Shown one piece after another: positions 1-64,000 of a stretch of DNA of 64,000 bases. The notes beneath the pieces are model-generated. The model saw only the letters and a list, made by a program, of their open reading frames with translations. It was not told the DNA's origin and did no database searches. The stretch comes from an uncultured Deferribacteres bacterium (lineage in GTDB: Bacteria > Zhuqueibacterota > JdFR-76 > DREG01), in the NCBI GenBank assembly GCA_913009825.1, contig CAJVYQ010000004.1, positions 1-64,000 on the forward strand, read 5' to 3'. The position numbers were made by a program, and so were the translations under genes. Each line of letters starts with the position of its first letter. Position 1 is the stretch's first letter.

Positions 1-2
1 TG

Positions 3-407
3 ATGATGCCCAGCAGTTACGAGTATTGGAAAGAGCTGGCGCAGGATCGGACGGCCTACAAGGAGAAGAAAGACCAGATAGCGCGCACCGTGGTGGAACT
101 GCTGGACCAGCGCTTCCCCGGTATCTCTCAACAGGTGGAGATGGTGGATGTGGCGACGCCGTTGACTTTTGAGCGTTACACGGGGAACTGGAAAGGCAGT
201 TTCGAAGGCTGGCTGCTCACGCCGCAGAATGCGTCCACTATGATGCACCGCATGCGCCAGACCCTGCCCGGCCTGCAGAACTTTTATATGTGCGGACAGT
301 GGGTCGAGCCGGGCGGCGGTCTTCCAACCAGTGTCATGTCCGGCCGCAGGCTTGTAAAAGCGCTGTGCAAACAGGACGGGAAAAAATTCCGGACGACAGT
401 GGCGTAG
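3..407 (+). CDS. phytoene-desaturase-like FAD oxidoreductase, C-terminal end only
   Basis: The open frame runs in from the left edge, so only the last 134 codons or so are visible and the ATG at its start need not be the true start. The closing part (CGQWVEPGGGLPTSVMSG, about residues 97-114) is the C-terminal FAD-contacting stretch typical of the CrtI/CrtH/carotenoid isomerase-type amine oxidase superfamily, where a Gly-rich 'W..PGGG.P....SGR' closes over the flavin. The substrate cannot be told from this fragment: carotenoid desaturase, carotenoid isomerase and retinol-saturase-like enzymes share this end. The N-terminal dinucleotide-binding motif would lie outside the window. Family assignment is fairly safe, specific function open. 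Confidence 0.75.
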   Translation: MMPSSYEYWKELAQDRTAYKEKKDQIARTVVELLDQRFPGISQQVEMVDVATPLTFERYTGNWKGSFEGWLLTPQNASTMMHRMRQTLPGLQNFYMCGQWVEPGGGLPTSVMSGRRLVKALCKQDGKKFRTTVA

Positions 408-488
408 GTCAATGGGGTTTGCTGTTCACAGTTGGCAATATACTGAACGGGTAAGCAATTAATCAAGTTATTAAAAGGAGAAAGCGAA

Positions 489-954
489 ATGACCTTCCTT
501 ATTTACTACGTTATAGGTTGGATAGTCGGGCTGGCGGCGATGTTCGTAACAGGCTCGACGAAAGATATTTCGAGCGCTGCATACATACTTCTGCTGTACC
601 AACTCACCGTTACGGTCGGGTTAACGGGAATTTTGGGCGGGTATGGACATTTGTTCATGGGGAAACGGGTCGCGCCGCAGCATTGGCTGGCATGAGGGGA
701 CTCTCTTTCAGGTCGAGCTGGGATACTGCTGTTTGGGGATGGGTCTGCTCGGAGTAATGAGCTTCTGGTATCGAGATAACTTTTGGCTTGCTGTGATTGT
801 CTTTACGACTGTTTTTCTCTTAGGCGCCGCGATGGTTCACATCAAAGAAATGATTAAGAAAGGAAATTTCAAGCCCGGGAATGCAATAACGACGATACCG
901 GATTTTCTGATTCCGATTACGCTTTTCGTGCTATGGTTTCTGGCAAAAAAATAA
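489..954 (+). pseudogene. DUF6790-like membrane protein, split by a frameshift
   Basis: Two overlapping frames, 489-695 and 643-954, read as one protein of about 154 residues. The first gives two membrane segments and ends '..GHLFMGKRVA'. The second continues with 'SIGWHEGTLFQVELGY', two more hydrophobic segments, then 'HIKEMIKKGNF', ending in a hydrophobic tail. This order matches the small four-helix DUF6790 family as I remember it, where 'IGW..GS.FQ' directly follows the second helix. Moving between frames needs one extra base or two missing bases near 670-680. A ribosome-binding site (AAAAGGAG, 473-480) precedes ATG 489. It is either a recent inactivation or a base-calling error. Confidence 0.6.
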
Positions 955-963
955 GGAAAAATA

Positions 964-1758
964 TTGCAAGCAAAAAACAAGAATTTCCTGACATTCACAA
1001 TCCTTACTTATGTGGTATTCTGGCTGTTATTAGCCGTAACCGGTGTCCTAATATCACTAAAATCACCTGCTTATATACAGAATATAATGAAAAATATATG
1101 CGCATGGGCCCCAACTATTGCTGTTGCTATTTTATTCAGGAAATTATACCCAAACACAACTGTAATTGATTATTTAAAAAGAAACTTTCTATCAAAAGTT
1201 AATCCACTGACCTTTAACGCAATCTTGGCATTACAACTTGCTATATCCGTTGTTGCGGTTCTATCATATATTTTGCTTAATAAATCAACCATAGGATCAC
1301 TCTCATTAATGAGCTCCGCTGCAATACTGCCAACTATTCTAATACTAATAACGAGTGGCCCGATGGGTGAAGAATTGGGCTGGCGCGGTTACGCTTTAAA
1401 TGAACTGTTAAAGAAGAAAAATGCTTTCAATGCATCAATTATTTTAGGTTTCATTTGGGGGTTCTGGCATTTACCGTTATGGCTTTTATCAGGATACTCA
1501 GGAATCAATTTAATCCGGTATATTTTCTTCTTTCTTTTAGGGATAGTCTCTTTATCGATAATGATCACGATTTTTTATATAAGAAGTAAAAATATACTTA
1601 TCGCTGTATGGATTCATTTCCTTTTCGATTTTTTACTCAATATACCGAATATAGATGTACTCTATATGTTCAAATATACAGCGGGTGTGTATTTTATTGC
1701 TGCGCTTCTATTATTATTAATCTTTAGAAAACAATTTTTTAAGCCTATCCCAATTTGA
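964..1758 (+). CDS. CPBP-family intramembrane metalloprotease
   Basis: Multi-pass membrane protein of 264 residues with the CPBP (CAAX protease and bacteriocin-processing, Abi) motifs. These are 'EELGWRGY' (EExxxR, about residues 137-144) in one helix, 'FIWGFWHLPLW' with the second motif histidine, and a third motif around 'WIHFLFDFLLN' near residue 220. These residues form the metal-dependent glutamate protease site of the Rce1/CPBP fold. The start is TTG 964, chosen because AAGGA lies just upstream and the gene follows the preceding stop by 9 nt. It is strikingly AT-rich compared with the downstream chaperone genes, as is the next gene, which suggests transfer. The substrate is unknown. Confidence 0.85.
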   Translation: MQAKNKNFLTFTILTYVVFWLLLAVTGVLISLKSPAYIQNIMKNICAWAPTIAVAILFRKLYPNTTVIDYLKRNFLSKVNPLTFNAILALQLAISVVAVLSYILLNKSTIGSLSLMSSAAILPTILILITSGPMGEELGWRGYALNELLKKKNAFNASIILGFIWGFWHLPLWLLSGYSGINLIRYIFFFLLGIVSLSIMITIFYIRSKNILIAVWIHFLFDFLLNIPNIDVLYMFKYTAGVYFIAALLLLLIFRKQFFKPIPI

Positions 1759-1783
1759 ATATTCTGGCCAACGGAAATATAAT

Positions 1784-2446
1784 ATGACTAAACCGAGAGT
1801 GACTGAAACCGATCAGGGAATTCAAGGTGATTTTAATGTAAATATCTATGATCAGATGCAGCGAAGACTACGAGATAAAGGTTGGATTGAAACAAATAAT
1901 ATTATTAAAAGTGGAATAACACAAGGATTAGCACTCGAAGTTGGTCCGGGTCCCGGATACCTTGGGCTTGAATGGCTAAACAAAACTCAAAATACAACTC
2001 TTAAGGCATTAGATATTAGTAGTGATATGCTAAAAATTGCAGAACGTAATGCAAATGAATACAATTTGGCAGACCGGGTTGAATATATAGAAAGCACCGG
2101 TGATAAAATGCCCTTTGAAGATAATTTGTTTGATGCAGTCTTTACAAATGGTTCTCTTCATGAGTGGCGTGATCCTGAAAATACATTTAACGAGATAGGC
2201 CGGGTCTTAAAATCAAATGGAAAAGTTTTTATCTCAGACTTAAGAAGAGATATGAATATATTTATGAGATGGTTTCTATGGATTAATTCAAAACCCAAAG
2301 AAATACGACCAGGGCTTATTAATTCAATCGATGCAGCCTATACTCCTAATGAATTAGAAGAATTAATAAAAGAGACAAAATTATCGAATTGTAAAGTTAC
2401 CGGGAATATAGTTGGAGTTAAAATTACAGGTTTTAAGCAGATGTAA
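1784..2446 (+). CDS. class I SAM-dependent methyltransferase (UbiE/type-11-like)
   Basis: 220-residue soluble protein with Rossmann methyltransferase motifs: motif I 'ALEVGPGPGYLGLEW' (about 50-64), the acidic end of strand 2 'LKALDISSDML', motif II around 'ESTGDKMPFEDNLFDAVFTNGSLHEW', and the post-motif helix 'NEIGRVLKSNGKVFISDLRRD'. This is the methyltransferase-11/UbiE-like small-molecule type. It lies 25 nt behind the CPBP protease gene and shares its AT-rich composition, so the two probably travel as a unit. The acceptor cannot be predicted. A run-on of about 100 nt after the stop keeps a coding-like appearance but I recognise nothing in it. Confidence 0.85.
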   Translation: MTKPRVTETDQGIQGDFNVNIYDQMQRRLRDKGWIETNNIIKSGITQGLALEVGPGPGYLGLEWLNKTQNTTLKALDISSDMLKIAERNANEYNLADRVEYIESTGDKMPFEDNLFDAVFTNGSLHEWRDPENTFNEIGRVLKSNGKVFISDLRRDMNIFMRWFLWINSKPKEIRPGLINSIDAAYTPNELEELIKETKLSNCKVTGNIVGVKITGFKQM

Positions 2447-3055
2447 AAAACGGCACTCAAGCAGCAAAATATATAAAATGGAATTGGGCGCTGTTGAAAG
2501 ATCATTTGAAATTGGAAGAATAATTGCTGAAAAATACGCGGCAGGAGAATCGGGGTAAAAAAAACATAAATCTCTCGCGCTGTAAAATAAGCCCCTATTC
2601 CGCCCCGCCTCTATAAAAAAATATACTGCCGGAAAGTTCCGGCAGGAATCAACAAATCGTGCGGCGCACGATAAATATTTTAAAAACAGATTTGTTTGTT
2701 TTGCAAGTTTTATTTCTTTGTCTAAAATCTGTGAGAATAAAATAAATACCTTTTCATTTTGAGGATTTGGTTTTTTCTGCAATCAATAAAAAAGAGCAGC
2801 AGGGCATTTCAAAGGCCGGTGCGTTTTGGCAGCATCGGTGCGCTAACCATTGCATTCAGTGGATTGAAACCGCCGATTCGCTCAGGAGTTCTGTATTTAT
2901 TACTATACATCATGATCAAAAAATAGCAATGACAATTTGCAAAGTTAGTCAAAAACTTTGGAGGTTCTTTACGTAAATTAACAAACATATAAAAATGTCG
3001 CTTGCGAACAAAAAAATTGTTAACTTACTATAAATATAACTGGAATGGATACAAA
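2447..3055. other. intergenic region with two perfect hairpins
   Basis: About 600 nt with no gene I can support. Two perfect palindromes stand out: CTGCCGGAA-AG-TTCCGGCAG at 2626-2645 and ATCGTGCG-G-CGCACGAT at 2656-2672. Read on the minus strand, the first is followed by a T-rich run and would work as a Rho-independent terminator, although no minus-strand gene feeds it. The 3' half must hold the grpE promoter. No CIRCE element (TTAGCACTC inverted repeat) is visible, so HrcA control is not supported. Confidence 0.5.
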
Positions 3056-3595
3056 ATGAATGAAACAGATAAACAGAATTCAGAGACAACAGATATTAAA
3101 ATAAATGACGATAGTACTGATCAGATGGTTACCGGAGCAGAAGATACATCTGAAAAAAGCGAAAAACAGGCTCCGGATTATTATGAAATGCTGCAGCGTC
3201 TTCAGGCTGATTTTGACAATTATCGCAGACGTACGAATAAGGAGAAGGAAGAACTGGCCAATTATGTCCGGCGTGAAATGATTCGGCAGTTACTACCTGT
3301 TATCGATGATCTGGAACGGTTATTAGAGGTAAAATCCGGTCAACATGATCTTGAACATGGAGCTCGGTTGATCTATAAAAATTTTCTAACTGTCCTAAAA
3401 AATCTTGGTATGAAAAGTTTTACGGATCAGGGGAAAAATTTCGATCCCAATATTCATGAAGCGCTGTCTGTAAAGAAGTCTCCGCTGGAATTAGATGGAA
3501 AAATCGTTGAAACTTTGCAGAAAGGGTACTGGTTAAAAGACAAACTTCTGCGACCTGCGAAAGTGATTGTCGGACAGAACGATGGAACTGAATGA
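3056..3595 (+). CDS. grpE: nucleotide exchange factor GrpE
   Basis: 179-residue cytoplasmic co-chaperone that releases ADP from DnaK. An acidic, disordered N-terminus (about 1-45) is followed by the long dimerising coiled coil ('YYEMLQRLQADFDNYRRRTNKEKEE', about 45-70). The beta-wing domain ends with the GrpE signature region near 'NFDPNIHEALSV...LQKGYWLKDKLLRPAKVIVG'. An upstream TTG at 3002 extends the frame, but ATG 3056 gives a normal GrpE N-terminus, so I prefer it; the ribosome-binding site is weak. It opens a grpE-dnaJ-htrA run with 14- and 16-nt gaps, pointing to one transcript. Confidence 0.95.
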   Translation: MNETDKQNSETTDIKINDDSTDQMVTGAEDTSEKSEKQAPDYYEMLQRLQADFDNYRRRTNKEKEELANYVRREMIRQLLPVIDDLERLLEVKSGQHDLEHGARLIYKNFLTVLKNLGMKSFTDQGKNFDPNIHEALSVKKSPLELDGKIVETLQKGYWLKDKLLRPAKVIVGQNDGTE

Positions 3596-3609
3596 GGCGA
3601 TTTGGATAA

Positions 3610-4509
3610 ATGAATAAAGATTACTACAAAATTTTAGGTGTTTCCGAAACGGCGAATCCCGCAGAAATAAAAAAAATCTATAGAAAACTGGCAAAGCAGT
3701 ATCATCCGGATTCTCATCCTAATGATAAGCAGGCGGAGAATCGGTTCAAAGAAATTTCTGCAGCTTACCAGGTGCTCTCCGACCCGGAAAAACGGCGCGA
3801 ATATGATGAGTTTAGAAAGTATGGGGGTGCCATGCCGGGCGGCGGCAATTTTGGTGATGTCCATTTCAACTGGGGTTCTCCCAAAGACGCTTCAGGAATG
3901 GGAGGAAGTACCTTCGGCGATCTCTTTTCTCAGTTTTTCGGCGGCTCCGAAAGTGGCAGAAGAACACACAGCAGCAGACCGGTGCGGGGGCAGAATGTTG
4001 AAGCGGATCTGACGATCCCATTTGAAGTGGCTGCTCTCGGCGGAAAGCAGCCTTTTGCGGTTAATTATGGCGGCAAGAAGAAAACCTTTTCCGTAAATAT
4101 CAAGCCGGGAATCGAAGACGGGGAAAAAATCAGACTGAGAGGACAGGGTTCACCGGAATACGGCGGACAGCCGGGCGATTTGATATTGACGGTGCATATT
4201 TCGCCCCATCCGGTTTTTTACCGCGAAGAGTTAAATATTATCTCAAAGGTTAAAATAAATTTGGCTCAGGCGTTGTTGGGAACAAAAATACAGGTTAACA
4301 CAGTTGAAGGAAAGACAGTGCAGTTGAGAATTCACCCGGGAAGCCAAAACGGGCAACGGCTTCGTCTGAAAAAAATGGGAATTAAAACAAAGGATGGTCG
4401 GGTAGGAGATCAATTTGTAGAGTTGGAAGTGGTTTTACCGGAGAGTCTGGATCGCTCCCAAAAAAAAATGATCGAGGAATTTGCCCGGGCCAGCAATATG
4501 AGTTATTAA
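3610..4509 (+). CDS. DnaJ-family co-chaperone without zinc finger (type II, CbpA-like)
   Basis: J-domain at the N-terminus with the HPD tripeptide ('LAKQYHPDSHPND', about 23-35) that stimulates DnaK ATPase. A Gly/Phe-rich linker (about 75-125) follows, then the DnaJ C-terminal beta-domain (about 130-295). The cysteine-rich zinc-finger repeats (CxxCxGxG) of classical DnaJ are absent, which explains the short length of 299 residues. By architecture it is a class B or CbpA-type J-protein. Because it sits in the grpE operon and no canonical dnaJ is visible in the window, it may serve as a main DnaK partner here; whether another dnaJ exists elsewhere cannot be seen. Confidence 0.93.
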   Translation: MNKDYYKILGVSETANPAEIKKIYRKLAKQYHPDSHPNDKQAENRFKEISAAYQVLSDPEKRREYDEFRKYGGAMPGGGNFGDVHFNWGSPKDASGMGGSTFGDLFSQFFGGSESGRRTHSSRPVRGQNVEADLTIPFEVAALGGKQPFAVNYGGKKKTFSVNIKPGIEDGEKIRLRGQGSPEYGGQPGDLILTVHISPHPVFYREELNIISKVKINLAQALLGTKIQVNTVEGKTVQLRIHPGSQNGQRLRLKKMGIKTKDGRVGDQFVELEVVLPESLDRSQKKMIEEFARASNMSY

Positions 4510-4525
4510 ACCTGGAGGAAATGTC

Positions 4526-6061
4526 ATGGATCGAAATAAAAAACTGGGATTATGGGTAGCGCTGGCTTTTGTATTGGGGGCCATTGTCACTGTTGTTCTA
4601 ACGTCTCAATTGGATGTGACAAATCGCGTTATCGCATCATCATCGGATAAACCAAAGGTAACGGAAGCGGACAAATCCGCATCTGTCGCAAATTCCTTGT
4701 CACAGGATCAGGAAAATCTGATTAACCAGCTAAACGGAGTCTTTATCCAGGCGGCAAAGAAGGTGAGACCTTCGATTGTGACCATTTACAGTGAAAAAAT
4801 CATCAAAATGCGCGGCTATCGCAGTCCGTTTGATCTATTTTTTGGCGACCAATTTTTTAACGGAAAACGTCCTCCGGAAAAAGAGAGAAAATATGTACAA
4901 CGCGGCATGGGCTCCGGTGTTATCGTTAAGGCAGATGGAATTATTTTAACCAATTATCATGTTGTTAAAGGAGCAGATGATATTCGGGTTAAAACCAACG
5001 ACGGGGAGGAGTATGAAGCGGAGGTGGTTGGCTCGGATCCTAAAACAGATTTGGCCATCATTCGAATTGAGAAATCCGGTCTGCCGTTTGCCACATTGGG
5101 GGATTCCGACGAGTTGGAAGTTGGCGAGTGGGTTTTGGCCATCGGTAATCCGTTTTCCGAAGAATTGCGCTATACGGTAACACAAGGGATCGTCAGCGCG
5201 AAAGGAAGAAAAGGATTGGGAATAGCCGAAGGGCGCGGCTACGAGAATTTTATCCAGACCGATGCGGCTATCAATCCGGGCAATAGCGGCGGCGCTCTGA
5301 TGAACCTGCATGGAGAGGTTGTGGGGATTAACACGGCAATCATTTCTCCCACCGGCGGCTTTGCCGGAGTGGGTTTCGCCATTCCTATCAATATGGCCAG
5401 CAAAGTGATGAATGATCTGATCACCAAAGGAAAAGTGGTGCGCGGTTGGTTGGGCGTAGCTATCCAACCGGTGGATAAAGATATGGCCAGAGCCCTTAAT
5501 TTGAAAGCGAATGAAGGCGTCATTGTCAGTAATGTTACGAAAAATAGTCCCGCTGAAAAAGCGGGCATCCAACCTGCCGATGTGATTGTAAAATTCAATA
5601 ATGAGAAAGTAAAAAGCGCTGATCAACTTAGCTTTTTAGTCGCGGATGTTCCTCCCGGAAGCGCTGTGGATGTAATCATTAATCGCGATGGAGAAAGAAA
5701 GAAGCTGAAAGTGACCATTGCTGAAATGGGCGGTGAATCAACACCTGTAGCGCCGCTCGCCGCCAGGAATGCTGAGAAAATTGGTATTAAAGTGGAAAAT
5801 TTGACTCAGGCAACCGCAAGCAAGCAAAATTATGAAATAGGCAGCGGTGTTCTGATCACCAGTGTGGATGTGGCTAAAGATGGCTACCGCAAAGGTTTGC
5901 GGGAAGGTGATCTGATCAAAGAGATCAATCGTAAGAAAGTACCGAGTGTGGCTGAATTTAATAAAATAATGCGGTCCGTTAAACCCGGCCATGTTCTCCT
6001 TCTTATGGTGCAGCGGGGCAAAAACAATTTCTTTGTGGCGGTTGAGGTGCCGAAAAAATAA
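4526..6061 (+). CDS. periplasmic serine protease DegP/HtrA family (Do-like)
   Basis: 511 residues: an N-terminal signal or anchor helix (about 7-27), a trypsin-like protease domain, and two C-terminal PDZ domains (about 300-395 and 415-505). The catalytic triad is visible: His in 'ILTNYHVVKGADD', Asp in 'GSDPKTDLAIIRI', Ser in 'NPGNSGGALMN'. The enzyme degrades or refolds misfolded envelope proteins, with PDZ domains controlling assembly and activation. GGAGG at 4513-4517 sets the start at 4526. Its position behind grpE-dnaJ ties envelope and cytoplasmic protein quality control into one operon. A hairpin terminator follows at 6127-6175. Confidence 0.94.
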   Translation: MDRNKKLGLWVALAFVLGAIVTVVLTSQLDVTNRVIASSSDKPKVTEADKSASVANSLSQDQENLINQLNGVFIQAAKKVRPSIVTIYSEKIIKMRGYRSPFDLFFGDQFFNGKRPPEKERKYVQRGMGSGVIVKADGIILTNYHVVKGADDIRVKTNDGEEYEAEVVGSDPKTDLAIIRIEKSGLPFATLGDSDELEVGEWVLAIGNPFSEELRYTVTQGIVSAKGRKGLGIAEGRGYENFIQTDAAINPGNSGGALMNLHGEVVGINTAIISPTGGFAGVGFAIPINMASKVMNDLITKGKVVRGWLGVAIQPVDKDMARALNLKANEGVIVSNVTKNSPAEKAGIQPADVIVKFNNEKVKSADQLSFLVADVPPGSAVDVIINRDGERKKLKVTIAEMGGESTPVAPLAARNAEKIGIKVENLTQATASKQNYEIGSGVLITSVDVAKDGYRKGLREGDLIKEINRKKVPSVAEFNKIMRSVKPGHVLLLMVQRGKNNFFVAVEVPKK

Positions 6062-6126
6062 CTGACCTGATCAAAGAACATTCAGGACTCAAGTACGATA
6101 AATCTACATCCGGATGTACAAAAAAT

Positions 6127-6175
6127 TGTGTGGCAGAGAAGGCATATCTGTTTTCCTTTGCCACACAGTTTATTT
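6127..6175 (+). terminator. Rho-independent terminator after htrA
   Basis: TGTGTGGCA (6127-6135) pairs perfectly with TGCCACACA (6159-6167), and the stem is followed by GTTTATTTT. It closes the grpE-dnaJ-htrA unit. Confidence 0.7.
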
Positions 6176-6251
6176 TGCGGCTGCTTAACGGAAATGGTTC
6201 CCTGTTTAAAAAATAAATGGTTTGATGCTCTTAAATCGATGAGTATTCGGA

Positions 6252-7511
6252 ATGATTGGTTTGCAAATACATGAAAAGAAAATCATTTTTTCGATTTTAT
6301 TGGCTTTTGTTTTTGTCACGGTTCTATTTGCCTCGCAAACCCAAAAGGGATCGCAGAAAAATATTAAATATTTTTATCGAATTTCCAAATTTCCCACCCT
6401 CTATCCCGATAGTACACTGGTCCGATTTGATATCGCCATTCCATATAACGATCTGGTTTTCATCGCTTCTGATTCTGTGTATAAAACAGGAGTTAAATTT
6501 AATCTGTTTGTGACAGACAAAGAATACAATGCTGTTTTTGAAAAAAACTGGCGAAAAAAAGTAGAAGCTGATAACTATCCGGAAACACAATCGGAGACTA
6601 CTTTTTGTCGTTTTGATACGAAAAGCGTTTTTCTTTCGGGAAAATATAAAATTATTCTGGAAGCCATCGATGAGAATATCGGCATCTCGGAATTTACAGA
6701 ACTGCAGGTAAAAATTCCGGATCAATCGAAGAAAAAAGCTGTTTTGGGAGACTTGCTCATTTATCCTGAAAAGCATGATTTTTCTGTGGAGAATTACGAA
6801 AATTTCACGCCTCAATCCGGCAATACCTGTCGCACCGATTTTACCTTACTCAGTATCATTTATCTGAGGCAACCCATTGAAAATTTTAAAACAGAGGCGA
6901 TTTGGTGGGGAAAAAACCGGGAAATCAGACAAGATTCTGTGTGGTGCAAACAGGATGGAAATTTTCTGATCCTTTATCGGCCCTATTCCATCAGAGATGT
7001 ACCGCAAGGATTATCTTCCGTGCAATTTCGTGTAAGCGGGAAAGAAATGAAAAAGACAGCCAGCGAAATACAGTTGGAAGTAATTAAACAGGTCGATTAT
7101 TTTGATGAAGAATCCATCGACGACGCGATTGAACAGATGGTTTATATCGGCGAAGGCGCGGCATGGGATTCGCTCAGAAATGCCGATACGTTGGCTGAAA
7201 AGAAAAAGTGGTTCAACCGGTTCTGGCAGGAGTATTCTCCGGCATCGGACAGTTTAAAAAATCCGGTTGAAGAGGAATACTTTCGCAGAGTTCGTTTTGC
7301 CATTCGCCAATTTGACGAAGGTGATATTGGCTGGCGGACAGACCGGGGTAAAACCTACATTTTGTATGGGCCGCCGAATGATATTCAGAAAAGCATGGAC
7401 AGCATGATGCGAAATATGGAAATTTGGGTTTACAATAATATCGAGAAACAATTTTTATTTGTTGATATAACCGGCAGCGGGACCTACCGTTTGATGAGGG
7501 TTTATGATTAA
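6252..7511 (+). CDS. GWxTD-domain exported protein
   Basis: 419 residues beginning with a signal or anchor helix ('IIFSILLAFVFVTVLFAS', about 11-28), then beta-rich sequence. The C-terminal GWxTD domain carries 'GDIGWRTDRGKTYILYGPP' at about 359-377, preceded by the helical 'KKKWFNRFWQEY' segment that regularly leads into it. GWxTD proteins are a poorly characterised family common in Bacteroidota, Calditrichota, Acidobacteriota and related phyla; their function is unknown. The protein is probably periplasmic. The gene is bounded upstream by the htrA terminator and has no strong ribosome-binding site. Domain call confident, function unknown. Confidence 0.85.
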   Translation: MIGLQIHEKKIIFSILLAFVFVTVLFASQTQKGSQKNIKYFYRISKFPTLYPDSTLVRFDIAIPYNDLVFIASDSVYKTGVKFNLFVTDKEYNAVFEKNWRKKVEADNYPETQSETTFCRFDTKSVFLSGKYKIILEAIDENIGISEFTELQVKIPDQSKKKAVLGDLLIYPEKHDFSVENYENFTPQSGNTCRTDFTLLSIIYLRQPIENFKTEAIWWGKNREIRQDSVWCKQDGNFLILYRPYSIRDVPQGLSSVQFRVSGKEMKKTASEIQLEVIKQVDYFDEESIDDAIEQMVYIGEGAAWDSLRNADTLAEKKKWFNRFWQEYSPASDSLKNPVEEEYFRRVRFAIRQFDEGDIGWRTDRGKTYILYGPPNDIQKSMDSMMRNMEIWVYNNIEKQFLFVDITGSGTYRLMRVYD

Positions 7512-7642
7512 CGAATAATGGTTGCGATCGGTTACATTCTAAAAATAATGGAGTTATCTGAGGTCGCTTTTAGAAAATGTGCTTGCTATTGTTGTATTTA
7601 TAGTATATATTTCATTCTTATTTTTATGTGGAGGAAAGTGAA

Positions 7643-7939
7643 ATGCCAACGTATGAGTATCGTTGTGAATCATGTGATTATTATTTTGAGAAGTTTCAAT
7701 CGATCAGGGATGAACCGGTAAAAACCTGTCCCAAATGTGGCGGGCCGGTAAAAAAGCTCCTCACCACGGGTGTTGGCCTGATTTTTAAAGGAAGCGGATT
7801 TTATGAAACGGACTATAAACATAAACACAGTAGTTCGCCATCAAAAGATCATGATAAAGACAATGGCACTCATAAAAAGGATGCCGATGAAAGCAAAAAA
7901 ACATCCGCAGATAAACCAAAAGCGGCTGCGGCCGGTTAG
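7643..7939 (+). CDS. FmdB-family zinc-ribbon protein
   Basis: 98 residues. The N-terminal zinc ribbon reads 'MPTYEYRCESCDYYFEK..' with two CxxC pairs (Cys8/Cys11 and 'TCPKCGG'), followed by a short hydrophobic turn 'GLIFKGSGFY' and a long Lys/Asp/Ser-rich tail ending in Ala residues. The family (FmdB/CxxC_CxxC_SSSS) was named from a putative regulator of formamidase genes, but the role in most bacteria is unknown. ATG 7643 is chosen because GGAGG lies 8 nt upstream; the frame also extends back to 7628. A terminator follows directly. Confidence 0.88.
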   Translation: MPTYEYRCESCDYYFEKFQSIRDEPVKTCPKCGGPVKKLLTTGVGLIFKGSGFYETDYKHKHSSSPSKDHDKDNGTHKKDADESKKTSADKPKAAAAG

Positions 7940-7964
7940 TATCGGTTCTGATGATGTAGATAGC

Positions 7965-7994
7965 AAATGGGATGTTCGTATCCCATTTTTTTTT
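7965..7994 (+). terminator. Rho-independent terminator after the FmdB-like gene
   Basis: ATGGGAT (7967-7973) and ATCCCAT (7980-7986) flank a six-base loop and are followed by eight T residues. Confidence 0.8.
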
Positions 7995-8017
7995 GCCGGA
8001 GTAAAATGTTATTTTTC

Positions 8018-8294
8018 GTAAAACCTCAGTTACGGGTGGATAAAAGTGGTTTCGCTTCATTATTTTGTAGCCTGAGCTAGCCATTTTAGAGTTCTGAAAA
8101 CCTTATTTTTATCTTTTACACCTTAATAGCATGATTTGCAACTAAGTCTCTAAACCTTATTACCTTAGTTGTGATATGAAAGCATGAAAAATAAGGTAAT
8201 AAGGTAAAAATGGGGTGGGGCTACTTGCAGCTATTAAGGTTGAAAAAACAAAAATAAGGTTTATGCATACTTCCACCCGTAACTGAGGTTTTAC
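8018..8294. repeat. MITE-like element, family 1 copy a (GTAA ends)
   Basis: 277-bp non-coding element. Its outer arms, GTAAAACCTCAGTTACGGG (from 8018) and the reverse complement ending at 8294, are perfectly inverted over 23 bp. Inside are nested inverted repeats built on AAGGT/ACCTT motifs (8097-8112 with 8250-8264, and 8153-8168 with 8190-8205). The flanks TATTTTTC and CATTTTTT match at 6 of 8 positions, which may be a worn 8-bp target duplication. A related element lies at 43480-43738. Confidence 0.7.
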
Positions 8295-8450
8295 CATTTT
8301 TTCACTCACCGCTTATTTCTGCCACATCGTCTGTAATTATGACATGTTGACCGGTAGTTTGACACCCCGTACAAAAAAAATGGTGTGAGAAAATGCTGAG
8401 TTCTTTGTAACTCATTGATTATTAGTAGAATAAATAAATATTCCCTTTTT

Positions 8451-8466
8451 TGGCACGATGCTTGCT
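8451..8466 (+). promoter_or_regulatory. sigma-54 (-24/-12) promoter of hsp20
   Basis: TGGCACG-ATGC-TTGCT is an exact match to the RpoN consensus TGGCACG-N4-TTGCW, with GG and GC at the required spacing. Transcription would begin near 8477, leaving a leader of about 24 nt that contains the GGAG ribosome-binding site (8491-8494) and then ATG 8501. The geometry fits a real promoter. Sigma-54 needs an enhancer-binding activator; none is encoded in this window. dnaK, 70 nt after hsp20, may be co-transcribed. Confidence 0.85.
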
Positions 8467-8500
8467 TTTAAGAGAGCGAAATAAAAAAAAGGAGAATATT

Positions 8501-8950
8501 ATGACATTTTTAACGAACACATATCCCGGGGAAAATACGGTCGTGGATCTGATCAATCATTTTTTGGCACAGGATAATTGGGCTGCGAATGAAAATGAAT
8601 CTTCATTATCTTTCGGCGTAGACGCAGCGACAAATAATTTTCCGGCAGTTGATATTGCCGAATCGGACAATACTTATTTGTTCAGAGCTGAACTGCCGGG
8701 ATTTAAATCGGAAGATTTGGATATAAAGCTTGAAAAAGGAAATCTTGTCTTACGGGGAAAGAATGAGGAAAATCCGGAAAATGCCCAATATCTTCACCGC
8801 GAGAGGTTCAGCGGGGAATTTGTGCGGCATTTCCTGCTTCCGGATAACGTATTATCCCGTGATTTGAAGGCGGAGTTGAAAAATGGAATACTCACTATCG
8901 TTCTGCCCAAAAAAGAAGAAGCAAAAGTGAGAGAAATAAAGATTCAATAA
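8501..8950 (+). CDS. small heat-shock protein, Hsp20/alpha-crystallin family
   Basis: 149 residues. A variable N-terminal arm (1-45) precedes the alpha-crystallin domain (about 46-140), which contains 'PAVDIAESDNTYLFRAELPG', 'LEKGNLVLRGKN' and the closing 'LKAELKNGILTIVLPK' (A-x-x-x-x-G-V/I-L motif). A C-terminal 'REIKIQ' carries the I-x-I anchoring motif. Such proteins hold unfolding clients for DnaK and ClpB, whose genes follow. A TTG at 8450 lies inside the promoter and cannot be the start; ATG 8501 with GGAG at 8491-8494 is. Confidence 0.93.
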   Translation: MTFLTNTYPGENTVVDLINHFLAQDNWAANENESSLSFGVDAATNNFPAVDIAESDNTYLFRAELPGFKSEDLDIKLEKGNLVLRGKNEENPENAQYLHRERFSGEFVRHFLLPDNVLSRDLKAELKNGILTIVLPKKEEAKVREIKIQ

Positions 8951-9020
8951 GTGATAATTTCATTGAAAATAAAATGAATTTGTAAACGAATACAAAATAA
9001 TCTTTAGGAGGTTACTGAGA

Positions 9021-10946
9021 ATGGGAAAGATAATTGGCATCGACCTGGGAACAACAAACTCATGTGTGTCTGTGATGGTGGGCGGTGAGCCTGTTGTAAT
9101 TCAAAATGCAGAAGGTATGCGCACCACGCCTTCGATGATCGGTTTTCTTAAAACCGGTGAAAGAGTTGTGGGACAGCCGGCAAAACGGCAGGCTGTAACA
9201 AATCCCGACAAAACGATTTATTCGATTAAACGTTTTATGGGGCGAATGTTTAATGAGGTCAACAATGAAATTGAACAGGTTCCTTACAAAGTTGTTAAAG
9301 GGAAAAACAATACGGCGGCAGTTAAAATCGATGACAAAGAATATACGCCGCAGGAATTATCCGCGATGATTCTGCAAAAAATGAAACAAACGGCGGAAGA
9401 TTATCTCGGAGAAAAAGTGGTAGAAGCCGTGATTACCGTTCCCGCTTATTTTAACGATAGTCAGCGAAAAGCGACGAAGGAAGCCGGTGAAATTGCCGGT
9501 TTGACTGTGCGGCGAATCATCAATGAACCGACAGCCGCTTCTCTTGCTTACGGATTGGATAAGAAAAAAGATGAAAAAATCGCCGTTTTTGATTTGGGCG
9601 GCGGCACTTTTGATATTTCCATTCTGGAATTGGGCGAAGGTGTGTTTGAAGTAAAATCCACAAACGGGGATACTCATTTAGGCGGCGACGATTTTGACAA
9701 ACGAATTATCGATTGGATGATCGACGAGTTTATCAAACAGGAAGGCGTGGATTTGAGCAAAGATGCCATGGCGTTGCAGCGTTTACGGGAAACGGCGGAA
9801 AAAGCCAAAAGCGAACTATCCAGCACGGCTCAGACCGATATTAATCTGCCGTTTATCACCGCAACGGATGCCGGACCAAAGCATTTAACCATGACTTTAA
9901 CCCGGGCGAAATTCGAACAACTGTGTGATGACCTGTTTAACCGGACCATCGAACCGTGCCGTATCGCGATGAAAGATGCCGGATTGACGGTGAATGATAT
10001 CGATGAAGTAATTTTGGTTGGTGGTTCAACCAGAATTCCGAAAGTGCAGGAAATTGTGAAGGACTTGTTCTCTAAGGAGCCCAACAAGGGTGTGAATCCC
10101 GATGAAGTTGTTGCCGTCGGCGCTGGGATCCAGGGTGGCGTTCTGGCCGGTGATGTGAAAGATGTTCTCTTGTTGGACGTTACGCCGCTTTCATTTGGCA
10201 TTGAAACGTTAGGCGGAGTTTTCACCAGGCTGATTGAAAAAAACACCACCATCCCGACGAAAAAAAACGAGGTTTTCACCACAGCTGCAGATAATCAAAC
10301 CTCGGTGGAAATTCATATTCTGCAGGGTGAACGGCAGATGGCCAACTACAACAAATCGCTGGGCCGCTTCCATCTGGATGGCATTCCGTCTGCTCCGCGG
10401 GGAATTCCGCAAATTGAAGTGATCTTTGATATCGATGCCAACGGCATCCTCAATGTTACCGCAAAAGACAAAGCCACCGGCAAAGAGCAATCGATACGCA
10501 TCGAAGCTTCTTCCGGTTTATCGCAGGAAGAGATCGACCGGATGGTAAAAGATGCGGAAGCACATGTTGCCGATGACAAACAGCAGCGGGAAATTGTGGA
10601 TACCCGCAACCACGCGGATCAGTTGATTTATCAGACTGAAAAAGATCTGAAAGAACAGAGCGACAAAATTTCTGCCGACGATAAAAACAAAACTGAAACT
10701 GCTATCGGCAGATTGAAAGAAGCCATTAAAACAGACAATCTGGAAGAAATGAAATCGGCCACCGATGCATTAAATACAATCTGGGCAGAAGCTGCGAGTA
10801 AAATGTATGCACAAGCGCAGCAGGAAGAACAGGCTAAGGCGCAGGCCGATGCAGGGCCTCAAGCTCAGGCTGCAGATGAAAGTAAAGAATCGGGCAAAAA
10901 AGTTGAAGATGCGGACTTTGAAGTGATCGATGACAAAGACAAGTAA
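9021..10946 (+). CDS. dnaK: chaperone DnaK (Hsp70)
   Basis: 641 residues, full length. The nucleotide-binding domain starts '[15 protein letters not shown]' and carries the other two Hsp70 signatures: '[16 protein letters not shown]' near 192-207 and '[14 protein letters not shown]' near 333-346. The substrate-binding beta domain ('[18 protein letters not shown]') is followed by the helical lid and an Ala/Gln-rich tail ending in acidic '[13 protein letters not shown]', the usual bacterial C-terminus. TAGGAGG at 9004-9010 supports ATG 9021. A strong terminator follows at 10979-11018. It lies between hsp20 and clpB and works with GrpE and the J-protein encoded upstream. Confidence 0.98.
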
Positions 10947-10978
10947 TTTTAACTGAAATTGACTGATTCTGATTCATT

Positions 10979-11018
10979 AAAACGGCGAGTTAAGAATTAC
11001 TTCTCGCCGTTTTTTTTT
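10979..11018 (+). terminator. Rho-independent terminator between dnaK and clpB
   Basis: AACGGCGAG pairs with CTCGCCGTT across a short loop and is followed by nine T residues. It sits only about 35 nt before the clpB start, so clpB expression must come from partial read-through or from a promoter overlapping this hairpin. Confidence 0.85.
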
Positions 11019-11052
11019 AATGGGGAATGAACAGGAAAAGGAGGAACGGAAA

Positions 11053-13665
11053 ATGACGATCGATAAATTAACGTTGAAAGCTCAGGAGGCGATGCAGGCT
11101 GCACAGCAGATTGCGCTTCAGTATAATCATCAACAGATAGATGCGGAGCATTTGCTGCTGGCCATGTTAAACGACACAGAAGGAATCACTATTTCCATGT
11201 TGAAAAAACTGGGTGTGGATCCCGGTCTGCTAAGTTCGCAACTGACGGAAAAAGTGGCGAAAATTGCCAAAGTGTACGGCCAGGTGTCCAACCTGTACAT
11301 GTCACAACGGCTCAATAAAATTCTTGAAAATGCATTTCAGGAAGCGACAAAATTTAAAGATGATTATGTCAGTCTGGAACATGTTCTGCTGGCCATAACC
11401 GGGGAAGACGGAGAAGCTGGAAATTTGCTGCGCGAAAACGGCGTTACCAAAGATAACGTGTACCAGGTGTTAAAATCGATCCGCGGCGGGCAGAGAATCA
11501 CGGATCAAAATCCGGAAGACAAATACCAGGCATTGCAGCGATACGGCCAGAATCTGACCGATTTGGCCAGGAAGGGTAAATTGGATCCTGTCATCGGCCG
11601 GGATGAAGAAATTCGCCGGATTTTACAGGTGCTTTCCCGGCGCACCAAGAACAACCCCGTTTTGATCGGTGATCCCGGCGTTGGCAAAACCGCCATCGCC
11701 GAAGGTCTGGCACACCGGATTGTCTCCGGGGATGTGCCGGAGAATCTGAAAAACAAACAGGTTGTCTCGCTGGATATGGGCGCGTTGATTGCCGGGGCAA
11801 AATTCCGCGGCGAATTTGAGGAGCGTCTCAAGGCGGTTCTGCGGGAAATTACCGAATCGGACGGACAGATCATCCTGTTCATCGATGAACTGCATACGCT
11901 GGTAGGCGCCGGCTCGGCGGAAGGCGCCATCGACGCCTCCAACATGTTGAAACCGGCTCTGGCCCGGGGCGAACTGCGTGCCATCGGCGCTACCACAATC
12001 GATGAATACCGCAAATACATCGAAAAAGATGCCGCGTTGGAACGGCGTTTTCAGCCGGTGATGATCGATGAACCCAGCGTGGAAGATACTATTTCCATTC
12101 TGCGCGGTCTGCAGGAAAAATACGAGGTCCATCATGGTGTGCGCATCAAAGATTCGGCAATCATTGCCGCGGCAACTCTTTCCCATCGTTATATAGCCGA
12201 CCGGTTTTTACCCGACAAGGCTATCGATTTGATCGATGAAGCTGCTTCCAAGCTGCGTATTGAAATTGACAGTATGCCGGAAGAGTTGGACGAAGTGGAA
12301 AGAAAAATCAAACAGTTGGAAATCGAGCGGGTAGCAGTTAAACGGGATAAAGAAGAAATGTCCCAAAAGCGGCTGGGGAAAATAAATGAAGATTTAGCCA
12401 ACCTGCAGGAAAAACAACATGAATTGCGTAACCATTGGCAGCTTGAAAAGAGTACTATTCAGAAGATTCGTAAAATAAAAGAGGAGATGGAACAAACCAA
12501 AATACTCATTTCGCGAGTGGAAAGGGACGGAGATCTGAACCGGGCCGCCGAATTAAAATATGGCAAATTGATTGAATTACAGAAACATCTTCAAGTAGAG
12601 AATGAAAAGTTACAAACCATCCAAAAGAACCGGAAAATGTTGAAAGAGGAGATCGATGAAGATGACATTGCTGAGATTGTTGCCAAATGGACCGGTATTC
12701 CTGTTCACCGCATGCTGGAATCCGAGCGTGAAAAATTGCTCCACATGGATGAGCGTTTACAGCAGCGTGTAATCGGCCAGGATGAAGCCACCGTTGCGGT
12801 GTCCGATGCCATTCGCCGCGCACGTGCCGGGATGCAGGATGAAAACCGGCCGATCGGTTCCTTTATCTTTTTGGGTTCAACCGGTGTAGGAAAAACGGAA
12901 TTGGCACGGGCGCTTGCCGAATTCCTTTTTGATGATGACAGCGCGATGGTGCGCATCGACATGTCCGAATATATGGAACGGCACTCGGTAGCCAGGTTGG
13001 TCGGCGCGCCTCCCGGCTATGTAGGATACAACGAGGGCGGTCAGCTTACGGAAGCAGTCCGGCGCATGCCCTATTCGGTGGTTTTATTAGATGAAATCGA
13101 GAAAGCCCATCCGGAGGTGTTCAACATTCTGCTTCAGGTTCTGGACGAAGGCCGGCTGACGGACAACAAAGGCAGAACGGTGAATTTTAAAAACAGTATC
13201 ATCATTATGACTTCGAATTTGGGTGCGCAGATGATGATGGAGAAGGCGCAGAGAATCACTGACCAAAATCGGGAACAAATCTATCGTGAAATGCGGTATG
13301 AAGCATTTGAGATGTTAAAACAATCGTTGCGGCCGGAATTTTTAAATCGTATCGATGAAATTATTGTTTTCCATCCCCTCAGCAAAAAAGACATTCGCGA
13401 AATTGTCAGATTGCAGTTTGCCATGATTCAGAACAAAGCCAGGCAGATCGGTATATCGCTGGAAATTACAGAGCGTGCACTCGATTTTCTGGCCGAAGTT
13501 GGTTTTGATCCGGTTTTTGGTGCAAGGCCATTGAAGCGGGAATTGCAACGTTTGGTGACTAATGAATTTTCCAAAAAAATATTGGCAGGTGAATTTGGCA
13601 ATGGAGATATGATTTCCGTGGTTCTGAAAGAAAATTCACTTGATTTTAAAAAAAAATCTAATTAG
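11053..13665 (+). CDS. clpB: disaggregase ClpB (Hsp100)
   Basis: 870 residues, the full ClpB length. The N-terminal Clp-N repeat domain covers about 1-145. AAA+ module 1 has Walker A '[13 protein letters not shown]' and Walker B '[15 protein letters not shown]'. A long coiled-coil M-domain (about 400-530), diagnostic of ClpB over ClpA/C, is followed by AAA+ module 2 with '[16 protein letters not shown]' and '[14 protein letters not shown]'. It threads aggregated proteins and hands them to DnaK. The frame opens at ATG 11020, but AAGGAGG at 11038-11044 and the family N-terminus '[15 protein letters not shown]' place the start at 11053. Confidence 0.98.
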
Positions 13666-13701
13666 TTTTAACGCTGTTAAATTTTTATTATTAAAAGGTA
13701 A

Positions 13702-13889
13702 CTAGTGTTTTACTGAAAACTTTGAAAAATAGTAGAAAACGGTATTCCCGCCGTGCCGGAGACAGGCGGGGAAGCCAATAAAATCACAAACTTATAGATT
13801 CCCTGCCTGCGGCGGACAAGCCGCTTTCGCCCGTATGCCTCAGGCACGGCGGGAATGACTGAAAAGTGGGGTTTTCGTTCAGGCACTAA
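13702..13889. repeat. palindromic intergenic element, family 4 copy a
   Basis: About 188 bp whose ends (TAGTGTTTTACTGAAAAC... and ...GTTTTCGTTCAGGCACTA) are imperfect inverted repeats. The middle carries GC-rich arms such as CCTGCCTGCGGCGG. The internal stretch around ATAAAATCACAAACTTATAG is shared, in the opposite orientation, with 44887-45043. Non-coding. The right end runs directly into the next element. Confidence 0.65.
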
Positions 13890-14063
13890 CTACTCAGGTG
13901 TGCTTGTTTTTTATGATGTGCAGGGAGCCTTCGACTAAGTTTATCCTGAGCTTGTCGAGGGACTCAGGCTGGTTTAAACAACTATGCTGAGCGCCTGCCT
14001 GCTGCAGGCAGGGAGTTCGAAGCGTGATTACAATTAATCCATGGAGCACGCCTGAGTAGTTAC
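13886..14063. repeat. MITE-like element, family 2 copy a
   Basis: TAACTACTCAGGTGTGCT at the left end (from 13887) is mirrored by AGCACGCCTGAGTAGTTAC at the right end (14045-14063). The interior includes GTTCGAAGCGTGATT, also found in the copy at 57051-57182. It abuts or overlaps the family 4 element on its left, suggesting nested insertion. Together the two elements fill the clpB-to-lipoprotein gap. Confidence 0.65.
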
Positions 14064-14143
14064 ATTAAAAGTATTATTGTAGTTAAAATCCGTTGAACCG
14101 TGGAACGGAAAAATTGGTACGAAATGAAGGAGGCGCGACCTTT

Positions 14144-14650
14144 ATGAAAAAATATGGTTTAGTATTCTTTGTGGCGGTTTTGGTATTGTTTCAGATTTTT
14201 GCCTGTGGCAAAAAAATAACAGAGCAGCAGTATTATGATAAAGCCGTCGAATATGAACAGAATGAAGATTTTGTAAACGCCGCAGATACTTATTTGACTC
14301 TGTTTAAACGATTTCCGTCAGGTAACCATGGTGCGGAATCTTTATTTAAAGCGGCGCTTATTCAATCCAATCAATTGAAACAATTTGACCGGGCTATCGA
14401 AACGTACCGGCGCTTGATCAGGGTATTTCCGGAAAGTGAATTTGTGCAGAAATCGTTTTTCATGATCGGTTTTATGTATGCCAACGATATTAAAAATTTT
14501 GATAAAGCCAGGAAAACCTACCGGGAATTTCTGAAAAAATACCCCGACAATGAATTGGCATCTTCCGTGAAATGGGAACTGAATAACCTGGGCAAAGATA
14601 TCAACGATATGAACTTTTTCTCCGGAGATTCTTCGGATAACACCCATTAG
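14144..14650 (+). CDS. TPR outer-membrane-type lipoprotein (BamD/YfiO-like)
   Basis: 168 residues. A lipoprotein signal peptide ending 'FQIFACGKK' gives a Cys for lipidation near residue 20. Three or more TPR units follow ('YYDKAVEYEQNEDFVNAADTYLTLFKRFP', 'FDRAIETYRRLIRVFPES', 'DKARKTYREFLKKYPDN'). This repeat type occurs in BamD and in many uncharacterised scaffold lipoproteins; at 168 residues it is shorter than BamD (about 240), so a BamD role is not claimed. GAAGGAGG at 14124-14131 supports ATG 14144. A terminator-like hairpin follows, so it is a single-gene unit upstream of the Bat locus. Confidence 0.8.
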   Translation: MKKYGLVFFVAVLVLFQIFACGKKITEQQYYDKAVEYEQNEDFVNAADTYLTLFKRFPSGNHGAESLFKAALIQSNQLKQFDRAIETYRRLIRVFPESEFVQKSFFMIGFMYANDIKNFDKARKTYREFLKKYPDNELASSVKWELNNLGKDINDMNFFSGDSSDNTH

Positions 14651-14681
14651 AAATAGCGTTGTAGATAAGATGTACGGAATA

Positions 14682-14738
14682 TGGGTCAAAAACGTTTGAA
14701 ATTGTTTTCAAGCGCTTTTTGACCTTTTTTTTGGCATG
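14682..14738 (+). terminator. probable Rho-independent terminator
   Basis: GGTCAAAAACG...TTGAAA pairs imperfectly with TTCAAGCGCTTTTTGACC, then a run of eight T residues follows. It separates the TPR lipoprotein from the Bat locus. Confidence 0.65.
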
Positions 14739-14811
14739 ATTATTTTCCAATTTGTTGCATGGAACTTTTTAAATAAGTAAGAGTTGAAATTATTTGATTT
14801 TGGAGAGAGGA

Positions 14812-15753
14812 ATGTTTAAACGGGTCGGTATTGCAGAGAAATTAATTTGCGGGAGCTTTCTGATTCTATCCCTTCTTTTGAACCGTGCACCGTTGGCGGC
14901 TCAGGATTCCACCGGTTCACAAATTCGCATTGCAACTTCCGTCAATCAAACCAAAGTTCCGCTGAACCGGAATTTACAACTAAGGGTTGTTGTTTCGTGG
15001 GTTGGAAATTCCGATCGATTTGACGTTCTCAATTTTGACAACCCTGCTTTGACCAATTTTGAAATCATTGGCACTGCCACTACAAGCCGTACTGAAATCG
15101 ACACGGTTTATAAAGAGTACGATTACACTTTAAAACCGAATCAACTTGGTATGGCCTATGTTGAGGGTGTGGTTGTCAAGGCGTATGATAAAGTTTTGGC
15201 TAAAGATGAAAGCCTGGTAACACAGAGAATTCCCGTCGAAGTGATCGAGGCTGTCCCTGAACCGGGCGAGACCGATTTAACCTGGCTGTTTGTGGTTTTA
15301 ACAATTTTCGTCATCTCAATTTTTGTTTGGTTTATTATCCGGCAGCAAAAAAAGCGCAAAAAAGCGCACACTGTTGCTGTGGAACAGGCAATACCTCTTG
15401 AAACCCGGTTTCTGGAAGATTTACGCGGGCAATTTAGCCTGGATCATCCGGATCTGCATGAAGATTTTTCCCGGCTTTCCAAATTACTGCGCCGGTATTT
15501 AACTGAAAAATTTAAAATTCGCGGCATGGAAGCAACGACCAATGAATTGCCGCAGCTATTAGCCGGTACTGCCCTGGAACCGAATCGAATCGAAAGTGTA
15601 CGGGAAATTTTAATCCGTTCCGATGAAATTAGATTTTCCGGCATGGAAGGAAGCAAAGAAGAAATGAGCCGGTTTTATACGCTGTTTGAAGGAATATTGG
15701 AGTCTTTTTTACGCAAACCGGAAACCGAACAGAACGAGAGCGGGAAGGAATAA
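14812..15753 (+). CDS. short BatD-like membrane protein
   Basis: 313 residues: a signal peptide (cleavage near 'PLAAQDS', about residue 30), a beta-sandwich periplasmic domain of the BatD/oxygen-tolerance type (about 35-150), one membrane helix ('LFVVLTIFVISIFVWFIIR', about 163-181), and a helical cytoplasmic region ending 'LRRYLTEKFKIRGMEATTNEL'. The cytoplasmic part resembles the C-terminal part of the two other BatD-like proteins encoded downstream. GGAGAGAGG just before ATG 14812 decides the start. It heads the MoxR/DUF58/Bat series, so a role in the same envelope complex is likely; the biochemical function is unknown. Confidence 0.75.
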   Translation: MFKRVGIAEKLICGSFLILSLLLNRAPLAAQDSTGSQIRIATSVNQTKVPLNRNLQLRVVVSWVGNSDRFDVLNFDNPALTNFEIIGTATTSRTEIDTVYKEYDYTLKPNQLGMAYVEGVVVKAYDKVLAKDESLVTQRIPVEVIEAVPEPGETDLTWLFVVLTIFVISIFVWFIIRQQKKRKKAHTVAVEQAIPLETRFLEDLRGQFSLDHPDLHEDFSRLSKLLRRYLTEKFKIRGMEATTNELPQLLAGTALEPNRIESVREILIRSDEIRFSGMEGSKEEMSRFYTLFEGILESFLRKPETEQNESGKE

Positions 15754-15878
15754 TAAAGTAATTGTAACCATTTAGCAGGCAACCGGAATTGTGCCGGCTG
15801 ATGTTCCGGAATGAATGATTGTTGAGTCTTTAAATTATCAATTGTTGTTCGTCAATTGATGATGAATGAGGAGGATCG

Positions 15879-16868
15879 ATGAACAAAAATATTCAAGAAA
15901 TCAATGAAATGATCAAAAAAGAGAGCGAATTTATCGACCAACTTTTATCCGAGATCAGTAAAACGATCATCGGTCAAAAATATATGGTAGAGCGTTTGGT
16001 AATCGGACTTTTGAGCAACGGTCATGTGCTGCTGGAGGGAGTTCCCGGTTTGGCGAAGACACTGGCGGTCAGAACCATTTGCAGTGCGATCCAGACAAGA
16101 TTCCAACGGATTCAGTTCACACCGGATCTGCTGCCGGCGGATCTGCTGGGCACGCTCATTTATGATCAGAAATCCGGTGACTTCAAAACAAAAAAAGGAC
16201 CTATTTTCGCCAATTTTATTCTGGCGGATGAAATCAACCGTTCGCCGGCAAAAGTGCAAAGCGCGCTTCTGGAAGCGATGATGGAACGGCAGGTAACCAT
16301 CGGCGAGAATACGTTCAAACTGGACGATCCGTTTTTGGTCTTGGCCACACAGAACCCCATCGAGCAGGAAGGAACCTATCCGCTGCCGGAGGCTCAAATC
16401 GATCGTTTCATGTTGAAATTGTCCATCGGTTACCCTAATAAAGAAGAAGAGTTGAAAATCATGCGGATGAATGCCGGCAATGGTTTGCCGGAACCGGCTC
16501 CGGTCATCGATCCTGCGCAGATTATCAAAGCAAGGCAGGCAGTGTCGCAAATTTACATCGATGAAAAAATAGAGCGGTATATCGTAGATATTGTTTTTGC
16601 CACCAGAAATCCGGCTGAATATCATCTGAACGACCTGACGGATTTGATTGCCTATGGCGCTTCGCCGCGCGCTTCTATCTACCTGTCACAAGCCAGCAAG
16701 GCGCATGCTTTTCTGCGGCGCCGCGGTTATGTTACGCCGGAAGATGTGCGTGCTATCGGTATGGATGTGCTGCGCCACCGGGTTATTGTGACGTACGAAG
16801 CGGAAGCAGAAGAAACTACTCCCGAAGATGTGGTGCGCAAGGTGTTGAATCATATCGAAGTGCCGTAA
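15879..16868 (+). CDS. MoxR-family AAA+ ATPase
   Basis: 329 residues. Walker A is 'GVPGLAKTLAVR' (about 52-63), Walker B 'ILADEINRSPAKVQSALLEAM', and sensor 1 'VLATQNPIEQEGTYPLPEAQIDRFM', the MoxR signature. A C-terminal lid domain closes the protein. MoxR ATPases act as chaperones that mature or gate partners carrying VWA domains, here the DUF58, BatA and BatB proteins encoded next. GAGGAGG precedes ATG 15879. The downstream gap to the DUF58 gene is unusually long for this gene pair because a palindromic element sits in it. Confidence 0.95.
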   Translation: MNKNIQEINEMIKKESEFIDQLLSEISKTIIGQKYMVERLVIGLLSNGHVLLEGVPGLAKTLAVRTICSAIQTRFQRIQFTPDLLPADLLGTLIYDQKSGDFKTKKGPIFANFILADEINRSPAKVQSALLEAMMERQVTIGENTFKLDDPFLVLATQNPIEQEGTYPLPEAQIDRFMLKLSIGYPNKEEELKIMRMNAGNGLPEPAPVIDPAQIIKARQAVSQIYIDEKIERYIVDIVFATRNPAEYHLNDLTDLIAYGASPRASIYLSQASKAHAFLRRRGYVTPEDVRAIGMDVLRHRVIVTYEAEAEETTPEDVVRKVLNHIEVP

Positions 16869-16907
16869 ATTTGGCTGTACTGTATCTTCGAAAACTAATA
16901 TTTTCTA

Positions 16908-17027
16908 ACCTAAATTGAGCGATTCTCTTGTTTTTGACCTTGTTTTTGTTACTAAACGGATTTTCATTTTTAATACAAATACGGCCGGCGATTCAGCGAA
17001 TCGCCCTGCAATCGCTCAATTAAGGGT
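16908..17027. repeat. MITE-like element, family 3 copy a
   Basis: About 120 bp bounded by ACCTAAATTGAGCGATT on the left and AATCGCTCAATTAAGGGT on the right, with an internal hairpin GGCGATTCAGCGAATCGCC. Its inverted copy at 41287-41405 is homologous along the whole length. Two further members lie at 39077-39205 and 42928-43116. It lies between moxR and the DUF58 gene. Confidence 0.8.
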
Positions 17028-17136
17028 CAACGGCAATTGACGAGCAGGCGGATTTGTTTATTACCAACGAGTTGAAACTCAAAAATATCAAAGAAATACA
17101 GGTTATTTTGCTGAAATATTTAACGAAAAATCAGAC

Positions 17137-18015
17137 ATGATCCCAAAAGAGATTCTGAAAAAGGTCAAACGAATAGAAATCACCACCCGTGGGCTGGTAA
17201 ATGATGTGTTTTCCGGCGAATACCACTCCGTGTTTAAAGGCCGGGGGATGGATTTTGCCGAAGTGCGTGAATACACCTTTGGTGATGACATTCGCTCTAT
17301 CGATTGGAATGTGACCGCGAGAATGGGGCATCCCTATGTGAAGGTGTTCGAGGAAGAACGGGAATTGACTGTGATGCTTATGGTGGACGTTAGTTCTTCC
17401 GGAGAATTCGGCACGCAGCAGCAAATGAAGGGAGAAATTGCCACCGAAATTTGTGCTTTGCTCGCTTTTTCCGCCATCAAAAATAACGATAAAGTAGGTT
17501 TGATCATTTTCACAGACAAGGTGGAAAAATTTGTGCCGCCGCGGAAAGGAAAAAGCCATGTGCTGCGAGTGCTGCGGGAATTGCTCTATCATGAGCCCCA
17601 GAGCAGCAAAACAGACATCGCCGGGGCGTTGGAATTTTTGAACCACGTTACCCGGCGCCGCAGCGTTGTTTTTCTTGTTTCAGACTTTATCTCGGAAAAT
17701 TATGAAAAAGATTTGCAGATTGCCAACAAGCGGCATGATGTGGTGGCCGTCACCCTCACCGATCCGCGCGAAGTGAAAATTCCCAATGTGGGTTTCATCG
17801 AGTTGGAAGATGCGGAAACCGGGGAAATATTTCTGCTGGATACCCGGGACGAATCGATCCGATCCTCTTTTATCGAACAGGCGGATTCTAAGCGGCAGCA
17901 GCGGGGAAAGCTGTTCAAATCGATGAATATCGATTCCATCGATATTTACACGGATCAACCTTACATAGAACCGTTGATGCGATTTTTTCGCCTCAGGGCA
18001 AAACGGTTTCGTTAA
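17137..18015 (+). CDS. DUF58 protein with von Willebrand A-like domain
   Basis: 292 residues. The DUF58 core is visible: 'SVFKGRGMDFAEVREYTFGDDIRSIDWNVTAR' (about 31-62), followed by the VWA-like fold with a DxSxS metal site 'MLMVDVSSSGEF' (about 83-94). DUF58 proteins are regular partners of MoxR ATPases, and this one lies directly after a moxR gene. The start ATG overlaps the TGA of a short upstream frame in an ATGA arrangement, which suggests translational coupling to something now interrupted by the family 3 element. Cytoplasmic, no membrane segment. Exact role unknown. Confidence 0.9.
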   Translation: MIPKEILKKVKRIEITTRGLVNDVFSGEYHSVFKGRGMDFAEVREYTFGDDIRSIDWNVTARMGHPYVKVFEEERELTVMLMVDVSSSGEFGTQQQMKGEIATEICALLAFSAIKNNDKVGLIIFTDKVEKFVPPRKGKSHVLRVLRELLYHEPQSSKTDIAGALEFLNHVTRRRSVVFLVSDFISENYEKDLQIANKRHDVVAVTLTDPREVKIPNVGFIELEDAETGEIFLLDTRDESIRSSFIEQADSKRQQRGKLFKSMNIDSIDIYTDQPYIEPLMRFFRLRAKRFR

Positions 18016-18039
18016 TTGACAAAAATGTAAATATGTTTT

Positions 18040-18106
18040 TTTGACAGGATTAGGCGGTAAAAAGTATCCGGTAAATCTTGTTCATCCTGTCAAAATGGCT
18101 TGAAAA
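18040..18106. repeat. small inverted repeat between DUF58 and lipoprotein genes
   Basis: TTTTTGACAGGAT and ATCCTGTCAAAA form an inverted repeat about 30 nt apart. There is no T-run directly after it, so it is more likely an intergenic palindrome than a terminator. I see nothing else in this 120-nt gap. Confidence 0.45.
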
Positions 18107-18142
18107 GTTACGAAAAATAGTGATCTTTGCAGCGAGGTGAAA

Positions 18143-19069
18143 ATGTTTAAAAAGATGTTTTCTGTTCTCTTTGTTCTGTTTCTTCTGACCGGCGGCTGCG
18201 ACCAGGGACAAAAGCAGAACATCAGTGGTGACAAAATCCGCTCCTTTGCCAATGAACTTTACAACCGCTATCTCTTCAAACAGGCCATCGAACAATATCA
18301 ATTTTATCTGACCCATTACCCGGTGGATGAAAATGAACAGGCAAATATTACTTTCAGAATCGGCAATATTTATTATGAAAAACTGCACGACTATGAAAGC
18401 GCCCTGGCGCAATTTTTGAAAATTCGTTCCATTTATCCGGAAAGTAAAATTGTAAAAGATGCAGATAAAAAAGTTGTTGCCTGCCTGGAGCGGCTGCAGC
18501 GTTCTGCCGATGCGGAACAGGCGTTGAAAGAAAGCGCCGACCTGGAGCCGCCGAAACGGGAAAACAAACCCGGTGAAGTCGTGGCCAAAATCGGCGACCG
18601 TAAAATTACCCAGGGCGACCTGGATTACAAAATCAAACAATTGCCGCCGGAAATTCAATTACAGTACAAAGATAAAAGCAAAAAACTGGAATTTCTGCGC
18701 CGTTATGTGGCAACGGAATTGATGTATGATTCCGCTAAACGACAGGGACTGGACAACGACAAAGATGTGATCGAAAATGTATTTCAGGCGAAAAAAACCT
18801 TCATGGTGCAGAAACTTCTGGAACGGGAAATCAGTAAAAAAGTGAAGATTACGCCGGACGACATCGAGCTGTATTACAAAGCTAATCCGGACAAATATGC
18901 AGAAAAGGATAAAGATGGTAAAGTGATCCGCCAGCCGGCGTTGTCGGATATTCAATCACAGGTAGCACAGGATCTGATGAGGGAGAGGCAGCAGAAAGCG
19001 TACAACGAGCTGATGGCTTCCTATTTACGGGCTGAAAATGTGAAAATTTATGATGATTTAGTCAAATGA
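18143..19069 (+). CDS. lipoprotein with TPR and SurA-N-like domains
   Basis: 308 residues. A lipoprotein signal ('FVLFLLTGGCDQ', Cys near 20) is followed by two or three TPR units ('FKQAIEQYQFYLTHYP', 'YESALAQFLKIRSIYPES', about 45-115). Then comes a SurA N-terminal-like chaperone segment starting 'VVAKIGDRKITQGDLDYKI' (about 150-168) and continuing to the end. No parvulin peptidyl-prolyl isomerase domain follows, so it may act as a holdase or scaffold rather than an isomerase. The GAGGTGA ribosome-binding site overlaps an upstream GTG, so ATG 18143 is the start. Its stop overlaps the next start (ATGA), placing it in the Bat operon. Confidence 0.8.
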   Translation: MFKKMFSVLFVLFLLTGGCDQGQKQNISGDKIRSFANELYNRYLFKQAIEQYQFYLTHYPVDENEQANITFRIGNIYYEKLHDYESALAQFLKIRSIYPESKIVKDADKKVVACLERLQRSADAEQALKESADLEPPKRENKPGEVVAKIGDRKITQGDLDYKIKQLPPEIQLQYKDKSKKLEFLRRYVATELMYDSAKRQGLDNDKDVIENVFQAKKTFMVQKLLEREISKKVKITPDDIELYYKANPDKYAEKDKDGKVIRQPALSDIQSQVAQDLMRERQQKAYNELMASYLRAENVKIYDDLVK

Positions 19070-20259
19070 AAAATCAAACAATGAACATCCTGAACAACAC
19101 GCATCAACAAGCAGGACACGCGAAATTTTTCCGCCCCGTCGAAGATCGATCCGAATTTTATCTTTTCGGCATACTATTGCAAAGAGCGGCGTTGTTTCTT
19201 TTGCTTTGCACCTTTCTTTCTCTCTATCCGCAGGTCTCGACGGCGCAGGGTAAAATCTCACTTTCCGCAAGTGTGGATCGTGCCACCATCACCATTGGTG
19301 ATTTGATCACTTACACGGTTACCGTAATACATGATAAAGATGTGCGGGTTTTCATGCCCTCGCTGGGGGAAAATCTCGGCGGTTTTGAAATTCGTGATTA
19401 TACAGACCACGAGCCCAGAGAAGAAGATGGAAAAATTATCAAACAGGTGGATTATATAATCTCTACTTTTGATGTGGGAGATTTTGAAATTCCACCGGTT
19501 GAAATCGGTTACATGATTCTGCCCGATTCAACCAGGGAAACACTGAAAACGGAAAGCATCAAAATTGTTGTCGAAAGCGTAAAACCAAGCGAAGATGGAG
19601 ATATTCGCGAAATCAAACCGCCCTGGGAAATACCTTACAATTGGAAACCGGTGATCGTTGGCAGCATCATTGCGCTGTTTGCCATTCTGTTCATCATTGC
19701 CCTCATTTACGTGATTCGTAAGCGCCGGAGAGGAGAACCAATCCTGCCGAAAAAAATAGAACCGCCACGACCGCCCCATGAAATCGCCTACGAAGAATTG
19801 AAGCGATTGGCAGACTCCGGCTTTCTGCAAAACGGAGAGATAAAACAATATTATTCGGAAATTTCCGATATTATCCGGCAGTATATTGAGGGCAGGTACC
19901 AGATTATTGCTATGGAATTGACGACTACGGAAGTGTTGGATCAGTTGAAAACCACCGACGTGGCTGATGAGCATTTTGACCTGTTTGTCCGATTTTTGGA
20001 AGCCTGCGATCTGGTGAAATTCGCCAAATATGTTCCGGGCAAAAAAGAACATGACGAGATTATGCGGCTTGCCGTTGAAATTGTTGATGTAACAAAATGG
20101 ACGGATTCGGTTGCCGGGGAGACTTCAATCGCGGCCGGAGAAGAAAAGGCCTCTGATTCCGAAATCCTTGTTGAAACGGAAGAGAATGAAGAATCTCACC
20201 CGGAATCCGTCACTGAAGAATGTAGCGATAATGTGAAAAATAAGGACGAACAAGACTAA
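19066..20259 (+). CDS. BatD-like protein with membrane anchor
   Basis: 397 residues. An unusually long hydrophilic leader precedes a hydrophobic signal or anchor (about 42-62). A beta-sandwich domain follows ('KISLSASVDRATITIGDLITYTVTV', BatD N-terminal type), then a membrane helix ('IVGSIIALFAILFIIALIYVIR', about 197-218), a helical cytoplasmic domain and an acidic tail. A later start within the leader is possible. It resembles a one-domain version of the large BatD encoded downstream and the protein at 14812. Overlaps with the gene before and 3-nt spacing to batA show tight coupling. Function inferred from context. Confidence 0.72.
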   Translation: MKNQTMNILNNTHQQAGHAKFFRPVEDRSEFYLFGILLQRAALFLLLCTFLSLYPQVSTAQGKISLSASVDRATITIGDLITYTVTVIHDKDVRVFMPSLGENLGGFEIRDYTDHEPREEDGKIIKQVDYIISTFDVGDFEIPPVEIGYMILPDSTRETLKTESIKIVVESVKPSEDGDIREIKPPWEIPYNWKPVIVGSIIALFAILFIIALIYVIRKRRRGEPILPKKIEPPRPPHEIAYEELKRLADSGFLQNGEIKQYYSEISDIIRQYIEGRYQIIAMELTTTEVLDQLKTTDVADEHFDLFVRFLEACDLVKFAKYVPGKKEHDEIMRLAVEIVDVTKWTDSVAGETSIAAGEEKASDSEILVETEENEESHPESVTEECSDNVKNKDEQD

Positions 20260-20262
20260 ATC

Positions 20263-21255
20263 ATGTATCGATTTGCAGACCCCTATTTTCTTTATTTATT
20301 GGCGATTGTGCCGGTATTGGTTTACTTTCATTTGAAACAGAAAAAACCGCAAACGGCCACTTTGCGTTATTCAAATCTGGAAGTGGTTAAATCCGTTGGC
20401 AAATCACGGTGGGGACGCTATCGTCATATTTTTTTCGGGTTAAGAACGGTGGCAATTGTATTTCTGATCATTGCCCTGGCCCGGCCGCAATCCGGCAGTA
20501 AAGAAGAAGAAATTACCACCGAAGGAATCGACATCATGTTGGCGCTGGATATATCCAGTTCCATGCTGGCGGAGGATTTTAAACCCAAAAACAGGCTGGA
20601 GGTGGCCAAAATTGTCGCCAAGGAATTTGTCCGGAGCCGTGCCAATGATCGCATCGGTCTGATCGTTTTTGCCGGCGAGAGTTACACCCAGTGTCCACTA
20701 ACCATGGATTACGGCGTGCTGCTCAATTTTATCGATGATGTGAAAATCGGCATGGTTAAAGACGGCACGGCCATCGGGATGGCGCTGGCCAATGCTGTGA
20801 ATCGTTTACGCACGAGTAAGGCCAAAAGCAAAGTGATAATTCTGCTGACGGACGGCCGCAACAACGCCGGTGAACTGTCGCCTATCGATGCGGCGCGCGT
20901 TGCCGAGGCATTGGGTGTGCGGGTTTACACGGTTGGCGCCGGCAGCAGGGGAACGGCGCTTTACCCCATCAACGATCCGATTTTGGGAAAACGGTACCAG
21001 CGGCTGCCGGTGGAAATTGACGAAGGATTGCTGCAAAAAGTAGCGCAGATGACCAATGGAAAATATTTTCGGGCAGTTGACCGAAAATCTCTGGAGAACG
21101 TATTCAAAGAGATCGGCAAATTGGAAAAAACAAAAATTGAAGTGAAAGAATTTACCCGCTACGAAGAACTGTTCTGGGTGTATCTGGCCATCGGGTTGGT
21201 TTTTCTGGGTCTGGAAATTCTGCTGGCAAATACCAAGTTCAGGAAGATTCCGTAG
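20263..21255 (+). CDS. batA: BatA, VWA-domain membrane protein
   Basis: 330 residues. The N-terminal BatA region has two membrane helices (about 9-22 and 56-76) leading into 'LARPQSGSKEEE'. The VWA domain has an intact metal-binding DxSxS ('MLALDISSSM', about 90-99) and downstream 'LLTDGRNNAGE'. A C-terminal membrane helix follows ('FWVYLAIGLVFLGLEILLA', about 305-323). Bat proteins form membrane complexes linked to stress tolerance in Bacteroides, Leptospira and Francisella. BatA and BatB are paralogous and adjacent, as usual. Confidence 0.93.
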   Translation: MYRFADPYFLYLLAIVPVLVYFHLKQKKPQTATLRYSNLEVVKSVGKSRWGRYRHIFFGLRTVAIVFLIIALARPQSGSKEEEITTEGIDIMLALDISSSMLAEDFKPKNRLEVAKIVAKEFVRSRANDRIGLIVFAGESYTQCPLTMDYGVLLNFIDDVKIGMVKDGTAIGMALANAVNRLRTSKAKSKVIILLTDGRNNAGELSPIDAARVAEALGVRVYTVGAGSRGTALYPINDPILGKRYQRLPVEIDEGLLQKVAQMTNGKYFRAVDRKSLENVFKEIGKLEKTKIEVKEFTRYEELFWVYLAIGLVFLGLEILLANTKFRKIP

Positions 21256-21360
21256 CTGAGCGGGAAGCGGAAAAGATTGGGATGTAAAACAACTTCTAAT
21301 ATATTGGTTTGTATCCTGAATAGTAACGTAAAATGTAACAAAAAATAGAACGGTGTAAAG

Positions 21361-22392
21361 ATGTTTCGATTTGGTAATCAGGGATTTTTGTGGCTTTTGC
21401 TGCTGATTCCGGCGCTCATTGTCTTTTTTATCCGGGTGCGAAAATCAAAGCAAAAAGCGCTGCTGCGGTTTGGCAGTCCGGAGCTATTAAAAAAATTAAT
21501 GACCGCTTACCACAGCGGCCGTCAGAACATGAAGATATTTTTACTGATTACCGCCCTGTTTTTCTTTTTGGTTGCTTTGGCCCGGCCGCAGATCGGCACC
21601 AAATTAGAGGAAGTAAAAAGAAAAGGGGTGGACATTTTTGTTGCCATCGATGTGTCCCTTTCCATGAAGGCGGAAGACATCAAACCCAATCGTCTTGAGA
21701 AAGCCAAGCACGAAGTTGCCGGACTCATCGATCGCCTGCAGGGAGACAGAATAGGGTTGATCGCTTTTGCCGGCGAGGCATTTGTCCAAAGTCCATTGAC
21801 GCTGGACTACGGCGCCGCCAAAATGTTTCTCGATATCATGGATCCCAGTTTGATTCCTGTTCCCGGCACGGCCATCGGTAAAGCTATCGAAAAAGCGGTT
21901 CAATCTTATGTAACGACCGAGCGAAAACACAAAGTGCTCATCCTCATCACCGATGGGGAAAATAACAGTAAGGATCCCCTAAAAATGGCCGAATTGGCGG
22001 AGAAGGAAGGTGTCGTAATTTATACGGTGGGCATCGGATCGCCGCAGGGGGTGCCGATTCCGCTGTACGATCAATCCGGAAGACAGATCGGCTTTAAGAA
22101 AGACAGGCAGGGCAATGTGGTTATGAGCAAACTGGATCAACTGACGCTGGAAAAAATTGCGCTGCAAACAGGCGGTAAATATTACAACGCCACGCCGTCC
22201 GAAATGGAATTGGGAAAAATTTACGATGAAATCGGCAAAATGGAGAAGAAAGAACTCTCTTCCAAAATATTTTCTCAGTATGAAGACAGATTTCAATATT
22301 TCCTGTCTATCGGTCTGATTTTGCTGCTTATCGATGTTTTTTTACCCGAGAGAAAGCGAGTGAAAACGGAATGGAAGGGGAGGTTCGAGTAG
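21361..22392 (+). CDS. batB: BatB, VWA-domain membrane protein
   Basis: 343 residues with the same plan as BatA: an N-terminal helix ('FLWLLLLIPALIVFFI'), a second helix ('IFLLITALFFFLVALARPQIG'), a VWA domain with DxSxS in 'FVAIDVSLSMKAED' (about 92-105), 'LILITDGENNSKDP', and a C-terminal helix before a basic tail. The tandem batA-batB order and the following TPR gene identify it. The 105-nt gap to batA holds no obvious terminator, so read-through is expected. Confidence 0.93.
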   Translation: MFRFGNQGFLWLLLLIPALIVFFIRVRKSKQKALLRFGSPELLKKLMTAYHSGRQNMKIFLLITALFFFLVALARPQIGTKLEEVKRKGVDIFVAIDVSLSMKAEDIKPNRLEKAKHEVAGLIDRLQGDRIGLIAFAGEAFVQSPLTLDYGAAKMFLDIMDPSLIPVPGTAIGKAIEKAVQSYVTTERKHKVLILITDGENNSKDPLKMAELAEKEGVVIYTVGIGSPQGVPIPLYDQSGRQIGFKKDRQGNVVMSKLDQLTLEKIALQTGGKYYNATPSEMELGKIYDEIGKMEKKELSSKIFSQYEDRFQYFLSIGLILLLIDVFLPERKRVKTEWKGRFE

Positions 22393-22462
22393 GAAATTAT
22401 GAAGAATAAATCATCCTGTTTTTTGATTCTGTTTTCTGCACGTGCAAAATGTGAGGTGACCT

Positions 22463-23161
22463 ATGCAGAATAAAATTGTTTTTTCCGTGATTTTTCTCTT
22501 TCTTGTTACCGGATTTGCTTTCGGCCAATCCGTACGGAATCGGGTGAAGAAAGGAAATCAACTTTATGCCGCAGAAAAATATGATCAGGCATTGAATAAA
22601 TATCAGGATGCGCTTCTGACTGATCCGAAAAATGAACGCGTTCAGTTTAATATTGGCAATACAAAATATCAGAAGAAAAAATATGAGGAGTCACTCAAAG
22701 ATTATCAGCAGGTAATCGGCACGGAAGACCTCAATCTTGAAGAGCAAGCTTATTTCAATTTGGGGAATACGCTGTACCGTATGAATAAATTGCCGGAGAG
22801 TATTCTGGCTTATAAACGTGCGCTTAAAATGAATCCCGACGATGTGGACGCCAAGTACAATCTGGAATATGTGCGGCGTAAGTTAAAAGAGAATGCCAAA
22901 AAACAGCGGCAAAATCCTCAGCAGCAGCAACAGCAACAGAATCAGGATCAGAAAAAAGATCAGAATAAAAGGGATCTACAAAAACAGGAACAACAAAAGC
23001 AGCAACAGGAACAACAACAGCAGCAGATGAAAGACAAAAAGAAACTTTCCAAAGAAGACGCGGAAAGAATACTGGAAGCGCTGAAGAATGATGAAAAAGA
23101 TATTCAGAAAAAGCGCAAAATGAAAGTAACGGGAAGACGGCGGGTAACCAAAGATTGGTAA
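22463..23161 (+). CDS. batC: BatC, periplasmic TPR protein with Gln-rich tail
   Basis: 232 residues. A signal peptide ('FLFLVTGFAFGQS') precedes about three TPR units (35-140, e.g. 'EQAYFNLGNTLYRMNKLPESILAYKRALKMNP'). A glutamine-dominated low-complexity stretch follows (about 150-190) and then a basic tail. TPR proteins of this type regularly follow BatB and probably scaffold the complex in the periplasm. The Gln tract is encoded by CAG/CAA runs and may vary in length between strains. Confidence 0.88.
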   Translation: MQNKIVFSVIFLFLVTGFAFGQSVRNRVKKGNQLYAAEKYDQALNKYQDALLTDPKNERVQFNIGNTKYQKKKYEESLKDYQQVIGTEDLNLEEQAYFNLGNTLYRMNKLPESILAYKRALKMNPDDVDAKYNLEYVRRKLKENAKKQRQNPQQQQQQQNQDQKKDQNKRDLQKQEQQKQQQEQQQQQMKDKKKLSKEDAERILEALKNDEKDIQKKRKMKVTGRRRVTKDW

Positions 23162-23171
23162 GCCGGGAAAA

Positions 23172-25052
23172 ATGAAAAATAGATATCTTTACAATGTTTT
23201 TGCAATATTGTTATTCTTCACGTTTGGAAATGTGGTACAGGCCCGGGACCTGAAGCTTAGGAGTTATGTGGATCGCGCCCGGATTGCGGAAGGCCAACAG
23301 TTTACCCTGACTATCGAGTTTTCCGGTTCCGACGCCCAGGCCGCGCCCACCCCGGAGCTGCCTGATTTTTCTGCTTTTGCCGATTATGTCGGCAGCAGCA
23401 CTTCCCAGAATATCAATTTTGTCAACGGCCGGATGACGGTATCTAAAAGCACCATGAATTACTACCGGGCGCGGGTTGCCGGTAAATATCGAATTCCTGC
23501 TATTCAAATGATGTACCGTGGCAAGAAAATCCAATCCCAGCCTGTTACTATCGAAATTGTAAAAAGCAGCGCGCCATCCTCTACAACACCTGGCCGGCAA
23601 CCGGGTCAGCAACAGGGGCGCCGGACGCCCCGGTTCCAGATTACACCGGCGAGTTCACTAAAAGGGAATATCTTTTTACGCGCCGAAGCATCGCCGCGGA
23701 TTGTTTATCAGAATCAGCCAATTTTGGTAACGTACAAAATTTATACCCGTGTGGAGGTAGCCAATTATTCTATTTCAAAACTGCCTAATATGGTGGGTTT
23801 TTGGAATGAAGAATTTTCCATGCCGCAACAGCCGGTCACATACGAGAAAGTTATCAATGGCAAGCGTTTTTTGGTTGCCGAAATCAAGAAGATGGCACTT
23901 TTTCCCACGGATGCCGGAGAAAAAGTGATCGGGTCGATGGAGATTGATTGCGAAGTCCGGTTGCAGAACCGGAGAAGGCGGAGTATTTTTGATGATTTTT
24001 TTAATGATGATTTTTTCAACAACAGCCTGTTTGGCCGCCGGGTGCGAACCAAAATAAAAAGCGATTCCGTAAAAATTAATGTGAAGCCGCTGCCTGCGAA
24101 CGGAAAACCCGGTGATTTTTCCGGTGCGGTAGGGAAATTTAATATGAGTGCTTCTCTGGATAAAAATCAGGTGAAAGCCAATGAAGCGATTACGCTGAAA
24201 GTAAAATTTTCCGGCACCGGCAATATTAAAATGCTGCCGGCACCGAAAGTTGTTTTTCCGCCGAATATTGAAACTTATGAACCGAAAACATCCACCAATA
24301 TCGACCGTACCGGCGATCGGATCAGAGGGAATAAAACCACGGAATATGTGCTCATTCCCCGGTATGCCGGCGATTATCGCATTAAACCGATCACCTTCAA
24401 TTATTTTGATACCGCTTCGGGAACTTATAAAACGCTGTCGTCCCCGGAATTTTCCATCCACGTTTCCGCCGGTGCCGGAACAGGATTACCTATGACCAGC
24501 GGCATTTCCCGTGAAGAGGTGAAGTTGATCGGCCGGGATATTCGTTTCATCAGAAACAGCACGGATAAGTTTTACCGCATCGGCGGTTATTTTTACCGCA
24601 GTTTCTGGTTTGTTTTGCTGCTGATTTTTCCCGTTCTGATTTTTACCGGTGTTGTGGTTTATCAGCAGCGGCAGGAAAAAATGGTTGAAAATGTGGCCTA
24701 TGCCCGGAGCAGGAAAGCCAACCAGATGGCGAAAAAGCGGCTTGGCCAGGTGCATAAATTGAAGAAAACCGGAACCCAGAAAGAGTTTTATGCGGAAATT
24801 TCCCACGCTCTGTTGGGCTTTATCGCCGACAAATTGAACCTTGCTGCCGCCGGGTTGATCAGCGATGAAGTCGCCGATAAATTGAAAGCGCGGCATGTAT
24901 CTGAAAATGTGATTTCCGAGCTGTTAAGCTGTCTGCAGGAATGCGATTTTCAGCGCTTTGCGCCGGCGGAAACCGATGACGAAAACATGAAACAACTGTA
25001 TAAACGGGCGCAACAGGCCATTGTAGATTTGGACAAAGCAAAATTGAGTTAG
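23172..25052 (+). CDS. batD: BatD, large oxygen-tolerance-type membrane protein
   Basis: 626 residues: a signal peptide ending near 'NVVQARD' (residue 25), repeated beta-sandwich domains across the periplasmic part (about 26-445, beginning 'KLRSYVDRARIAEGQQFTLTIEFSG'), a membrane helix ('FWFVLLLIFPVLIFTGVVVY', about 477-496), and a helical cytoplasmic C-terminus (about 505-620). An Arg/Asp/Phe-rich loop ('RRRRSIFDDFFNDDFFNNS', about 263-281) is a usual BatD feature. It starts 10 nt after batC. This is the canonical BatD of the locus; two shorter relatives lie upstream. Confidence 0.92.
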   Translation: MKNRYLYNVFAILLFFTFGNVVQARDLKLRSYVDRARIAEGQQFTLTIEFSGSDAQAAPTPELPDFSAFADYVGSSTSQNINFVNGRMTVSKSTMNYYRARVAGKYRIPAIQMMYRGKKIQSQPVTIEIVKSSAPSSTTPGRQPGQQQGRRTPRFQITPASSLKGNIFLRAEASPRIVYQNQPILVTYKIYTRVEVANYSISKLPNMVGFWNEEFSMPQQPVTYEKVINGKRFLVAEIKKMALFPTDAGEKVIGSMEIDCEVRLQNRRRRSIFDDFFNDDFFNNSLFGRRVRTKIKSDSVKINVKPLPANGKPGDFSGAVGKFNMSASLDKNQVKANEAITLKVKFSGTGNIKMLPAPKVVFPPNIETYEPKTSTNIDRTGDRIRGNKTTEYVLIPRYAGDYRIKPITFNYFDTASGTYKTLSSPEFSIHVSAGAGTGLPMTSGISREEVKLIGRDIRFIRNSTDKFYRIGGYFYRSFWFVLLLIFPVLIFTGVVVYQQRQEKMVENVAYARSRKANQMAKKRLGQVHKLKKTGTQKEFYAEISHALLGFIADKLNLAAAGLISDEVADKLKARHVSENVISELLSCLQECDFQRFAPAETDDENMKQLYKRAQQAIVDLDKAKLS

Positions 25053-25155
25053 ATCAATAATTCTCCGCCAGGTTATTCCAATATATGGCAACGGAAACAG
25101 GAACTTCAGAAGAAATGACGTGAACTTGCAAGAGGGTTTTGATGAGGGTTCGTGA

Positions 25156-25920
25156 ATGATAAAAATGAAATTGAGTGTCATTTTATCTTTGATTTTTCTT
25201 CTCGGCAGTGTAGCGTATGGAGATCACCAACAGCATCTGTTTGAGCAGGGAAACCAGGCTTATCAAAACAAGGAGTATGCCGGCGCCGTCAAATATTATG
25301 AAGAAATTTTGCAAACCGGGTACGAAAACGCCGATCTTTACTACAATTTAGGGAATTCTTATTACAAAATCGGACGGATAGCAAAAGCGATTTTGAATTA
25401 TGAAAGAGCATTGAGGCTCCGTCCTGATGACGAAGATATTCAATTTAATCTGCAAATTGCCAATTTGTCCGTTACGGATAAAATCCCCCGTTTGCCGGAA
25501 CTGTTTTATGTAACCTATTTCAATCAGTTCCGCTCGGTTTTTGGCCTGCGCGTCCTGACCATTATTACCCTGTCGCTCTATTTTCTCTCTTTGACCTTTC
25601 TGATCTTTTGGCTGTTGGCAAAAAAGAGAAAGCTGCGTTTAATGTTCCGGGCGGTTTCACTATCGCTTTTGCTGCTATTGGTTGTTTTTTCTTTCACCTT
25701 TATCGCCAAAATCCGCTATTTGCAGCGCAATGTGGACGCGGTTGTAATGAGTCCGCGAGTAGATGTGCGCAGCGCTCCCAGCGAAGATGGCACGGAGATA
25801 TTTACAATTCATGAAGGGCTGAAAGTGAAAATTACCAACACCAGCAGCGGTTGGTACGAAATACGTTTGCCGGACGGCAAAGAAGGGTGGCTGCAGGTGA
25901 AGGATGTGGAAGTGATTTGA
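25156..25920 (+). CDS. batE: BatE, TPR/SH3-domain membrane protein
   Basis: 254 residues: a signal peptide, two TPR units ('LFEQGNQAYQNKEYAGAVKYYEEIL', 'ADLYYNLGNSYYKIGRIAKAILNYERAL', about 20-95), two membrane helices (about 127-152 and 161-182), and a C-terminal bacterial SH3-like domain ('SPRVDVRSAPSEDGTEIFTIHEGLKVKITN', about 195-250). This matches BatE as found at the end of bat operons. The SH3 part would face the periplasm and could contact peptidoglycan. It is the last gene of the locus. Confidence 0.9.
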   Translation: MIKMKLSVILSLIFLLGSVAYGDHQQHLFEQGNQAYQNKEYAGAVKYYEEILQTGYENADLYYNLGNSYYKIGRIAKAILNYERALRLRPDDEDIQFNLQIANLSVTDKIPRLPELFYVTYFNQFRSVFGLRVLTIITLSLYFLSLTFLIFWLLAKKRKLRLMFRAVSLSLLLLLVVFSFTFIAKIRYLQRNVDAVVMSPRVDVRSAPSEDGTEIFTIHEGLKVKITNTSSGWYEIRLPDGKEGWLQVKDVEVI

Positions 25921-26073
25921 GAATTATGGATATGGTTTTGTGTATAGTGTAGCGTTTGTTCTATTGTGTAAATGTGAGATAAGAGCTAAAAAAGAAAATA
26001 AATATATTCTTTGTTTGGTGGACAGGATTTTCGCAATTAAAACGGATAAAAAATAATACCAGAAGGAGGGAAA

Positions 26074-26577
26074 ATGATCAGTAAAAAGTTGGAAGAAGCG
26101 TTAAACGAGCAAATCAGAGAAGAGTTTTATTCCGCATCCTATTATCTCTCGATCTCCGCCTGGGCCAGTTCTCAGGATTACAACGGAACCGCCTCTTTTT
26201 TCATGATTCAGGTACAGGAAGAAGTTGGACATGCCATGAAGATGTTTAATTTTTTGTTCGATGTGGAGAGCAGGGCGATCGTTCCCGCTTTGGACCAGCC
26301 GCCCGCCGATTTTGACGGTCTGGAAGATGCGTTCCAAAAAACATTGAAACACGAAAAATATATCACCGGCCGTATCCATAAATTAGTTGCCCTGGCCAGG
26401 GAAGAAAATGATTATGCCATGGAAAATTTTCTGCAATGGTTTGTAACCGAACAGGTGGAAGAAGAAGCCAATATGAATAAGGTACTGGCGCAAATTAAAA
26501 TGATCGGCGGAGATGCCAGGGCAGTTTTCATGCTCGATCGTGAGTTAGGTCAACGGCAGGCTTTCGGCGGAGAATAG
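26074..26577 (+). CDS. ferritin (FtnA-like)
   Basis: 167 residues, the standard length of non-haem bacterial ferritin. Ferroxidase ligands are visible: Glu17 in 'EEFYSASYY', the Glu and His of 'QEEVGHAMKMF' (about 49-53), Glu about 94, and 'TEQVEEEANM' near 126-135. It stores iron as a 24-subunit shell and limits Fenton damage, which suits a neighbourhood rich in stress genes. AGAAGGAGG precedes ATG 26074. No haem-ligating Met in the bacterioferritin position is apparent. Two hairpins follow. Confidence 0.95.
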   Translation: MISKKLEEALNEQIREEFYSASYYLSISAWASSQDYNGTASFFMIQVQEEVGHAMKMFNFLFDVESRAIVPALDQPPADFDGLEDAFQKTLKHEKYITGRIHKLVALAREENDYAMENFLQWFVTEQVEEEANMNKVLAQIKMIGGDARAVFMLDRELGQRQAFGGE

Positions 26578-26587
26578 AACCTCCCTG

Positions 26588-26626
26588 ATTGATTCCATCG
26601 CTTGAAGCGATGGAATCAATATTTTT
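26588..26626 (+). terminator. terminator hairpin 1 after ferritin
   Basis: ATTGATTCCATCGCTT and AAGCGATGGAATCAAT are perfectly complementary around a single G, followed by ATTTTT. The stem is unusually long and symmetric. Confidence 0.75.
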
Positions 26627-26643
26627 AACAGAACCATGTTAAC

Positions 26644-26680
26644 CGATTCCATCACTGCGCGTAGTGGAATCGATTTTTTC
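26644..26680 (+). terminator. terminator hairpin 2 after ferritin
   Basis: CGATTCCATCACT pairs with AGTGGAATCG, with a small bulge, followed by six T residues. Its GATTCCATC motif repeats the first hairpin, so the pair looks like a duplication or a paired backup terminator. Confidence 0.65.
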
Positions 26681-27182
26681 CTCTACTCCCTCCGCTCAGG
26701 CAGGAGTTGCACCCCTGCTCAAACATGTCTTTTTATTACTTCTTTACGGATTTCCATGTTTTGGCGCAAATTCAATGAAATTGAATGGTCGATTCGGCAA
26801 ATCGATCTGCTTTTAATTCCGCATAAAAACTGAACACAGCAGAAACATTCTTTCCCACCTGCCATTCAAACCGGATGAACCAAAAAAATGATAATATGTT
26901 GTTCTTGAAAATAATGCATGTTATTGCATAATGTAAGGCGACGAGACTCGTCGCCCACCAAACCAACTGATTGAAAAACTTTGCTAAAAAACGTAACACT
27001 TTAGTTTTTACTGAAATCTGCGTCCTTCGCGCTATCTGCGTCTCTGCGTTTTAGAACGCCTGTTTTTTAACGCAGAGGCGCAGAGAAAGTGAAAAAATTG
27101 CGAACTGAAAATTGTTGGCAACTATTTAGCTCCTGATCGAAAACTTGCAACATATCCCGGTGGAAAGGAGGAGCGCTTCGGC
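26681..27182. repeat. intergenic region with environmental palindromes
   Basis: About 500 nt between ferritin and the convergent FtsZ-like operon. It holds a short perfect hairpin GGCGACGAG-A-CTCGTCGCC (about 26938-26956) and an imperfect palindrome built of CGCAGAGGCGCAGAG / TCTGCGTCTCTGCG (27019-27085). The second is a type of repeat I recognise as widespread in uncultivated bacterial genomes. No coding sequence is supported. Confidence 0.55.
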
Positions 27183-27992
27183 TTATTCCTGAAAAGAGAT
27201 GCGGTTTTTGTGTTTCAATCCCAAAAAACTGCCGATTTTGCTTAAAATTCCTTGATTGATTTCTTCTTTGTCTTCGGACGATTTTTTAAAATCAATTTCT
27301 AAAATGTCATCTTCTAAAGAAGAAGGATCATTGCCGTTGCCCGGCGATAATTTGGGGATGTCGAATTCCATTTCTAAATATTCTTCACTGAGAATAGAGT
27401 TGATATCAATTTCTTCCATCACTTCCATATTGTGTAGGTTGCTGCTATTTATTTCCGTTGCCTGACCGTCCGCATCGCTAAGCAGAGAGATCAACTTTTC
27501 ATCTTCACGAATGTCAAACATCAGCTCTTCGGCTGTTTTATTGGGCATGGTAATCGGACCGGCATCTGTTGGGAGTTGTGACCTGTTTTTCTCGTCCAGT
27601 TCACGGATCAGTTCCCTTTCTTTCTGTTCATCGATGAGCAGCATGGCATCTTCGATAGCTTTGGTTGTGTCTTCTATTTTTATCAACAGTGTCTCCATCT
27701 CTTCGTCGGGGTTTTCTCCTTTCAGGTTGATCGCCTGAACAATGCGGCTGCCGATTACTTCCACACCTTCGTATCCGTATACCATAGCCAGATCGCTGAT
27801 GTGATTGCCGGTCTCCTTTATTTGTTGGATTTGCTCCGTCTCGTGCGGACGGTCCTTTAATATCCGGATACAATCGCGAATTTTGGTAATATTGCTGATC
27901 ATTTCCGTCTGGTAATGGGAAATGAATTCTTCAGCGTTGCTTTTCTTTTCCTCAACAAAGTTTAAATAATCTGAGCCCATTTTATTCTCCAA
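27183..27992 (-). CDS. HPt-like helical protein of the FtsZ-like operon
   Basis: 269 residues, cytoplasmic, acidic. The N-terminal part (about 20-125) is all helical and aligns by eye with HPt domains: 'ISDLAMVYGYEGVEVIGSRI' (65-84) corresponds to the 'H.LKG.....G...L' helix. Asn takes the place of the phospho-accepting His, with a His one position later. A long disordered acidic middle and a short C-terminal tail 'SKIGSFLGLKHKNRISFQE' follow. It lies 27 nt after the FtsZ-like gene and is the last gene of the operon. The FtsZ-like protein and the 733-residue protein carry comparable helical domains, so they may interact. The function is not known; the HPt relation is an eyeball inference. Confidence 0.6.
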   Translation of the reverse strand: MENKMGSDYLNFVEEKKSNAEEFISHYQTEMISNITKIRDCIRILKDRPHETEQIQQIKETGNHISDLAMVYGYEGVEVIGSRIVQAINLKGENPDEEMETLLIKIEDTTKAIEDAMLLIDEQKERELIRELDEKNRSQLPTDAGPITMPNKTAEELMFDIREDEKLISLLSDADGQATEINSSNLHNMEVMEEIDINSILSEEYLEMEFDIPKLSPGNGNDPSSLEDDILEIDFKKSSEDKEEINQGILSKIGSFLGLKHKNRISFQE

Positions 27993-28019
27993 CTCATCCT
28001 CGAACTGCCCGGTTACTTA

Positions 28020-29837
28020 TCAATTACGCAGCAATTTATCCACATATTTTACAACATCATTCACCGAAGAAAACCGGGATTTATCATCCTTTTTTTCATC
28101 TTTTTCCTTTTTATCTTTGGTCCCGGTTTTGACCTTGTTATCCGGATCTGCATTTTCCGTATGCGATGTCTCAATCTCCGGTTCCTGATTCTTTGCCGGT
28201 GACGGATTATTTTGCCAGATATGTTGAAATTCTTTCCTGAATGAATCGGCAGAAAGGATGGTATGATTGGCGAAATAATCCGACAATTTTTCTATCTTAT
28301 TTTTAAAAGATTTACCCCATTCATTCGCTTCCGGTTCGCCATTGATCATTTGGCGGATTTTTACCGGAATATCTTTTAGAACCTGTAATATTTCCGGCAT
28401 AAAAAAATCTTTTTCCAGCACATGGACAAACATCTCATCCACAATACCCATCAGGCCGGCAATTTTGTGGAAATCGAACATCTGCGCCGTGCCGGTAATG
28501 GCGGAACAGGCTTTTTGCAATTCCTCCCAGTTTGCCTTGTTCCCGATCTCTTTCTCCAATTCTTCAACGGTATCTTCAAATATTTTCAGATCGGCATCGG
28601 CTTCTTCTTCCATGATTTCACGGAAGATTCTTTTTGCCTCTCCTTTGGAGTTTTTTTCGCCATCCGTTTTTTCGACAACGGATTCTTCCGTTCCTTCTAC
28701 CTTGGTCTGTATTCCATTTACCATGTCGTTCGTCTTTTGTACTGTCTTCCTCCGTTTTAATTCCAGCGTGCCCCGGCTGAAAAGTTTGTCGGTCACATGA
28801 TCCCGCAAACCGGTGGCAATCACCATCACACGTACTTTTTTATCCAATTCCGGGTTGATGCGGGAACCCCAGATGATGCGCGCGGATTTGTCCAGCTTTT
28901 TTGCCAGGGTTTGCATGGCAATTTTGGCGTCTTTAATCGACATGTCTTTTCCGCCGGTGATGTTCAACAGGGCATTTTTAGCGCCGCTGATATCCAGATC
29001 AATCAAAGGATTTTCGATGGCTTTTTCCACCGCTTCTACAGATCTGTCCGGTGAATCGCTTTCCGCCATGCCGATCAATGCGGTCCCGCCATCTTTCATG
29101 ATGGTGCGGATGTCGGCGAAATCAAGATTAACCAGCCCCTTTTGTGTGACCAGCTCGGTAATACCCCGCACTGCATTCACCAAAATTTCATCGGCCACTT
29201 TAAATGCATCCTCCAACGGCACTTCCGGAGCAATTTCCCAGAGTTTATCATTTTGGATGACAATAAGCGTGTCCGAATTTTTTCGCAGTTTATCCAGACC
29301 CAATTGGGCGTTACTCCAACGCAGCACACCTTCTTCGGAGAAAGGAAGGGTGACAATGGAGATGGTTAAAGCTCCGGCCCCGCGCGCCGTTTCGGCAATG
29401 ACCGGTGCGGAACCGGTGCCGGTGCCGCCGCCTAATCCGCATGTGACAAAAACCAAATCTGCATTTGTCACTAATTCTTTCAGTTCTTCCTGGTTTTCCC
29501 GCGCAGATTCTTCGCCAATTTTCGGATCACTGCCGGCTCCCAAACCACTGGTGATGGTTCTGCCAATCAGAACTTTTTCGTGAGCTTGAGAAAATAGTAA
29601 ATCCTGCGCATCGGTATTGACTGCATAGGTTTCGATCTCGTCCAAATCCATCTGCATGAGGCGGGTGATTGTGTTGTTCCCGGCGCCTCCGGCGCCAAAA
29701 ACTTTGATTACAGTCTTGTGAGATTCGAGGAGTTTTTGTAATTCTTTATCGATATCGGATTTTATCAGTCGTACTTGTGGTTTCATGTCTGCTTTCCCGG
29801 CTTCGCCCGATTTTTTTGGTTTGTTACTTTGATTCAT
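28020..29837 (-). CDS. archaeal-like FtsZ GTPase fused to an HPt-like domain
   Basis: 605 residues. A basic N-terminal extension (1-40) precedes an FtsZ core (about 41-345) with 'FGAGGAGNN', the tubulin signature 'GGGTGTG' (136-142) and the T7 catalytic loop 'NLDFADIRTIM' with Asp239 and Asp242. GTP binding and polymerisation-coupled hydrolysis should therefore be possible. Details such as 'VNTDAQDLL', 'SGLGAGSDP' and 'IIWGSRINPE' resemble archaeal FtsZ more than bacterial division FtsZ. The usual C-terminal FtsA/ZipA-binding peptide is missing. Instead there is a helical, HPt-like region (about 400-530, 'CSAITGTAQMFDFHKIAGLM' at 444-463, His replaced by Ser) and a disordered Lys/Asp tail. 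It lies 26 nt behind the 733-residue gene. I infer a specialised cytoskeletal filament, not the main division FtsZ. Confidence 0.88.
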   Translation of the reverse strand: MNQSNKPKKSGEAGKADMKPQVRLIKSDIDKELQKLLESHKTVIKVFGAGGAGNNTITRLMQMDLDEIETYAVNTDAQDLLFSQAHEKVLIGRTITSGLGAGSDPKIGEESARENQEELKELVTNADLVFVTCGLGGGTGTGSAPVIAETARGAGALTISIVTLPFSEEGVLRWSNAQLGLDKLRKNSDTLIVIQNDKLWEIAPEVPLEDAFKVADEILVNAVRGITELVTQKGLVNLDFADIRTIMKDGGTALIGMAESDSPDRSVEAVEKAIENPLIDLDISGAKNALLNITGGKDMSIKDAKIAMQTLAKKLDKSARIIWGSRINPELDKKVRVMVIATGLRDHVTDKLFSRGTLELKRRKTVQKTNDMVNGIQTKVEGTEESVVEKTDGEKNSKGEAKRIFREIMEEEADADLKIFEDTVEELEKEIGNKANWEELQKACSAITGTAQMFDFHKIAGLMGIVDEMFVHVLEKDFFMPEILQVLKDIPVKIRQMINGEPEANEWGKSFKNKIEKLSDYFANHTILSADSFRKEFQHIWQNNPSPAKNQEPEIETSHTENADPDNKVKTGTKDKKEKDEKKDDKSRFSSVNDVVKYVDKLLRN

Positions 29838-29863
29838 TCAACCCTCCCTGGCATGAATTTTTT

Positions 29864-32065
29864 TCACTCGTTGAGCATTTGTTTGAAAAACTTTGATGAA
29901 TCATCAAAGAGAAGAAAATCTAATGGATTTTTCGAATCTTTGTCGTCTGAGGATGTTCCGGCTGCCGGTTCTTTATTTTCATTTTTGGCTTCGGCTTCCG
30001 CAGTGGGGAAATCCGTCCATTTTTTCATGAGGGAAGCTTGCTCCCCAAGCCATTTTTGCCGGTCGGGCTCTTGTAATGTTTTTTCCCGTCCGGCTTGTTC
30101 TAATTGATTGAACAGGGTAAACAAACCGTTAATCTGATTTGCAGGCAATTTATACCCTTCTGAGATACCTTTTTGGATCAATTTCTCGGAGTCTGTCATA
30201 ATCCTGCCAATCTGTGCATAGCCAAGTTTGTTTCCAATCACCTTCAGTGAATAACAGGCCAACTCCATATCTTCCAGCGCCTGTTTATCCGTTGAATTTT
30301 TCATCAGTTGCTGTAAAGCTTTTTTGGCGAATGAAAAGTACATATCTGCTTCGGAAACAAAATCAAATCCACTGCCCGGCTTATCGATTCCGGTTTGGGA
30401 TGAAGAAGACTTTTCCGTCTCTTCATAACCGGGATTGTAAGACAAAGCGCGGTAATCACCGGATTTTTCTTCTTTCGTACTTTCTTCCGTTTCAGGGGGT
30501 GGTTCATACACGCCCTGTTCCGCCTGCAGATCGGAGATGATCTCCAATAATTCTTCATCATCCTCGCCGGGTAAGCTCAAATCATCCGGAAAGTTTATTT
30601 CAGAAAAGTCAGATTTAGTGTCTGGGAAATCCGGGAGTGTCAGATCATCGATCTCTTCTTTGTGATCATTAACCATTTCCGAAAGGATTTCCGACTCACG
30701 GATGGAATCGAACAATTCCGGTGCATCGTTCTCATCGATGTTTTCCGGCTCCCGGGCCGGCTCCTGTTGAATAGGTTCGGAAACCGGGGAGTGGCTTTCA
30801 TCGCTGTTCTCCGAAATGGCCTGTTCAATTTCAAGGTCATATTCTGTGGTCAAACCGGCAAATTCAGTCGGTTCTGCAACGTCATTTTCCGGTTCCGGAT
30901 CCATCTCGTCCATTGTCTCCTCCGAAAGGTCCAAAATATTTTCCGGAAAACTTGTTTCTGTTTTCGGCGGCGGGTTTTCTTCCGGCGTAGTGGATGTAAC
31001 CTCGTCGGCGGGAGCAGGAGAGACAGATGATTCTTCGCCGGGTCCCGGTTCGGGAGTGACAAGGGATGTCGCTATTTCCGTTTGGGAATCTGCCGAAATT
31101 TCCGGCATGGTTGGTCCCGTTTTTATTTTGGTCTTTTCGCTGTTGTCTTCTTCCGGGTAGCTGCCCCGTTTCTGATCAATCTGATTCACCATCACCCGGA
31201 CAATATCCAGATGTTCATTGCCGCGTCCGGAACGGCTAACCGCCCGGATAGTTTCTATGGAATCTTGCAAAACAGGGAAAATTTGCACCCGTTTTTCCGG
31301 TCCGCGTGTGTAGACCGTTTCGAAAAGCAGTAAAATTTTATGTGATATGGCCTCGATGCCCTGGTCACCCTGGATCATCGACCAATCACGCAAATCCCGG
31401 ATATCATTTTTTATCGATTTGAATAGCTGCCAGTTGTTTTTATCTTCCGTTAATTTGGTCAATTTTTCTTCAATCTTTGATAACTTTTGGGCAACATCCG
31501 TCTGGAAAAACGACCACGGTTCGTTTTCCGAATCAGGTTCGTTGTTTTCGATATCCGATAATAGCGTTGTTTTTTCTTTTATCTCTTCCGGTAACTTTTC
31601 CGGGTCGTTCTCAATTTCGCTGGTTTCGCTCAATCCAACTATTTTCAACAATTCTGTTTTGGCTTCGGGTTGGGCCACCAGTTCAATCAACGTTTCTGCC
31701 AGCGATCTGCCCAAATTTCCCACTATATCCATCATCTGTTGTGTGGAAAGCTGGGAATCCTGTAAATATTTAATTCCCTCATGGAGTTGTTGATGATAAA
31801 AATGAAAACGGTTGAACCGGGTTAACTGATCCAACTTTTCTATTTTATTGTTGGCATTAATAATTTCATCAACCAACAGACCAACAGTTACCGTTTCCAA
31901 CGGATCTTGCAGCAGGACATTATCGGATTTTAAAAACGACATAAATCCGCGTAAATAATAGCTTTTAGGATCGAAAAATCGATTGATCAATTCCGCTTCA
32001 AAATTTGGTTTTATCGCCCGGTTCTGTTGGGTTGTATCAGTCATTTCTACGGAAAATGGTTCCAT
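29864..32065 (-). CDS. large acidic protein with HPt-like helical domains
   Basis: 733 residues, no signal or membrane helix. Three helical blocks are separated by disorder: 20-145; about 195-300 ('WQLFKSIKNDIRDLRDWSM'); and about 565-680 with 'YSLKVIGNKLGYAQIGRIM' (605-623). The last fits the HPt consensus, with Lys and Gly kept but Tyr in place of the phospho-His. Residues 300-560 are a Pro/Glu/Asp/Ser-rich linker. The final 20 residues (from 'NPLDFLLFDDSSKFF') form a short conserved-looking tail. The gene is 18 nt after the lytic transglycosylase gene and 26 nt before the FtsZ-like gene. By form it could be a scaffold joining the filament to other partners. Not recognised as any named family. 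Confidence 0.65.
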   Translation of the reverse strand: MEPFSVEMTDTTQQNRAIKPNFEAELINRFFDPKSYYLRGFMSFLKSDNVLLQDPLETVTVGLLVDEIINANNKIEKLDQLTRFNRFHFYHQQLHEGIKYLQDSQLSTQQMMDIVGNLGRSLAETLIELVAQPEAKTELLKIVGLSETSEIENDPEKLPEEIKEKTTLLSDIENNEPDSENEPWSFFQTDVAQKLSKIEEKLTKLTEDKNNWQLFKSIKNDIRDLRDWSMIQGDQGIEAISHKILLLFETVYTRGPEKRVQIFPVLQDSIETIRAVSRSGRGNEHLDIVRVMVNQIDQKRGSYPEEDNSEKTKIKTGPTMPEISADSQTEIATSLVTPEPGPGEESSVSPAPADEVTSTTPEENPPPKTETSFPENILDLSEETMDEMDPEPENDVAEPTEFAGLTTEYDLEIEQAISENSDESHSPVSEPIQQEPAREPENIDENDAPELFDSIRESEILSEMVNDHKEEIDDLTLPDFPDTKSDFSEINFPDDLSLPGEDDEELLEIISDLQAEQGVYEPPPETEESTKEEKSGDYRALSYNPGYEETEKSSSSQTGIDKPGSGFDFVSEADMYFSFAKKALQQLMKNSTDKQALEDMELACYSLKVIGNKLGYAQIGRIMTDSEKLIQKGISEGYKLPANQINGLFTLFNQLEQAGREKTLQEPDRQKWLGEQASLMKKWTDFPTAEAEAKNENKEPAAGTSSDDKDSKNPLDFLLFDDSSKFFKQMLNE

Positions 32066-32083
32066 TTACAACTCATATTTAAA

Positions 32084-32773
32084 TTAATTTTTGTATTTAT
32101 TATAGAGTTTTATAATTGCAGGAACATAGCGCTGCGTTTCCTGCCAGAGAATGCCGGGCGCTTTGTTGTTCGCCAGCCACATCACGGCTCGTTTTTCGCC
32201 ACCGTTGTAGGCTGCAAGTCCTCCTTCGATACCGTAATATTCAACCAGAGTGGACAAGTAATAGCTGCCCAGTTGAATGTTGCGAATGGGATCGAACAGG
32301 ATTTTGCCTGCTTCGTTCCAGTGAAAATTCTCCCCGGCGGCAAGATATTTTGCCGTTTCGGGCATAATTTGCATCAAACCCATGGCTCCTTTGTTGGAGA
32401 CAATTTTCGGATTCCAGGACGATGCACTTTCATGTGTAATGGTTGCGCAGATCAAATCCACATTCAGATTGTTAAATTTTATAGCCATTTCATAAATCTC
32501 GTTGGCTATTGCATATTTGATGCTGGAAGGCATATTTCTATTGTATTTATCGATGATGTTCATAACTCTGCGGACGGTCGCTTCTCTTGTTTGGGAGACC
32601 ATTGTCATATTTTCCAAAGTTTTCAGATTGGTCTCAATTTCATTCAGGATGCCGGGTTGCTTCTCTTTTTTATCATGGTTCAGTGAAAATCCAATAGCGC
32701 TCAAACTCAAAATAACGGCCATGGAAAACACGAAACGTGGAAGTATCTTTTTTTTATTTTTTGATTTACGCAT
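32084..32773 (-). CDS. lytic transglycosylase (SLT/Slt70-C type)
   Basis: 229 residues: a basic N-terminus and membrane anchor ('FVFSMAVILSLSAIGFSL', about 14-31), a short helical linker, then the SLT domain (about 95-225). Family-1 motifs are present: 'THESASSWNPKIVSNKGAMGLMQIMPETA' with the catalytic Glu in 'HES', and 'AAYNGG' near 190. It cleaves peptidoglycan strands with 1,6-anhydro formation in the periplasm. In specialised machines such enzymes open the wall for secretion systems, pili or flagella. Its place between parA (24-nt gap) and the HPt-like genes suggests it makes room for an envelope structure placed by this operon. Confidence 0.9.
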   Translation of the reverse strand: MRKSKNKKKILPRFVFSMAVILSLSAIGFSLNHDKKEKQPGILNEIETNLKTLENMTMVSQTREATVRRVMNIIDKYNRNMPSSIKYAIANEIYEMAIKFNNLNVDLICATITHESASSWNPKIVSNKGAMGLMQIMPETAKYLAAGENFHWNEAGKILFDPIRNIQLGSYYLSTLVEYYGIEGGLAAYNGGEKRAVMWLANNKAPGILWQETQRYVPAIIKLYNKYKN

Positions 32774-32797
32774 TCTTTCCCTGCCTAATTATTTTTT

Positions 32798-33586
32798 TCA
32801 AGCGACTTCTTTCTGTCTCACTACTTCACTACTTGCTATAATCTCTTTTGCCAAATCAAAATAACTCTTTGATCCTTTACAGAACCTATCGAATAACATA
32901 ACAGGCCGGCCATAATAGGGAACTTCCGCCAGGCGAACGTTGCGGGGAATGTAGGTGTCGAACACCATCCCTTTCAGGGTGTACTTCACTTTTTCTATTA
33001 CTCGTTTGGTAAGATTGTTGCGCATATCTACCATGGTTAACAGAAATCCACGGTATCTCAAAGAAGGATTGTGCTCTTCCTTCACTGCCCGGGTCATTTT
33101 CAGGAATCTCCCCAAAGCTTTTAGTGCATAATATTCACATTGTATTGGCGCAATGATTGAATCTGCCGAAATCAATGCGTTGAATGTAAGATTCCCCAGA
33201 GAGGGCGGACAATCGATGATGAGATAATTATATTTATCTACAACCGGGCGTATGGCGCTCTTTAGTTTCGATTCCGCTGCAGAACCGATGAGTTTGCGTT
33301 TTTCCTCTTCATCGGACCAGACGTTGCATGGGATCAAAGCCAGGTTTTCAATTTCTGTTTTGTGAATTGTCCTTTCGATAGGAATATTTTCCGAAAAAAT
33401 TTCCAGAATCCCTGCTTCTATATCGTATCGGCTCATGCCAAAACTCGCTGCAACGCCTCCTTGCGGGTCCACATCAATTAATAAAGTCCGGTACCCTAAC
33501 TGGGCAAAAGCAGCGCTGAGATTTACGGCTGTTGTGGTTTTGCCGACACCGCCTTTTTGACTTGCAATTGCTATGATTTCACCCAT
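32798..33586 (-). CDS. ParA/Soj-type positioning ATPase
   Basis: 262 residues. The deviant Walker A motif 'ASQKGGVGKTTTAVNLSAAF' (8-27) with both signature lysines, Walker A' 'LLIDVDPQGG', and Walker B 'YLIIDCPPSLG' make it an active-looking ParA. A ParB partner gene does not follow, which is unusual for chromosome segregation and normal for 'orphan' ParAs that position cargo such as chemosensory arrays, pili or carboxysomes. It is the second gene of the FtsZ-like operon, 116 nt after the response regulator and 24 nt before the transglycosylase. Cargo unknown; one of the HPt-like proteins is a reasonable candidate. Confidence 0.92.
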   Translation of the reverse strand: MGEIIAIASQKGGVGKTTTAVNLSAAFAQLGYRTLLIDVDPQGGVAASFGMSRYDIEAGILEIFSENIPIERTIHKTEIENLALIPCNVWSDEEEKRKLIGSAAESKLKSAIRPVVDKYNYLIIDCPPSLGNLTFNALISADSIIAPIQCEYYALKALGRFLKMTRAVKEEHNPSLRYRGFLLTMVDMRNNLTKRVIEKVKYTLKGMVFDTYIPRNVRLAEVPYYGRPVMLFDRFCKGSKSYFDLAKEIIASSEVVRQKEVA

Positions 33587-33702
33587 AACTACTCCTTAGC
33601 TTCCTGCAATTGTTATTAATTTCCATATCTTATCATCTATATCGGAAGCTTTTTAAAAAAATTTTACCGTTAACAGAAAATATTTATCATCTTTCATTCC
33701 TG

Positions 33703-34344
33703 TCAACTATCCATCGAGCGAATCTTACCCTTAATGCCGGTCTGTGCTTTAATGAATCCATTTTCCCAACTCATGATTTCATTCAAAGCTTCTTCGCCGC
33801 GTTTTTTCCCTAACACAGCACGGTAAATCCTTCCGTATGAGGAGTAGAGCTTTCCTTCGAAACCGTTACGGAAAATGGTCAGGAGTAAATTGGGAGTTTT
33901 TTGGGTGCTTAGTAACATCTTCCTTATTTGATGATTCATACCTCCGCCCGGTGGTTCACTATTCATGTCCTCCCCGAGAATGGAGTAGACTTTACGTTTC
34001 AGTGTGGAAATTTCGAATGGTTTTTCGATATAAAAATCACAACCAATTTTTGAAATTTCCTCTTTTATCTCTATTGAACCGTACGCTGTCATGACGATGA
34101 TTTTTGTTAGTAAGCTGTTTTCAATTATATAATTGATCAGAGAGTATCCGTCTATTCCCGGCATTCGCAAGTCGGTAATCAGCAGATCGATAGATCGCTT
34201 CTGTAGGAAACGGAGGGCTTCGTCTCCCGAATTGGTGCTCAAAATTGACAGGCGGCTGTTGTCCCTTTTCAGGCTGCGCGAAATACTCCAGGTCAAATCC
34301 TCTTCATCATCGGTAATCAAAACGGTTTTTTTCTGATTCTCCAC
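33703..34344 (-). CDS. response regulator with PATAN (DUF4388)-like output domain
   Basis: 213 residues. The receiver domain (6-122) keeps all key residues: Asp12/Asp13, phospho-acceptor Asp58 in 'LLITDLRMPGIDGY', Thr86 and Lys108. The C-terminal part (about 155-203), 'GKLYSSYGRIYRAVLGKKRGEEALNEIMSW', follows the PATAN/DUF4388 pattern ('G.L....G.i..A..g...GeeAl.ell.w'). That domain is found in PatA-type regulators tied to cell differentiation and pilus motility. The start is GTG 34344, supported by AAGGAAGG on the minus strand. It is the first gene of the operon and probably its signal input. No cognate kinase is seen nearby. Confidence 0.82.
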   Translation of the reverse strand: MENQKKTVLITDDEEDLTWSISRSLKRDNSRLSILSTNSGDEALRFLQKRSIDLLITDLRMPGIDGYSLINYIIENSLLTKIIVMTAYGSIEIKEEISKIGCDFYIEKPFEISTLKRKVYSILGEDMNSEPPGGGMNHQIRKMLLSTQKTPNLLLTIFRNGFEGKLYSSYGRIYRAVLGKKRGEEALNEIMSWENGFIKAQTGIKGKIRSMDS

Positions 34345-34533
34345 GAATTGCCTTCCTTTTTTTGACTCTTTATGGAATTACATCGATTTTATCTAATTAT
34401 GAGCAATGATTATGCCAGGCGGGAATGAAGGCTGAAAAAAGAGCTAAAAGGGATTATTCTCAGGGTAGGTATTTGTTTTTTATGAAATTGTCCAAATACA
34501 ATTTTGAAATTTAAATATTAGTATTTTTACAAC
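34345..34533. other. upstream region of the FtsZ-like operon
   Basis: AT-rich, 189 nt, must contain the minus-strand promoter of the operon. No sigma-54 or clear -35/-10 pair can be singled out. Confidence 0.3.
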
Positions 34534-35147
34534 TTACTTATCCGGCATAAATCGATCTTCCAAATGGAGTGCTTTTTTTCGGATGGTCAATTTTTGGTCA
34601 ATAAAATTTTTCCCACTCTGGAACAGATTTGTAAATATCTGTTCCATTATGAAACATGCGTCTTTGATAGGGAGGAAGCGACGGAAATCCGGAAAAACAG
34701 AACCGTGTGACTCCATTTTGCCGTTGTTGCAATCTGTAAGATGTTTCACCGTAAAAATTGGTGATAGGGAAGGTAACAAGCGGAAGTTCCCCCAGATCAT
34801 CGATGGTTTCTATCTTCTTCAACAGGGCGGGATCGCTTTTGACGACCTGTTTTTCTTTCCATCGGCCGGTGAAATCATCGATCGCATTTTTCCGCTTCCG
34901 CAGCAAATAATTTTCGCTGAATTTTCCGTTCCAACTGCTGTTTCTTAGCCCCAAACCCCGTTTTCCCCGATGGAAGATGAAGCGATAATTCGTACGACAT
35001 TTTAAAATCCCGCACGGTAATAGTACGGTTGCCCACCCGGGCGATGATTTTGTTTTCGCCGGTACGGGTATTTTCCGTCTTTTTTGCACAATGGAAAAAA
35101 ATAAAACTGAAAATTAACGCAGAGATAAAAAACCGGTTTTTTATCAA
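34534..35147 (-). pseudogene. decayed SurA-N-type lipoprotein gene
   Basis: The minus-strand frame from 35147 encodes a lipoprotein signal ('FSFIFFHCAKK') and a SurA N-terminal chaperone segment ('KIIARVGNRTITVRDFKMSYEL', '..QLERKIQRKLFAAEAEK'). It then stops early at 34875. Coding-like sequence continues in a second frame ('WKEKQVVKSDPALLKKIETIDDLGE') and in a third, which ends at 34534 ('FTNLFQSGKNFIDQKLTIR'). At least two frameshifts are needed to join them. A relative with an intact frame is the lipoprotein at 18143. Loss of function is likely unless the assembly is wrong here. Confidence 0.6.
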
Positions 35148-35272
35148 AAAATTCCACTTTTCGGTAATATTGTTGGGTGAAAGTAATCAAGGCTGGTCAA
35201 TTTATCAACAGAATTTATCTTTTTGACGGCGCGTCGTTTGCTTCGCTCTATTCAGATCACGAAACACACTAA

Positions 35273-35409
35273 ATAGTGTCTGAACGAAAACCCGGTCCGG
35301 TAGTGTCATTCCGGTATATTCTTAGCCGGAATCTCAAATCCTTAGGCACGAGATTTCCGGTAGAAGTATTCGGGAATGACAGAAAGCGGAGTTTTCATTC
35401 AAGTATTGA
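35273..35409. repeat. palindromic intergenic element, family 4 copy b
   Basis: The left end TAGTGTCTGAACGAAAACCC and the right end GGAGTTTTCATTCAAGTATTG are imperfectly inverted. In the interior, GTGTCATTCCGG is opposed to CGGGAATGACAG. Non-coding, between the decayed SurA-like gene and the 389-residue protein gene. Confidence 0.55.
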
Positions 35410-35450
35410 TGAGTCGGGAATTTCCACCCAAAAATTAACCGGCTGCCGGA

Positions 35451-36620
35451 TCAGTATTCCACAATCTGCACCCGTTTCTTTAAATTCTCCAAGCCAATTT
35501 GTTTCCGGGAGTAGGCCAACAGATCCGCTTTTTTAATCCGGATCATCACATTGGTTATATCCCGGCCGGTAAATCCACTGGTTCCGAAAAGAACAAAAAC
35601 GGATTGTTTATCCGGAAGAAAGCGGAGCGCAGCACCGTAGGTGCCAAGTATTTTAATGATTTTTTCTTCAAATCCGGATAAACTGTCTCTGTATTTTTTA
35701 TTTCGTTTCTCTGTTTTTTCTTTGATTATCGCCACCCGTTTTTCACTTTTGTCCAATTCCTCTATTGTCGGTACGAGGGAGGTTTCAATCAGTTCAGTCA
35801 GGTTGTTGCTGAAAAAATGATTGCCGAAACTGAACATAACACCTAAATCTTTCAGAAATATTCCGTTCACATTATTTCCAAACAGATAGCGGGAACGGTG
35901 TTTGGTGGTGAGCGCTGTTTCAAAAATAGTACTCATCACTTCAATCTCTTCTGCGTGATTGTCGCCAGATACAAATTGACGGGAAATTTTTGCTGCAAAC
36001 GCTTTATCAGACAACCTTTCTGTGCGGTGTGCGGCAACATCTTTTTTTAATACCCGGTAAATCCGGGCTTTCGGTTGCTCCGCCGATGACCGGTTCAAAA
36101 AAACTACCACAGAAATCTTATCGTCTTTCTTCAGGTAGTCACTCAAATCCACATAACTTGACATGAATGTTTGAATTTTTTTATCTAATTTTTCCGTCCA
36201 TTTTTTGAAATCCTCTTCATTCATACTCTTGCCGGTGGAAAAAGTAAAACTTCTGGAACCGGGGGAAGTAGCAACAACAACGCGGTTTTTGGCCTCCTTT
36301 GATTTCTTCTCTTTTGCCTGAGTGGACGATTTCTCTAAATTTTCTAATTCAACTTCCACTCTGTTTTTATAAATACTGAACAACTGAAATTGGTTCTTCA
36401 AATTAACCGTGAACAGCAATCCGTAATGATCGAAATAAAATCCTTTGATATTGCGGCCGGTGAAAAATTGATCTCTGGATGCCTGCAGCAATTTGTCCAA
36501 TACCGCTTCCATGATGTGGATGTCCTCTTTGATGCCGTCCGGCTGCTGCCGGGCGTTCACCAGAGTGACAGGTAGGCTTAGTAAAACCAACAGTAACAAA
36601 CTGATTATTTTATGTCTCAT
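35451..36620 (-). CDS. exported protein with an internal duplication, ECF-linked
   Basis: 389 residues with a cleavable signal peptide (ending near 'TLVNARQQ', residue 24). Two halves resemble each other: 'TGRNIKGFYFDHYGLLFTVN' (54-73) against 'FGNNVNGIFLKDLGVMFSFG' (247-266). Each is followed by a charged helical stretch and then a beta segment ('DDKISVVVFLNRSS' against 'DKQSVFVLFGTSGF'). I do not recognise a family. It lies 58 nt after the anti-sigma gene on the same strand, so it is probably the third gene of an ECF operon and either a regulated product or a sensor in the periplasm. Confidence 0.7.
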   Translation of the reverse strand: MRHKIISLLLLVLLSLPVTLVNARQQPDGIKEDIHIMEAVLDKLLQASRDQFFTGRNIKGFYFDHYGLLFTVNLKNQFQLFSIYKNRVEVELENLEKSSTQAKEKKSKEAKNRVVVATSPGSRSFTFSTGKSMNEEDFKKWTEKLDKKIQTFMSSYVDLSDYLKKDDKISVVVFLNRSSAEQPKARIYRVLKKDVAAHRTERLSDKAFAAKISRQFVSGDNHAEEIEVMSTIFETALTTKHRSRYLFGNNVNGIFLKDLGVMFSFGNHFFSNNLTELIETSLVPTIEELDKSEKRVAIIKEKTEKRNKKYRDSLSGFEEKIIKILGTYGAALRFLPDKQSVFVLFGTSGFTGRDITNVMIRIKKADLLAYSRKQIGLENLKKRVQIVEY

Positions 36621-36678
36621 GATTTTTTCCTTTCGATGTGTAAAAATGCGGCAAAATATTCCTTATTTTTAACCGGGT

Positions 36679-37338
36679 CTATTTTTTTATCGAGTAATTG
36701 GTTTTGGCCACGCTGACCAAATCCTGTAAAATTGAATTGTTATATAAGTTTGCGCTTTGGATTCTCTGTAAATTTTCACCCATATATTCCAGATCGGCAA
36801 CCCGCTGCTGATCGAACTTACGCAACAACTCACTGATACCGGTCAACAGGAGTTGCTTGTTTCTCTCTTCGCCGGCTTTGAGCATCTGTTGTGTGAAGTA
36901 GAGGTTTTCTTGTTGTAATTTTTTGAAGGCGGCAAGCGTTTCCATTGGCAATGCCGACTGTGGCTGATTTTCTTTTGCGCCGATTCGTAACGAGAATTGG
37001 CCTGCGGAATAATTGATATCCGTCCTGGCGATGAGGAGGATTAAAACGATTGCCGCGAAAGCGATCCTGCCGGTCCAGCGCAGCAGACCGTGGACAGAGG
37101 TGAAAGAACGAAGCCGGTTGCGCAAGCTGTTTTCCCCCGGCGCGATGAAAACCAAATCTTTGCCGGGTTCAACCTGCGGCCATTTTCCCATCACAGCCAC
37201 GGTTGCCCGGAAATCCTGAAATTCGGCTCTGCATTCCGGACAGGATTTCAGGTGCAGGGCAACTTGCCGGGCTTCTTCCGGTTTCAATTCGGTAAAAAGA
37301 TAATCCATCAATTTATCTCTGACTGTTTCACACTTCAT
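36679..37338 (-). CDS. zinc-finger anti-sigma factor, membrane-anchored
   Basis: 219 residues. The N-terminal ZAS/zf-HC2 motif has Cys3, His29, Cys33 and Cys36 ('HLKSCPECRAEF'), one membrane helix follows (about 88-105), and a periplasmic helical domain completes the protein. It would hold the ECF sigma factor at the membrane until a signal causes release. Its start overlaps the sigma gene's 3' end by 11 nt, the usual translational coupling of such pairs. Confidence 0.9.
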   Translation of the reverse strand: MKCETVRDKLMDYLFTELKPEEARQVALHLKSCPECRAEFQDFRATVAVMGKWPQVEPGKDLVFIAPGENSLRNRLRSFTSVHGLLRWTGRIAFAAIVLILLIARTDINYSAGQFSLRIGAKENQPQSALPMETLAAFKKLQQENLYFTQQMLKAGEERNKQLLLTGISELLRKFDQQRVADLEYMGENLQRIQSANLYNNSILQDLVSVAKTNYSIKK

Positions 37339-37942
37339 AATGTAAAACCTCCTCGCTGAAATTTTGTTTTTGTAACGCTTTTTTCAACGCTTTTAATCCG
37401 TAATACATCCTGGATTTAACTGTATTGAGAGATTCCTGCAGAATTTCAGCTATTTCTATAAATTTCAGATCCTGGTAAATTTTCATAATAATGATTTCCC
37501 GCTGTTCCTGAGGAATCTCCTGCATGGCGTGGGTAAAGATTTTTTTCAGCTCTTCCCGGTAAATATTCTGCTGCGCATCATCGCTCCCCGGATCCGGTAG
37601 TTCCAAAGTTATGTTTTCGTTGTTTTCTGACGGCGATTTTCCCTGCATGTCCAGGGACAAAAAAAAGTGCCGTTTCCTTTTGCGCAGTTGGTCTCTCGCT
37701 TCGTTGGCAGCTACCTGATACAGCCAGACCCGGAATTTATCGATTTCTTTGAGGCTGGATATCTTCTGGTAGACTTTAATAAATGTCTTTTGGTTCACAT
37801 CCTCCGCATCCTGTAAGTTGCCCAGAAAGCGATACAGAAAGTTAAAAACGGGCTTTTGCCAGCGCCACACCAACAGGTTGAACGCCTGGGTTTGGCCATT
37901 GCGGAATTGATGAATCAACTCCGCATCACTCAGATCATTCAT
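37328..37942 (-). CDS. ECF-type RNA polymerase sigma factor
   Basis: 204 residues. Region 2 covers about 8-85 with 'FLGNLQDAEDVNQKTFIKVYQKI' and 'FRVWLYQVAANEARDQLRKRKR'. Region 4 covers about 130-185 with 'IPQEQREIIIMKIYQDLKFIEIAEILQESLNTVKSRMYYGLKALK', the helix-turn-helix. No region 3 and no extra domains. It directs transcription of an envelope or stress regulon and is paired with the overlapping anti-sigma gene. AGAAAT-type upstream sequence gives no clear autoregulatory promoter. Confidence 0.94.
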   Translation of the reverse strand: MNDLSDAELIHQFRNGQTQAFNLLVWRWQKPVFNFLYRFLGNLQDAEDVNQKTFIKVYQKISSLKEIDKFRVWLYQVAANEARDQLRKRKRHFFLSLDMQGKSPSENNENITLELPDPGSDDAQQNIYREELKKIFTHAMQEIPQEQREIIIMKIYQDLKFIEIAEILQESLNTVKSRMYYGLKALKKALQKQNFSEEVLHYEV

Positions 37943-38100
37943 TTATTTCTCCGTATTAAATTCTGCACCCGGGAAGCGATCAGCCTATGTTGAACTATGG
38001 TTTTCCTATTAATTGAACCGTTCATTCAATTCGGCAAATCGATATACAATCGCCCGGTTCAGGTTCTATTTACTTTGACGCAGGGAACCGGAAAAAAGTT

Positions 38101-39015
38101 TTAGGTAGATTGATCCGCTTTATCATTTATCTCTGTAACTGATTGGAACGGCACCGGTAACGGAGACCGGACGTGAAGATCGGTTTGGGGAAAAGGGATC
38201 TCGATCCGGTATTTACGGAATTTGGTGATGATATCCCGGTTAATTTCCGACCGAATTTGATAATAGTTCCTGGGTGAACCAAGCCAGATCCACAATTCCA
38301 TATTCCAGGCGGAATCACCAAAACCGTTGAAAATAATTTTCGGTTTGGGTTTTTTTAACACGTTGGCATTTGACAGGGCAACCTCTGTCAAAGCCTGATT
38401 TATTGTGCTCAGATCCGAATTGTAAGAAACGCCCACCTTTACCACCATGCGCACTTTCGGATCACCGTGAGACCAGTTGACTACTTGTGAAGAGATGAAC
38501 TCCGAATTGGGAACAATGATGGAAATATTATCCAAAGATTGAACCGTGGTTGAACGCATGTTAATTGCCGTAACATCTCCTTCCGTATTGCCGATGGTAA
38601 TCCGGTCGCCTATCTCGATGGGACGTTCGAATAGCAAAATCAATCCGGAGACAAAATTGGAGGTTATATTTTGCAAGCCGAAGCCGATTCCCACCGACAG
38701 AAAGCCGAAAACCACTGCCAATCCACTTAAATCGATACCGACAAACTGGAAGGCGACCACCATACCGGTAATCATGATGAGGTAATGCGTGATTCGTTTG
38801 AGGGTGAACCGCAGCCCTTCCTCAATCTGAAACCTGATTAAGAGTTTATTAATAATGGTGTTGGAAAGAAATTTTGAGATGATGAAAAAGATGGTCAACA
38901 CAAAGAAAAACATGAAAATGGATGAAATGGTGACCGGAGTTTGATTCAGTTTAAAGAGCGTAAAATTGAAAACATCTTTCAGCAGGGCACTAATATCCTG
39001 AATTGTGATCTCCAT
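38101..39015 (-). CDS. small-conductance mechanosensitive channel, MscS family
   Basis: 304 residues. Three membrane helices (about 30-50, 72-92 and 95-120) are followed by the pore-lining TM3 motif 'GLAVVFGFLSVGIGFGLQNITSNFVSGLILLFERP' and the MscS beta domain ('IEIGDRITIGNTEGDVTAINMRSTTVQSLDN'). The C-terminal alpha/beta vestibule ends 'RIEIPFPQTDLHV', the usual MscS ending. It releases solutes on osmotic downshock. Monocistronic. Confidence 0.93.
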   Translation of the reverse strand: MEITIQDISALLKDVFNFTLFKLNQTPVTISSIFMFFFVLTIFFIISKFLSNTIINKLLIRFQIEEGLRFTLKRITHYLIMITGMVVAFQFVGIDLSGLAVVFGFLSVGIGFGLQNITSNFVSGLILLFERPIEIGDRITIGNTEGDVTAINMRSTTVQSLDNISIIVPNSEFISSQVVNWSHGDPKVRMVVKVGVSYNSDLSTINQALTEVALSNANVLKKPKPKIIFNGFGDSAWNMELWIWLGSPRNYYQIRSEINRDIITKFRKYRIEIPFPQTDLHVRSPLPVPFQSVTEINDKADQST

Positions 39016-39076
39016 AGTTTGCCTCTCATTTTGAAAAGATAGAACCGGTTTGTTGTTTATTGGGAACTTAAATAAT

Positions 39077-39205
39077 ATTTAAATTGAGTGATTTCTCTGT
39101 TTTTAAGTTTTCTTTTGTTGCCAACCGGGTTTTCATTTTTAGCATGAACCCATAGAAATCAGGCAGGCGATTCGGCGAATCGCCCTACAACGGCTCAATT
39201 TAGGG
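39077..39205. repeat. MITE-like element, family 3 copy b
   Basis: Ends AAATTGAGTGATT and GGCTCAATTTAGG, with the internal hairpin GGCGATTCGGCGAATCGCC. It has the same internal order as the copy at 16908-17027, including CGGGTTTTCATTTTTA against CGGATTTTCATTTTTA. Lies between mscS and the DUF58 gene. Confidence 0.75.
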
Positions 39206-39240
39206 CCTTCGGCTTCCGGACAATGGTTTGCCGTAGCGGT

Positions 39241-40149
39241 TCAACCGATTTTGTTGCGCTTAACCAAATATTCGATAAGCGCTTTGTCGAAAGGGTCTGC
39301 TGTATTAATCATCACATAGTCGATCCGGTTTTCCCGGCACACTTTGCGGAAGTTTTTGATATAACGGTTCAAATCCTTTTTGTATTCCTGCAGAATATGC
39401 ACCGGCTGCGTATTGATCTGTTCCTTTGTTTCCATGTCCTCAAAAACGATATCCCCGTGGAAATCGAAGCGGATCTCTTTCGGGTCCAAAATGTGGAAAA
39501 CGATCACTTCATGTTTATTGTGGCGAAAATGTTTCAATCCGGATAAAATCGCGGCGGGATCATCAAAAAGATCGGATAAGATGACAATCAGCCCTCTGCG
39601 TTTGATCCGTTCGGCCATCTCGTGAAAGGTTTTACTGATATCCGTCTGCCGGGAACTTTTTCTGGTGTGCAGTTCAAGTAAAATCTGTTTCAGGTAGGTG
39701 TGTACAGCTTTTGGCGGCAGGTAGGAACGTATTTTTTGATCGAATGTAAGCAAACCCACGGCATCCTGTTGGTTCAGCATTAAATATGAAAAAGCAGCGG
39801 CTAAATATTTGGCATATTGCAGCTTGCTGATTTTGGCCGAACTGTACCCCATGGAGGCCGAAGTGTCCAGAAGAAGGTAGCATTTGAGGTTGGTTTCTTC
39901 TTCAAATTTTTTTATGTAGAACCGTTCCGTTTTGCCGTACACTTTCCAATCCAGATGCTTGATCTCATCGCCGGGCATGTATTGACGGTGTTCGGCAAAT
40001 TCCACGCTGAAACCGTGGTAGGGACTACGATGCAGACCGATGATAAATCCCTCCACCACCAAGCGGGCGATAATATCCAATTTGCCGATTTTTGAAACGA
40101 CTTCCGGATTGAGATATTTTTGATAGATGTTGCTTTTTTGAATCCGCAT
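39241..40149 (-). CDS. DUF58 protein, second MoxR-linked copy
   Basis: 302 residues with the DUF58 core 'SVEFAEHRQYMPGDEIKHLDWKVYGKTERFYIKKFEEETNL' (about 48-88) and the VWA metal motif 'LLLDTSASMGYS' (about 91-102). Paralogous to the protein at 17137, but without Bat genes beside it. It starts 8 nt after the moxR-like gene, so the two form a separate unit. Cytoplasmic. Partner or chaperone client of the neighbouring ATPase by family precedent. Confidence 0.9.
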   Translation of the reverse strand: MRIQKSNIYQKYLNPEVVSKIGKLDIIARLVVEGFIIGLHRSPYHGFSVEFAEHRQYMPGDEIKHLDWKVYGKTERFYIKKFEEETNLKCYLLLDTSASMGYSSAKISKLQYAKYLAAAFSYLMLNQQDAVGLLTFDQKIRSYLPPKAVHTYLKQILLELHTRKSSRQTDISKTFHEMAERIKRRGLIVILSDLFDDPAAILSGLKHFRHNKHEVIVFHILDPKEIRFDFHGDIVFEDMETKEQINTQPVHILQEYKKDLNRYIKNFRKVCRENRIDYVMINTADPFDKALIEYLVKRNKIG

Positions 40150-40157
40150 GCGATGCT

Positions 40158-41156
40158 TTACACTTTTTCAAGAAGTTTTTTGATGATGTCCACCGTGTCG
40201 ACGCTTTCTGCTTCGGCGTTGAAATTGGTGATCAGGCGGTGGCGTAAAATGGGGATGGCAATTTCCCGGACATCTTCGATCTCCGGTGTGGGACGGCCGT
40301 ACAAAATACAGCGGGTTTTGGCGCCTAAAATGAGAAATTGGGAAGCCCGCGGTCCTGCACCCCAGTTGATCCAGTCGGCCACAAATTTTGGTGCCTGGTT
40401 GAATTCCGGACGCGTCATCCGCACCAGTTTTACCGCATAGTTAACCACGTTGCTGGCTACCGGCACACGGCGCACCAAATTCTGATACAGGATGATATCT
40501 TTGGCGTTCATCACTATTTTGGGTTCGCTTTCGTAAGCTGATGTTGTGTGCTTCACAATTTCAGTCTCTTCATCTTCGCTGGGGTAATCGATCCAGAGAT
40601 TGAACATAAAACGGTCTAATTGCGCTTCGGGAAGGGGATAGGTCCCTTCCTGTTCGATGGGGTTTTGTGTGGCGAGGACGAAGAAGGGTTCATCCAGTGT
40701 GTAAGTGATTGAACCGGCAGTTACTTCATGTTCCTGCATTGCCTGCAGCAGGGCAGACTGTGTCTTGGGTGGTGTGCGGTTAATTTCGTCTGCCAAAATA
40801 ATATTTGCGAAAACCGGCCCTTTGACAAAACGAAATATTTTTTTGCCGGTGGTCAGGTCATCTTCCAGAACTTCCGTGCCGGAAATATCGGAAGGCATCA
40901 AATCCGGTGTGAATTGAATGCGGTTGAATTTTAATTTTAGCACCTGCGCCAGCGTGCTGATGAGCAGTGTCTTTGCCAATCCGGGAACGCCGATGATCAG
41001 GCAGTGTCCGCGGGAGAGCAGCGCCAACAACAATTCGTTGATGATCTTTCGCTGGCCGATGATCACTTTGCCGATTTCGGTTAACATTTTTTGGTGAGTG
41101 TCTTTTAACTTTTCAAGCAGTTCAATATCGTTCATTTTTTTGGCAGACTCAGGCAT
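40158..41156 (-). CDS. MoxR-family AAA+ ATPase, second copy
   Basis: 332 residues with 'GVPGLAKTLLISTLAQVL' (Walker A), 'IILADEINRTPPKTQSALLQAM' (Walker B) and 'VLATQNPIEQEGTYPLPEAQLDRFM'. The frame reaches back to 41237, but GGAAGGAGAG lies directly before the ATG at 41156 (MPESAKKMND), which I take as the start. With the DUF58 gene it repeats the MoxR/DUF58 pair at 15879-18015. The clients of this second pair cannot be told from its neighbours. Confidence 0.94.
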   Translation of the reverse strand: MPESAKKMNDIELLEKLKDTHQKMLTEIGKVIIGQRKIINELLLALLSRGHCLIIGVPGLAKTLLISTLAQVLKLKFNRIQFTPDLMPSDISGTEVLEDDLTTGKKIFRFVKGPVFANIILADEINRTPPKTQSALLQAMQEHEVTAGSITYTLDEPFFVLATQNPIEQEGTYPLPEAQLDRFMFNLWIDYPSEDEETEIVKHTTSAYESEPKIVMNAKDIILYQNLVRRVPVASNVVNYAVKLVRMTRPEFNQAPKFVADWINWGAGPRASQFLILGAKTRCILYGRPTPEIEDVREIAIPILRHRLITNFNAEAESVDTVDIIKKLLEKV

Positions 41157-41286
41157 TTGCTCTCCTTCCGGATTTACAAAAAAACTTTTCTCAGAATAAA
41201 TAATCATAAAATTAGGATATTTGCGTTTAAATGTCAATCTTTTTTGCTTGCAGGTGACCTTGCAAATTTATACATTTTTTACGTTT

Positions 41287-41405
41287 ACTTGAATTGAGCG
41301 ATTGTAGGGCGATTCGACGAATCGCCGACCGAATTTACGTTAGAAATGTAAATTCGCTTAGTAACAAAAACAAACTCAAAAACAATAGAATTGCTCAATT
41401 CAGGT
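41287..41405. repeat. MITE-like element, family 3 copy c (inverted)
   Basis: Starts ACTTGAATTGAGCGATT and ends AATTGCTCAATTCAGGT. Read on the minus strand it matches the copy at 16908-17027 along its length, including GTTTTTGTTACTAA and the GGCGATTCGNCGAATCGCC hairpin. It lies immediately upstream of rlmN, whose ribosome-binding site begins only 19 nt beyond the element. Confidence 0.8.
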
Positions 41406-41435
41406 TTACTAAAATATTACGAAAGAGGGAATTTA

Positions 41436-42479
41436 TTGGCAAATTCAAATAAAATCATTTTAAAAGACCTTGCCAAACAGGAATTGAGCGAATTTGTTGT
41501 CCGGCAAGGGTTGGAACCTTTTCGGGCCAGGCAATTGTTTCACTGGTTGTTCCAAAAAAATGTAGCTTATTTTTCTCAAATGACTACGCTCAAAAAAGAG
41601 GTCAGAGAAAAATTACAGGCTATAGCGGAAATCAATCTTTTGGATTCCGTTTCCATTGCCGCTTCTCAAAATGAACCGACGCACAAATTTCTTTTTGCCC
41701 TGCACGACGGCAACAGGGTGGAAAGTGTTTACATGGAAGAGGCCAACCGGCGAACCGTTTGCGTCTCTTCTCAGGTGGGTTGCGCTTTAAATTGCGACTT
41801 TTGCGCCACAGGGAAAATGGGATTCCGGCGCAATCTTTCTGTCGGTGAAATTGTGGAGCAGGTATTGTGGATCGAACGGCACATGGGCAAAGAAGCCACC
41901 AATATCGTGATGATGGGCATGGGCGAACCGTTCCTGAATTTTGATGCGGTTCTACGAGCGGCTGAGCTGTTTTCCGATCCCGAAGGGATTGCCGTCAGTA
42001 AACGAAAAATTACTATTTCAACCGCCGGCGTGATTCCCGGCATCGAAAGGTTCACACAGGAGGGGCACCGTTTCAAATTAGCCATTTCATTGAATGCAAC
42101 CACCGATGAAATTCGCAGGAAATTAATGCCCGTTACAAAAAAATATCCGCTTTCTCAACTATTGACCGCAGTGAAAAGATACACGGACAATTCACCCTAC
42201 CAGATTACATTTGAATACTTACTGATTGCCGGGATGAATGATTCTCTGCAGGACGCCAAAAGATTACGCCGGTTGTTGGCTCACATCCCTTGCAAAATTA
42301 ATTTGATTCCGTACAATTCGGTGGATTCCCGCTATCAACCGGTATCTGACCGGCGACTCAACGGATTTGTTCAGGCATTGGCAACCTTTTCCGCTCCGGT
42401 CACGGTTCGGCGCAGCAATGGTCTGGATATTCAGGCGGCCTGCGGCCAGCTTTACACGCAGAATGTGAAATCGAAGTAG
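41436..42479 (+). CDS. rlmN: 23S rRNA/tRNA adenine-C2 methyltransferase RlmN
   Basis: 347 residues. Radical-SAM enzyme with the CxxxCxxC cluster motif in 'VGCALNCDFCATGKMGF' (about 117-133), a GGEP-like 'GMGEPFLNFD', and the C-terminal Cys in 'QAACGQL' that forms the methylation intermediate. It methylates A2503 of 23S rRNA and certain tRNAs. The frame extends upstream into the family 3 element, but AGAGGG at 41424-41429 places the start at TTG 41436 (MANSNKIILKDLAKQ). Cfr-type resistance enzymes share these motifs; length and the N-terminal extension favour RlmN. Confidence 0.93.
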   Translation: MANSNKIILKDLAKQELSEFVVRQGLEPFRARQLFHWLFQKNVAYFSQMTTLKKEVREKLQAIAEINLLDSVSIAASQNEPTHKFLFALHDGNRVESVYMEEANRRTVCVSSQVGCALNCDFCATGKMGFRRNLSVGEIVEQVLWIERHMGKEATNIVMMGMGEPFLNFDAVLRAAELFSDPEGIAVSKRKITISTAGVIPGIERFTQEGHRFKLAISLNATTDEIRRKLMPVTKKYPLSQLLTAVKRYTDNSPYQITFEYLLIAGMNDSLQDAKRLRRLLAHIPCKINLIPYNSVDSRYQPVSDRRLNGFVQALATFSAPVTVRRSNGLDIQAACGQLYTQNVKSK

Positions 42480-42603
42480 CGGGCACATTGTGTTATACCA
42501 CATTACGTTATCAAAAAAGAGTAACCTATGTTGTAATAGTTGTCAATTAGGCATAAAAAATGATTTGAAAAATATGGCGATAAATTAAACCGGGAGTAAT
42601 AAA

Positions 42604-42894
42604 GTGACTCGAAGCGAAATTCTTGAAATTCCTAAAAGATATAAAAACGAAAACGCTGAAAAATATGGTATTAACAGTCTTGGGATATTGGGCTCATTTT
42701 CCAGAGATATGGGAAAAGATGAGAGTGATGTGGATATTGTAATTGAAACAACCGATCCTGATCTTTTTAGGCTTGTCCATATTAAAGATGAATTAGAAAA
42801 ATTGCTTCATAAAAATGTTGATATTGTCGGGAACCGGCAAAAAATGAATCCTTATTTGAAAAAACATATCGAAAAGGACACAATTTATGTATGA
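42604..42894 (+). CDS. MNT-type minimal nucleotidyltransferase (MntA-like antitoxin)
   Basis: 96 residues with the minimal nucleotidyltransferase signature 'GSFSRDMGKDESDVDIVIE' (30-48, GSx10DxD). In HepT-MntA modules this protein AMPylates and silences the HEPN RNase HepT. The partner gene does follow, overlapping by 8 nt, but is destroyed (see 42887-43325), so this antitoxin appears to be left without its toxin. Low GC and a stand-alone position suggest a mobile module. Confidence 0.88.
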   Translation: MTRSEILEIPKRYKNENAEKYGINSLGILGSFSRDMGKDESDVDIVIETTDPDLFRLVHIKDELEKLLHKNVDIVGNRQKMNPYLKKHIEKDTIYV

Positions 42895-43325
42895 TCAGAA
42901 GTTGGTTCGTAACATTTTAAATCAAATCCTAAATTGAGCGATTCTTGGCTTTAAACAACCGGCCAAAGAGTTTTGTCATTCTGCCTGCCCGACCGCAGCG
43001 GGCCTGCCCGACCGCAGCGGGCCTGCCCGACCACAGGCGGGAAAGAATCTTGTTGGTTCCGTGCACTAAACCAATAAGATTCCTACGGAATGACATTAGA
43101 ATCGCTCAATTCAGGTAAATATTAAATGCCACTCAAAAGGTAATCAGTCGTTTTGCACCAATAAAAACAGTATAAGATTTTGCTAATTCTCCGGAAGGTA
43201 TGGAAAAATTAGATTCAATTTGTATGCAATTAATCGCCATTGGTGAAAGTTTAAAAAATTTAGATAAAATTAGCAATAAAAGGCTTTTAAATAAATATCA
43301 AACAGAGATGTGCGGATTGGAATGA
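42887..43325 (+). pseudogene. HepT-like HEPN toxin gene, interrupted by a MITE
   Basis: ATG 42887 begins 'MYDQKLVRNILNQI', the usual start of a DUF86/HEPN protein, and then runs into the element at 42928. After the element the frame resumes 'ILNATQKVISRFAPIKTV', then a TAA stop, 'DFANSPEGMEKLDSICMQLI', 'AIGESLKNLDKIS' and an early end at 43325. Removing the element with a short AAAT duplication restores a continuous 'ILNQILNATQKVISRF'. Besides the insertion there is a nonsense codon (near 43177), and the conserved C-terminal R-x4-6-H RNase motif is missing. The gene is therefore dead. Confidence 0.82.
42928..43116 (+). mobile_element. MITE-like element, family 3 copy d, inside the HepT gene
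   Basis: Ends CCTAAATTGAGCGATT and AATCGCTCAATTCAGG. The middle is not the usual family 3 filler. It holds GTCATTC...GGAATGAC arms and three tandem 19-20-nt units of GCCTGCCCGACCGCAGCGG (42983-43040). The short duplication AAAT on both sides is visible because the surrounding HEPN frame can be rebuilt, so this is a genuine insertion. No transposase. Confidence 0.8.
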
Positions 43326-43479
43326 ACAGTGTTAGACAAAACATCTTTTTAAATCCAAAAGTAAGGTACACCCAATGTTCCGTAGCTTATTTTTGCCGTC
43401 ATACCCGCAATCCCACCAAAACAGAAAACCTCCAAAACGTTTCAATCGGCCCGTTTAAATTTGCTGTGCTAAAATAAAA
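43326..43479. other. short non-coding stretch
   Basis: Follows the HepT remnant; I see no gene and no strong structure. It may contain unrecognisable toxin-gene debris. Confidence 0.3.
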
Positions 43480-43738
43480 GTAATACCTCACTTACGGGTT
43501 GATAATAAAATGCAATCAGTACCAAAAGATTCATGTTCTGTTTACATCAGGTTTTGATGCTGCTCATTTAATGTTCTGTAACCCCAAATAGCACACGGAT
43601 TACGCGGATGACACAGATACACACGGATAAAATCTGTGAAAATCAGTGTGATCCGTGTCATCCGTGTTCTGTTTACTATTTTAGTTGAATAGATATAATA
43701 ACATAAACAAATATTCACACCAATAAGTGAGGTGTTAC
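43480..43738. repeat. MITE-like element, family 1 copy b (GTAA ends, 8-bp duplication)
   Basis: Starts GTAATACCTCACTTACGGG and ends CCAATAAGTGAGGTGTTAC. The flanks AAATAAAA (before) and AAATAAAA (after) are an exact 8-bp direct repeat. GTAA ends with 8-bp duplications are the mark of IS66-type transposition. The interior carries a large imperfect palindrome of CACGGAT/ATCCGTG units at 43591-43670. No coding sequence. Homologous ends with the element at 8018-8294. Confidence 0.75.
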
Positions 43739-43828
43739 AAATAAAATCAAAAAAATCTTGATTTTAACTGATATTTTATTATTGTAATAAAATATTCTTT
43801 CACCGGTGGTAAAAACCAGGCACTGTTT

Positions 43829-44857
43829 ATGGCAGATATCTACGAGTTAAAGGGAAAATTAAAACATATCCGTATTGCGAAATATCGTTTCGTTTTACGT
43901 CCTTATGATTTCATCAAACTCTCCAGTTATGCCGGCAGTTCTTTGCGGAAAGACTTTTCACTCGTATTCAAACAAATTACCTGTACCGAAATAAGCTGCC
44001 ATTGCAAATCCTGTAAAAAAAAGAAGGATTGTCCCTACTACATCTCGTTAGAGGTGGCACAGGGCATTCCTGATCCGGAATATAAACGGTACCAGACTCC
44101 GCCGAAGCCTTTTATTTTTGAACCTCCCCTGAAACGAAAATCATTCTTCAGTAAAAACGAGGATCTTTATTTCGACCTGATTTTAGTTGGTAAAACCCTG
44201 GAGTATTTTCCGTTTTTTGCTGCAAGTTTGCGGCGTTTGGGACAGATAGGGATCGGCAGGAACCAGGGGAAATATTCTATGAAGAGAATTTTCGCACTCG
44301 ATCTTTTACGAAATGTGGTTGCCGGCGAATATGATTTCAATTCGAGTGAGCAGGCCGGAGACCGGGATTTCTCTGTTTCGCTGGGACAATTGTATGCAAA
44401 ATACAGCCGGGAAAACGACGCTGTAAACCAGGTTAACGTAACACTTGCTACCCCTCTGCGGATGAAAAGAATCGGAGCGGAAAAATGGCATCTCTATTTT
44501 CGTACTTTGATGCGAAATATTTTAACCCGAATCGCTAATTTGGCTTATGCTTATTCCGGCTGCACCGATTTTCTCCATTTCCCTGAAATCATTTATGATG
44601 CCGGTTCCGTGCATACTATCAGAGAAAATTTTACCTGGGAAGATTGGCGCTCCAGAGCAGTTCGGGAGAGCAGTTCCAATGTGCGTTTGGGCGGTTGTTT
44701 GGGAGATGTATCCTATCGGGGTGAAATAACCGCATTTTGGCCCATTCTACGCCTGGGAGAAGTTTTGCATATCGGCAAAAACACCAGTTTTGGTTTGGGC
44801 CGTATTCTGGTAGAAAAGAGCGATGGTGATTTTATATCCCACAAAATAAAATTGTAA
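43829..44857 (+). CDS. Cas6-family RAMP endoribonuclease, orphan
   Basis: 342 residues. The N-terminal half carries a Cys-rich loop (Cys52, 57, 59, 62, 68, ending 'CPYYISLE') as seen in Cas6 proteins of the DUF2276 type. The C-terminal RAMP half ends with the Gly-rich loop 'LRLGEVLHIGKNTSFGLGRILVE' (about 309-331), the family's crRNA-binding signature. Cas6 cuts pre-crRNA in CRISPR systems. No CRISPR repeats and no other cas gene occur in the window, so it is either a remnant, acts in trans on an array elsewhere, or has another RNA role. The ribosome-binding site is poor. Flanked by repeat elements on both sides. Confidence 0.82.
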   Translation: MADIYELKGKLKHIRIAKYRFVLRPYDFIKLSSYAGSSLRKDFSLVFKQITCTEISCHCKSCKKKKDCPYYISLEVAQGIPDPEYKRYQTPPKPFIFEPPLKRKSFFSKNEDLYFDLILVGKTLEYFPFFAASLRRLGQIGIGRNQGKYSMKRIFALDLLRNVVAGEYDFNSSEQAGDRDFSVSLGQLYAKYSRENDAVNQVNVTLATPLRMKRIGAEKWHLYFRTLMRNILTRIANLAYAYSGCTDFLHFPEIIYDAGSVHTIRENFTWEDWRSRAVRESSSNVRLGGCLGDVSYRGEITAFWPILRLGEVLHIGKNTSFGLGRILVEKSDGDFISHKIKL

Positions 44858-44886
44858 CAACTTGTCTTTCCCTTCTTCAACCTAAA

Positions 44887-45043
44887 TTAATGCTTGACCG
44901 AAAACCCCACTTTTCCGTCATTCCCGGGAAAGCGGGAATCTGTAAGTTTGTGATTTTATCGGATTCCCTGCCTGCGGCGGGCAGGCTGCTTTCGCAGGAA
45001 TGATGTTTTTTACCGTTTTTCAGAGTTTTCGTTTAGACACTAA
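44887..45043. repeat. palindromic intergenic element, family 4 copy c
   Basis: TTAATGCTTGACCGAAAACC at the left is inverted to GTTTTCGTTTAGACACTAA at the right. Internal arms ATTCCCGGGAAAGCGGGAAT and CCTGCGGCGGGCAGG occur, and the stretch GTAAGTTTGTGATTTTAT is shared with the copy at 13702. Fills most of the gap downstream of the Cas6 gene; the remaining 150 nt hold nothing recognisable. Confidence 0.65.
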
Positions 45044-45200
45044 TTATGCTAATTATGTTATTTTACTGCGATTTAGCCATTATTCCATGCGATAGAACAG
45101 GAAAGTTCCTGATATTCGGCAGTCTGAACAGTAGGTACTTATTCGAGTTACATCTTTTTCCCTGCAGAAATCTTTCTTTGCCATGTACCGGCAGCACAAT

Positions 45201-45947
45201 TTAAAATTGCGGTGTGTGCCAGAAATTTACAACGCTTGTGAGAGAAGCGGGCAGTTTTTTTTGTTGCAGTTGCTGTATCAACGGAAGCGCTTTGTGGAGT
45301 GCGTACAGTGTTAAATACTGATCAATCAGCGTTAACATGGCGCCCGTGTGGTTAGGCCGGAATTGTAAAACTTTCTTGAAATCTTCAATGGCAAAACGAT
45401 TTTGACCCATCCCCAGCAATGTTTGTCCCCGGTAGTAGAAATATTTTGCTTTGGGTTCGTGAACACGAATAAGTTGGTTGAGATATTTAATTGCCTGCCG
45501 GAAAAAATATTCCTGTAATTTTTCTTCCTCCACCCATATCTGGGCGTAGCGCAGGCAGGTGATGGCAAATCCCAATTTGTATGCCGGTTCATCCGGTTCT
45601 TTTTTCAGTTTAAATTGAAAAAAAGAGAATTTTTTTCGATAAAACATTTCCACCGGTTTCAACTTTCTGCGTGCTTCAATTTGTACCGCTTCCGAAGAAT
45701 CGTGCAAAAAGGAACGTAGTTTACTGACAAAGAATCGATTATTCCAGCTTTGCAATTGCCGGATAGCAAATAAACGGGAGGCAGGATTTGGATCCCTCAG
45801 CATATTGACTAACGGTTCAAGACAAAAATAGCGTTCCGGGATTTTTTTATTGGCATTTGGTTTCTTGTTTTCATAGTGACTTGTTTGCGGCACCACCTGA
45901 AACCGGGCGTTTCTCTCTATTTTTTTTAATTGAGAATATTGATTCAT
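45201..45947 (-). CDS. HEAT/TPR repeat protein
   Basis: 248 residues, cytoplasmic, basic. A HEAT-like pair of helices ('FCLEPLVNMLRDPNPASRLFAIRQLQSW', 'FLHDSSEAVQIEARRKL', about 42-95) precedes TPR units ('QAIKYLNQLIRVHEPKAKYFYYRGQTLLGMGQNRFAIEDFKKVLQF', about 168-215). It is a likely protein-interaction scaffold. It begins 4 nt after the stop of the GAF protein gene on the same strand, so both belong to one unit. No specific family recognised. Confidence 0.75.
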   Translation of the reverse strand: MNQYSQLKKIERNARFQVVPQTSHYENKKPNANKKIPERYFCLEPLVNMLRDPNPASRLFAIRQLQSWNNRFFVSKLRSFLHDSSEAVQIEARRKLKPVEMFYRKKFSFFQFKLKKEPDEPAYKLGFAITCLRYAQIWVEEEKLQEYFFRQAIKYLNQLIRVHEPKAKYFYYRGQTLLGMGQNRFAIEDFKKVLQFRPNHTGAMLTLIDQYLTLYALHKALPLIQQLQQKKLPASLTSVVNFWHTPQF

Positions 45948-45951
45948 GGGT

Positions 45952-47280
45952 TTAAAATAGTTCTCTCTGTTTATTTAAAAGCGAACGTACTTTACGGTGT
46001 AACCGGTACGATTCCTTGCAGGTTTCTATCATCTGTTTCGGATGTTTGATTTCATGATCCAGCGAGCTGAAACCTAAATGGCAAATATAATCGGCCTGAC
46101 TTGCCAAATCCATACTTACCAGAAGATTTAGCCGTTCCAACACATAGGCAAGGCCGTTAAAATCGGTCATCGGCAGCAGCACCCAGAAACGTCCCGGTTC
46201 ATCATCGTCAAAGAATAGATCAATTTCGCGCAGGTTCTTTTGGCAATTTTTTTTGATTTGCCGGGTGAGACTGCTTTTTGTTTTTTCATCTGCCCCTCGT
46301 TGTTTTGTTCCTTCAAAAACAACATAGATCAGTGAAAGCTGCAGATCGTTGCGGTTCGCCCGTTTAAATTCAAAATTTAAGGTCTTTAGGAATTGCTGGT
46401 ACTCGGTCAACAGTTTCGATTGTACCAGGTTCCTTTCCGAAATAATTTTCTGGTGACTACGGACGTTTCGGATGGCCAAGGCAATTAACCGGCACAACCC
46501 GCCTACGTTTTTAATGGTTTGACGATGCAGGCGAAAAAAATTAATTTCTTCTATGGCCAGAATGCCGATGAAACGTTTTCCGGAAAAAACAGGTCCGTAA
46601 ATCAACGCCTTACTGTTGGATTTTTGCCACAATTTGTAGAGTAACTTGTTGTGAACAATTTCCCGAATGGACAAAATAGTTTGGGATTGCTTGATTAAAA
46701 ACAACACCTTATCGGTTACTCTCTCATTCGGTAAACTCAATCCTGCGGAGTAATGAAAGGATGCCGTTTTCATAAATTCATTCTGAACACTATTGTATTG
46801 ATAAAATGAAACACGGTTGGCCCGGAGAAATTTGGTTGTCGACTCCACGATGCTTTGCATCAGTTGTATTTCATTGAGGGTGAGGAGGGATTCAAAAAAC
46901 TGTACCTGGGAATAAAATGTTTCCGAAGTTTCTAAAATCCTTTTTTCCAATAATTTTTTTTCCCGACTTAATTCCTTCATCCGGCGGATTTCTTTTTCCC
47001 CGGGCACCTCTCTCGATGCATCATTTTCGTCCGGTTTGGATTTGGTTTTTAACCAGCCGAGAACCCAAAAAGGCAGGAGATGGAAAATAGCCGCAGATTC
47101 CCCATAAAACTGACCGGCAATGAAAAGTATAAACAGACCAAGCCAGAAATTTTTATTTTTCCGTATTTTTCCGCGACGGATAAAAAAATAAACGACGATT
47201 CCCAGGGAGAGTAGAATGGAGACCGGGGTAAGCCAGTGTTCATGAATTTGAAATTGTGGATAAATAAGCGCTATCTTCAT
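45952..47280 (-). CDS. membrane protein with GAF and degenerate GGDEF-like domain
   Basis: 442 residues. Two or three membrane helices (about 17-35, 44-62 and 63-76) are followed by a coiled coil (about 95-125), a GAF-like domain (about 130-285, 'LRANRVSFYQYNSVQNEFMK', 'RFIGILAIEEINFFRLHRQTIKNVGGL') and a C-terminal domain (about 300-435). The last has the secondary-structure order of GGDEF cyclases ('LSLIYVVFE', 'IDLFFDDDEPGRFWVLLP'), but 'EPGRF' stands where GGDEF should be, so cyclase activity is unlikely. This membrane-GAF-dead-GGDEF plan resembles the c-di-GMP receptor PelD, but no other pel gene is present. Linked to the STAS and TPR genes. Confidence 0.7.
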   Translation of the reverse strand: MKIALIYPQFQIHEHWLTPVSILLSLGIVVYFFIRRGKIRKNKNFWLGLFILFIAGQFYGESAAIFHLLPFWVLGWLKTKSKPDENDASREVPGEKEIRRMKELSREKKLLEKRILETSETFYSQVQFFESLLTLNEIQLMQSIVESTTKFLRANRVSFYQYNSVQNEFMKTASFHYSAGLSLPNERVTDKVLFLIKQSQTILSIREIVHNKLLYKLWQKSNSKALIYGPVFSGKRFIGILAIEEINFFRLHRQTIKNVGGLCRLIALAIRNVRSHQKIISERNLVQSKLLTEYQQFLKTLNFEFKRANRNDLQLSLIYVVFEGTKQRGADEKTKSSLTRQIKKNCQKNLREIDLFFDDDEPGRFWVLLPMTDFNGLAYVLERLNLLVSMDLASQADYICHLGFSSLDHEIKHPKQMIETCKESYRLHRKVRSLLNKQRELF

Positions 47281-47295
47281 TTTCTTTTTAGTTGT

Positions 47296-47742
47296 TTAAT
47301 CGTAAAGTGAGCTTTGTTGTATTGTATGTGAATACCATCCGGCGGGATCGACCGGTTTTTGCCTGACATGACCCATTTCATTCTTTATTTTTACCAGACG
47401 ATCGATTTCGGTAATCAGCAAAATTTTTTGTAAAATATGAGAAGGGTTGCTAAGAATCAGTTGCTTTTTTCTGACAGCTAACTGAGTGTTTAAGTGGAGG
47501 ATAAGCGCTAATCCATGCGCATCGATTTTTTGGACGCCCTGCATATCTAACACTACATTTTTTTCAATGGGAAAATGTTGTTTTAATTTTTTGTAGATTA
47601 TCTGGACATTATCGCGATTGATTGAGGAAATGTGGTTGAACTGTACCATCAATGCATTTTTCATTTCCTGGCAATAAACATTTTCCCGGTTTGCCATCCT
47701 TCCCGACAACTTTGCCGCTTTTATTGAAACTTCTTTTCCCAT
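47296..47742 (-). CDS. STAS-domain protein (anti-sigma-factor-antagonist-like)
   Basis: 148 residues from the preferred ATG (MGKEVSIKAAK), preceded by AGGCGG; the frame stays open to 47802. The STAS fold spans about 35-135: 'NVVLDMQGVQKIDAHGLALILHLNTQLAVRKKQLILSNPS'. In SpoIIAA-type proteins a phosphorylatable Ser follows the Asp ('D.SG/S'). Here the site reads 'IDAHGLAL', so the regulated Ser is replaced by Ala-His and partner-switching by phosphorylation is doubtful. First gene of a three-gene unit with the GAF and TPR proteins. Confidence 0.8.
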   Translation of the reverse strand: MGKEVSIKAAKLSGRMANRENVYCQEMKNALMVQFNHISSINRDNVQIIYKKLKQHFPIEKNVVLDMQGVQKIDAHGLALILHLNTQLAVRKKQLILSNPSHILQKILLITEIDRLVKIKNEMGHVRQKPVDPAGWYSHTIQQSSLYD

Positions 47743-47802
47743 TCTTCCGCCTCTCGCATCCGTTACAAACTTGTTACTGTTTATTATTCGGCAAGTTAGC
47801 AT

Positions 47803-48329
47803 TATTTCTGAACCGTTAAAAGCCGTGGTTTAGTGCATGATTAAAAACCGGAACATAGTTTAGCGAACTGATTTAAAATATTAACAAAATGTCATTTGGC
47901 TTCGGCGTTATTCATAGTCATTGGTTGTCATTCGATGATCCCGCATCCGTAGAGACAGCGTGGCGAAAAATTATACAGCAGAGTGTTGCAGACAAGGAAT
48001 TTACTTAAAGGCAGCAATGAATTCCCACTAAAAAAATGCGGAAATGACAAATTCGGACAGACACTAATTATAAGGTGAAATTTTTCAAAGGATTAAAATG
48101 TTACAATATGATCCATTTTTTTCAGAGAGATGAAAAAATTGTAAAAAATTGTTTGCATTTCAAAATGCAAACCGTTAAATTATTCACCAATTAGGAAAAA
48201 ATAAACAAAATATCATTCTAAGTATCTGAAAAAAAGTATGTTACAGCAACACTTTTGGGAATAAAAAGAGCAAATGAATAATTTTTTACCGGATGTTTTA
48301 ATGATCAATAGAATTTTAGAGGGTTAAAA
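47803..48329. other. divergent regulatory region before nuoA
   Basis: About 530 nt between the STAS gene (minus) and nuoA (plus); it must hold both promoters. The piece around 48050-48066, ending GACAGACACTAAT, matches the end of family 4 elements and is probably a worn copy. The last 250 nt are strongly AT-rich. No single promoter can be picked with confidence. Confidence 0.4.
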
Positions 48330-48695
48330 ATGGTAGGAGAACTGGTTCCCATTCTCGTTTTGCTGGCAGTTGCGGTCGTGATTGTTGCCGGTATCATTGG
48401 TCTGACTCACCTGTTTGGTCCTAAGCATCCGGATCCGGTTAAGCTGAGTCCTTATGAGTCGGGGATGGAACCGGTAGGCGAAGCCCGTACGCGGTTTTCC
48501 ATCCGTTTTTATATTATTGCCATGTTGTTTGTCCTGTTCGACATAGAGGTTGTCTTTTTCTACCCATGGGCGGTTGTTTTTAAAAAGCTGTTGTCCATGG
48601 GTAGTTTTATTTTGATCGAAATGCTTGTATTTGTCGGTCTGCTTTTGGTTGGCTATCTTTATGCGTGGAAGAAAGGAGCGCTGGAATGGGATTAG
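48330..48695 (+). CDS. nuoA: NADH:quinone oxidoreductase subunit A
   Basis: 121 residues, three membrane helices (about 5-27, 62-82 and 88-110). The conserved loop '[44 protein letters not shown]' with the invariant 'FDIE' lies at the quinone-site side of complex I. First gene of a complete nuoA-N set; its end overlaps nuoB. Confidence 0.97.
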
Positions 48696-49165
48696 AGAGC
48701 AAGCTGGGTGACAATATTTTTACCACCCAATTGGATAAATTTTTAAACTGGGGCAGAAAAAATTCTCTGTGGCCAATGCCGTTTGGCACCGCTTGCTGCG
48801 CCATCGAATTTATGTCGGTAATGCAAAACAAGTATGATCTGGCAAGATTTGGTGCAGAAGCTATGCGTTTTTCCCCGCGGCAGTCAGACCTGCTAATTGT
48901 AGCCGGCCGTGTCAGTATCAAAATGATGCCGGTTTTGCAGAGAATTTACCGGCAGATGGCCGAACCGAAATGGGTGATTTCCATGGGCGCTTGTGCTTCT
49001 TCCGGTGGTATTTTTGACACTTACTCCACCATACAGGGGATCGATAATTTTATTCCGGTGGATGCGTATGCCCCCGGTTGTCCCCCGCGGCCGGAGACAT
49101 TGCTTGACGCAATTATCAAACTGCAAAAGAAAATCGAAACAGAACGTTCGATTCATTATAAATAA
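48686..49165 (+). CDS. nuoB: NADH:quinone oxidoreductase subunit B
   Basis: 159 residues holding cluster N2, the last iron-sulphur centre before quinone. Ligands are seen in 'GTACCAIEF' (tandem Cys), 'GACASSGG' and 'APGCPPRPE'. The frame opens at 48665, but AAGGAG at 48673-48678 and normal family length favour ATG 48686, overlapping nuoA by 10 nt. Confidence 0.97.
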
Positions 49166-49201
49166 ATTTTGGCTTGCTAAGAGAATAAAGAGGCTGGGAT
49201 A

Positions 49202-49714
49202 ATGGCAACTCCCCTGGAAATGCTCCAAAAAGTTCAGGATAAATTTAGCGACAATATTTTAAAAACATCAGATCGCCTTGGTGAAGCAACGGTTTCCATC
49301 GAGCGCGATTGTATTGTGGATTTGATGAATTTTCTGCGTGACGATACTGATCTGGCTTTCGATTTTTTAATGGATCTTTGTGGCGTGGATTATCTGGAGA
49401 TGGGTGGGTTCGAGCGTTTTGGAGTTACCTATCATTTATATTCGATGAAATATAATCACCGGATCAGAGTGAAGGCTTTTATTCCGGAAACAGACCCGAA
49501 AATTGATACCGTTTCCCATCTTTGGCACGCTGCCAACTGGGCGGAGCGGGAAGTGTACGACATGTATGGTATCGGATTCAACAATCATCCGGATATGAGG
49601 CGCATTTTAAATCCGGACGATTTTGAAGGATTTCCGCTGCGAAAGGAATTCCCGGCAGAGGGTATTGGTTACCGGGATAATTTTGAGAAGATTGAACGTT
49701 TAGGTGCGCAATAA
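49202..49714 (+). CDS. nuoC: NADH:quinone oxidoreductase subunit C
   Basis: 170 residues. The signature region 'WHAANWAEREVYDMYGIGFNNHPDMRRIL' (about 107-135) and the closing 'GFPLRKEFPA' identify NuoC, the hydrophilic arm subunit that contacts NuoD and NuoB. Separate from NuoD here, unlike the fused NuoCD of enterobacteria. Confidence 0.97.
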   Translation: MATPLEMLQKVQDKFSDNILKTSDRLGEATVSIERDCIVDLMNFLRDDTDLAFDFLMDLCGVDYLEMGGFERFGVTYHLYSMKYNHRIRVKAFIPETDPKIDTVSHLWHAANWAEREVYDMYGIGFNNHPDMRRILNPDDFEGFPLRKEFPAEGIGYRDNFEKIERLGAQ

Positions 49715-49740
49715 ATAGCGTTAGAAACGAAGGACTTCCG

Positions 49741-50997
49741 ATGGCAGAAGTAAAAGACATGTTGAAGACGGCAGAAGAATATAAAGACAACTTTTACGAT
49801 TATGTTTATGATCCGAAAGAAGAGCATATACTGCTCAATTTCGGACCGTCTCATCCGGCAACCCACGGTACATTACGCCTTGTACTGGAATTGGATGGCG
49901 AGCGGGTTATTAAATGTGTCCCGGATCTGGGGTATTTGCATCATGGTTTTGAAAAATTAGGGGAGTACAAATCGTACAACCAGGCTGTAACCATCACGGA
50001 TCGAATGAATTATTTGTCCTCATTCAACAATAACCTGGCCTACATCCTGGCAGTGGAAAAATTGTTTGGCATAGAAGTGACGCCGCGGGCTAAATATTTC
50101 CGCGTTATTTTAGCAGAACTTTCCAGAATAAGCGATCATCTCGTCAGCGTGGGGACGCAGACTATGGATTTGGGCGCATTTACCGTTTTGCTCTATCTGT
50201 GGCGTGAAAGAGAAAATATTTACAACCTGTTTGAATCTCTCACTGGAACCCGGTTAACTCTGGGCTATGCCCGGGTTGGTGGTTTTGCCCGTGACCGGGA
50301 TATTCCACCTGATTTTTTTGCCCAAACCCAAAAAGTGCTTAACGGTATTCCCCATACCCTGGATGATGTGGAAAAATTGTTGAGCGGCAACCGGATTTGG
50401 CTGGATCGAACCGTGGGTGTCGGCATGATTACCAAAGAGGCAGCGGCAAGTTATGGCATCACCGGACCAAGTTTGCGGGCAGCCGGTGTTCCGTGGGATA
50501 TTAGAGTCGCAGAACCCTACTCCGGTTATGAGGATTTCGATTTCGACATCGCCGTTGCCGATCACGGTGATGTGAACGACCGGTACGCGGTTCGTCTGGA
50601 AGAGATTCTTCAATCGATCCGCATTATTAAACAAGCCATGGAAAATTTCCCGGAAGGGGAGTTAAATGTGGATCCGGACAGCAAAGTGATGATGCCCGCA
50701 AAAGATAAAGTTTACGGTTCTATTGAAGGGCTGATTTATCAGTTCGAGATTGTGATGACTAACCGCGGTGCCCGGGCGCCGAAAGGTGAAGCGTATGTGG
50801 CAACGGAAGCTCCCAATGGTGAATTAGGGTTTTACATTATCAGTAATAACGGGCGCGGGCCGTACCGCTTCAGAGTTCGCCCGCCTTCATTCTATAATTA
50901 TCAGATCATTCCGCCTTTGGTGGAAGGAAGACTTCTGTCCGATGTAGTCGCCGTTTTGAGTAGTCTGAATATCATTGCCGGCGAGTTGGACCGTTAA
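49741..50997 (+). CDS. nuoD: NADH:quinone oxidoreductase subunit D
   Basis: 418 residues, the usual length. 'NFGPSHPATHGTLRLVLELDGE' (about 30-51) includes the quinone-binding His. 'YLHHGFEKLGE' follows, and the C-terminal 'RPPSFYNYQIIPPLVEGRLLSDVVAVLSSLNIIAGELDR' is the hydrogenase-derived end. With NuoB it forms the quinone pocket. ATG 49741 follows GAAGGA. Confidence 0.98.
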   Translation: MAEVKDMLKTAEEYKDNFYDYVYDPKEEHILLNFGPSHPATHGTLRLVLELDGERVIKCVPDLGYLHHGFEKLGEYKSYNQAVTITDRMNYLSSFNNNLAYILAVEKLFGIEVTPRAKYFRVILAELSRISDHLVSVGTQTMDLGAFTVLLYLWRERENIYNLFESLTGTRLTLGYARVGGFARDRDIPPDFFAQTQKVLNGIPHTLDDVEKLLSGNRIWLDRTVGVGMITKEAAASYGITGPSLRAAGVPWDIRVAEPYSGYEDFDFDIAVADHGDVNDRYAVRLEEILQSIRIIKQAMENFPEGELNVDPDSKVMMPAKDKVYGSIEGLIYQFEIVMTNRGARAPKGEAYVATEAPNGELGFYIISNNGRGPYRFRVRPPSFYNYQIIPPLVEGRLLSDVVAVLSSLNIIAGELDR

Positions 50998-51061
50998 ATC
51001 TGCGTAAACGATCATTGAGGCTAACAATAGATTTTTTGATAATCGGAGAGTAAAAAAGAAT

Positions 51062-51535
51062 ATGGCAATTGAATTTTCCGAAGAAGCCCAAAAAGAATAC
51101 GAAGAGATATGTAAGCATTATCCGGATAAAGATGCAACGCTGCTGCCGGCGCTCCATCTTGCCAAGCGTGAGTTTAAAACCGCCACGCCGGAGGTGATGG
51201 AATATATCGCTTCCCTTGTTGGGGTTGATCCGATTAAAGTGCTGAATGTTGCTTCTTTTTACACCTGGTATCCGAAAGAAAAAGAGGGAAAATATGTGAT
51301 CCAGGTGTGTTCTACTCTCTCCTGCTCTTTGATGGGAGCTGAGACGGTTGTGGATTACATCGAAAAGAAACTCGATATCAAGGCAGGTGAAACAACCGCG
51401 GACGGAAAATTTACTTTGAAAAAAGTGGAATGCCTCGGTTCTTGCGGCACTGCGCCTGTCATGCAAATAAATGACGATTATTTTGAAAGTCTCACAGAGG
51501 GAAAAGTCGATCAGATTCTTGATGATTTGAAGTAG
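51062..51535 (+). CDS. nuoE: NADH dehydrogenase subunit E (2Fe-2S)
   Basis: 157 residues. The thioredoxin-like domain binds cluster N1a through 'CSTLSC' (about 81-86) and 'CLGSCG' (about 122-127). N-terminal helices pack against NuoF. Part of the NADH-oxidising tip. Confidence 0.97.
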   Translation: MAIEFSEEAQKEYEEICKHYPDKDATLLPALHLAKREFKTATPEVMEYIASLVGVDPIKVLNVASFYTWYPKEKEGKYVIQVCSTLSCSLMGAETVVDYIEKKLDIKAGETTADGKFTLKKVECLGSCGTAPVMQINDDYFESLTEGKVDQILDDLK

Positions 51536-51578
51536 ACTAAAACTGTTACGGTAATTGGCATTAAAAGTAGGCCTGCGA

Positions 51579-52883
51579 ATGGAAGAAAAATATTTTTTAA
51601 AAAACAAAGACAATCCCGAATCAAAAAACATCGATTTTTATGTGAAAAACGGGGGATATAAAGCCTGGGAATCCGTGTTAGAAGGGAAGTCGCCTGATGA
51701 GGTTATCGGGGAGGTAAAAAAATCAGGTTTACGCGGCCGGGGCGGGGCAGGCTTTCCCGCCGGGATGAAATGGAGTTTTGTCCCCAAAGATTCGGATAGG
51801 CCGAAATATCTTATCTGCAATGCGGATGAATCCGAACCGGGAACATTCAAAGACCGCTACATCATCGAACGTGAACCGCACATGATGCTGGAAGGCATTG
51901 CCATCGCATCTTTTGCCATCAATTGTCACCAGGCTTACATTTACATTCGCGGCGAATTTGTTTACGGCGCAAAGGTTTTGGACGAAGCCATCGCCGAAGC
52001 TGAAGCCAGGGGGTGCCTGGGGAAAAATATTATGGGCACCGGCTACGATCTGGATATTGCCGTTCACCGGGGCGCCGGAGCTTATATATGTGGTGAAGAG
52101 ACCGGTCAGATAGAATCACTCGAGGGCAAACGCGGCTGGCCCCGTTTAAAACCACCGTTTCCCGCGGTAGTTGGTGTGTTCAATAGCCCCACAGTGGTCA
52201 ATAACGTAGAAACATTAGCGAACCTGCCGCTCATCTTCAACCGTGGCGCTGATTATTTTGCCGGCATCGGGCCGAATGCAAAGAATACCGGGCCCAAATT
52301 ATATTGTGTCTCCGGTCACGTAAAAAGGCCGGGATTGTACGAATTTCCCCTGGGGAAAAATTTAAACGAGCTGATTTATGAAGATTGCGGCGGAATCCGC
52401 GACGGACATGAACTAAAAGCAGTGATCCCCGGCGGCTCGTCGGTGCCGGTTTTACGGCCGGAAGAAATTGATGTGAGTATGGATTACGATTCGCTGGCAG
52501 CCATCGGCAGTATGCTGGGTTCCGCAGGCGCTATTGTTATGGATGATACTACTTGCCTGGTCGATTCTCTGCTCAATTTAGAACAGTTTTATGCCCACGA
52601 ATCGTGCGGTCAGTGTACACCATGTCGTGAAGGAACCATGTGGATGGTGAAGATTCTGTCCAGGATTGAAAAAGGTCAGGGCCGGATGGAGGATATGGAC
52701 CTGTTAGATGATGTTGCCAAAAATATCAATTTCCGCACGATTTGTCCGTTGGGTGATGCCGCTGCCATGCCTGCCATGAGTTTTATCGATAAATTTCGCG
52801 ATGAATTCGAAGAACATATCAAACAAGGTGGATGTCCTATTCAAAAAGATAAAAGCATAAAGGTTCCAAATGCCGACGCTTAA
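51579..52883 (+). CDS. nuoF: NADH dehydrogenase subunit F (FMN, 4Fe-4S)
   Basis: 434 residues from ATG 51579; a TTG eight codons earlier (51555) is possible. 'GLRGRGGAGFPAGMKW' binds NADH, 'CNADESEPGTFKDR' binds FMN, and 'SCGQCTPCREGT' with a later 'CPLGDAA' ligates cluster N3. Entry point of electrons from NADH. Its 3' end overlaps nuoG by 14 nt. Confidence 0.97.
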   Translation: MEEKYFLKNKDNPESKNIDFYVKNGGYKAWESVLEGKSPDEVIGEVKKSGLRGRGGAGFPAGMKWSFVPKDSDRPKYLICNADESEPGTFKDRYIIEREPHMMLEGIAIASFAINCHQAYIYIRGEFVYGAKVLDEAIAEAEARGCLGKNIMGTGYDLDIAVHRGAGAYICGEETGQIESLEGKRGWPRLKPPFPAVVGVFNSPTVVNNVETLANLPLIFNRGADYFAGIGPNAKNTGPKLYCVSGHVKRPGLYEFPLGKNLNELIYEDCGGIRDGHELKAVIPGGSSVPVLRPEEIDVSMDYDSLAAIGSMLGSAGAIVMDDTTCLVDSLLNLEQFYAHESCGQCTPCREGTMWMVKILSRIEKGQGRMEDMDLLDDVAKNINFRTICPLGDAAAMPAMSFIDKFRDEFEEHIKQGGCPIQKDKSIKVPNADA

Positions 52884-54438
52884 AATAGATGGAAAAGAAA
52901 TAACAGTTGAAAAGGGGACCTCTGTTCTGCAGGCTGCCCTCGATCATGGCATAGATATCCCGCACTATTGCTATCATCCGTCGCTGAACATTGCCGGAAG
53001 CTGTCGTTTATGCCTGGTTGAAATCGAAAGGATGCCTAAATTGGTTCCTTCCTGTGCCACACAGGCGGCTGACGGGATGGTTGTTACGACAAATTCCGAA
53101 AAAGTTGACGATGCACGAAAAAGTATTTTAGAGTTTCTTCTCATCAATCATCCGTTGGATTGCCCCATTTGCGACAAAGCCGGCGAGTGTAAATTACAGG
53201 ATTACACCTTTCAGTACGGCTCGGCTCACAGCCGTTTTGTCGAAGATAAACGCCGTCGTGCCACCAAGGATTTGGGCGGCAATATTTTGCTGTACCGTAA
53301 TCGCTGTGTGCTGTGTACCAGATGTGTAAGATTTTATGAAGATGTTGTCGGAGAGCCGTATTTGACGGTCGAGCATCGCGGTTATCATAGTGACATATCC
53401 ATTTTCCCCGGCAAGGAACTGACCCATAAGATGACCGGAAATATTGTTGAAATTTGCCCGGTCGGTTGTCTGATCGATAAAGATTTTCTATTCCATTCCC
53501 GGGTCTGGAACCTGGCCAAAACAAAAAGCATCTGCCCCGGTTGCAGCACCGGGTGTAATATGGATATAGAACATAAAGATAACAAAATATACCGGATTCG
53601 CAGCCGGGAAAATATGACAGTAAACCGGCATTGGCTCTGTGATTACGGCCGCTATCTCTATCACCAATATGATGAAATGGATCGTTTTACCACTCCTTTA
53701 AAACGAACCAGCGACAAATTAAATAAATCCGGTTGGGATGAAGCCCGGTCCATCATCCATGACCGTCTGGCGCTGCTAAAACGTTCTAAAGAAATCGGCA
53801 AAATGGCGGTTGTCGGTTCGGCCTTTGCCAGCAATGAAGAAAACTATCTGCTGTACAAGGTTTTCCATGATGAATTAGGCTGCGACAAATTTTTTGTTCA
53901 TCAACCGGCTATCGAGGGTGAAGATGAAGTGTTCAAAGGTGGTTTCACTATCCATACGGATAAAAGTCCCAATCAGAATGGCGCCAATCTGATTCTTGGC
54001 AAAAAAACCGATTTTTGGCGGGCCATTAAAAAAGGCCAAATAGATATCCTGATTTTCTTTGGCAAAGATTTGGCTTTAACTCTCTCGGATCAACAGAAAG
54101 AGTTGCTGAAAAAACTGGATTTTATTGTTGTGTTCGATCATACACTGAATGATTTGGCGCAGCACGCTAATGTTGCTTTGCCTGTCACCTATTTTGCAGA
54201 ACAGGATGGCAGTTATCTGAATGCCGGTATGCGCTTGCAGAAATTTCAGGCAGCTTTAACGCCGCCGGATCAGGTATTGCCCGGTTGGCAGATATTATTA
54301 TCGATCTATAAAGCCTTCAACGAAGATGTGAAAATGGTAACCGTTTCCGACATTATGAATGATATGTCCCGCAATATAAAAAAGTTGAACGGAATATCAT
54401 TTTTCAAAATCGGCGATGAGGGAGTGCAAATTAAATAG
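52870..54438 (+). CDS. nuoG: NADH dehydrogenase subunit G, short form
   Basis: 522 residues against about 700-900 in many bacteria. The N-terminal 2Fe-2S domain ('CYHPSLNIAGSCRLCLVE', 'PSCATQ'), the His-Cys3 region and the 'CVLCTRCVRFYED' cluster are intact. 'CPGCSTGCNMDIEHKDN...WLCDYGRY' keeps the extra N7-type ligand set. The molybdopterin-oxidoreductase-like part after residue 260 is strongly shortened, with no cofactor site expected. Clearly functional in electron transfer by its cysteines. Confidence 0.94.
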   Translation: MPTLKIDGKEITVEKGTSVLQAALDHGIDIPHYCYHPSLNIAGSCRLCLVEIERMPKLVPSCATQAADGMVVTTNSEKVDDARKSILEFLLINHPLDCPICDKAGECKLQDYTFQYGSAHSRFVEDKRRRATKDLGGNILLYRNRCVLCTRCVRFYEDVVGEPYLTVEHRGYHSDISIFPGKELTHKMTGNIVEICPVGCLIDKDFLFHSRVWNLAKTKSICPGCSTGCNMDIEHKDNKIYRIRSRENMTVNRHWLCDYGRYLYHQYDEMDRFTTPLKRTSDKLNKSGWDEARSIIHDRLALLKRSKEIGKMAVVGSAFASNEENYLLYKVFHDELGCDKFFVHQPAIEGEDEVFKGGFTIHTDKSPNQNGANLILGKKTDFWRAIKKGQIDILIFFGKDLALTLSDQQKELLKKLDFIVVFDHTLNDLAQHANVALPVTYFAEQDGSYLNAGMRLQKFQAALTPPDQVLPGWQILLSIYKAFNEDVKMVTVSDIMNDMSRNIKKLNGISFFKIGDEGVQIK

Positions 54439-54485
54439 CTCGTATTTGAATCGTATTCGTTTGAAAAACCCAGGTAAGGATTCTC

Positions 54486-55538
54486 ATGGAGCAGGCAGGA
54501 TACGCGTTTGTTGACATTTTGATCGTTTTGGCGAAAGTGATTGTCGTCATTGGTATTAACTTATTGATGGTTATGATTTTAACTTTGGGAGAGCGGCGGA
54601 TAGCCGGATTCATCCAGGATCGTTACGGACCGAACCGTGTTGGCCCCCAGGGTATGTTGCAACCGGTGGCCGATGGTGTAAAATTTTTCTTCAAAGAAGA
54701 AGTGATCCCGTCCAAGGCGGAAAAAGTGATTTATGTTCTGGCGCCTGCGCTGGTGTTGGGTCCGGCTTTGTTAACTTTTGCCGTGATTCCCTTTGGCGGC
54801 CCGCTTTCTGTGGTGGGGAAAGAAATTCAGTTACAAATTGCGGAACTGAATGTCGGCATCCTTTATATTTTTGCGCTGCTTTCTCTCAGTGTCTACGGTC
54901 TGGTATTAGGCGGTTGGGCTTCCAACAGTAAGTATCCTCTGATGGGAGGTTTGAGGTCTGCCGCTCAGATGGTCAGTTATGAAATTTCCATGGGCTTGGC
55001 GGTGATCGGAATCATTATGATCACCGGTTCGCTGCGTCTGAGCGATGTAGTAATGCATCAAAATGAACTGTTGTTCGGTTTTCTGCCGCACTGGAACATA
55101 TTTTTGCAGCCGCTTGGATTCATCATTTTTATTGTTGCTGCTTATGCGGAGACAAACCGGGTACCGTTCGATCTGCCGGAGGCGGAACCGGAGCTGGTCG
55201 GCGGCTACCATACCGAATACAGCAGTATGAAATTCGCCTCATTCATGATGGGTGAATACATTGCCCTGATTACATCTTCCGCTTTGATGACGACGCTGTA
55301 TTTTGGCGGTTGGGATTTCCCTTATGTAGATGAAAGTTCCCTGGGGATTTGGGGTGTTCTCCTTTCCATAATTGCCTTTGCGGTGAAAACCGGCTTTTTC
55401 CTGTTCCTGTATCTTTGGGTGCGCTGGACTTTGCCGCGTTTTCGTTATGATCAGTTGATGGGGTTGGGCTGGAAAGTGATGATCCCCCTGGCATTGTTTA
55501 ATATCATTATCACCGGCGTGGTGATGAGTTTACTATAG
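54486..55538 (+). CDS. nuoH: NADH:quinone oxidoreductase subunit H
   Basis: 350 residues, eight membrane helices. The conserved 'ERRIAGFIQDRYGPNRVGPQGMLQPVADGVKFFFKEE' (about 37-73) and 'AETNRVPFDLPEAEPELVGGYHTEYSSMKFA' (about 219-250) line the quinone channel and the E-channel. AGGTAAGGA precedes ATG 54486. Confidence 0.98.
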   Translation: MEQAGYAFVDILIVLAKVIVVIGINLLMVMILTLGERRIAGFIQDRYGPNRVGPQGMLQPVADGVKFFFKEEVIPSKAEKVIYVLAPALVLGPALLTFAVIPFGGPLSVVGKEIQLQIAELNVGILYIFALLSLSVYGLVLGGWASNSKYPLMGGLRSAAQMVSYEISMGLAVIGIIMITGSLRLSDVVMHQNELLFGFLPHWNIFLQPLGFIIFIVAAYAETNRVPFDLPEAEPELVGGYHTEYSSMKFASFMMGEYIALITSSALMTTLYFGGWDFPYVDESSLGIWGVLLSIIAFAVKTGFFLFLYLWVRWTLPRFRYDQLMGLGWKVMIPLALFNIIITGVVMSLL

Positions 55539-55550
55539 AGAGGTTTTCCA

Positions 55551-56060
55551 ATGGGTGTCAAAAATGTAACACATAAATCCAGATGGATAGAGCGGTTTTA
55601 TATTCCGGCTATTCTCAGCGGTTTGAAAATTACATTAAAACACATGTTCCAAAAAAAATACACAGTACAATATCCGGAAGAAAAATGGCCGGTGCCTCCC
55701 GGACATCGTGGTGCAATTCGTCTCAATAAGGATGAAGAAGGCCGGGTGAAATGTGTGGCCTGCGAAATGTGCGCCACAGCCTGTCCGGCGAAATGTATTA
55801 GTATGGAAGCAGGTGTTGCCCCATGGGATGACCGGGAAAAATATCCGGTTTGGTTCAAAATTGATATGCTGCGCTGTATTCTGTGCGGCATGTGTGAAGA
55901 AGCCTGTCCTGAGGATGCAATCCAACTCACCGAAATTTACGATTTTTCGACATATACCCGCGCGGATCTGATTTGGGAAAAAGAGAGGCTGTTGAAAAAT
56001 TACGACATCACCGTCGATGGAAAATATTTCGACCGGTCGAGAGAAGAGACCGGACTATAA
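55551..56060 (+). CDS. nuoI: NADH:quinone oxidoreductase subunit I (2x 4Fe-4S)
   Basis: 169 residues. Two ferredoxin motifs, 'CVACEMCATACPAKCI' and 'CILCGMCEEACPEDAI', bind clusters N6a and N6b. An N-terminal amphipathic helix sits on the membrane arm. 12 nt after nuoH. Confidence 0.97.
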   Translation: MGVKNVTHKSRWIERFYIPAILSGLKITLKHMFQKKYTVQYPEEKWPVPPGHRGAIRLNKDEEGRVKCVACEMCATACPAKCISMEAGVAPWDDREKYPVWFKIDMLRCILCGMCEEACPEDAIQLTEIYDFSTYTRADLIWEKERLLKNYDITVDGKYFDRSREETGL

Positions 56061-56142
56061 CCAAACCGGTTACCGGGCATGGTTTAACGGAAAATTGCCC
56101 GGCATGAGATAGTAATTTATTATCGATCAGGGATAACAAAAC

Positions 56143-56664
56143 ATGGTTACAATCTTCTTTTTTATTTTTGCCGTTACCGCGCTTGTGTCAGCCGTTTTGA
56201 TGATCACGTACAAGAATCCGGTTTACAGCGCACTGTTTTTGATCCTCACATTTTTTTCGCTTGCCGGCATGTACTTTCTCCTGGAAGCGCAATTTATTGC
56301 CATTGTGCAGATCATTGTTTATGCCGGCGCCATTATGGTACTGTTTCTGTTTGTTATGATGCTGCTTAACTTGCGGCAGGAGACGCGCTTACCCATCGGC
56401 CGGCCTTTTCAGGTAGCTTTGGGTTCAATATTCGCCCTGATTTTATTGATTCAACTTTTTTTCATCGTAAAAGTAGGCCTGACGGTAAGCAAATTTGGCG
56501 CGTTCCCGCCGGAAAAAATTAACAAGATTGGCAGTGTTCAGGTGATCGGTGGTGAATTGTTTACTAATTATCTCTTCCCGTTCGAAGCCGCTTCCATCCT
56601 GTTGTTGGTCGGTATTATCGGAGCAATCATTCTGGGAAGGAAGAAATTACCCAACGAAATGTAA
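56143..56664 (+). CDS. nuoJ: NADH:quinone oxidoreductase subunit J
   Basis: 173 residues, five membrane helices. 'IVQIIVYAGAIMVLFLFVMMLLNL' (about 54-77) is the family core, with the pi-bulge helix that couples quinone chemistry to pumping. Confidence 0.95.
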   Translation: MVTIFFFIFAVTALVSAVLMITYKNPVYSALFLILTFFSLAGMYFLLEAQFIAIVQIIVYAGAIMVLFLFVMMLLNLRQETRLPIGRPFQVALGSIFALILLIQLFFIVKVGLTVSKFGAFPPEKINKIGSVQVIGGELFTNYLFPFEAASILLLVGIIGAIILGRKKLPNEM

Positions 56665-56686
56665 TTGAGAAGGATAAGTACAAGAT

Positions 56687-56989
56687 ATGGTTCCCGTTAA
56701 TTATTATTTAATTGTTGCTGCAATCCTTTTTGCCCTGGGCGTTCTGGGTGTCCTTATCAGGAGAAATGCGCTGATTATTTTTATGAGCATTGAATTGATG
56801 CTGAATGCGGTAAATTTAACTTTTGTCGCGCTGGCGCGTCATTTACACTCCATAGACGGCCAGATTTTTGTTTTTTTCATCATGACGGTTGCCGCAGCGG
56901 AAGTGGCGGTAGGTTTGGCGATCATCATTTCCGTGTTTCGCCTGAAAGGCACCATTCATGTGGATGAAATAAACCTCCTCCGCGGCTAA
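56687..56989 (+). CDS. nuoK: NADH:quinone oxidoreductase subunit K
   Basis: 100 residues, three membrane helices. The two conserved buried glutamates are in '[14 protein letters not shown]' (about 31-44) and '[18 protein letters not shown]' (about 67-84). Last gene before an inserted repeat element that separates it from nuoL. Confidence 0.96.
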
Positions 56990-57016
56990 GAGATTTGAAG
57001 TAGTTGTGGTAAAATC

Positions 57017-57040
57017 ATGCCGGCTTTTTATCCGGCAAGA
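57017..57040 (+). other. short hairpin after nuoK
   Basis: TGCCGG-CTTTTTAT-CCGGCA lies between nuoK and the repeat element. It has no strong T-run after it, so full termination is doubtful. Confidence 0.35.
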
Positions 57041-57050
57041 ATGAAAAGAT

Positions 57051-57182
57051 GTAACTATTCAGGTGTGCTAATTATTTGATGCACAATAAGCTTTCGATTT
57101 CTCTCAAACCGGACAGAGGAGCCGTGCTGAACGGAGTCGAAGCGTGATTTGATTAAAATATAGAACGGATCTGAATAGTTAA
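57051..57182. repeat. MITE-like element, family 2 copy b, inside the nuo operon
   Basis: Starts GTAACTATTCAGGTGTGCT and ends CTGAATAGTTAA. It shares GGAGTCGAAGCGTGATT and TGATGCACA-type pieces with the copy at 13886-14063 (GGAGTTCGAAGCGTGATT, TGATGTGCA). Non-coding, about 132 bp, between nuoK and nuoL. Confidence 0.72.
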
Positions 57183-57232
57183 AAATGAACTCTATTTTTA
57201 TAGGTGAGTTAAGGCGCTAAGCAGGAGTTTGT

Positions 57233-59182
57233 ATGTTAGATTACGTTTGGCTGGTCCCTTTATTTCCGCTGTTGGGAGTAATTTTTAATACAATTTTTGG
57301 CTGGAAATTAAAAGAAAAAGTTGTCGGCATCATTGGAAGCACTACAATCGGCCTCTCCCTTTTAGTTTCCATTTTGCTGCTGCTCGATCTGCTGAAATTG
57401 CCGGAGCATCACAAAATTTTTGAGCTGACATTGTTCAAATGGATTGCCGCGGGCAGTTTTGCTGCGGAAATTGGCTTCCAGATCGATCCGCTCTCTGTCA
57501 TCATGATGTTGGTGGTTACCGGTGTTTCTTTTGTCATTCATATTTATTCAATCGGTTACATGCACGGTGACAGAGGTTTCAACCGTTTTTTTATTTTTAT
57601 GAACCTGTTTGTTTTTGCCATGCTTCTGTTGGTGATGGCCAACAATTTTCTGCTGATGTTTGTTGGTTGGGAAGGCGTTGGGCTCTGTTCCTATCTGCTC
57701 ATCGGTTTTTGGTATGAAGATAACAACAACGCCGATGCCGGTAAAAAAGCGTTTATTGTCAACCGGATCGGTGATTTCGGTTTTCTGCTGGGCATCTTTC
57801 TGATTTTTACTACTTTTGGTACCATCGATTTTACCGATGTTTTCCACAAGGCAGCTGTCAATTTTCATGTAGGGGATGGCACCATGGTTGCTATCGCACT
57901 GCTGCTTTTTATCGGGGCTGTCGGGAAGTCGGCTCAATTACCCCTTTATGTGTGGCTGCCCGACGCCATGGCCGGTCCCACACCGGTGAGCGCCCTGATC
58001 CACGCTGCAACCATGGTAACAGCCGGCGTTTACATGATCGCCCGTACCAATGTTATTTACACCCTTGCCCCGGCGGCGCTGATGGTTGTGGCAATTGTGG
58101 GTGCGCTTACGGCAATTTACGCAGCAACCATCGGAATAACCCAATTTGATATTAAGAAAGTGCTTGCTTACTCCACTATCAGTCAGATAGGTTACATGAT
58201 ATTAGCCTGCGGTGTTGGCGCTTACAGTGCCGGTATTTTTCATTTAATGACCCATGCTTTTTTTAAAGCTTGTCTTTTCCTCGGTGCCGGTAGTGTGATG
58301 CATGCCATGTCAAACAATACCGATATTCGCATTATGGGCGGCTTGAGGAAATACATGCCGGCCACTTTCTGGACTTTTCTTCTCGCCACCCTGGCAATTT
58401 CCGGTATTCCGGGTTTTTCCGGCTTTTTCAGCAAAGACGAAATTCTCTGGCAGTCTTTTTCCAGTTCTTACGGAAATTTTTGGCTGTGGATATTGGGTGC
58501 CGTGGCGGCGGGTATCACCGCATTTTATATGTTTCGCCTGGTTTTTGTTACTTTTTACGGCAAACTCCGCGCCGATGAAGAGATTGCCCGCCATGTTCAT
58601 GAATCGCCCAAAACAATGACGGTTTCCCTGTGGATTTTAGCCGGTTTGTCCGTCATCGGCGGTTTTATCGGTATTCCGGCTATTTTCGGCGGTGGCAATC
58701 GGTTCGAACATTTTTTAGAACCGGTATTTGAAAAAAGCGCTGCCATCCGGGAAAGCGCCATGGCCGTTCATGGTTATGCTGTTGAACAGGGCCACAGTCT
58801 GGAATGGACGTTGATGGGAATTGTTTTTGCCATCGTGCTGTTGGGGATCGGGTTGGCTTATCTGATGTATATCAAAAAAACCGACCTGCCCGGACTGGTC
58901 AGCCGGCGGATCAAACCGGTTTATCAGTTGGTTTTCAATAAATACTATGTGGATGAAATTTACAATGCCCTGGTAGTGCAGCCGATTAAAAATGTTTCAG
59001 ATTACCTGTTGTGGAAATTTGTGGATGTGAAACTGATCGACGGGACTGTAAACGGCACCGGGTATCTGGTGCGTTTTGCCGGCCGGTCGTTACGGACAAT
59101 TCAGACAGGATTTGTCCAGAATTATGCGCTGGTTTTTATCTTAGGCGTGGTGTTGCTGCTTTTGTATGTCGTCTTCATTTAA
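57233..59182 (+). CDS. nuoL: NADH:quinone oxidoreductase subunit L
   Basis: 649 residues, an antiporter-like pump with about 16 membrane helices. Conserved sites include 'WEGVGLCSYLLIGFWY' (about 143-158), 'KSAQLPLYVWLPDAMAGPTPVSALIHAATMVTAGVYMI' and 'FKACLFLGAGSVMHA'. The C-terminal stretch (about 570-620) is the long lateral helix that lies along NuoM and NuoN. It carries the first proton path. It follows a repeat element rather than nuoK directly. Confidence 0.97.
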   Translation: MLDYVWLVPLFPLLGVIFNTIFGWKLKEKVVGIIGSTTIGLSLLVSILLLLDLLKLPEHHKIFELTLFKWIAAGSFAAEIGFQIDPLSVIMMLVVTGVSFVIHIYSIGYMHGDRGFNRFFIFMNLFVFAMLLLVMANNFLLMFVGWEGVGLCSYLLIGFWYEDNNNADAGKKAFIVNRIGDFGFLLGIFLIFTTFGTIDFTDVFHKAAVNFHVGDGTMVAIALLLFIGAVGKSAQLPLYVWLPDAMAGPTPVSALIHAATMVTAGVYMIARTNVIYTLAPAALMVVAIVGALTAIYAATIGITQFDIKKVLAYSTISQIGYMILACGVGAYSAGIFHLMTHAFFKACLFLGAGSVMHAMSNNTDIRIMGGLRKYMPATFWTFLLATLAISGIPGFSGFFSKDEILWQSFSSSYGNFWLWILGAVAAGITAFYMFRLVFVTFYGKLRADEEIARHVHESPKTMTVSLWILAGLSVIGGFIGIPAIFGGGNRFEHFLEPVFEKSAAIRESAMAVHGYAVEQGHSLEWTLMGIVFAIVLLGIGLAYLMYIKKTDLPGLVSRRIKPVYQLVFNKYYVDEIYNALVVQPIKNVSDYLLWKFVDVKLIDGTVNGTGYLVRFAGRSLRTIQTGFVQNYALVFILGVVLLLLYVVFI

Positions 59183-59235
59183 GTAAGGTAAGTTAAGAGG
59201 CTCTCAACCGAAACGGTGGATGAACGGAGTAAAGA

Positions 59236-60810
59236 ATGATCGATTTTTATTTAAATCATATTTTGACAATTATTACTTTTTTACCCCTGATTGGAGCAAT
59301 ATTTCTCCTTTTTGTCAACAAAGAAAATGTGGGTTTTATCCGTAATTTTGCTCTTTTTTTAACCCTGGTTCTGTTTCTGCTTTCTCTGCCTTTGTATTTT
59401 AAGTTTGATTCCGCCTCGGCGGGTTTTCAATTCGAGGAAAAGGTGTCCTGGCTTCCGTCGCTGGGGGTTTCCTATCATCTTGCCATCGATGGGATCAGTC
59501 TTCTGTTGGTTCTGTTGACAACATTTTTAACTCCTATTGTGATTTTATCTTCCCGGACGGCCATCACCAAACGGATCAAAGAATATATGATTGTGTTTCT
59601 GATGTTGGAAACCGGTATGCTGGGCGTGTTTTGCGCGCTGGATCTTTTCCTGTTCTATATTTTCTGGGAAGGGATGCTGATCCCCATGTATTTCATCATC
59701 GGTGTTTGGGGCGGCAAAAGGAAAATTTATGCGGCAATCAAGTTTTTTATGTTCACCATGTTCGGCGGTGTTTTGATGCTGGTGGCCATCCTTTCGCTTT
59801 ATTTTATCCATTTTAAACAAACCGGCGTGTACAGCTTCGATTTTACCGATTTAAACCAGGTATTGCTGGCTTCGAAAGGTCAGGTTTGGTTGTTTCTTGC
59901 CTTTTCGCTGGCGTTTGCCATCAAAGTTCCCATGTTTCCGTTACACACCTGGCTGCCGGATGCGCATGTGGAAGCGCCAACCGGCGGCAGTGTTATCCTT
60001 GCCGGTGTTTTACTGAAGATGGGCACGTATGGTTTTTTGCGGTTTTGCATTCCGCTGTTTCCAAACGCAAGCCATAGTTATATCGGATTGATCTCCATCC
60101 TTGCAATTATCGGGATCATTTATGGCGCACTTGTTTCTATGGTGCAGCCGGATTTGAAAAAAATGGTTGCTTATTCTTCGGTAAGTCATCTTGGTTTTGT
60201 TATGCTGGGTATCTTTGCTCTCAATGTGACGTCGGTTCAGGGAAGCATCATTCAGATGATTAACCACGGTTTGTCCACAGGTGCCCTGTTCCTGATAGTG
60301 GGTATGATTTACGAACGGCGTCACACGCGGCTTATTTCCGATTTTGGCGGATTGGCCCGGCAAATGCCGGTGTTCGTCACCTTCTTTATGATTATTACGC
60401 TTTCTTCCATCGGTCTTCCCGGATTGAACGGTTTTGTGGGTGAGTTTCTTATTTTACTCGGTACATTTCAGACGCACAAAATATTTGCAATCTTTGCCGC
60501 ATCGGGTGTTATCTTTGCGGCGGTTTATATGCTCTGGATGTTCCAGCGGGTGAATTTCGGTAAATTAGACAATCCCGAAAATCAAAAATTAAAAGATTTG
60601 AATTGGCGGGAAATAACCGTTCTGGTGCCGATCGTGGTTTTTTGTTTCTGGATCGGTGTTTATCCAAGCACATTTCTCGGTAAAACGGAAGCTACGGTTA
60701 CCAAACTTCTTCAGGATGCTCAGTTGAAGCGGGAAAAAGTAATTACTTATGAAAACAGTTTGAAGAAATCACAAATTGAATGGGTCAGCAACCAGGTAAG
60801 TGAGGAATAA
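59236..60810 (+). CDS. nuoM: NADH:quinone oxidoreductase subunit M
   Basis: 524 residues, about 14 membrane helices. '[21 protein letters not shown]' (about 138-158) holds the key Glu, '[37 protein letters not shown]' the key Lys and His residues, and '[11 protein letters not shown]' the broken helix. Second antiporter-like pump. Spaced 53 nt after nuoL, 2 nt before nuoN. Confidence 0.97.
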
Positions 60811-60812
60811 GA

Positions 60813-62267
60813 ATGGATTTATCGTTACCTGTAATTCATATTCAGTCAATATATCCGCAAATGATTCTTGTGCTATTCGCTATAATTGTGGTGATTTTGC
60901 CTCTGTTTGTGCATAATTTAAAACGGGAGCTTCTGGCTTTGATTTCCGTTGTAGGGTTGGTGCTTGCTTATTTTTCACTGATCAATTTATGGGGGCAAAA
61001 TCTGACTGGATTTAACGGCATGATCGTTGGAGATAATTTTTCCATCGCATTCAGCATCATTTTTTTGGTGGGCGCTTTTTTGGCCGTCTTACTCTCTCTT
61101 AACACGGTAGAGAATGAATATCTAAATTATAGTGATTTTTATTCCATGCTTCTGTTTGCCCTCGTTGGTTTGTTGATGATGGTTTCCAGCACCAATCTGC
61201 TGGTTATTTTTATCGGCTTGGAAATTCTGTCCATTTCGCTCTATGTCCTGGCCGGAATCCGGAAGATGCGGGTGGATTCCATTGAAGCAAGTTTAAAATA
61301 TTTTCTGCTGGGCGCGTTTGCCACCGGTTTTTTGCTTTATGGCATCGCTCTGCTCTACGGCGCCTCCGGTTCCATCGATCTGGTGGAAATTGGCAAGTAT
61401 ATTCAGGCCAATGGTTTTAGCGGCACGTTTATTCTGGCCGGTGCCGCCATGCTGTTGATCGGGCTGTCTTTTAAAGCTGCCTTTGTCCCATTCCACATGT
61501 GGACGCCGGATGTTTACCAGGGCGCGCCAACACCTGTTACGGCATTCATGTCGGCGGGGGTGAAGGGCGCTGCGCTGGCGGTTTTATTGCGGTTTGTCTG
61601 GACCATTGCGCCGCTCTCCAAGGCAGACTGGACCATCGCCATCTGGATTATCGCCTTCCTCACGATGACTGTGGGTAATGTTGTTGCCATCGCCCAGAGC
61701 AATGTAAAACGAATGCTTGCCTATTCCAGTATTGCTCATGCCGGTTATCTGTTGGTTGGCGTGCTTGCCGGAAGCCAATTAGGGCAAGCCAGCATTATGT
61801 ATTATCTTTTGGTATACACCATGATGAACTTAGGCGCATTTGGTGTAATTTCGTACCTTGGCAACTCAAATAAACAGGAAAACCTGAATCTGAGAGATTA
61901 CCGGGGATTGGGTTTTAAACATCCCTTTGCCGGTTTGGCCATGGCTATTTTTATGTTCAGTCTTGCCGGTGTACCGCCAACGGGAGGATTTGTCGGGAAA
62001 TTTTACTTGTTCAATTCCGCTATCCAGGCCGGTTATCTGTGGCTGGTCATTTTCGGTGTGATGAATTCAGTGATCTCCGCTTATTATTATCTGCGTGTGG
62101 TGGTAAATCTGTATATGCACGAACCGGAAAAAGAGGTGGCGGTGCCGAAGGCTAGTTTGGGGCTTTCCTTTGCCTTGTTGATTGCAATGGTTGCCGTGCT
62201 GCAGATGGGGATCATGTCTTCTTCTTATTTTGAATTCTTCCGGCAGGCCGTTATCGCCATGCCGTAA
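60813..62267 (+). CDS. nuoN: NADH:quinone oxidoreductase subunit N
   Basis: 484 residues, third antiporter-like subunit. 'GLEILSISLYVLAGIRK' (about 130-146), 'LSFKAAFVPFHMWTPDVYQGAPTPVTAFMSAGVKGAALAVLLR' and 'GVPPTGGFVGKFYLF' are the family marks. Last gene of the nuo set, followed by a terminator. Confidence 0.97.
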   Translation: MDLSLPVIHIQSIYPQMILVLFAIIVVILPLFVHNLKRELLALISVVGLVLAYFSLINLWGQNLTGFNGMIVGDNFSIAFSIIFLVGAFLAVLLSLNTVENEYLNYSDFYSMLLFALVGLLMMVSSTNLLVIFIGLEILSISLYVLAGIRKMRVDSIEASLKYFLLGAFATGFLLYGIALLYGASGSIDLVEIGKYIQANGFSGTFILAGAAMLLIGLSFKAAFVPFHMWTPDVYQGAPTPVTAFMSAGVKGAALAVLLRFVWTIAPLSKADWTIAIWIIAFLTMTVGNVVAIAQSNVKRMLAYSSIAHAGYLLVGVLAGSQLGQASIMYYLLVYTMMNLGAFGVISYLGNSNKQENLNLRDYRGLGFKHPFAGLAMAIFMFSLAGVPPTGGFVGKFYLFNSAIQAGYLWLVIFGVMNSVISAYYYLRVVVNLYMHEPEKEVAVPKASLGLSFALLIAMVAVLQMGIMSSSYFEFFRQAVIAMP

Positions 62268-62291
62268 AAAAAGATATCAGTTAACCTGAAA

Positions 62292-62344
62292 AATAGCGGG
62301 AACAGGAAATCAGTGCTTTGAATTCTTGTTCCCGTTATTTTTTT
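62292..62344 (+). terminator. Rho-independent terminator of the nuo operon
   Basis: AATAGCGGGAACAGGAA pairs with TTCTTGTTCCCGTTATT with only G-T wobbles, then a run of T residues. It ends the operon 20 nt before the aminopeptidase start at 62367. Confidence 0.85.
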
Positions 62345-62366
62345 AAGAGAAGAAAAGGGACTAAAA

Positions 62367-63863
62367 ATGAAATATACAACAATCAGTAAAAATGTTGCTG
62401 AAATAAAAACGGATGCACTGCTTATCTTTGCTTTCGAAAATGAAAACTGGCGCGTACTTCCCCTGCCGGCAAAGATTAAAAATTACATTTGTACTGCGGC
62501 GGTAGACCCAAAAGATTTTACCGGTAAGGAGGCGGAATTTCTTATTATACCGGTGCAGAAACAGTTTCCAAATTTAAATCGTATCGTTTTAGTTGGCCTG
62601 GGGAAGGAAGATAAATATTCTACCACTGTTTTGCGTAATGTGTGCGGAAAAACAGTTCGATTGCTCAAAAATTACCCGGTGAAAGCAGTTTCATTGTTGG
62701 TTAGAAAAAAATTGACCGGGAAATATAATTTGTCCCGGTTAGGACAAACAATTGTAGAAGGGTTCAAATTGGGCGGGTACCAATTTGATACATATAAAAC
62801 TAAAGAGGATCAGAATAAAAAATCGGAACTGCGTAAAATAGAAATGGTTACCGGAAGCGCAAAAGAAATAACCGGAATCCGGAAAGGGGTGAAAACGGGA
62901 GAAATTGTTTCGGCGGCGGTTATACTTGCCCGGGATTTGGCCAATCAGCCGGGGAATGTGGCCACACCGCAAATGCTTGCCAAAAGCGCCAAATCGATGG
63001 CGGAAAAAGCGGGATTGGCTTGCGAAATCCTCAGCGAAAAAAAGATGCAGAGTCTGAATATGAACGCCCTGCTTGCCGTAGCCAAAGGAAGTAGTCAGCC
63101 GCCGGCATTGATTGTTTTGGAGCATAAGGGCGCGAAAAAGCGGGAAGCTCCGATCGTTTTTGTCGGAAAGGGAGTTACTTTTGACAGCGGGGGAATCTCT
63201 CTGAAACCGGGTAAATGCATGGATGAAATGAAGTTTGATATGAGCGGCGGTGCAACGGTGATCGGCATTATGCAGGCGGTAGCTCAACTCAAACTGAATA
63301 AAAACGTGATCGGTATCGTTCCTGCTGTTGAAAATTTGCCGGATGGTAAAGCTGCCAAACCCGGGGATATCGTAAAATCCATGTCCGGGACAACTATCGA
63401 AATTCTGAATACGGACGCGGAAGGCAGAATGATTTTGGCGGACGCCCTTACCTTCGCTGAAAAATACAAACCCGCTGCCGTGATCAATCTGGCAACGCTG
63501 ACGGGTGCCGTTGTGGTGGCGTTGGGGCATGTTGCCGCCGGGATTATGGGGAATGATGATGAACTGGTTGATGGAATTAAAAAATATGCGGAAATCAGCG
63601 GGGAAAAAGTGTGGCAGTTCCCTTTGTATGATGAATACAAAGAACAGATTAAAAGCGACGTCGCCGACATCAAAAATATCGCCCGGAACGGAGCCGGGGT
63701 GACGACGGCAGGCGCTTTTTTATCAAAATTTACGGAAAAATATAAATGGGCTCACATCGACATCGCCGGTGTTGCCTGGACCAACAATGCGATTCCGATT
63801 GCTCCGAAAGGCGCCACCGGGTTTGGCGTTCGTTTGTTGCTGGAATGGTTGACCGATAAATAA
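62367..63863 (+). CDS. pepA: leucyl aminopeptidase, M17 (PepA)
   Basis: 498 residues. The N-terminal macro-like domain (about 1-170) and the catalytic domain with two-metal-site motifs 'VGKGVTFDSGGISLKPGKCMDEMKFDMSGG' (about 268-297) and 'NTDAEGRMILADAL' (about 350-363) match M17. It removes N-terminal residues from peptides in the cytoplasm; in some bacteria it also binds DNA. It follows the nuo terminator, so it needs its own promoter. The remaining 137 nt to the window edge hold nothing I can identify. Confidence 0.96.
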   Translation: MKYTTISKNVAEIKTDALLIFAFENENWRVLPLPAKIKNYICTAAVDPKDFTGKEAEFLIIPVQKQFPNLNRIVLVGLGKEDKYSTTVLRNVCGKTVRLLKNYPVKAVSLLVRKKLTGKYNLSRLGQTIVEGFKLGGYQFDTYKTKEDQNKKSELRKIEMVTGSAKEITGIRKGVKTGEIVSAAVILARDLANQPGNVATPQMLAKSAKSMAEKAGLACEILSEKKMQSLNMNALLAVAKGSSQPPALIVLEHKGAKKREAPIVFVGKGVTFDSGGISLKPGKCMDEMKFDMSGGATVIGIMQAVAQLKLNKNVIGIVPAVENLPDGKAAKPGDIVKSMSGTTIEILNTDAEGRMILADALTFAEKYKPAAVINLATLTGAVVVALGHVAAGIMGNDDELVDGIKKYAEISGEKVWQFPLYDEYKEQIKSDVADIKNIARNGAGVTTAGAFLSKFTEKYKWAHIDIAGVAWTNNAIPIAPKGATGFGVRLLLEWLTDK

Positions 63864-64000
63864 ATGGTATTTTCTCAATAAATTAGAGTAAAAATAAATT
63901 GCGATTGAGGGTTTATAAAAAAGCGTGTATTAATTGAACTCGCTTGCGTTTGTTTTTAGCTACAAAAATGGGCTGGTGATTATTTGATAACTTTTGGCTC

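Follow-up and report, generated by a model that had tools for sequence, protein, structure and literature searches.

The window (the whole 64-kb stretch of DNA that was analysed) carries hsp20, dnaK and clpB in this order on the plus strand. The first gene, hsp20 (8501-8950), encodes a small heat-shock protein of 149 aa (Pfam HSP20, 8e-25) and is preceded by the ribosome-binding site AGGAG at 8490-8494 (+), recognised from the sequence. The second, dnaK (9021-10946; 641 aa, Pfam HSP70), starts after a gap of 70 nt in which neither a terminator nor a promoter-like site was found. Of the relatives G001-G006, all but G004 showed the hsp20-dnaK order, which is conserved in the bacterial order concerned and also outside it. 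Because of this gap and the conserved order, dnaK is probably co-transcribed with hsp20; its placement on the hsp20 transcript is considered likely, in the absence of transcript data. No sigma-54 site of its own was found for dnaK in the window. The sequence-only reading had allowed that dnaK "perhaps" shares the hsp20 promoter, and on these three grounds co-transcription was rated very likely. Downstream of dnaK, a hairpin with a T-run (10980-11018, +; fold -24.7 kcal/mol, z -3.7) is a likely terminator or attenuator, and leaves about 35 nt before the clpB start for any clpB promoter. The membership of clpB (11053-13665; 870 aa, Pfam Clp_N, AAA_2 and ClpB_D2-small) in the unit is uncertain; it could possibly be reached by read-through past the hairpin.

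A sigma-54 promoter was located at 8450-8466 (+), with the -24 element TTGGCACG and the -12 element TTGCT. Its core, TGGCACGATGCTTGCT at 8451-8466, is completed by the T just 5' of it to the full YTGGCACG-N4-TTGCW. The whole site, TTGGCACG-ATGC-TTGCT, scored 21.8 of a possible 23.2 bits with a sigma-54 consensus weight matrix that was drawn up from the generally known consensus, without training on these data. The GG of the -24 element and the GC of the -12 element stand at the YTGGCAC-N5-TTGCW spacing expected of such a promoter. The claim of an exact sigma-54 promoter at 8451-8466 thus held, as did, essentially, the claim that it lies 35 nt before the hsp20 start (34 nt were measured to the ATG at 8501). 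Exact matches to TGGCACNNNNNTTGCW numbered four in the 5.1-Mb genome vs. three for the reversed control, i.e. the count alone is at chance level. The other exact copy in the window (57877) was dismissed as a promoter, as it lies inside a coding gene. The hsp20 site is raised above chance by its placement, its conservation across the phylum and its coupling to a conserved upstream element (see below).

Sigma-54 sites were found before three of the four hsp20 operons of the genome. When one mismatch was allowed, 23 matches were obtained genome-wide, of which three lie just upstream of hsp20 operons: the window copy, C18:37481 and C31:21333, the latter two standing 188 and 56 nt, respectively, from the ATG. 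The hsp20 gene on contig C41 had no sigma-54 site within 350 bp; a one-mismatch match in its neighbourhood (38635) was rejected, being in another reading frame and several hundred bp upstream. For a wider sample, hsp20 upstream regions were drawn from about 80 relatives. A site of at least 12 bits was present in 94 of 128 regions in the sense orientation vs. 1 of 128 in the antisense orientation, and the regions without a site mostly belonged to genes in second position within an hsp20 pair or operon. Within the phylum (KSB1/Calditrichota-type), 64 of the 68 genomes tested had an hsp20 site of at least 13 bits, so that the same promoter, when looked for before hsp20 in relatives, was found. 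It is very likely that 8450-8466 is a functional sigma-54 promoter. Sigma-54 control of hsp20 is thus strongly supported by conservation, not by transcript mapping. As a separate observation, a lineage-specific -12 variant, TTGTA or TTGTT (GT for GC), occurs in several genomes of the phylum at otherwise conserved hsp20 promoters (e.g. L051, L061 and L190).

The regions upstream of 89 -24 boxes were used as input for a palindromic motif search. The palindrome gTCTGcCAaatTGgCAGAc was recovered de novo, with a log-likelihood ratio (LLR) of 461 vs. 52-76 in shuffled sets; simple dyad counting gave only a weak signal for this element, and it was the matrix method that succeeded. With the matrix derived from these 89 hsp20 upstream regions, the palindromic GTCTGTAATTATGACATGT at 8329-8347 (no strand assigned) scored 16.3 bits and was taken as the enhancer, i.e. 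the predicted activator site. A distance of about 112 bp separates its center from the -24 element downstream, and nowhere else in the 64-kb window do enhancer and promoter occur together. In the set, most promoters are preceded by between one and three copies at distances of 70-140 bp, the spacings being close to 20, 30 and 40 bp. The copies show helical phasing with a period of 10.25 bp (nR2 of 30.5 vs. 9.3 for the 99.9% random level). Such phasing is the pattern expected of a protein on one face of the helix, for which there are no binding data. The hsp20 promoter thus shows another hallmark of sigma-54 promoters, a helically phased site for an activator at an appropriate distance upstream. 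Weak matches overlap the main site at 8317-8335 (TTCTGCCACATCGTCTGTA; 7.3 bits; no strand assigned) and 8337-8355 (9.7 bits); the former may be a second enhancer-like half, a tentative assignment. Between enhancer and promoter, TAACTCATTGATT (8408-8420, -) matches YAANNNNTTGATW exactly and resembles an IHF site. This assignment also remains tentative, because the enrichment of IHF-like sites in the set was mild (46 of 89 regions with one mismatch allowed vs. about 22 expected).

The repeat at 8018-8294 resembles a MITE: its terminal inverted repeats are perfect over 23 bp, more inverted repeats lie inside it, and it sits as an insertion with a zinc-ribbon gene on one side and the hsp20 enhancer on the other. 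The sequence-only reading had placed the end of this repeat about 155 nt upstream of the promoter, which held (the right inverted-repeat end is at 8294). Its further hint, that this end is close to where activator sites usually lie, did not hold in the sense of the repeat being the activator site: the element stops 35 bp short of the enhancer, which lies outside it. A diverged third end-like copy of the element was noted at 43481-43501.

A fixed pattern (enhancer, 60-120 nt, promoter) had three matches and no more in the 5.1-Mb genome, each at an hsp20 operon; the control gave none. A stricter pattern for the pair gave 78 matches in 81 genomes of the phylum, again with none in the control. About 65 distinct places were examined (two duplicates from overlapping stretches were left out of the counts), and some 57 of them precede hsp20 (17), dnaK (16), grpE (10), dnaJ (6), lon (4), htrA (2) or clpB (2). 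Two further targets, an Omp85-type protein and a predicted lipoprotein (L362 and L349), hint at envelope members, and six places, mostly at contig ends, could not be resolved for their downstream gene. In dnaK loci that were fetched independently, as named records, and were not part of motif training, the pair occurred in 32 of 78 vs. 1 in the antisense orientation. By label, these included KSB1 (11 of 11), Caldithrix (3 of 3), Eisenbacteria (2 of 3), Zixibacteria and some Ignavibacteria; the pair was also seen at some dnaK loci labelled Ignavibacteria/Bacteroidota. The genome's own grpE-dnaJ-htrA operon (window positions 3056-6061) lacks the pair, though its counterparts in relatives have it. 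The existence of a conserved enhancer with a proteostasis regulon is very likely on these grounds, which are computational only and include no expression data.

A rival explanation is that the 16-bp match arose by chance and that hsp20 is transcribed from a housekeeping or an HrcA-controlled promoter. In its favor, the exact-match count is that of the reversed control, and hrcA is present in this genome (L405 1180-2211, G000:C2) and in nearly all genomes compared. However, no CIRCE element (TTAGCACTC-N9-GAGTGCTAA) was found near hsp20, and genome-wide there were just two chance-like sites with three mismatches. HrcA/CIRCE control of hsp20 was dismissed for want of a convincing CIRCE in the genome. 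No sigma-70-like site was found on the plus strand in 8280-9300. Together with the phylum-wide conservation, the coupling to a phased enhancer and the absence of control matches, these results all but exclude this rival.

The genome encodes rpoN (C6:31729-32205; Pfam DBD, CBD and AID domains) and about 23 enhancer-binding proteins. The sequence-only reading would have been refuted by the lack of an rpoN gene, and this refutation therefore does not apply. One of these proteins was singled out as the candidate activator. It is a 387-aa protein (G000:C28, 8107-9270) encoded directly upstream of lptE. It has the features required of an AAA+ activator (a Sigma54_activat domain from residue 16, a GAFTGA loop and Walker motifs) and a C-terminal Fis-type HTH (PF02954, 5e-11). 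The AAA+ and HTH folds were confirmed, the AAA+ core matching the structures of FleQ, NtrC1 and PspF (for the last, 2c99). There is no N-terminal sensor, a layout like that of PspF, and the model has an extra helix (279-309) between the AAA+ domain and the HTH.

Among the enhancer-binding proteins of this genome, the candidate alone has full-length counterparts in each of the three genomes used for comparison: it is the reciprocal best match in G003 and G088 and the top full-length match in G025. This elimination rested on four enhancer-bearing genomes, two of which are incomplete. With a model of the candidate's C-terminal part, a clear single ortholog (at least 90 bits; next best at most 56) was found in 77 of 82 phylum genomes. 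The five without one are G027, G069, G071 and G079, which are incomplete, and G052, which is listed at 96% and yet has an enhancer and promoter before hsp20. Outside the phylum, orthologs were found only in G082, G088 and G090; the first two have enhancer and promoter before hsp20, and the hsp20 promoter of the third is only weak (10.5 bits). In G098, hsp20 is preceded by a sigma-54-like site, with neither enhancer nor ortholog. Of 30 loci, 29 have lptE immediately after the candidate gene (the remaining one is at a contig end), all 30 encode GAFTGA, and the recognition helix, ISERTLYRKI-EY, is near-invariant among the orthologs. The co-inheritance of candidate and enhancer is thus shown by computation. 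From it and the elimination, it is likely that the lptE-linked protein is the activator of the enhancer; that it binds there is inferred. The conserved enhancer, together with a single activator gene inherited along with it, supports to this extent the earlier inference of a dedicated activator. Separately, other sigma-54 activators were seen near dnaK on Eisenbacteria-labelled contigs (L186 3997-5211 and L150 26-1699), one of them directly upstream of hsp20-dnaK; by inspection, they are not of the lptE-linked family.

It could be argued that the promoter and enhancer are real but are worked by a different activator, one of the roughly 22 others (e.g. a two-component regulator), and that the lptE-linked protein does another job. 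The large number of activators in the genome (about 23) allows this, as do the hsp20 sites of G052 and G098, which exist without an ortholog. Further, Flavobacterium psychrophilum has three activators, and the authors of that study suggest that several may share sigma-54 promoters (PMC9723704). Against it, no other activator had an ortholog in all four compared genomes, and the candidate's recognition helix and the enhancer are conserved across the same taxa. This alternative is considered unlikely.

The preferred reading is that the hsp20(-dnaK) sigma-54 promoter belongs to a conserved proteostasis regulon that is worked, most likely, by the lptE-linked activator. A probability of about 0.82 was assigned to it, in the absence of transcript, binding and mutant data. 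According to this scheme, RNA polymerase with sigma-54 would sit in a closed complex at the -24/-12 elements. A dedicated AAA+ activator, most likely the single-copy, sensor-less, lptE-linked protein, would occupy TCTGYCA-N3-TGRCAGA, 70-130 bp upstream, on the side of the helix that faces the promoter. An IHF-type bend might assist it, and ATP hydrolysis by the activator would open the promoter. In relatives, a matching enhancer-promoter pair would drive hsp20, dnaK, grpE, dnaJ, htrA, clpB and lon. Having no sensor, the activator may be restrained in trans, e.g. by a chaperone; this hold-back is inferred.

The nature of the signal, whether heat or unfolded protein, is likewise inferred. Heat is favored as the main one. 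A competing view, to which clearly less weight is given, is that the signal is envelope or nutrient stress and that the chaperones belong to a general sigma-54 stress response. It is supported by the co-encoding of the activator with lptE, by the Omp85 protein and the predicted lipoprotein among the phylum targets, and by the sigma-54 chaperone promoters of F. psychrophilum, which respond to blood, osmotic pressure and plasma (PMC9723704). Most of the targets by far, however, are chaperones and proteases of the cytoplasm.

Sigma-54 control of hsp20 is already known in kind, because of two studies. In F. psychrophilum, -24/-12 (SM4) promoters lie at the mapped 5' ends of groESL, lon, dnaK, grpE-dnaJ, htpG, clpB and skp, and an operon of a sigma-54 regulator and lptE, under another sigma-factor motif, is nearby in locus-tag order (PMC9723704). 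In view of this mapping, the premise that sigma-32, HrcA or CtsR usually control heat-shock genes has to be qualified. That organism shares with the present system the sigma-54 chaperone promoters and the regulator-lptE operon, but it is of a different class, its activator was not assigned, and in the relevant sections no enhancer is described and hsp20 is absent. In a 2025 survey of predicted sigma-54 promoters in Bacteroidota and Planctomycetota, COG0071 (IbpA/Hsp20), DnaK, DnaJ, GrpE and GroESL were enriched (PMC12316311); its text contains neither "Calditrich" nor "hsp20", and the relevant sections give no enhancer or activator for chaperone genes.

Four other systems bear comparison. PspF of E. 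coli is a sigma-54 activator without an N-terminal sensor that serves a stress response and is tied to PspA and envelope stress. The sensor-less layout is common to it and the lptE-linked protein, whereas chaperone targets and the extra helix (279-309) are found only in the latter. NorR, a GAF-sensor protein that regulates nitric-oxide genes, recognises GTCA-N3-TGAC; the half-site spacing is equal to that of the hsp20 enhancer and the letters are similar, but the enhancer is longer. In Myxococcus, HsfA/HsfB control lonD (Ueki and Inouye 2002, cited in PMC9548883). The lonD heat-shock regulator is of the NtrC type. HsfA/HsfB is a two-component system activating a heat-shock gene, whereas the lptE-linked candidate has no receiver domain. 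Finally, the second promoter of E. coli ibpB is reportedly sigma-54-dependent. This also is a small heat-shock gene, but an isolated case beside sigma-32. No earlier report of the enhancer, of the assignment of the lptE-linked activator or of the phylum-wide regulon was found in the open-access literature searched; subscription papers were outside the search.

A bolder reading, about as likely to be right as wrong, is that sigma-54 and a single sensor-less activator encoded with lptE control the core protein-repair genes throughout a wide radiation, made up of the KSB1/Calditrichota-type phylum and relatives labelled Ignavibacteria, Eisenbacteria, Latescibacteria and Zixibacteria. An ATP-driven activator tied to outer-membrane assembly would then stand in place of sigma-32, and the arrangement would be ancestral to the flavobacterial system; rpoH was not searched for. 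A sigma-54 regulon would explain chaperone control in these phyla, in which hrcA is present while no recognisable CIRCE exists in the genome studied here. Transcription from a sigma-54 promoter strictly requires an activator. A heat-shock regulon built on such promoters must therefore have a master activator, which the open-access literature searched does not assign. The conserved enhancer provides a testable DNA target for such a protein, together with a single candidate gene that has a likely counterpart, the sigma-54 regulator-lptE operon, in cultured Bacteroidota.
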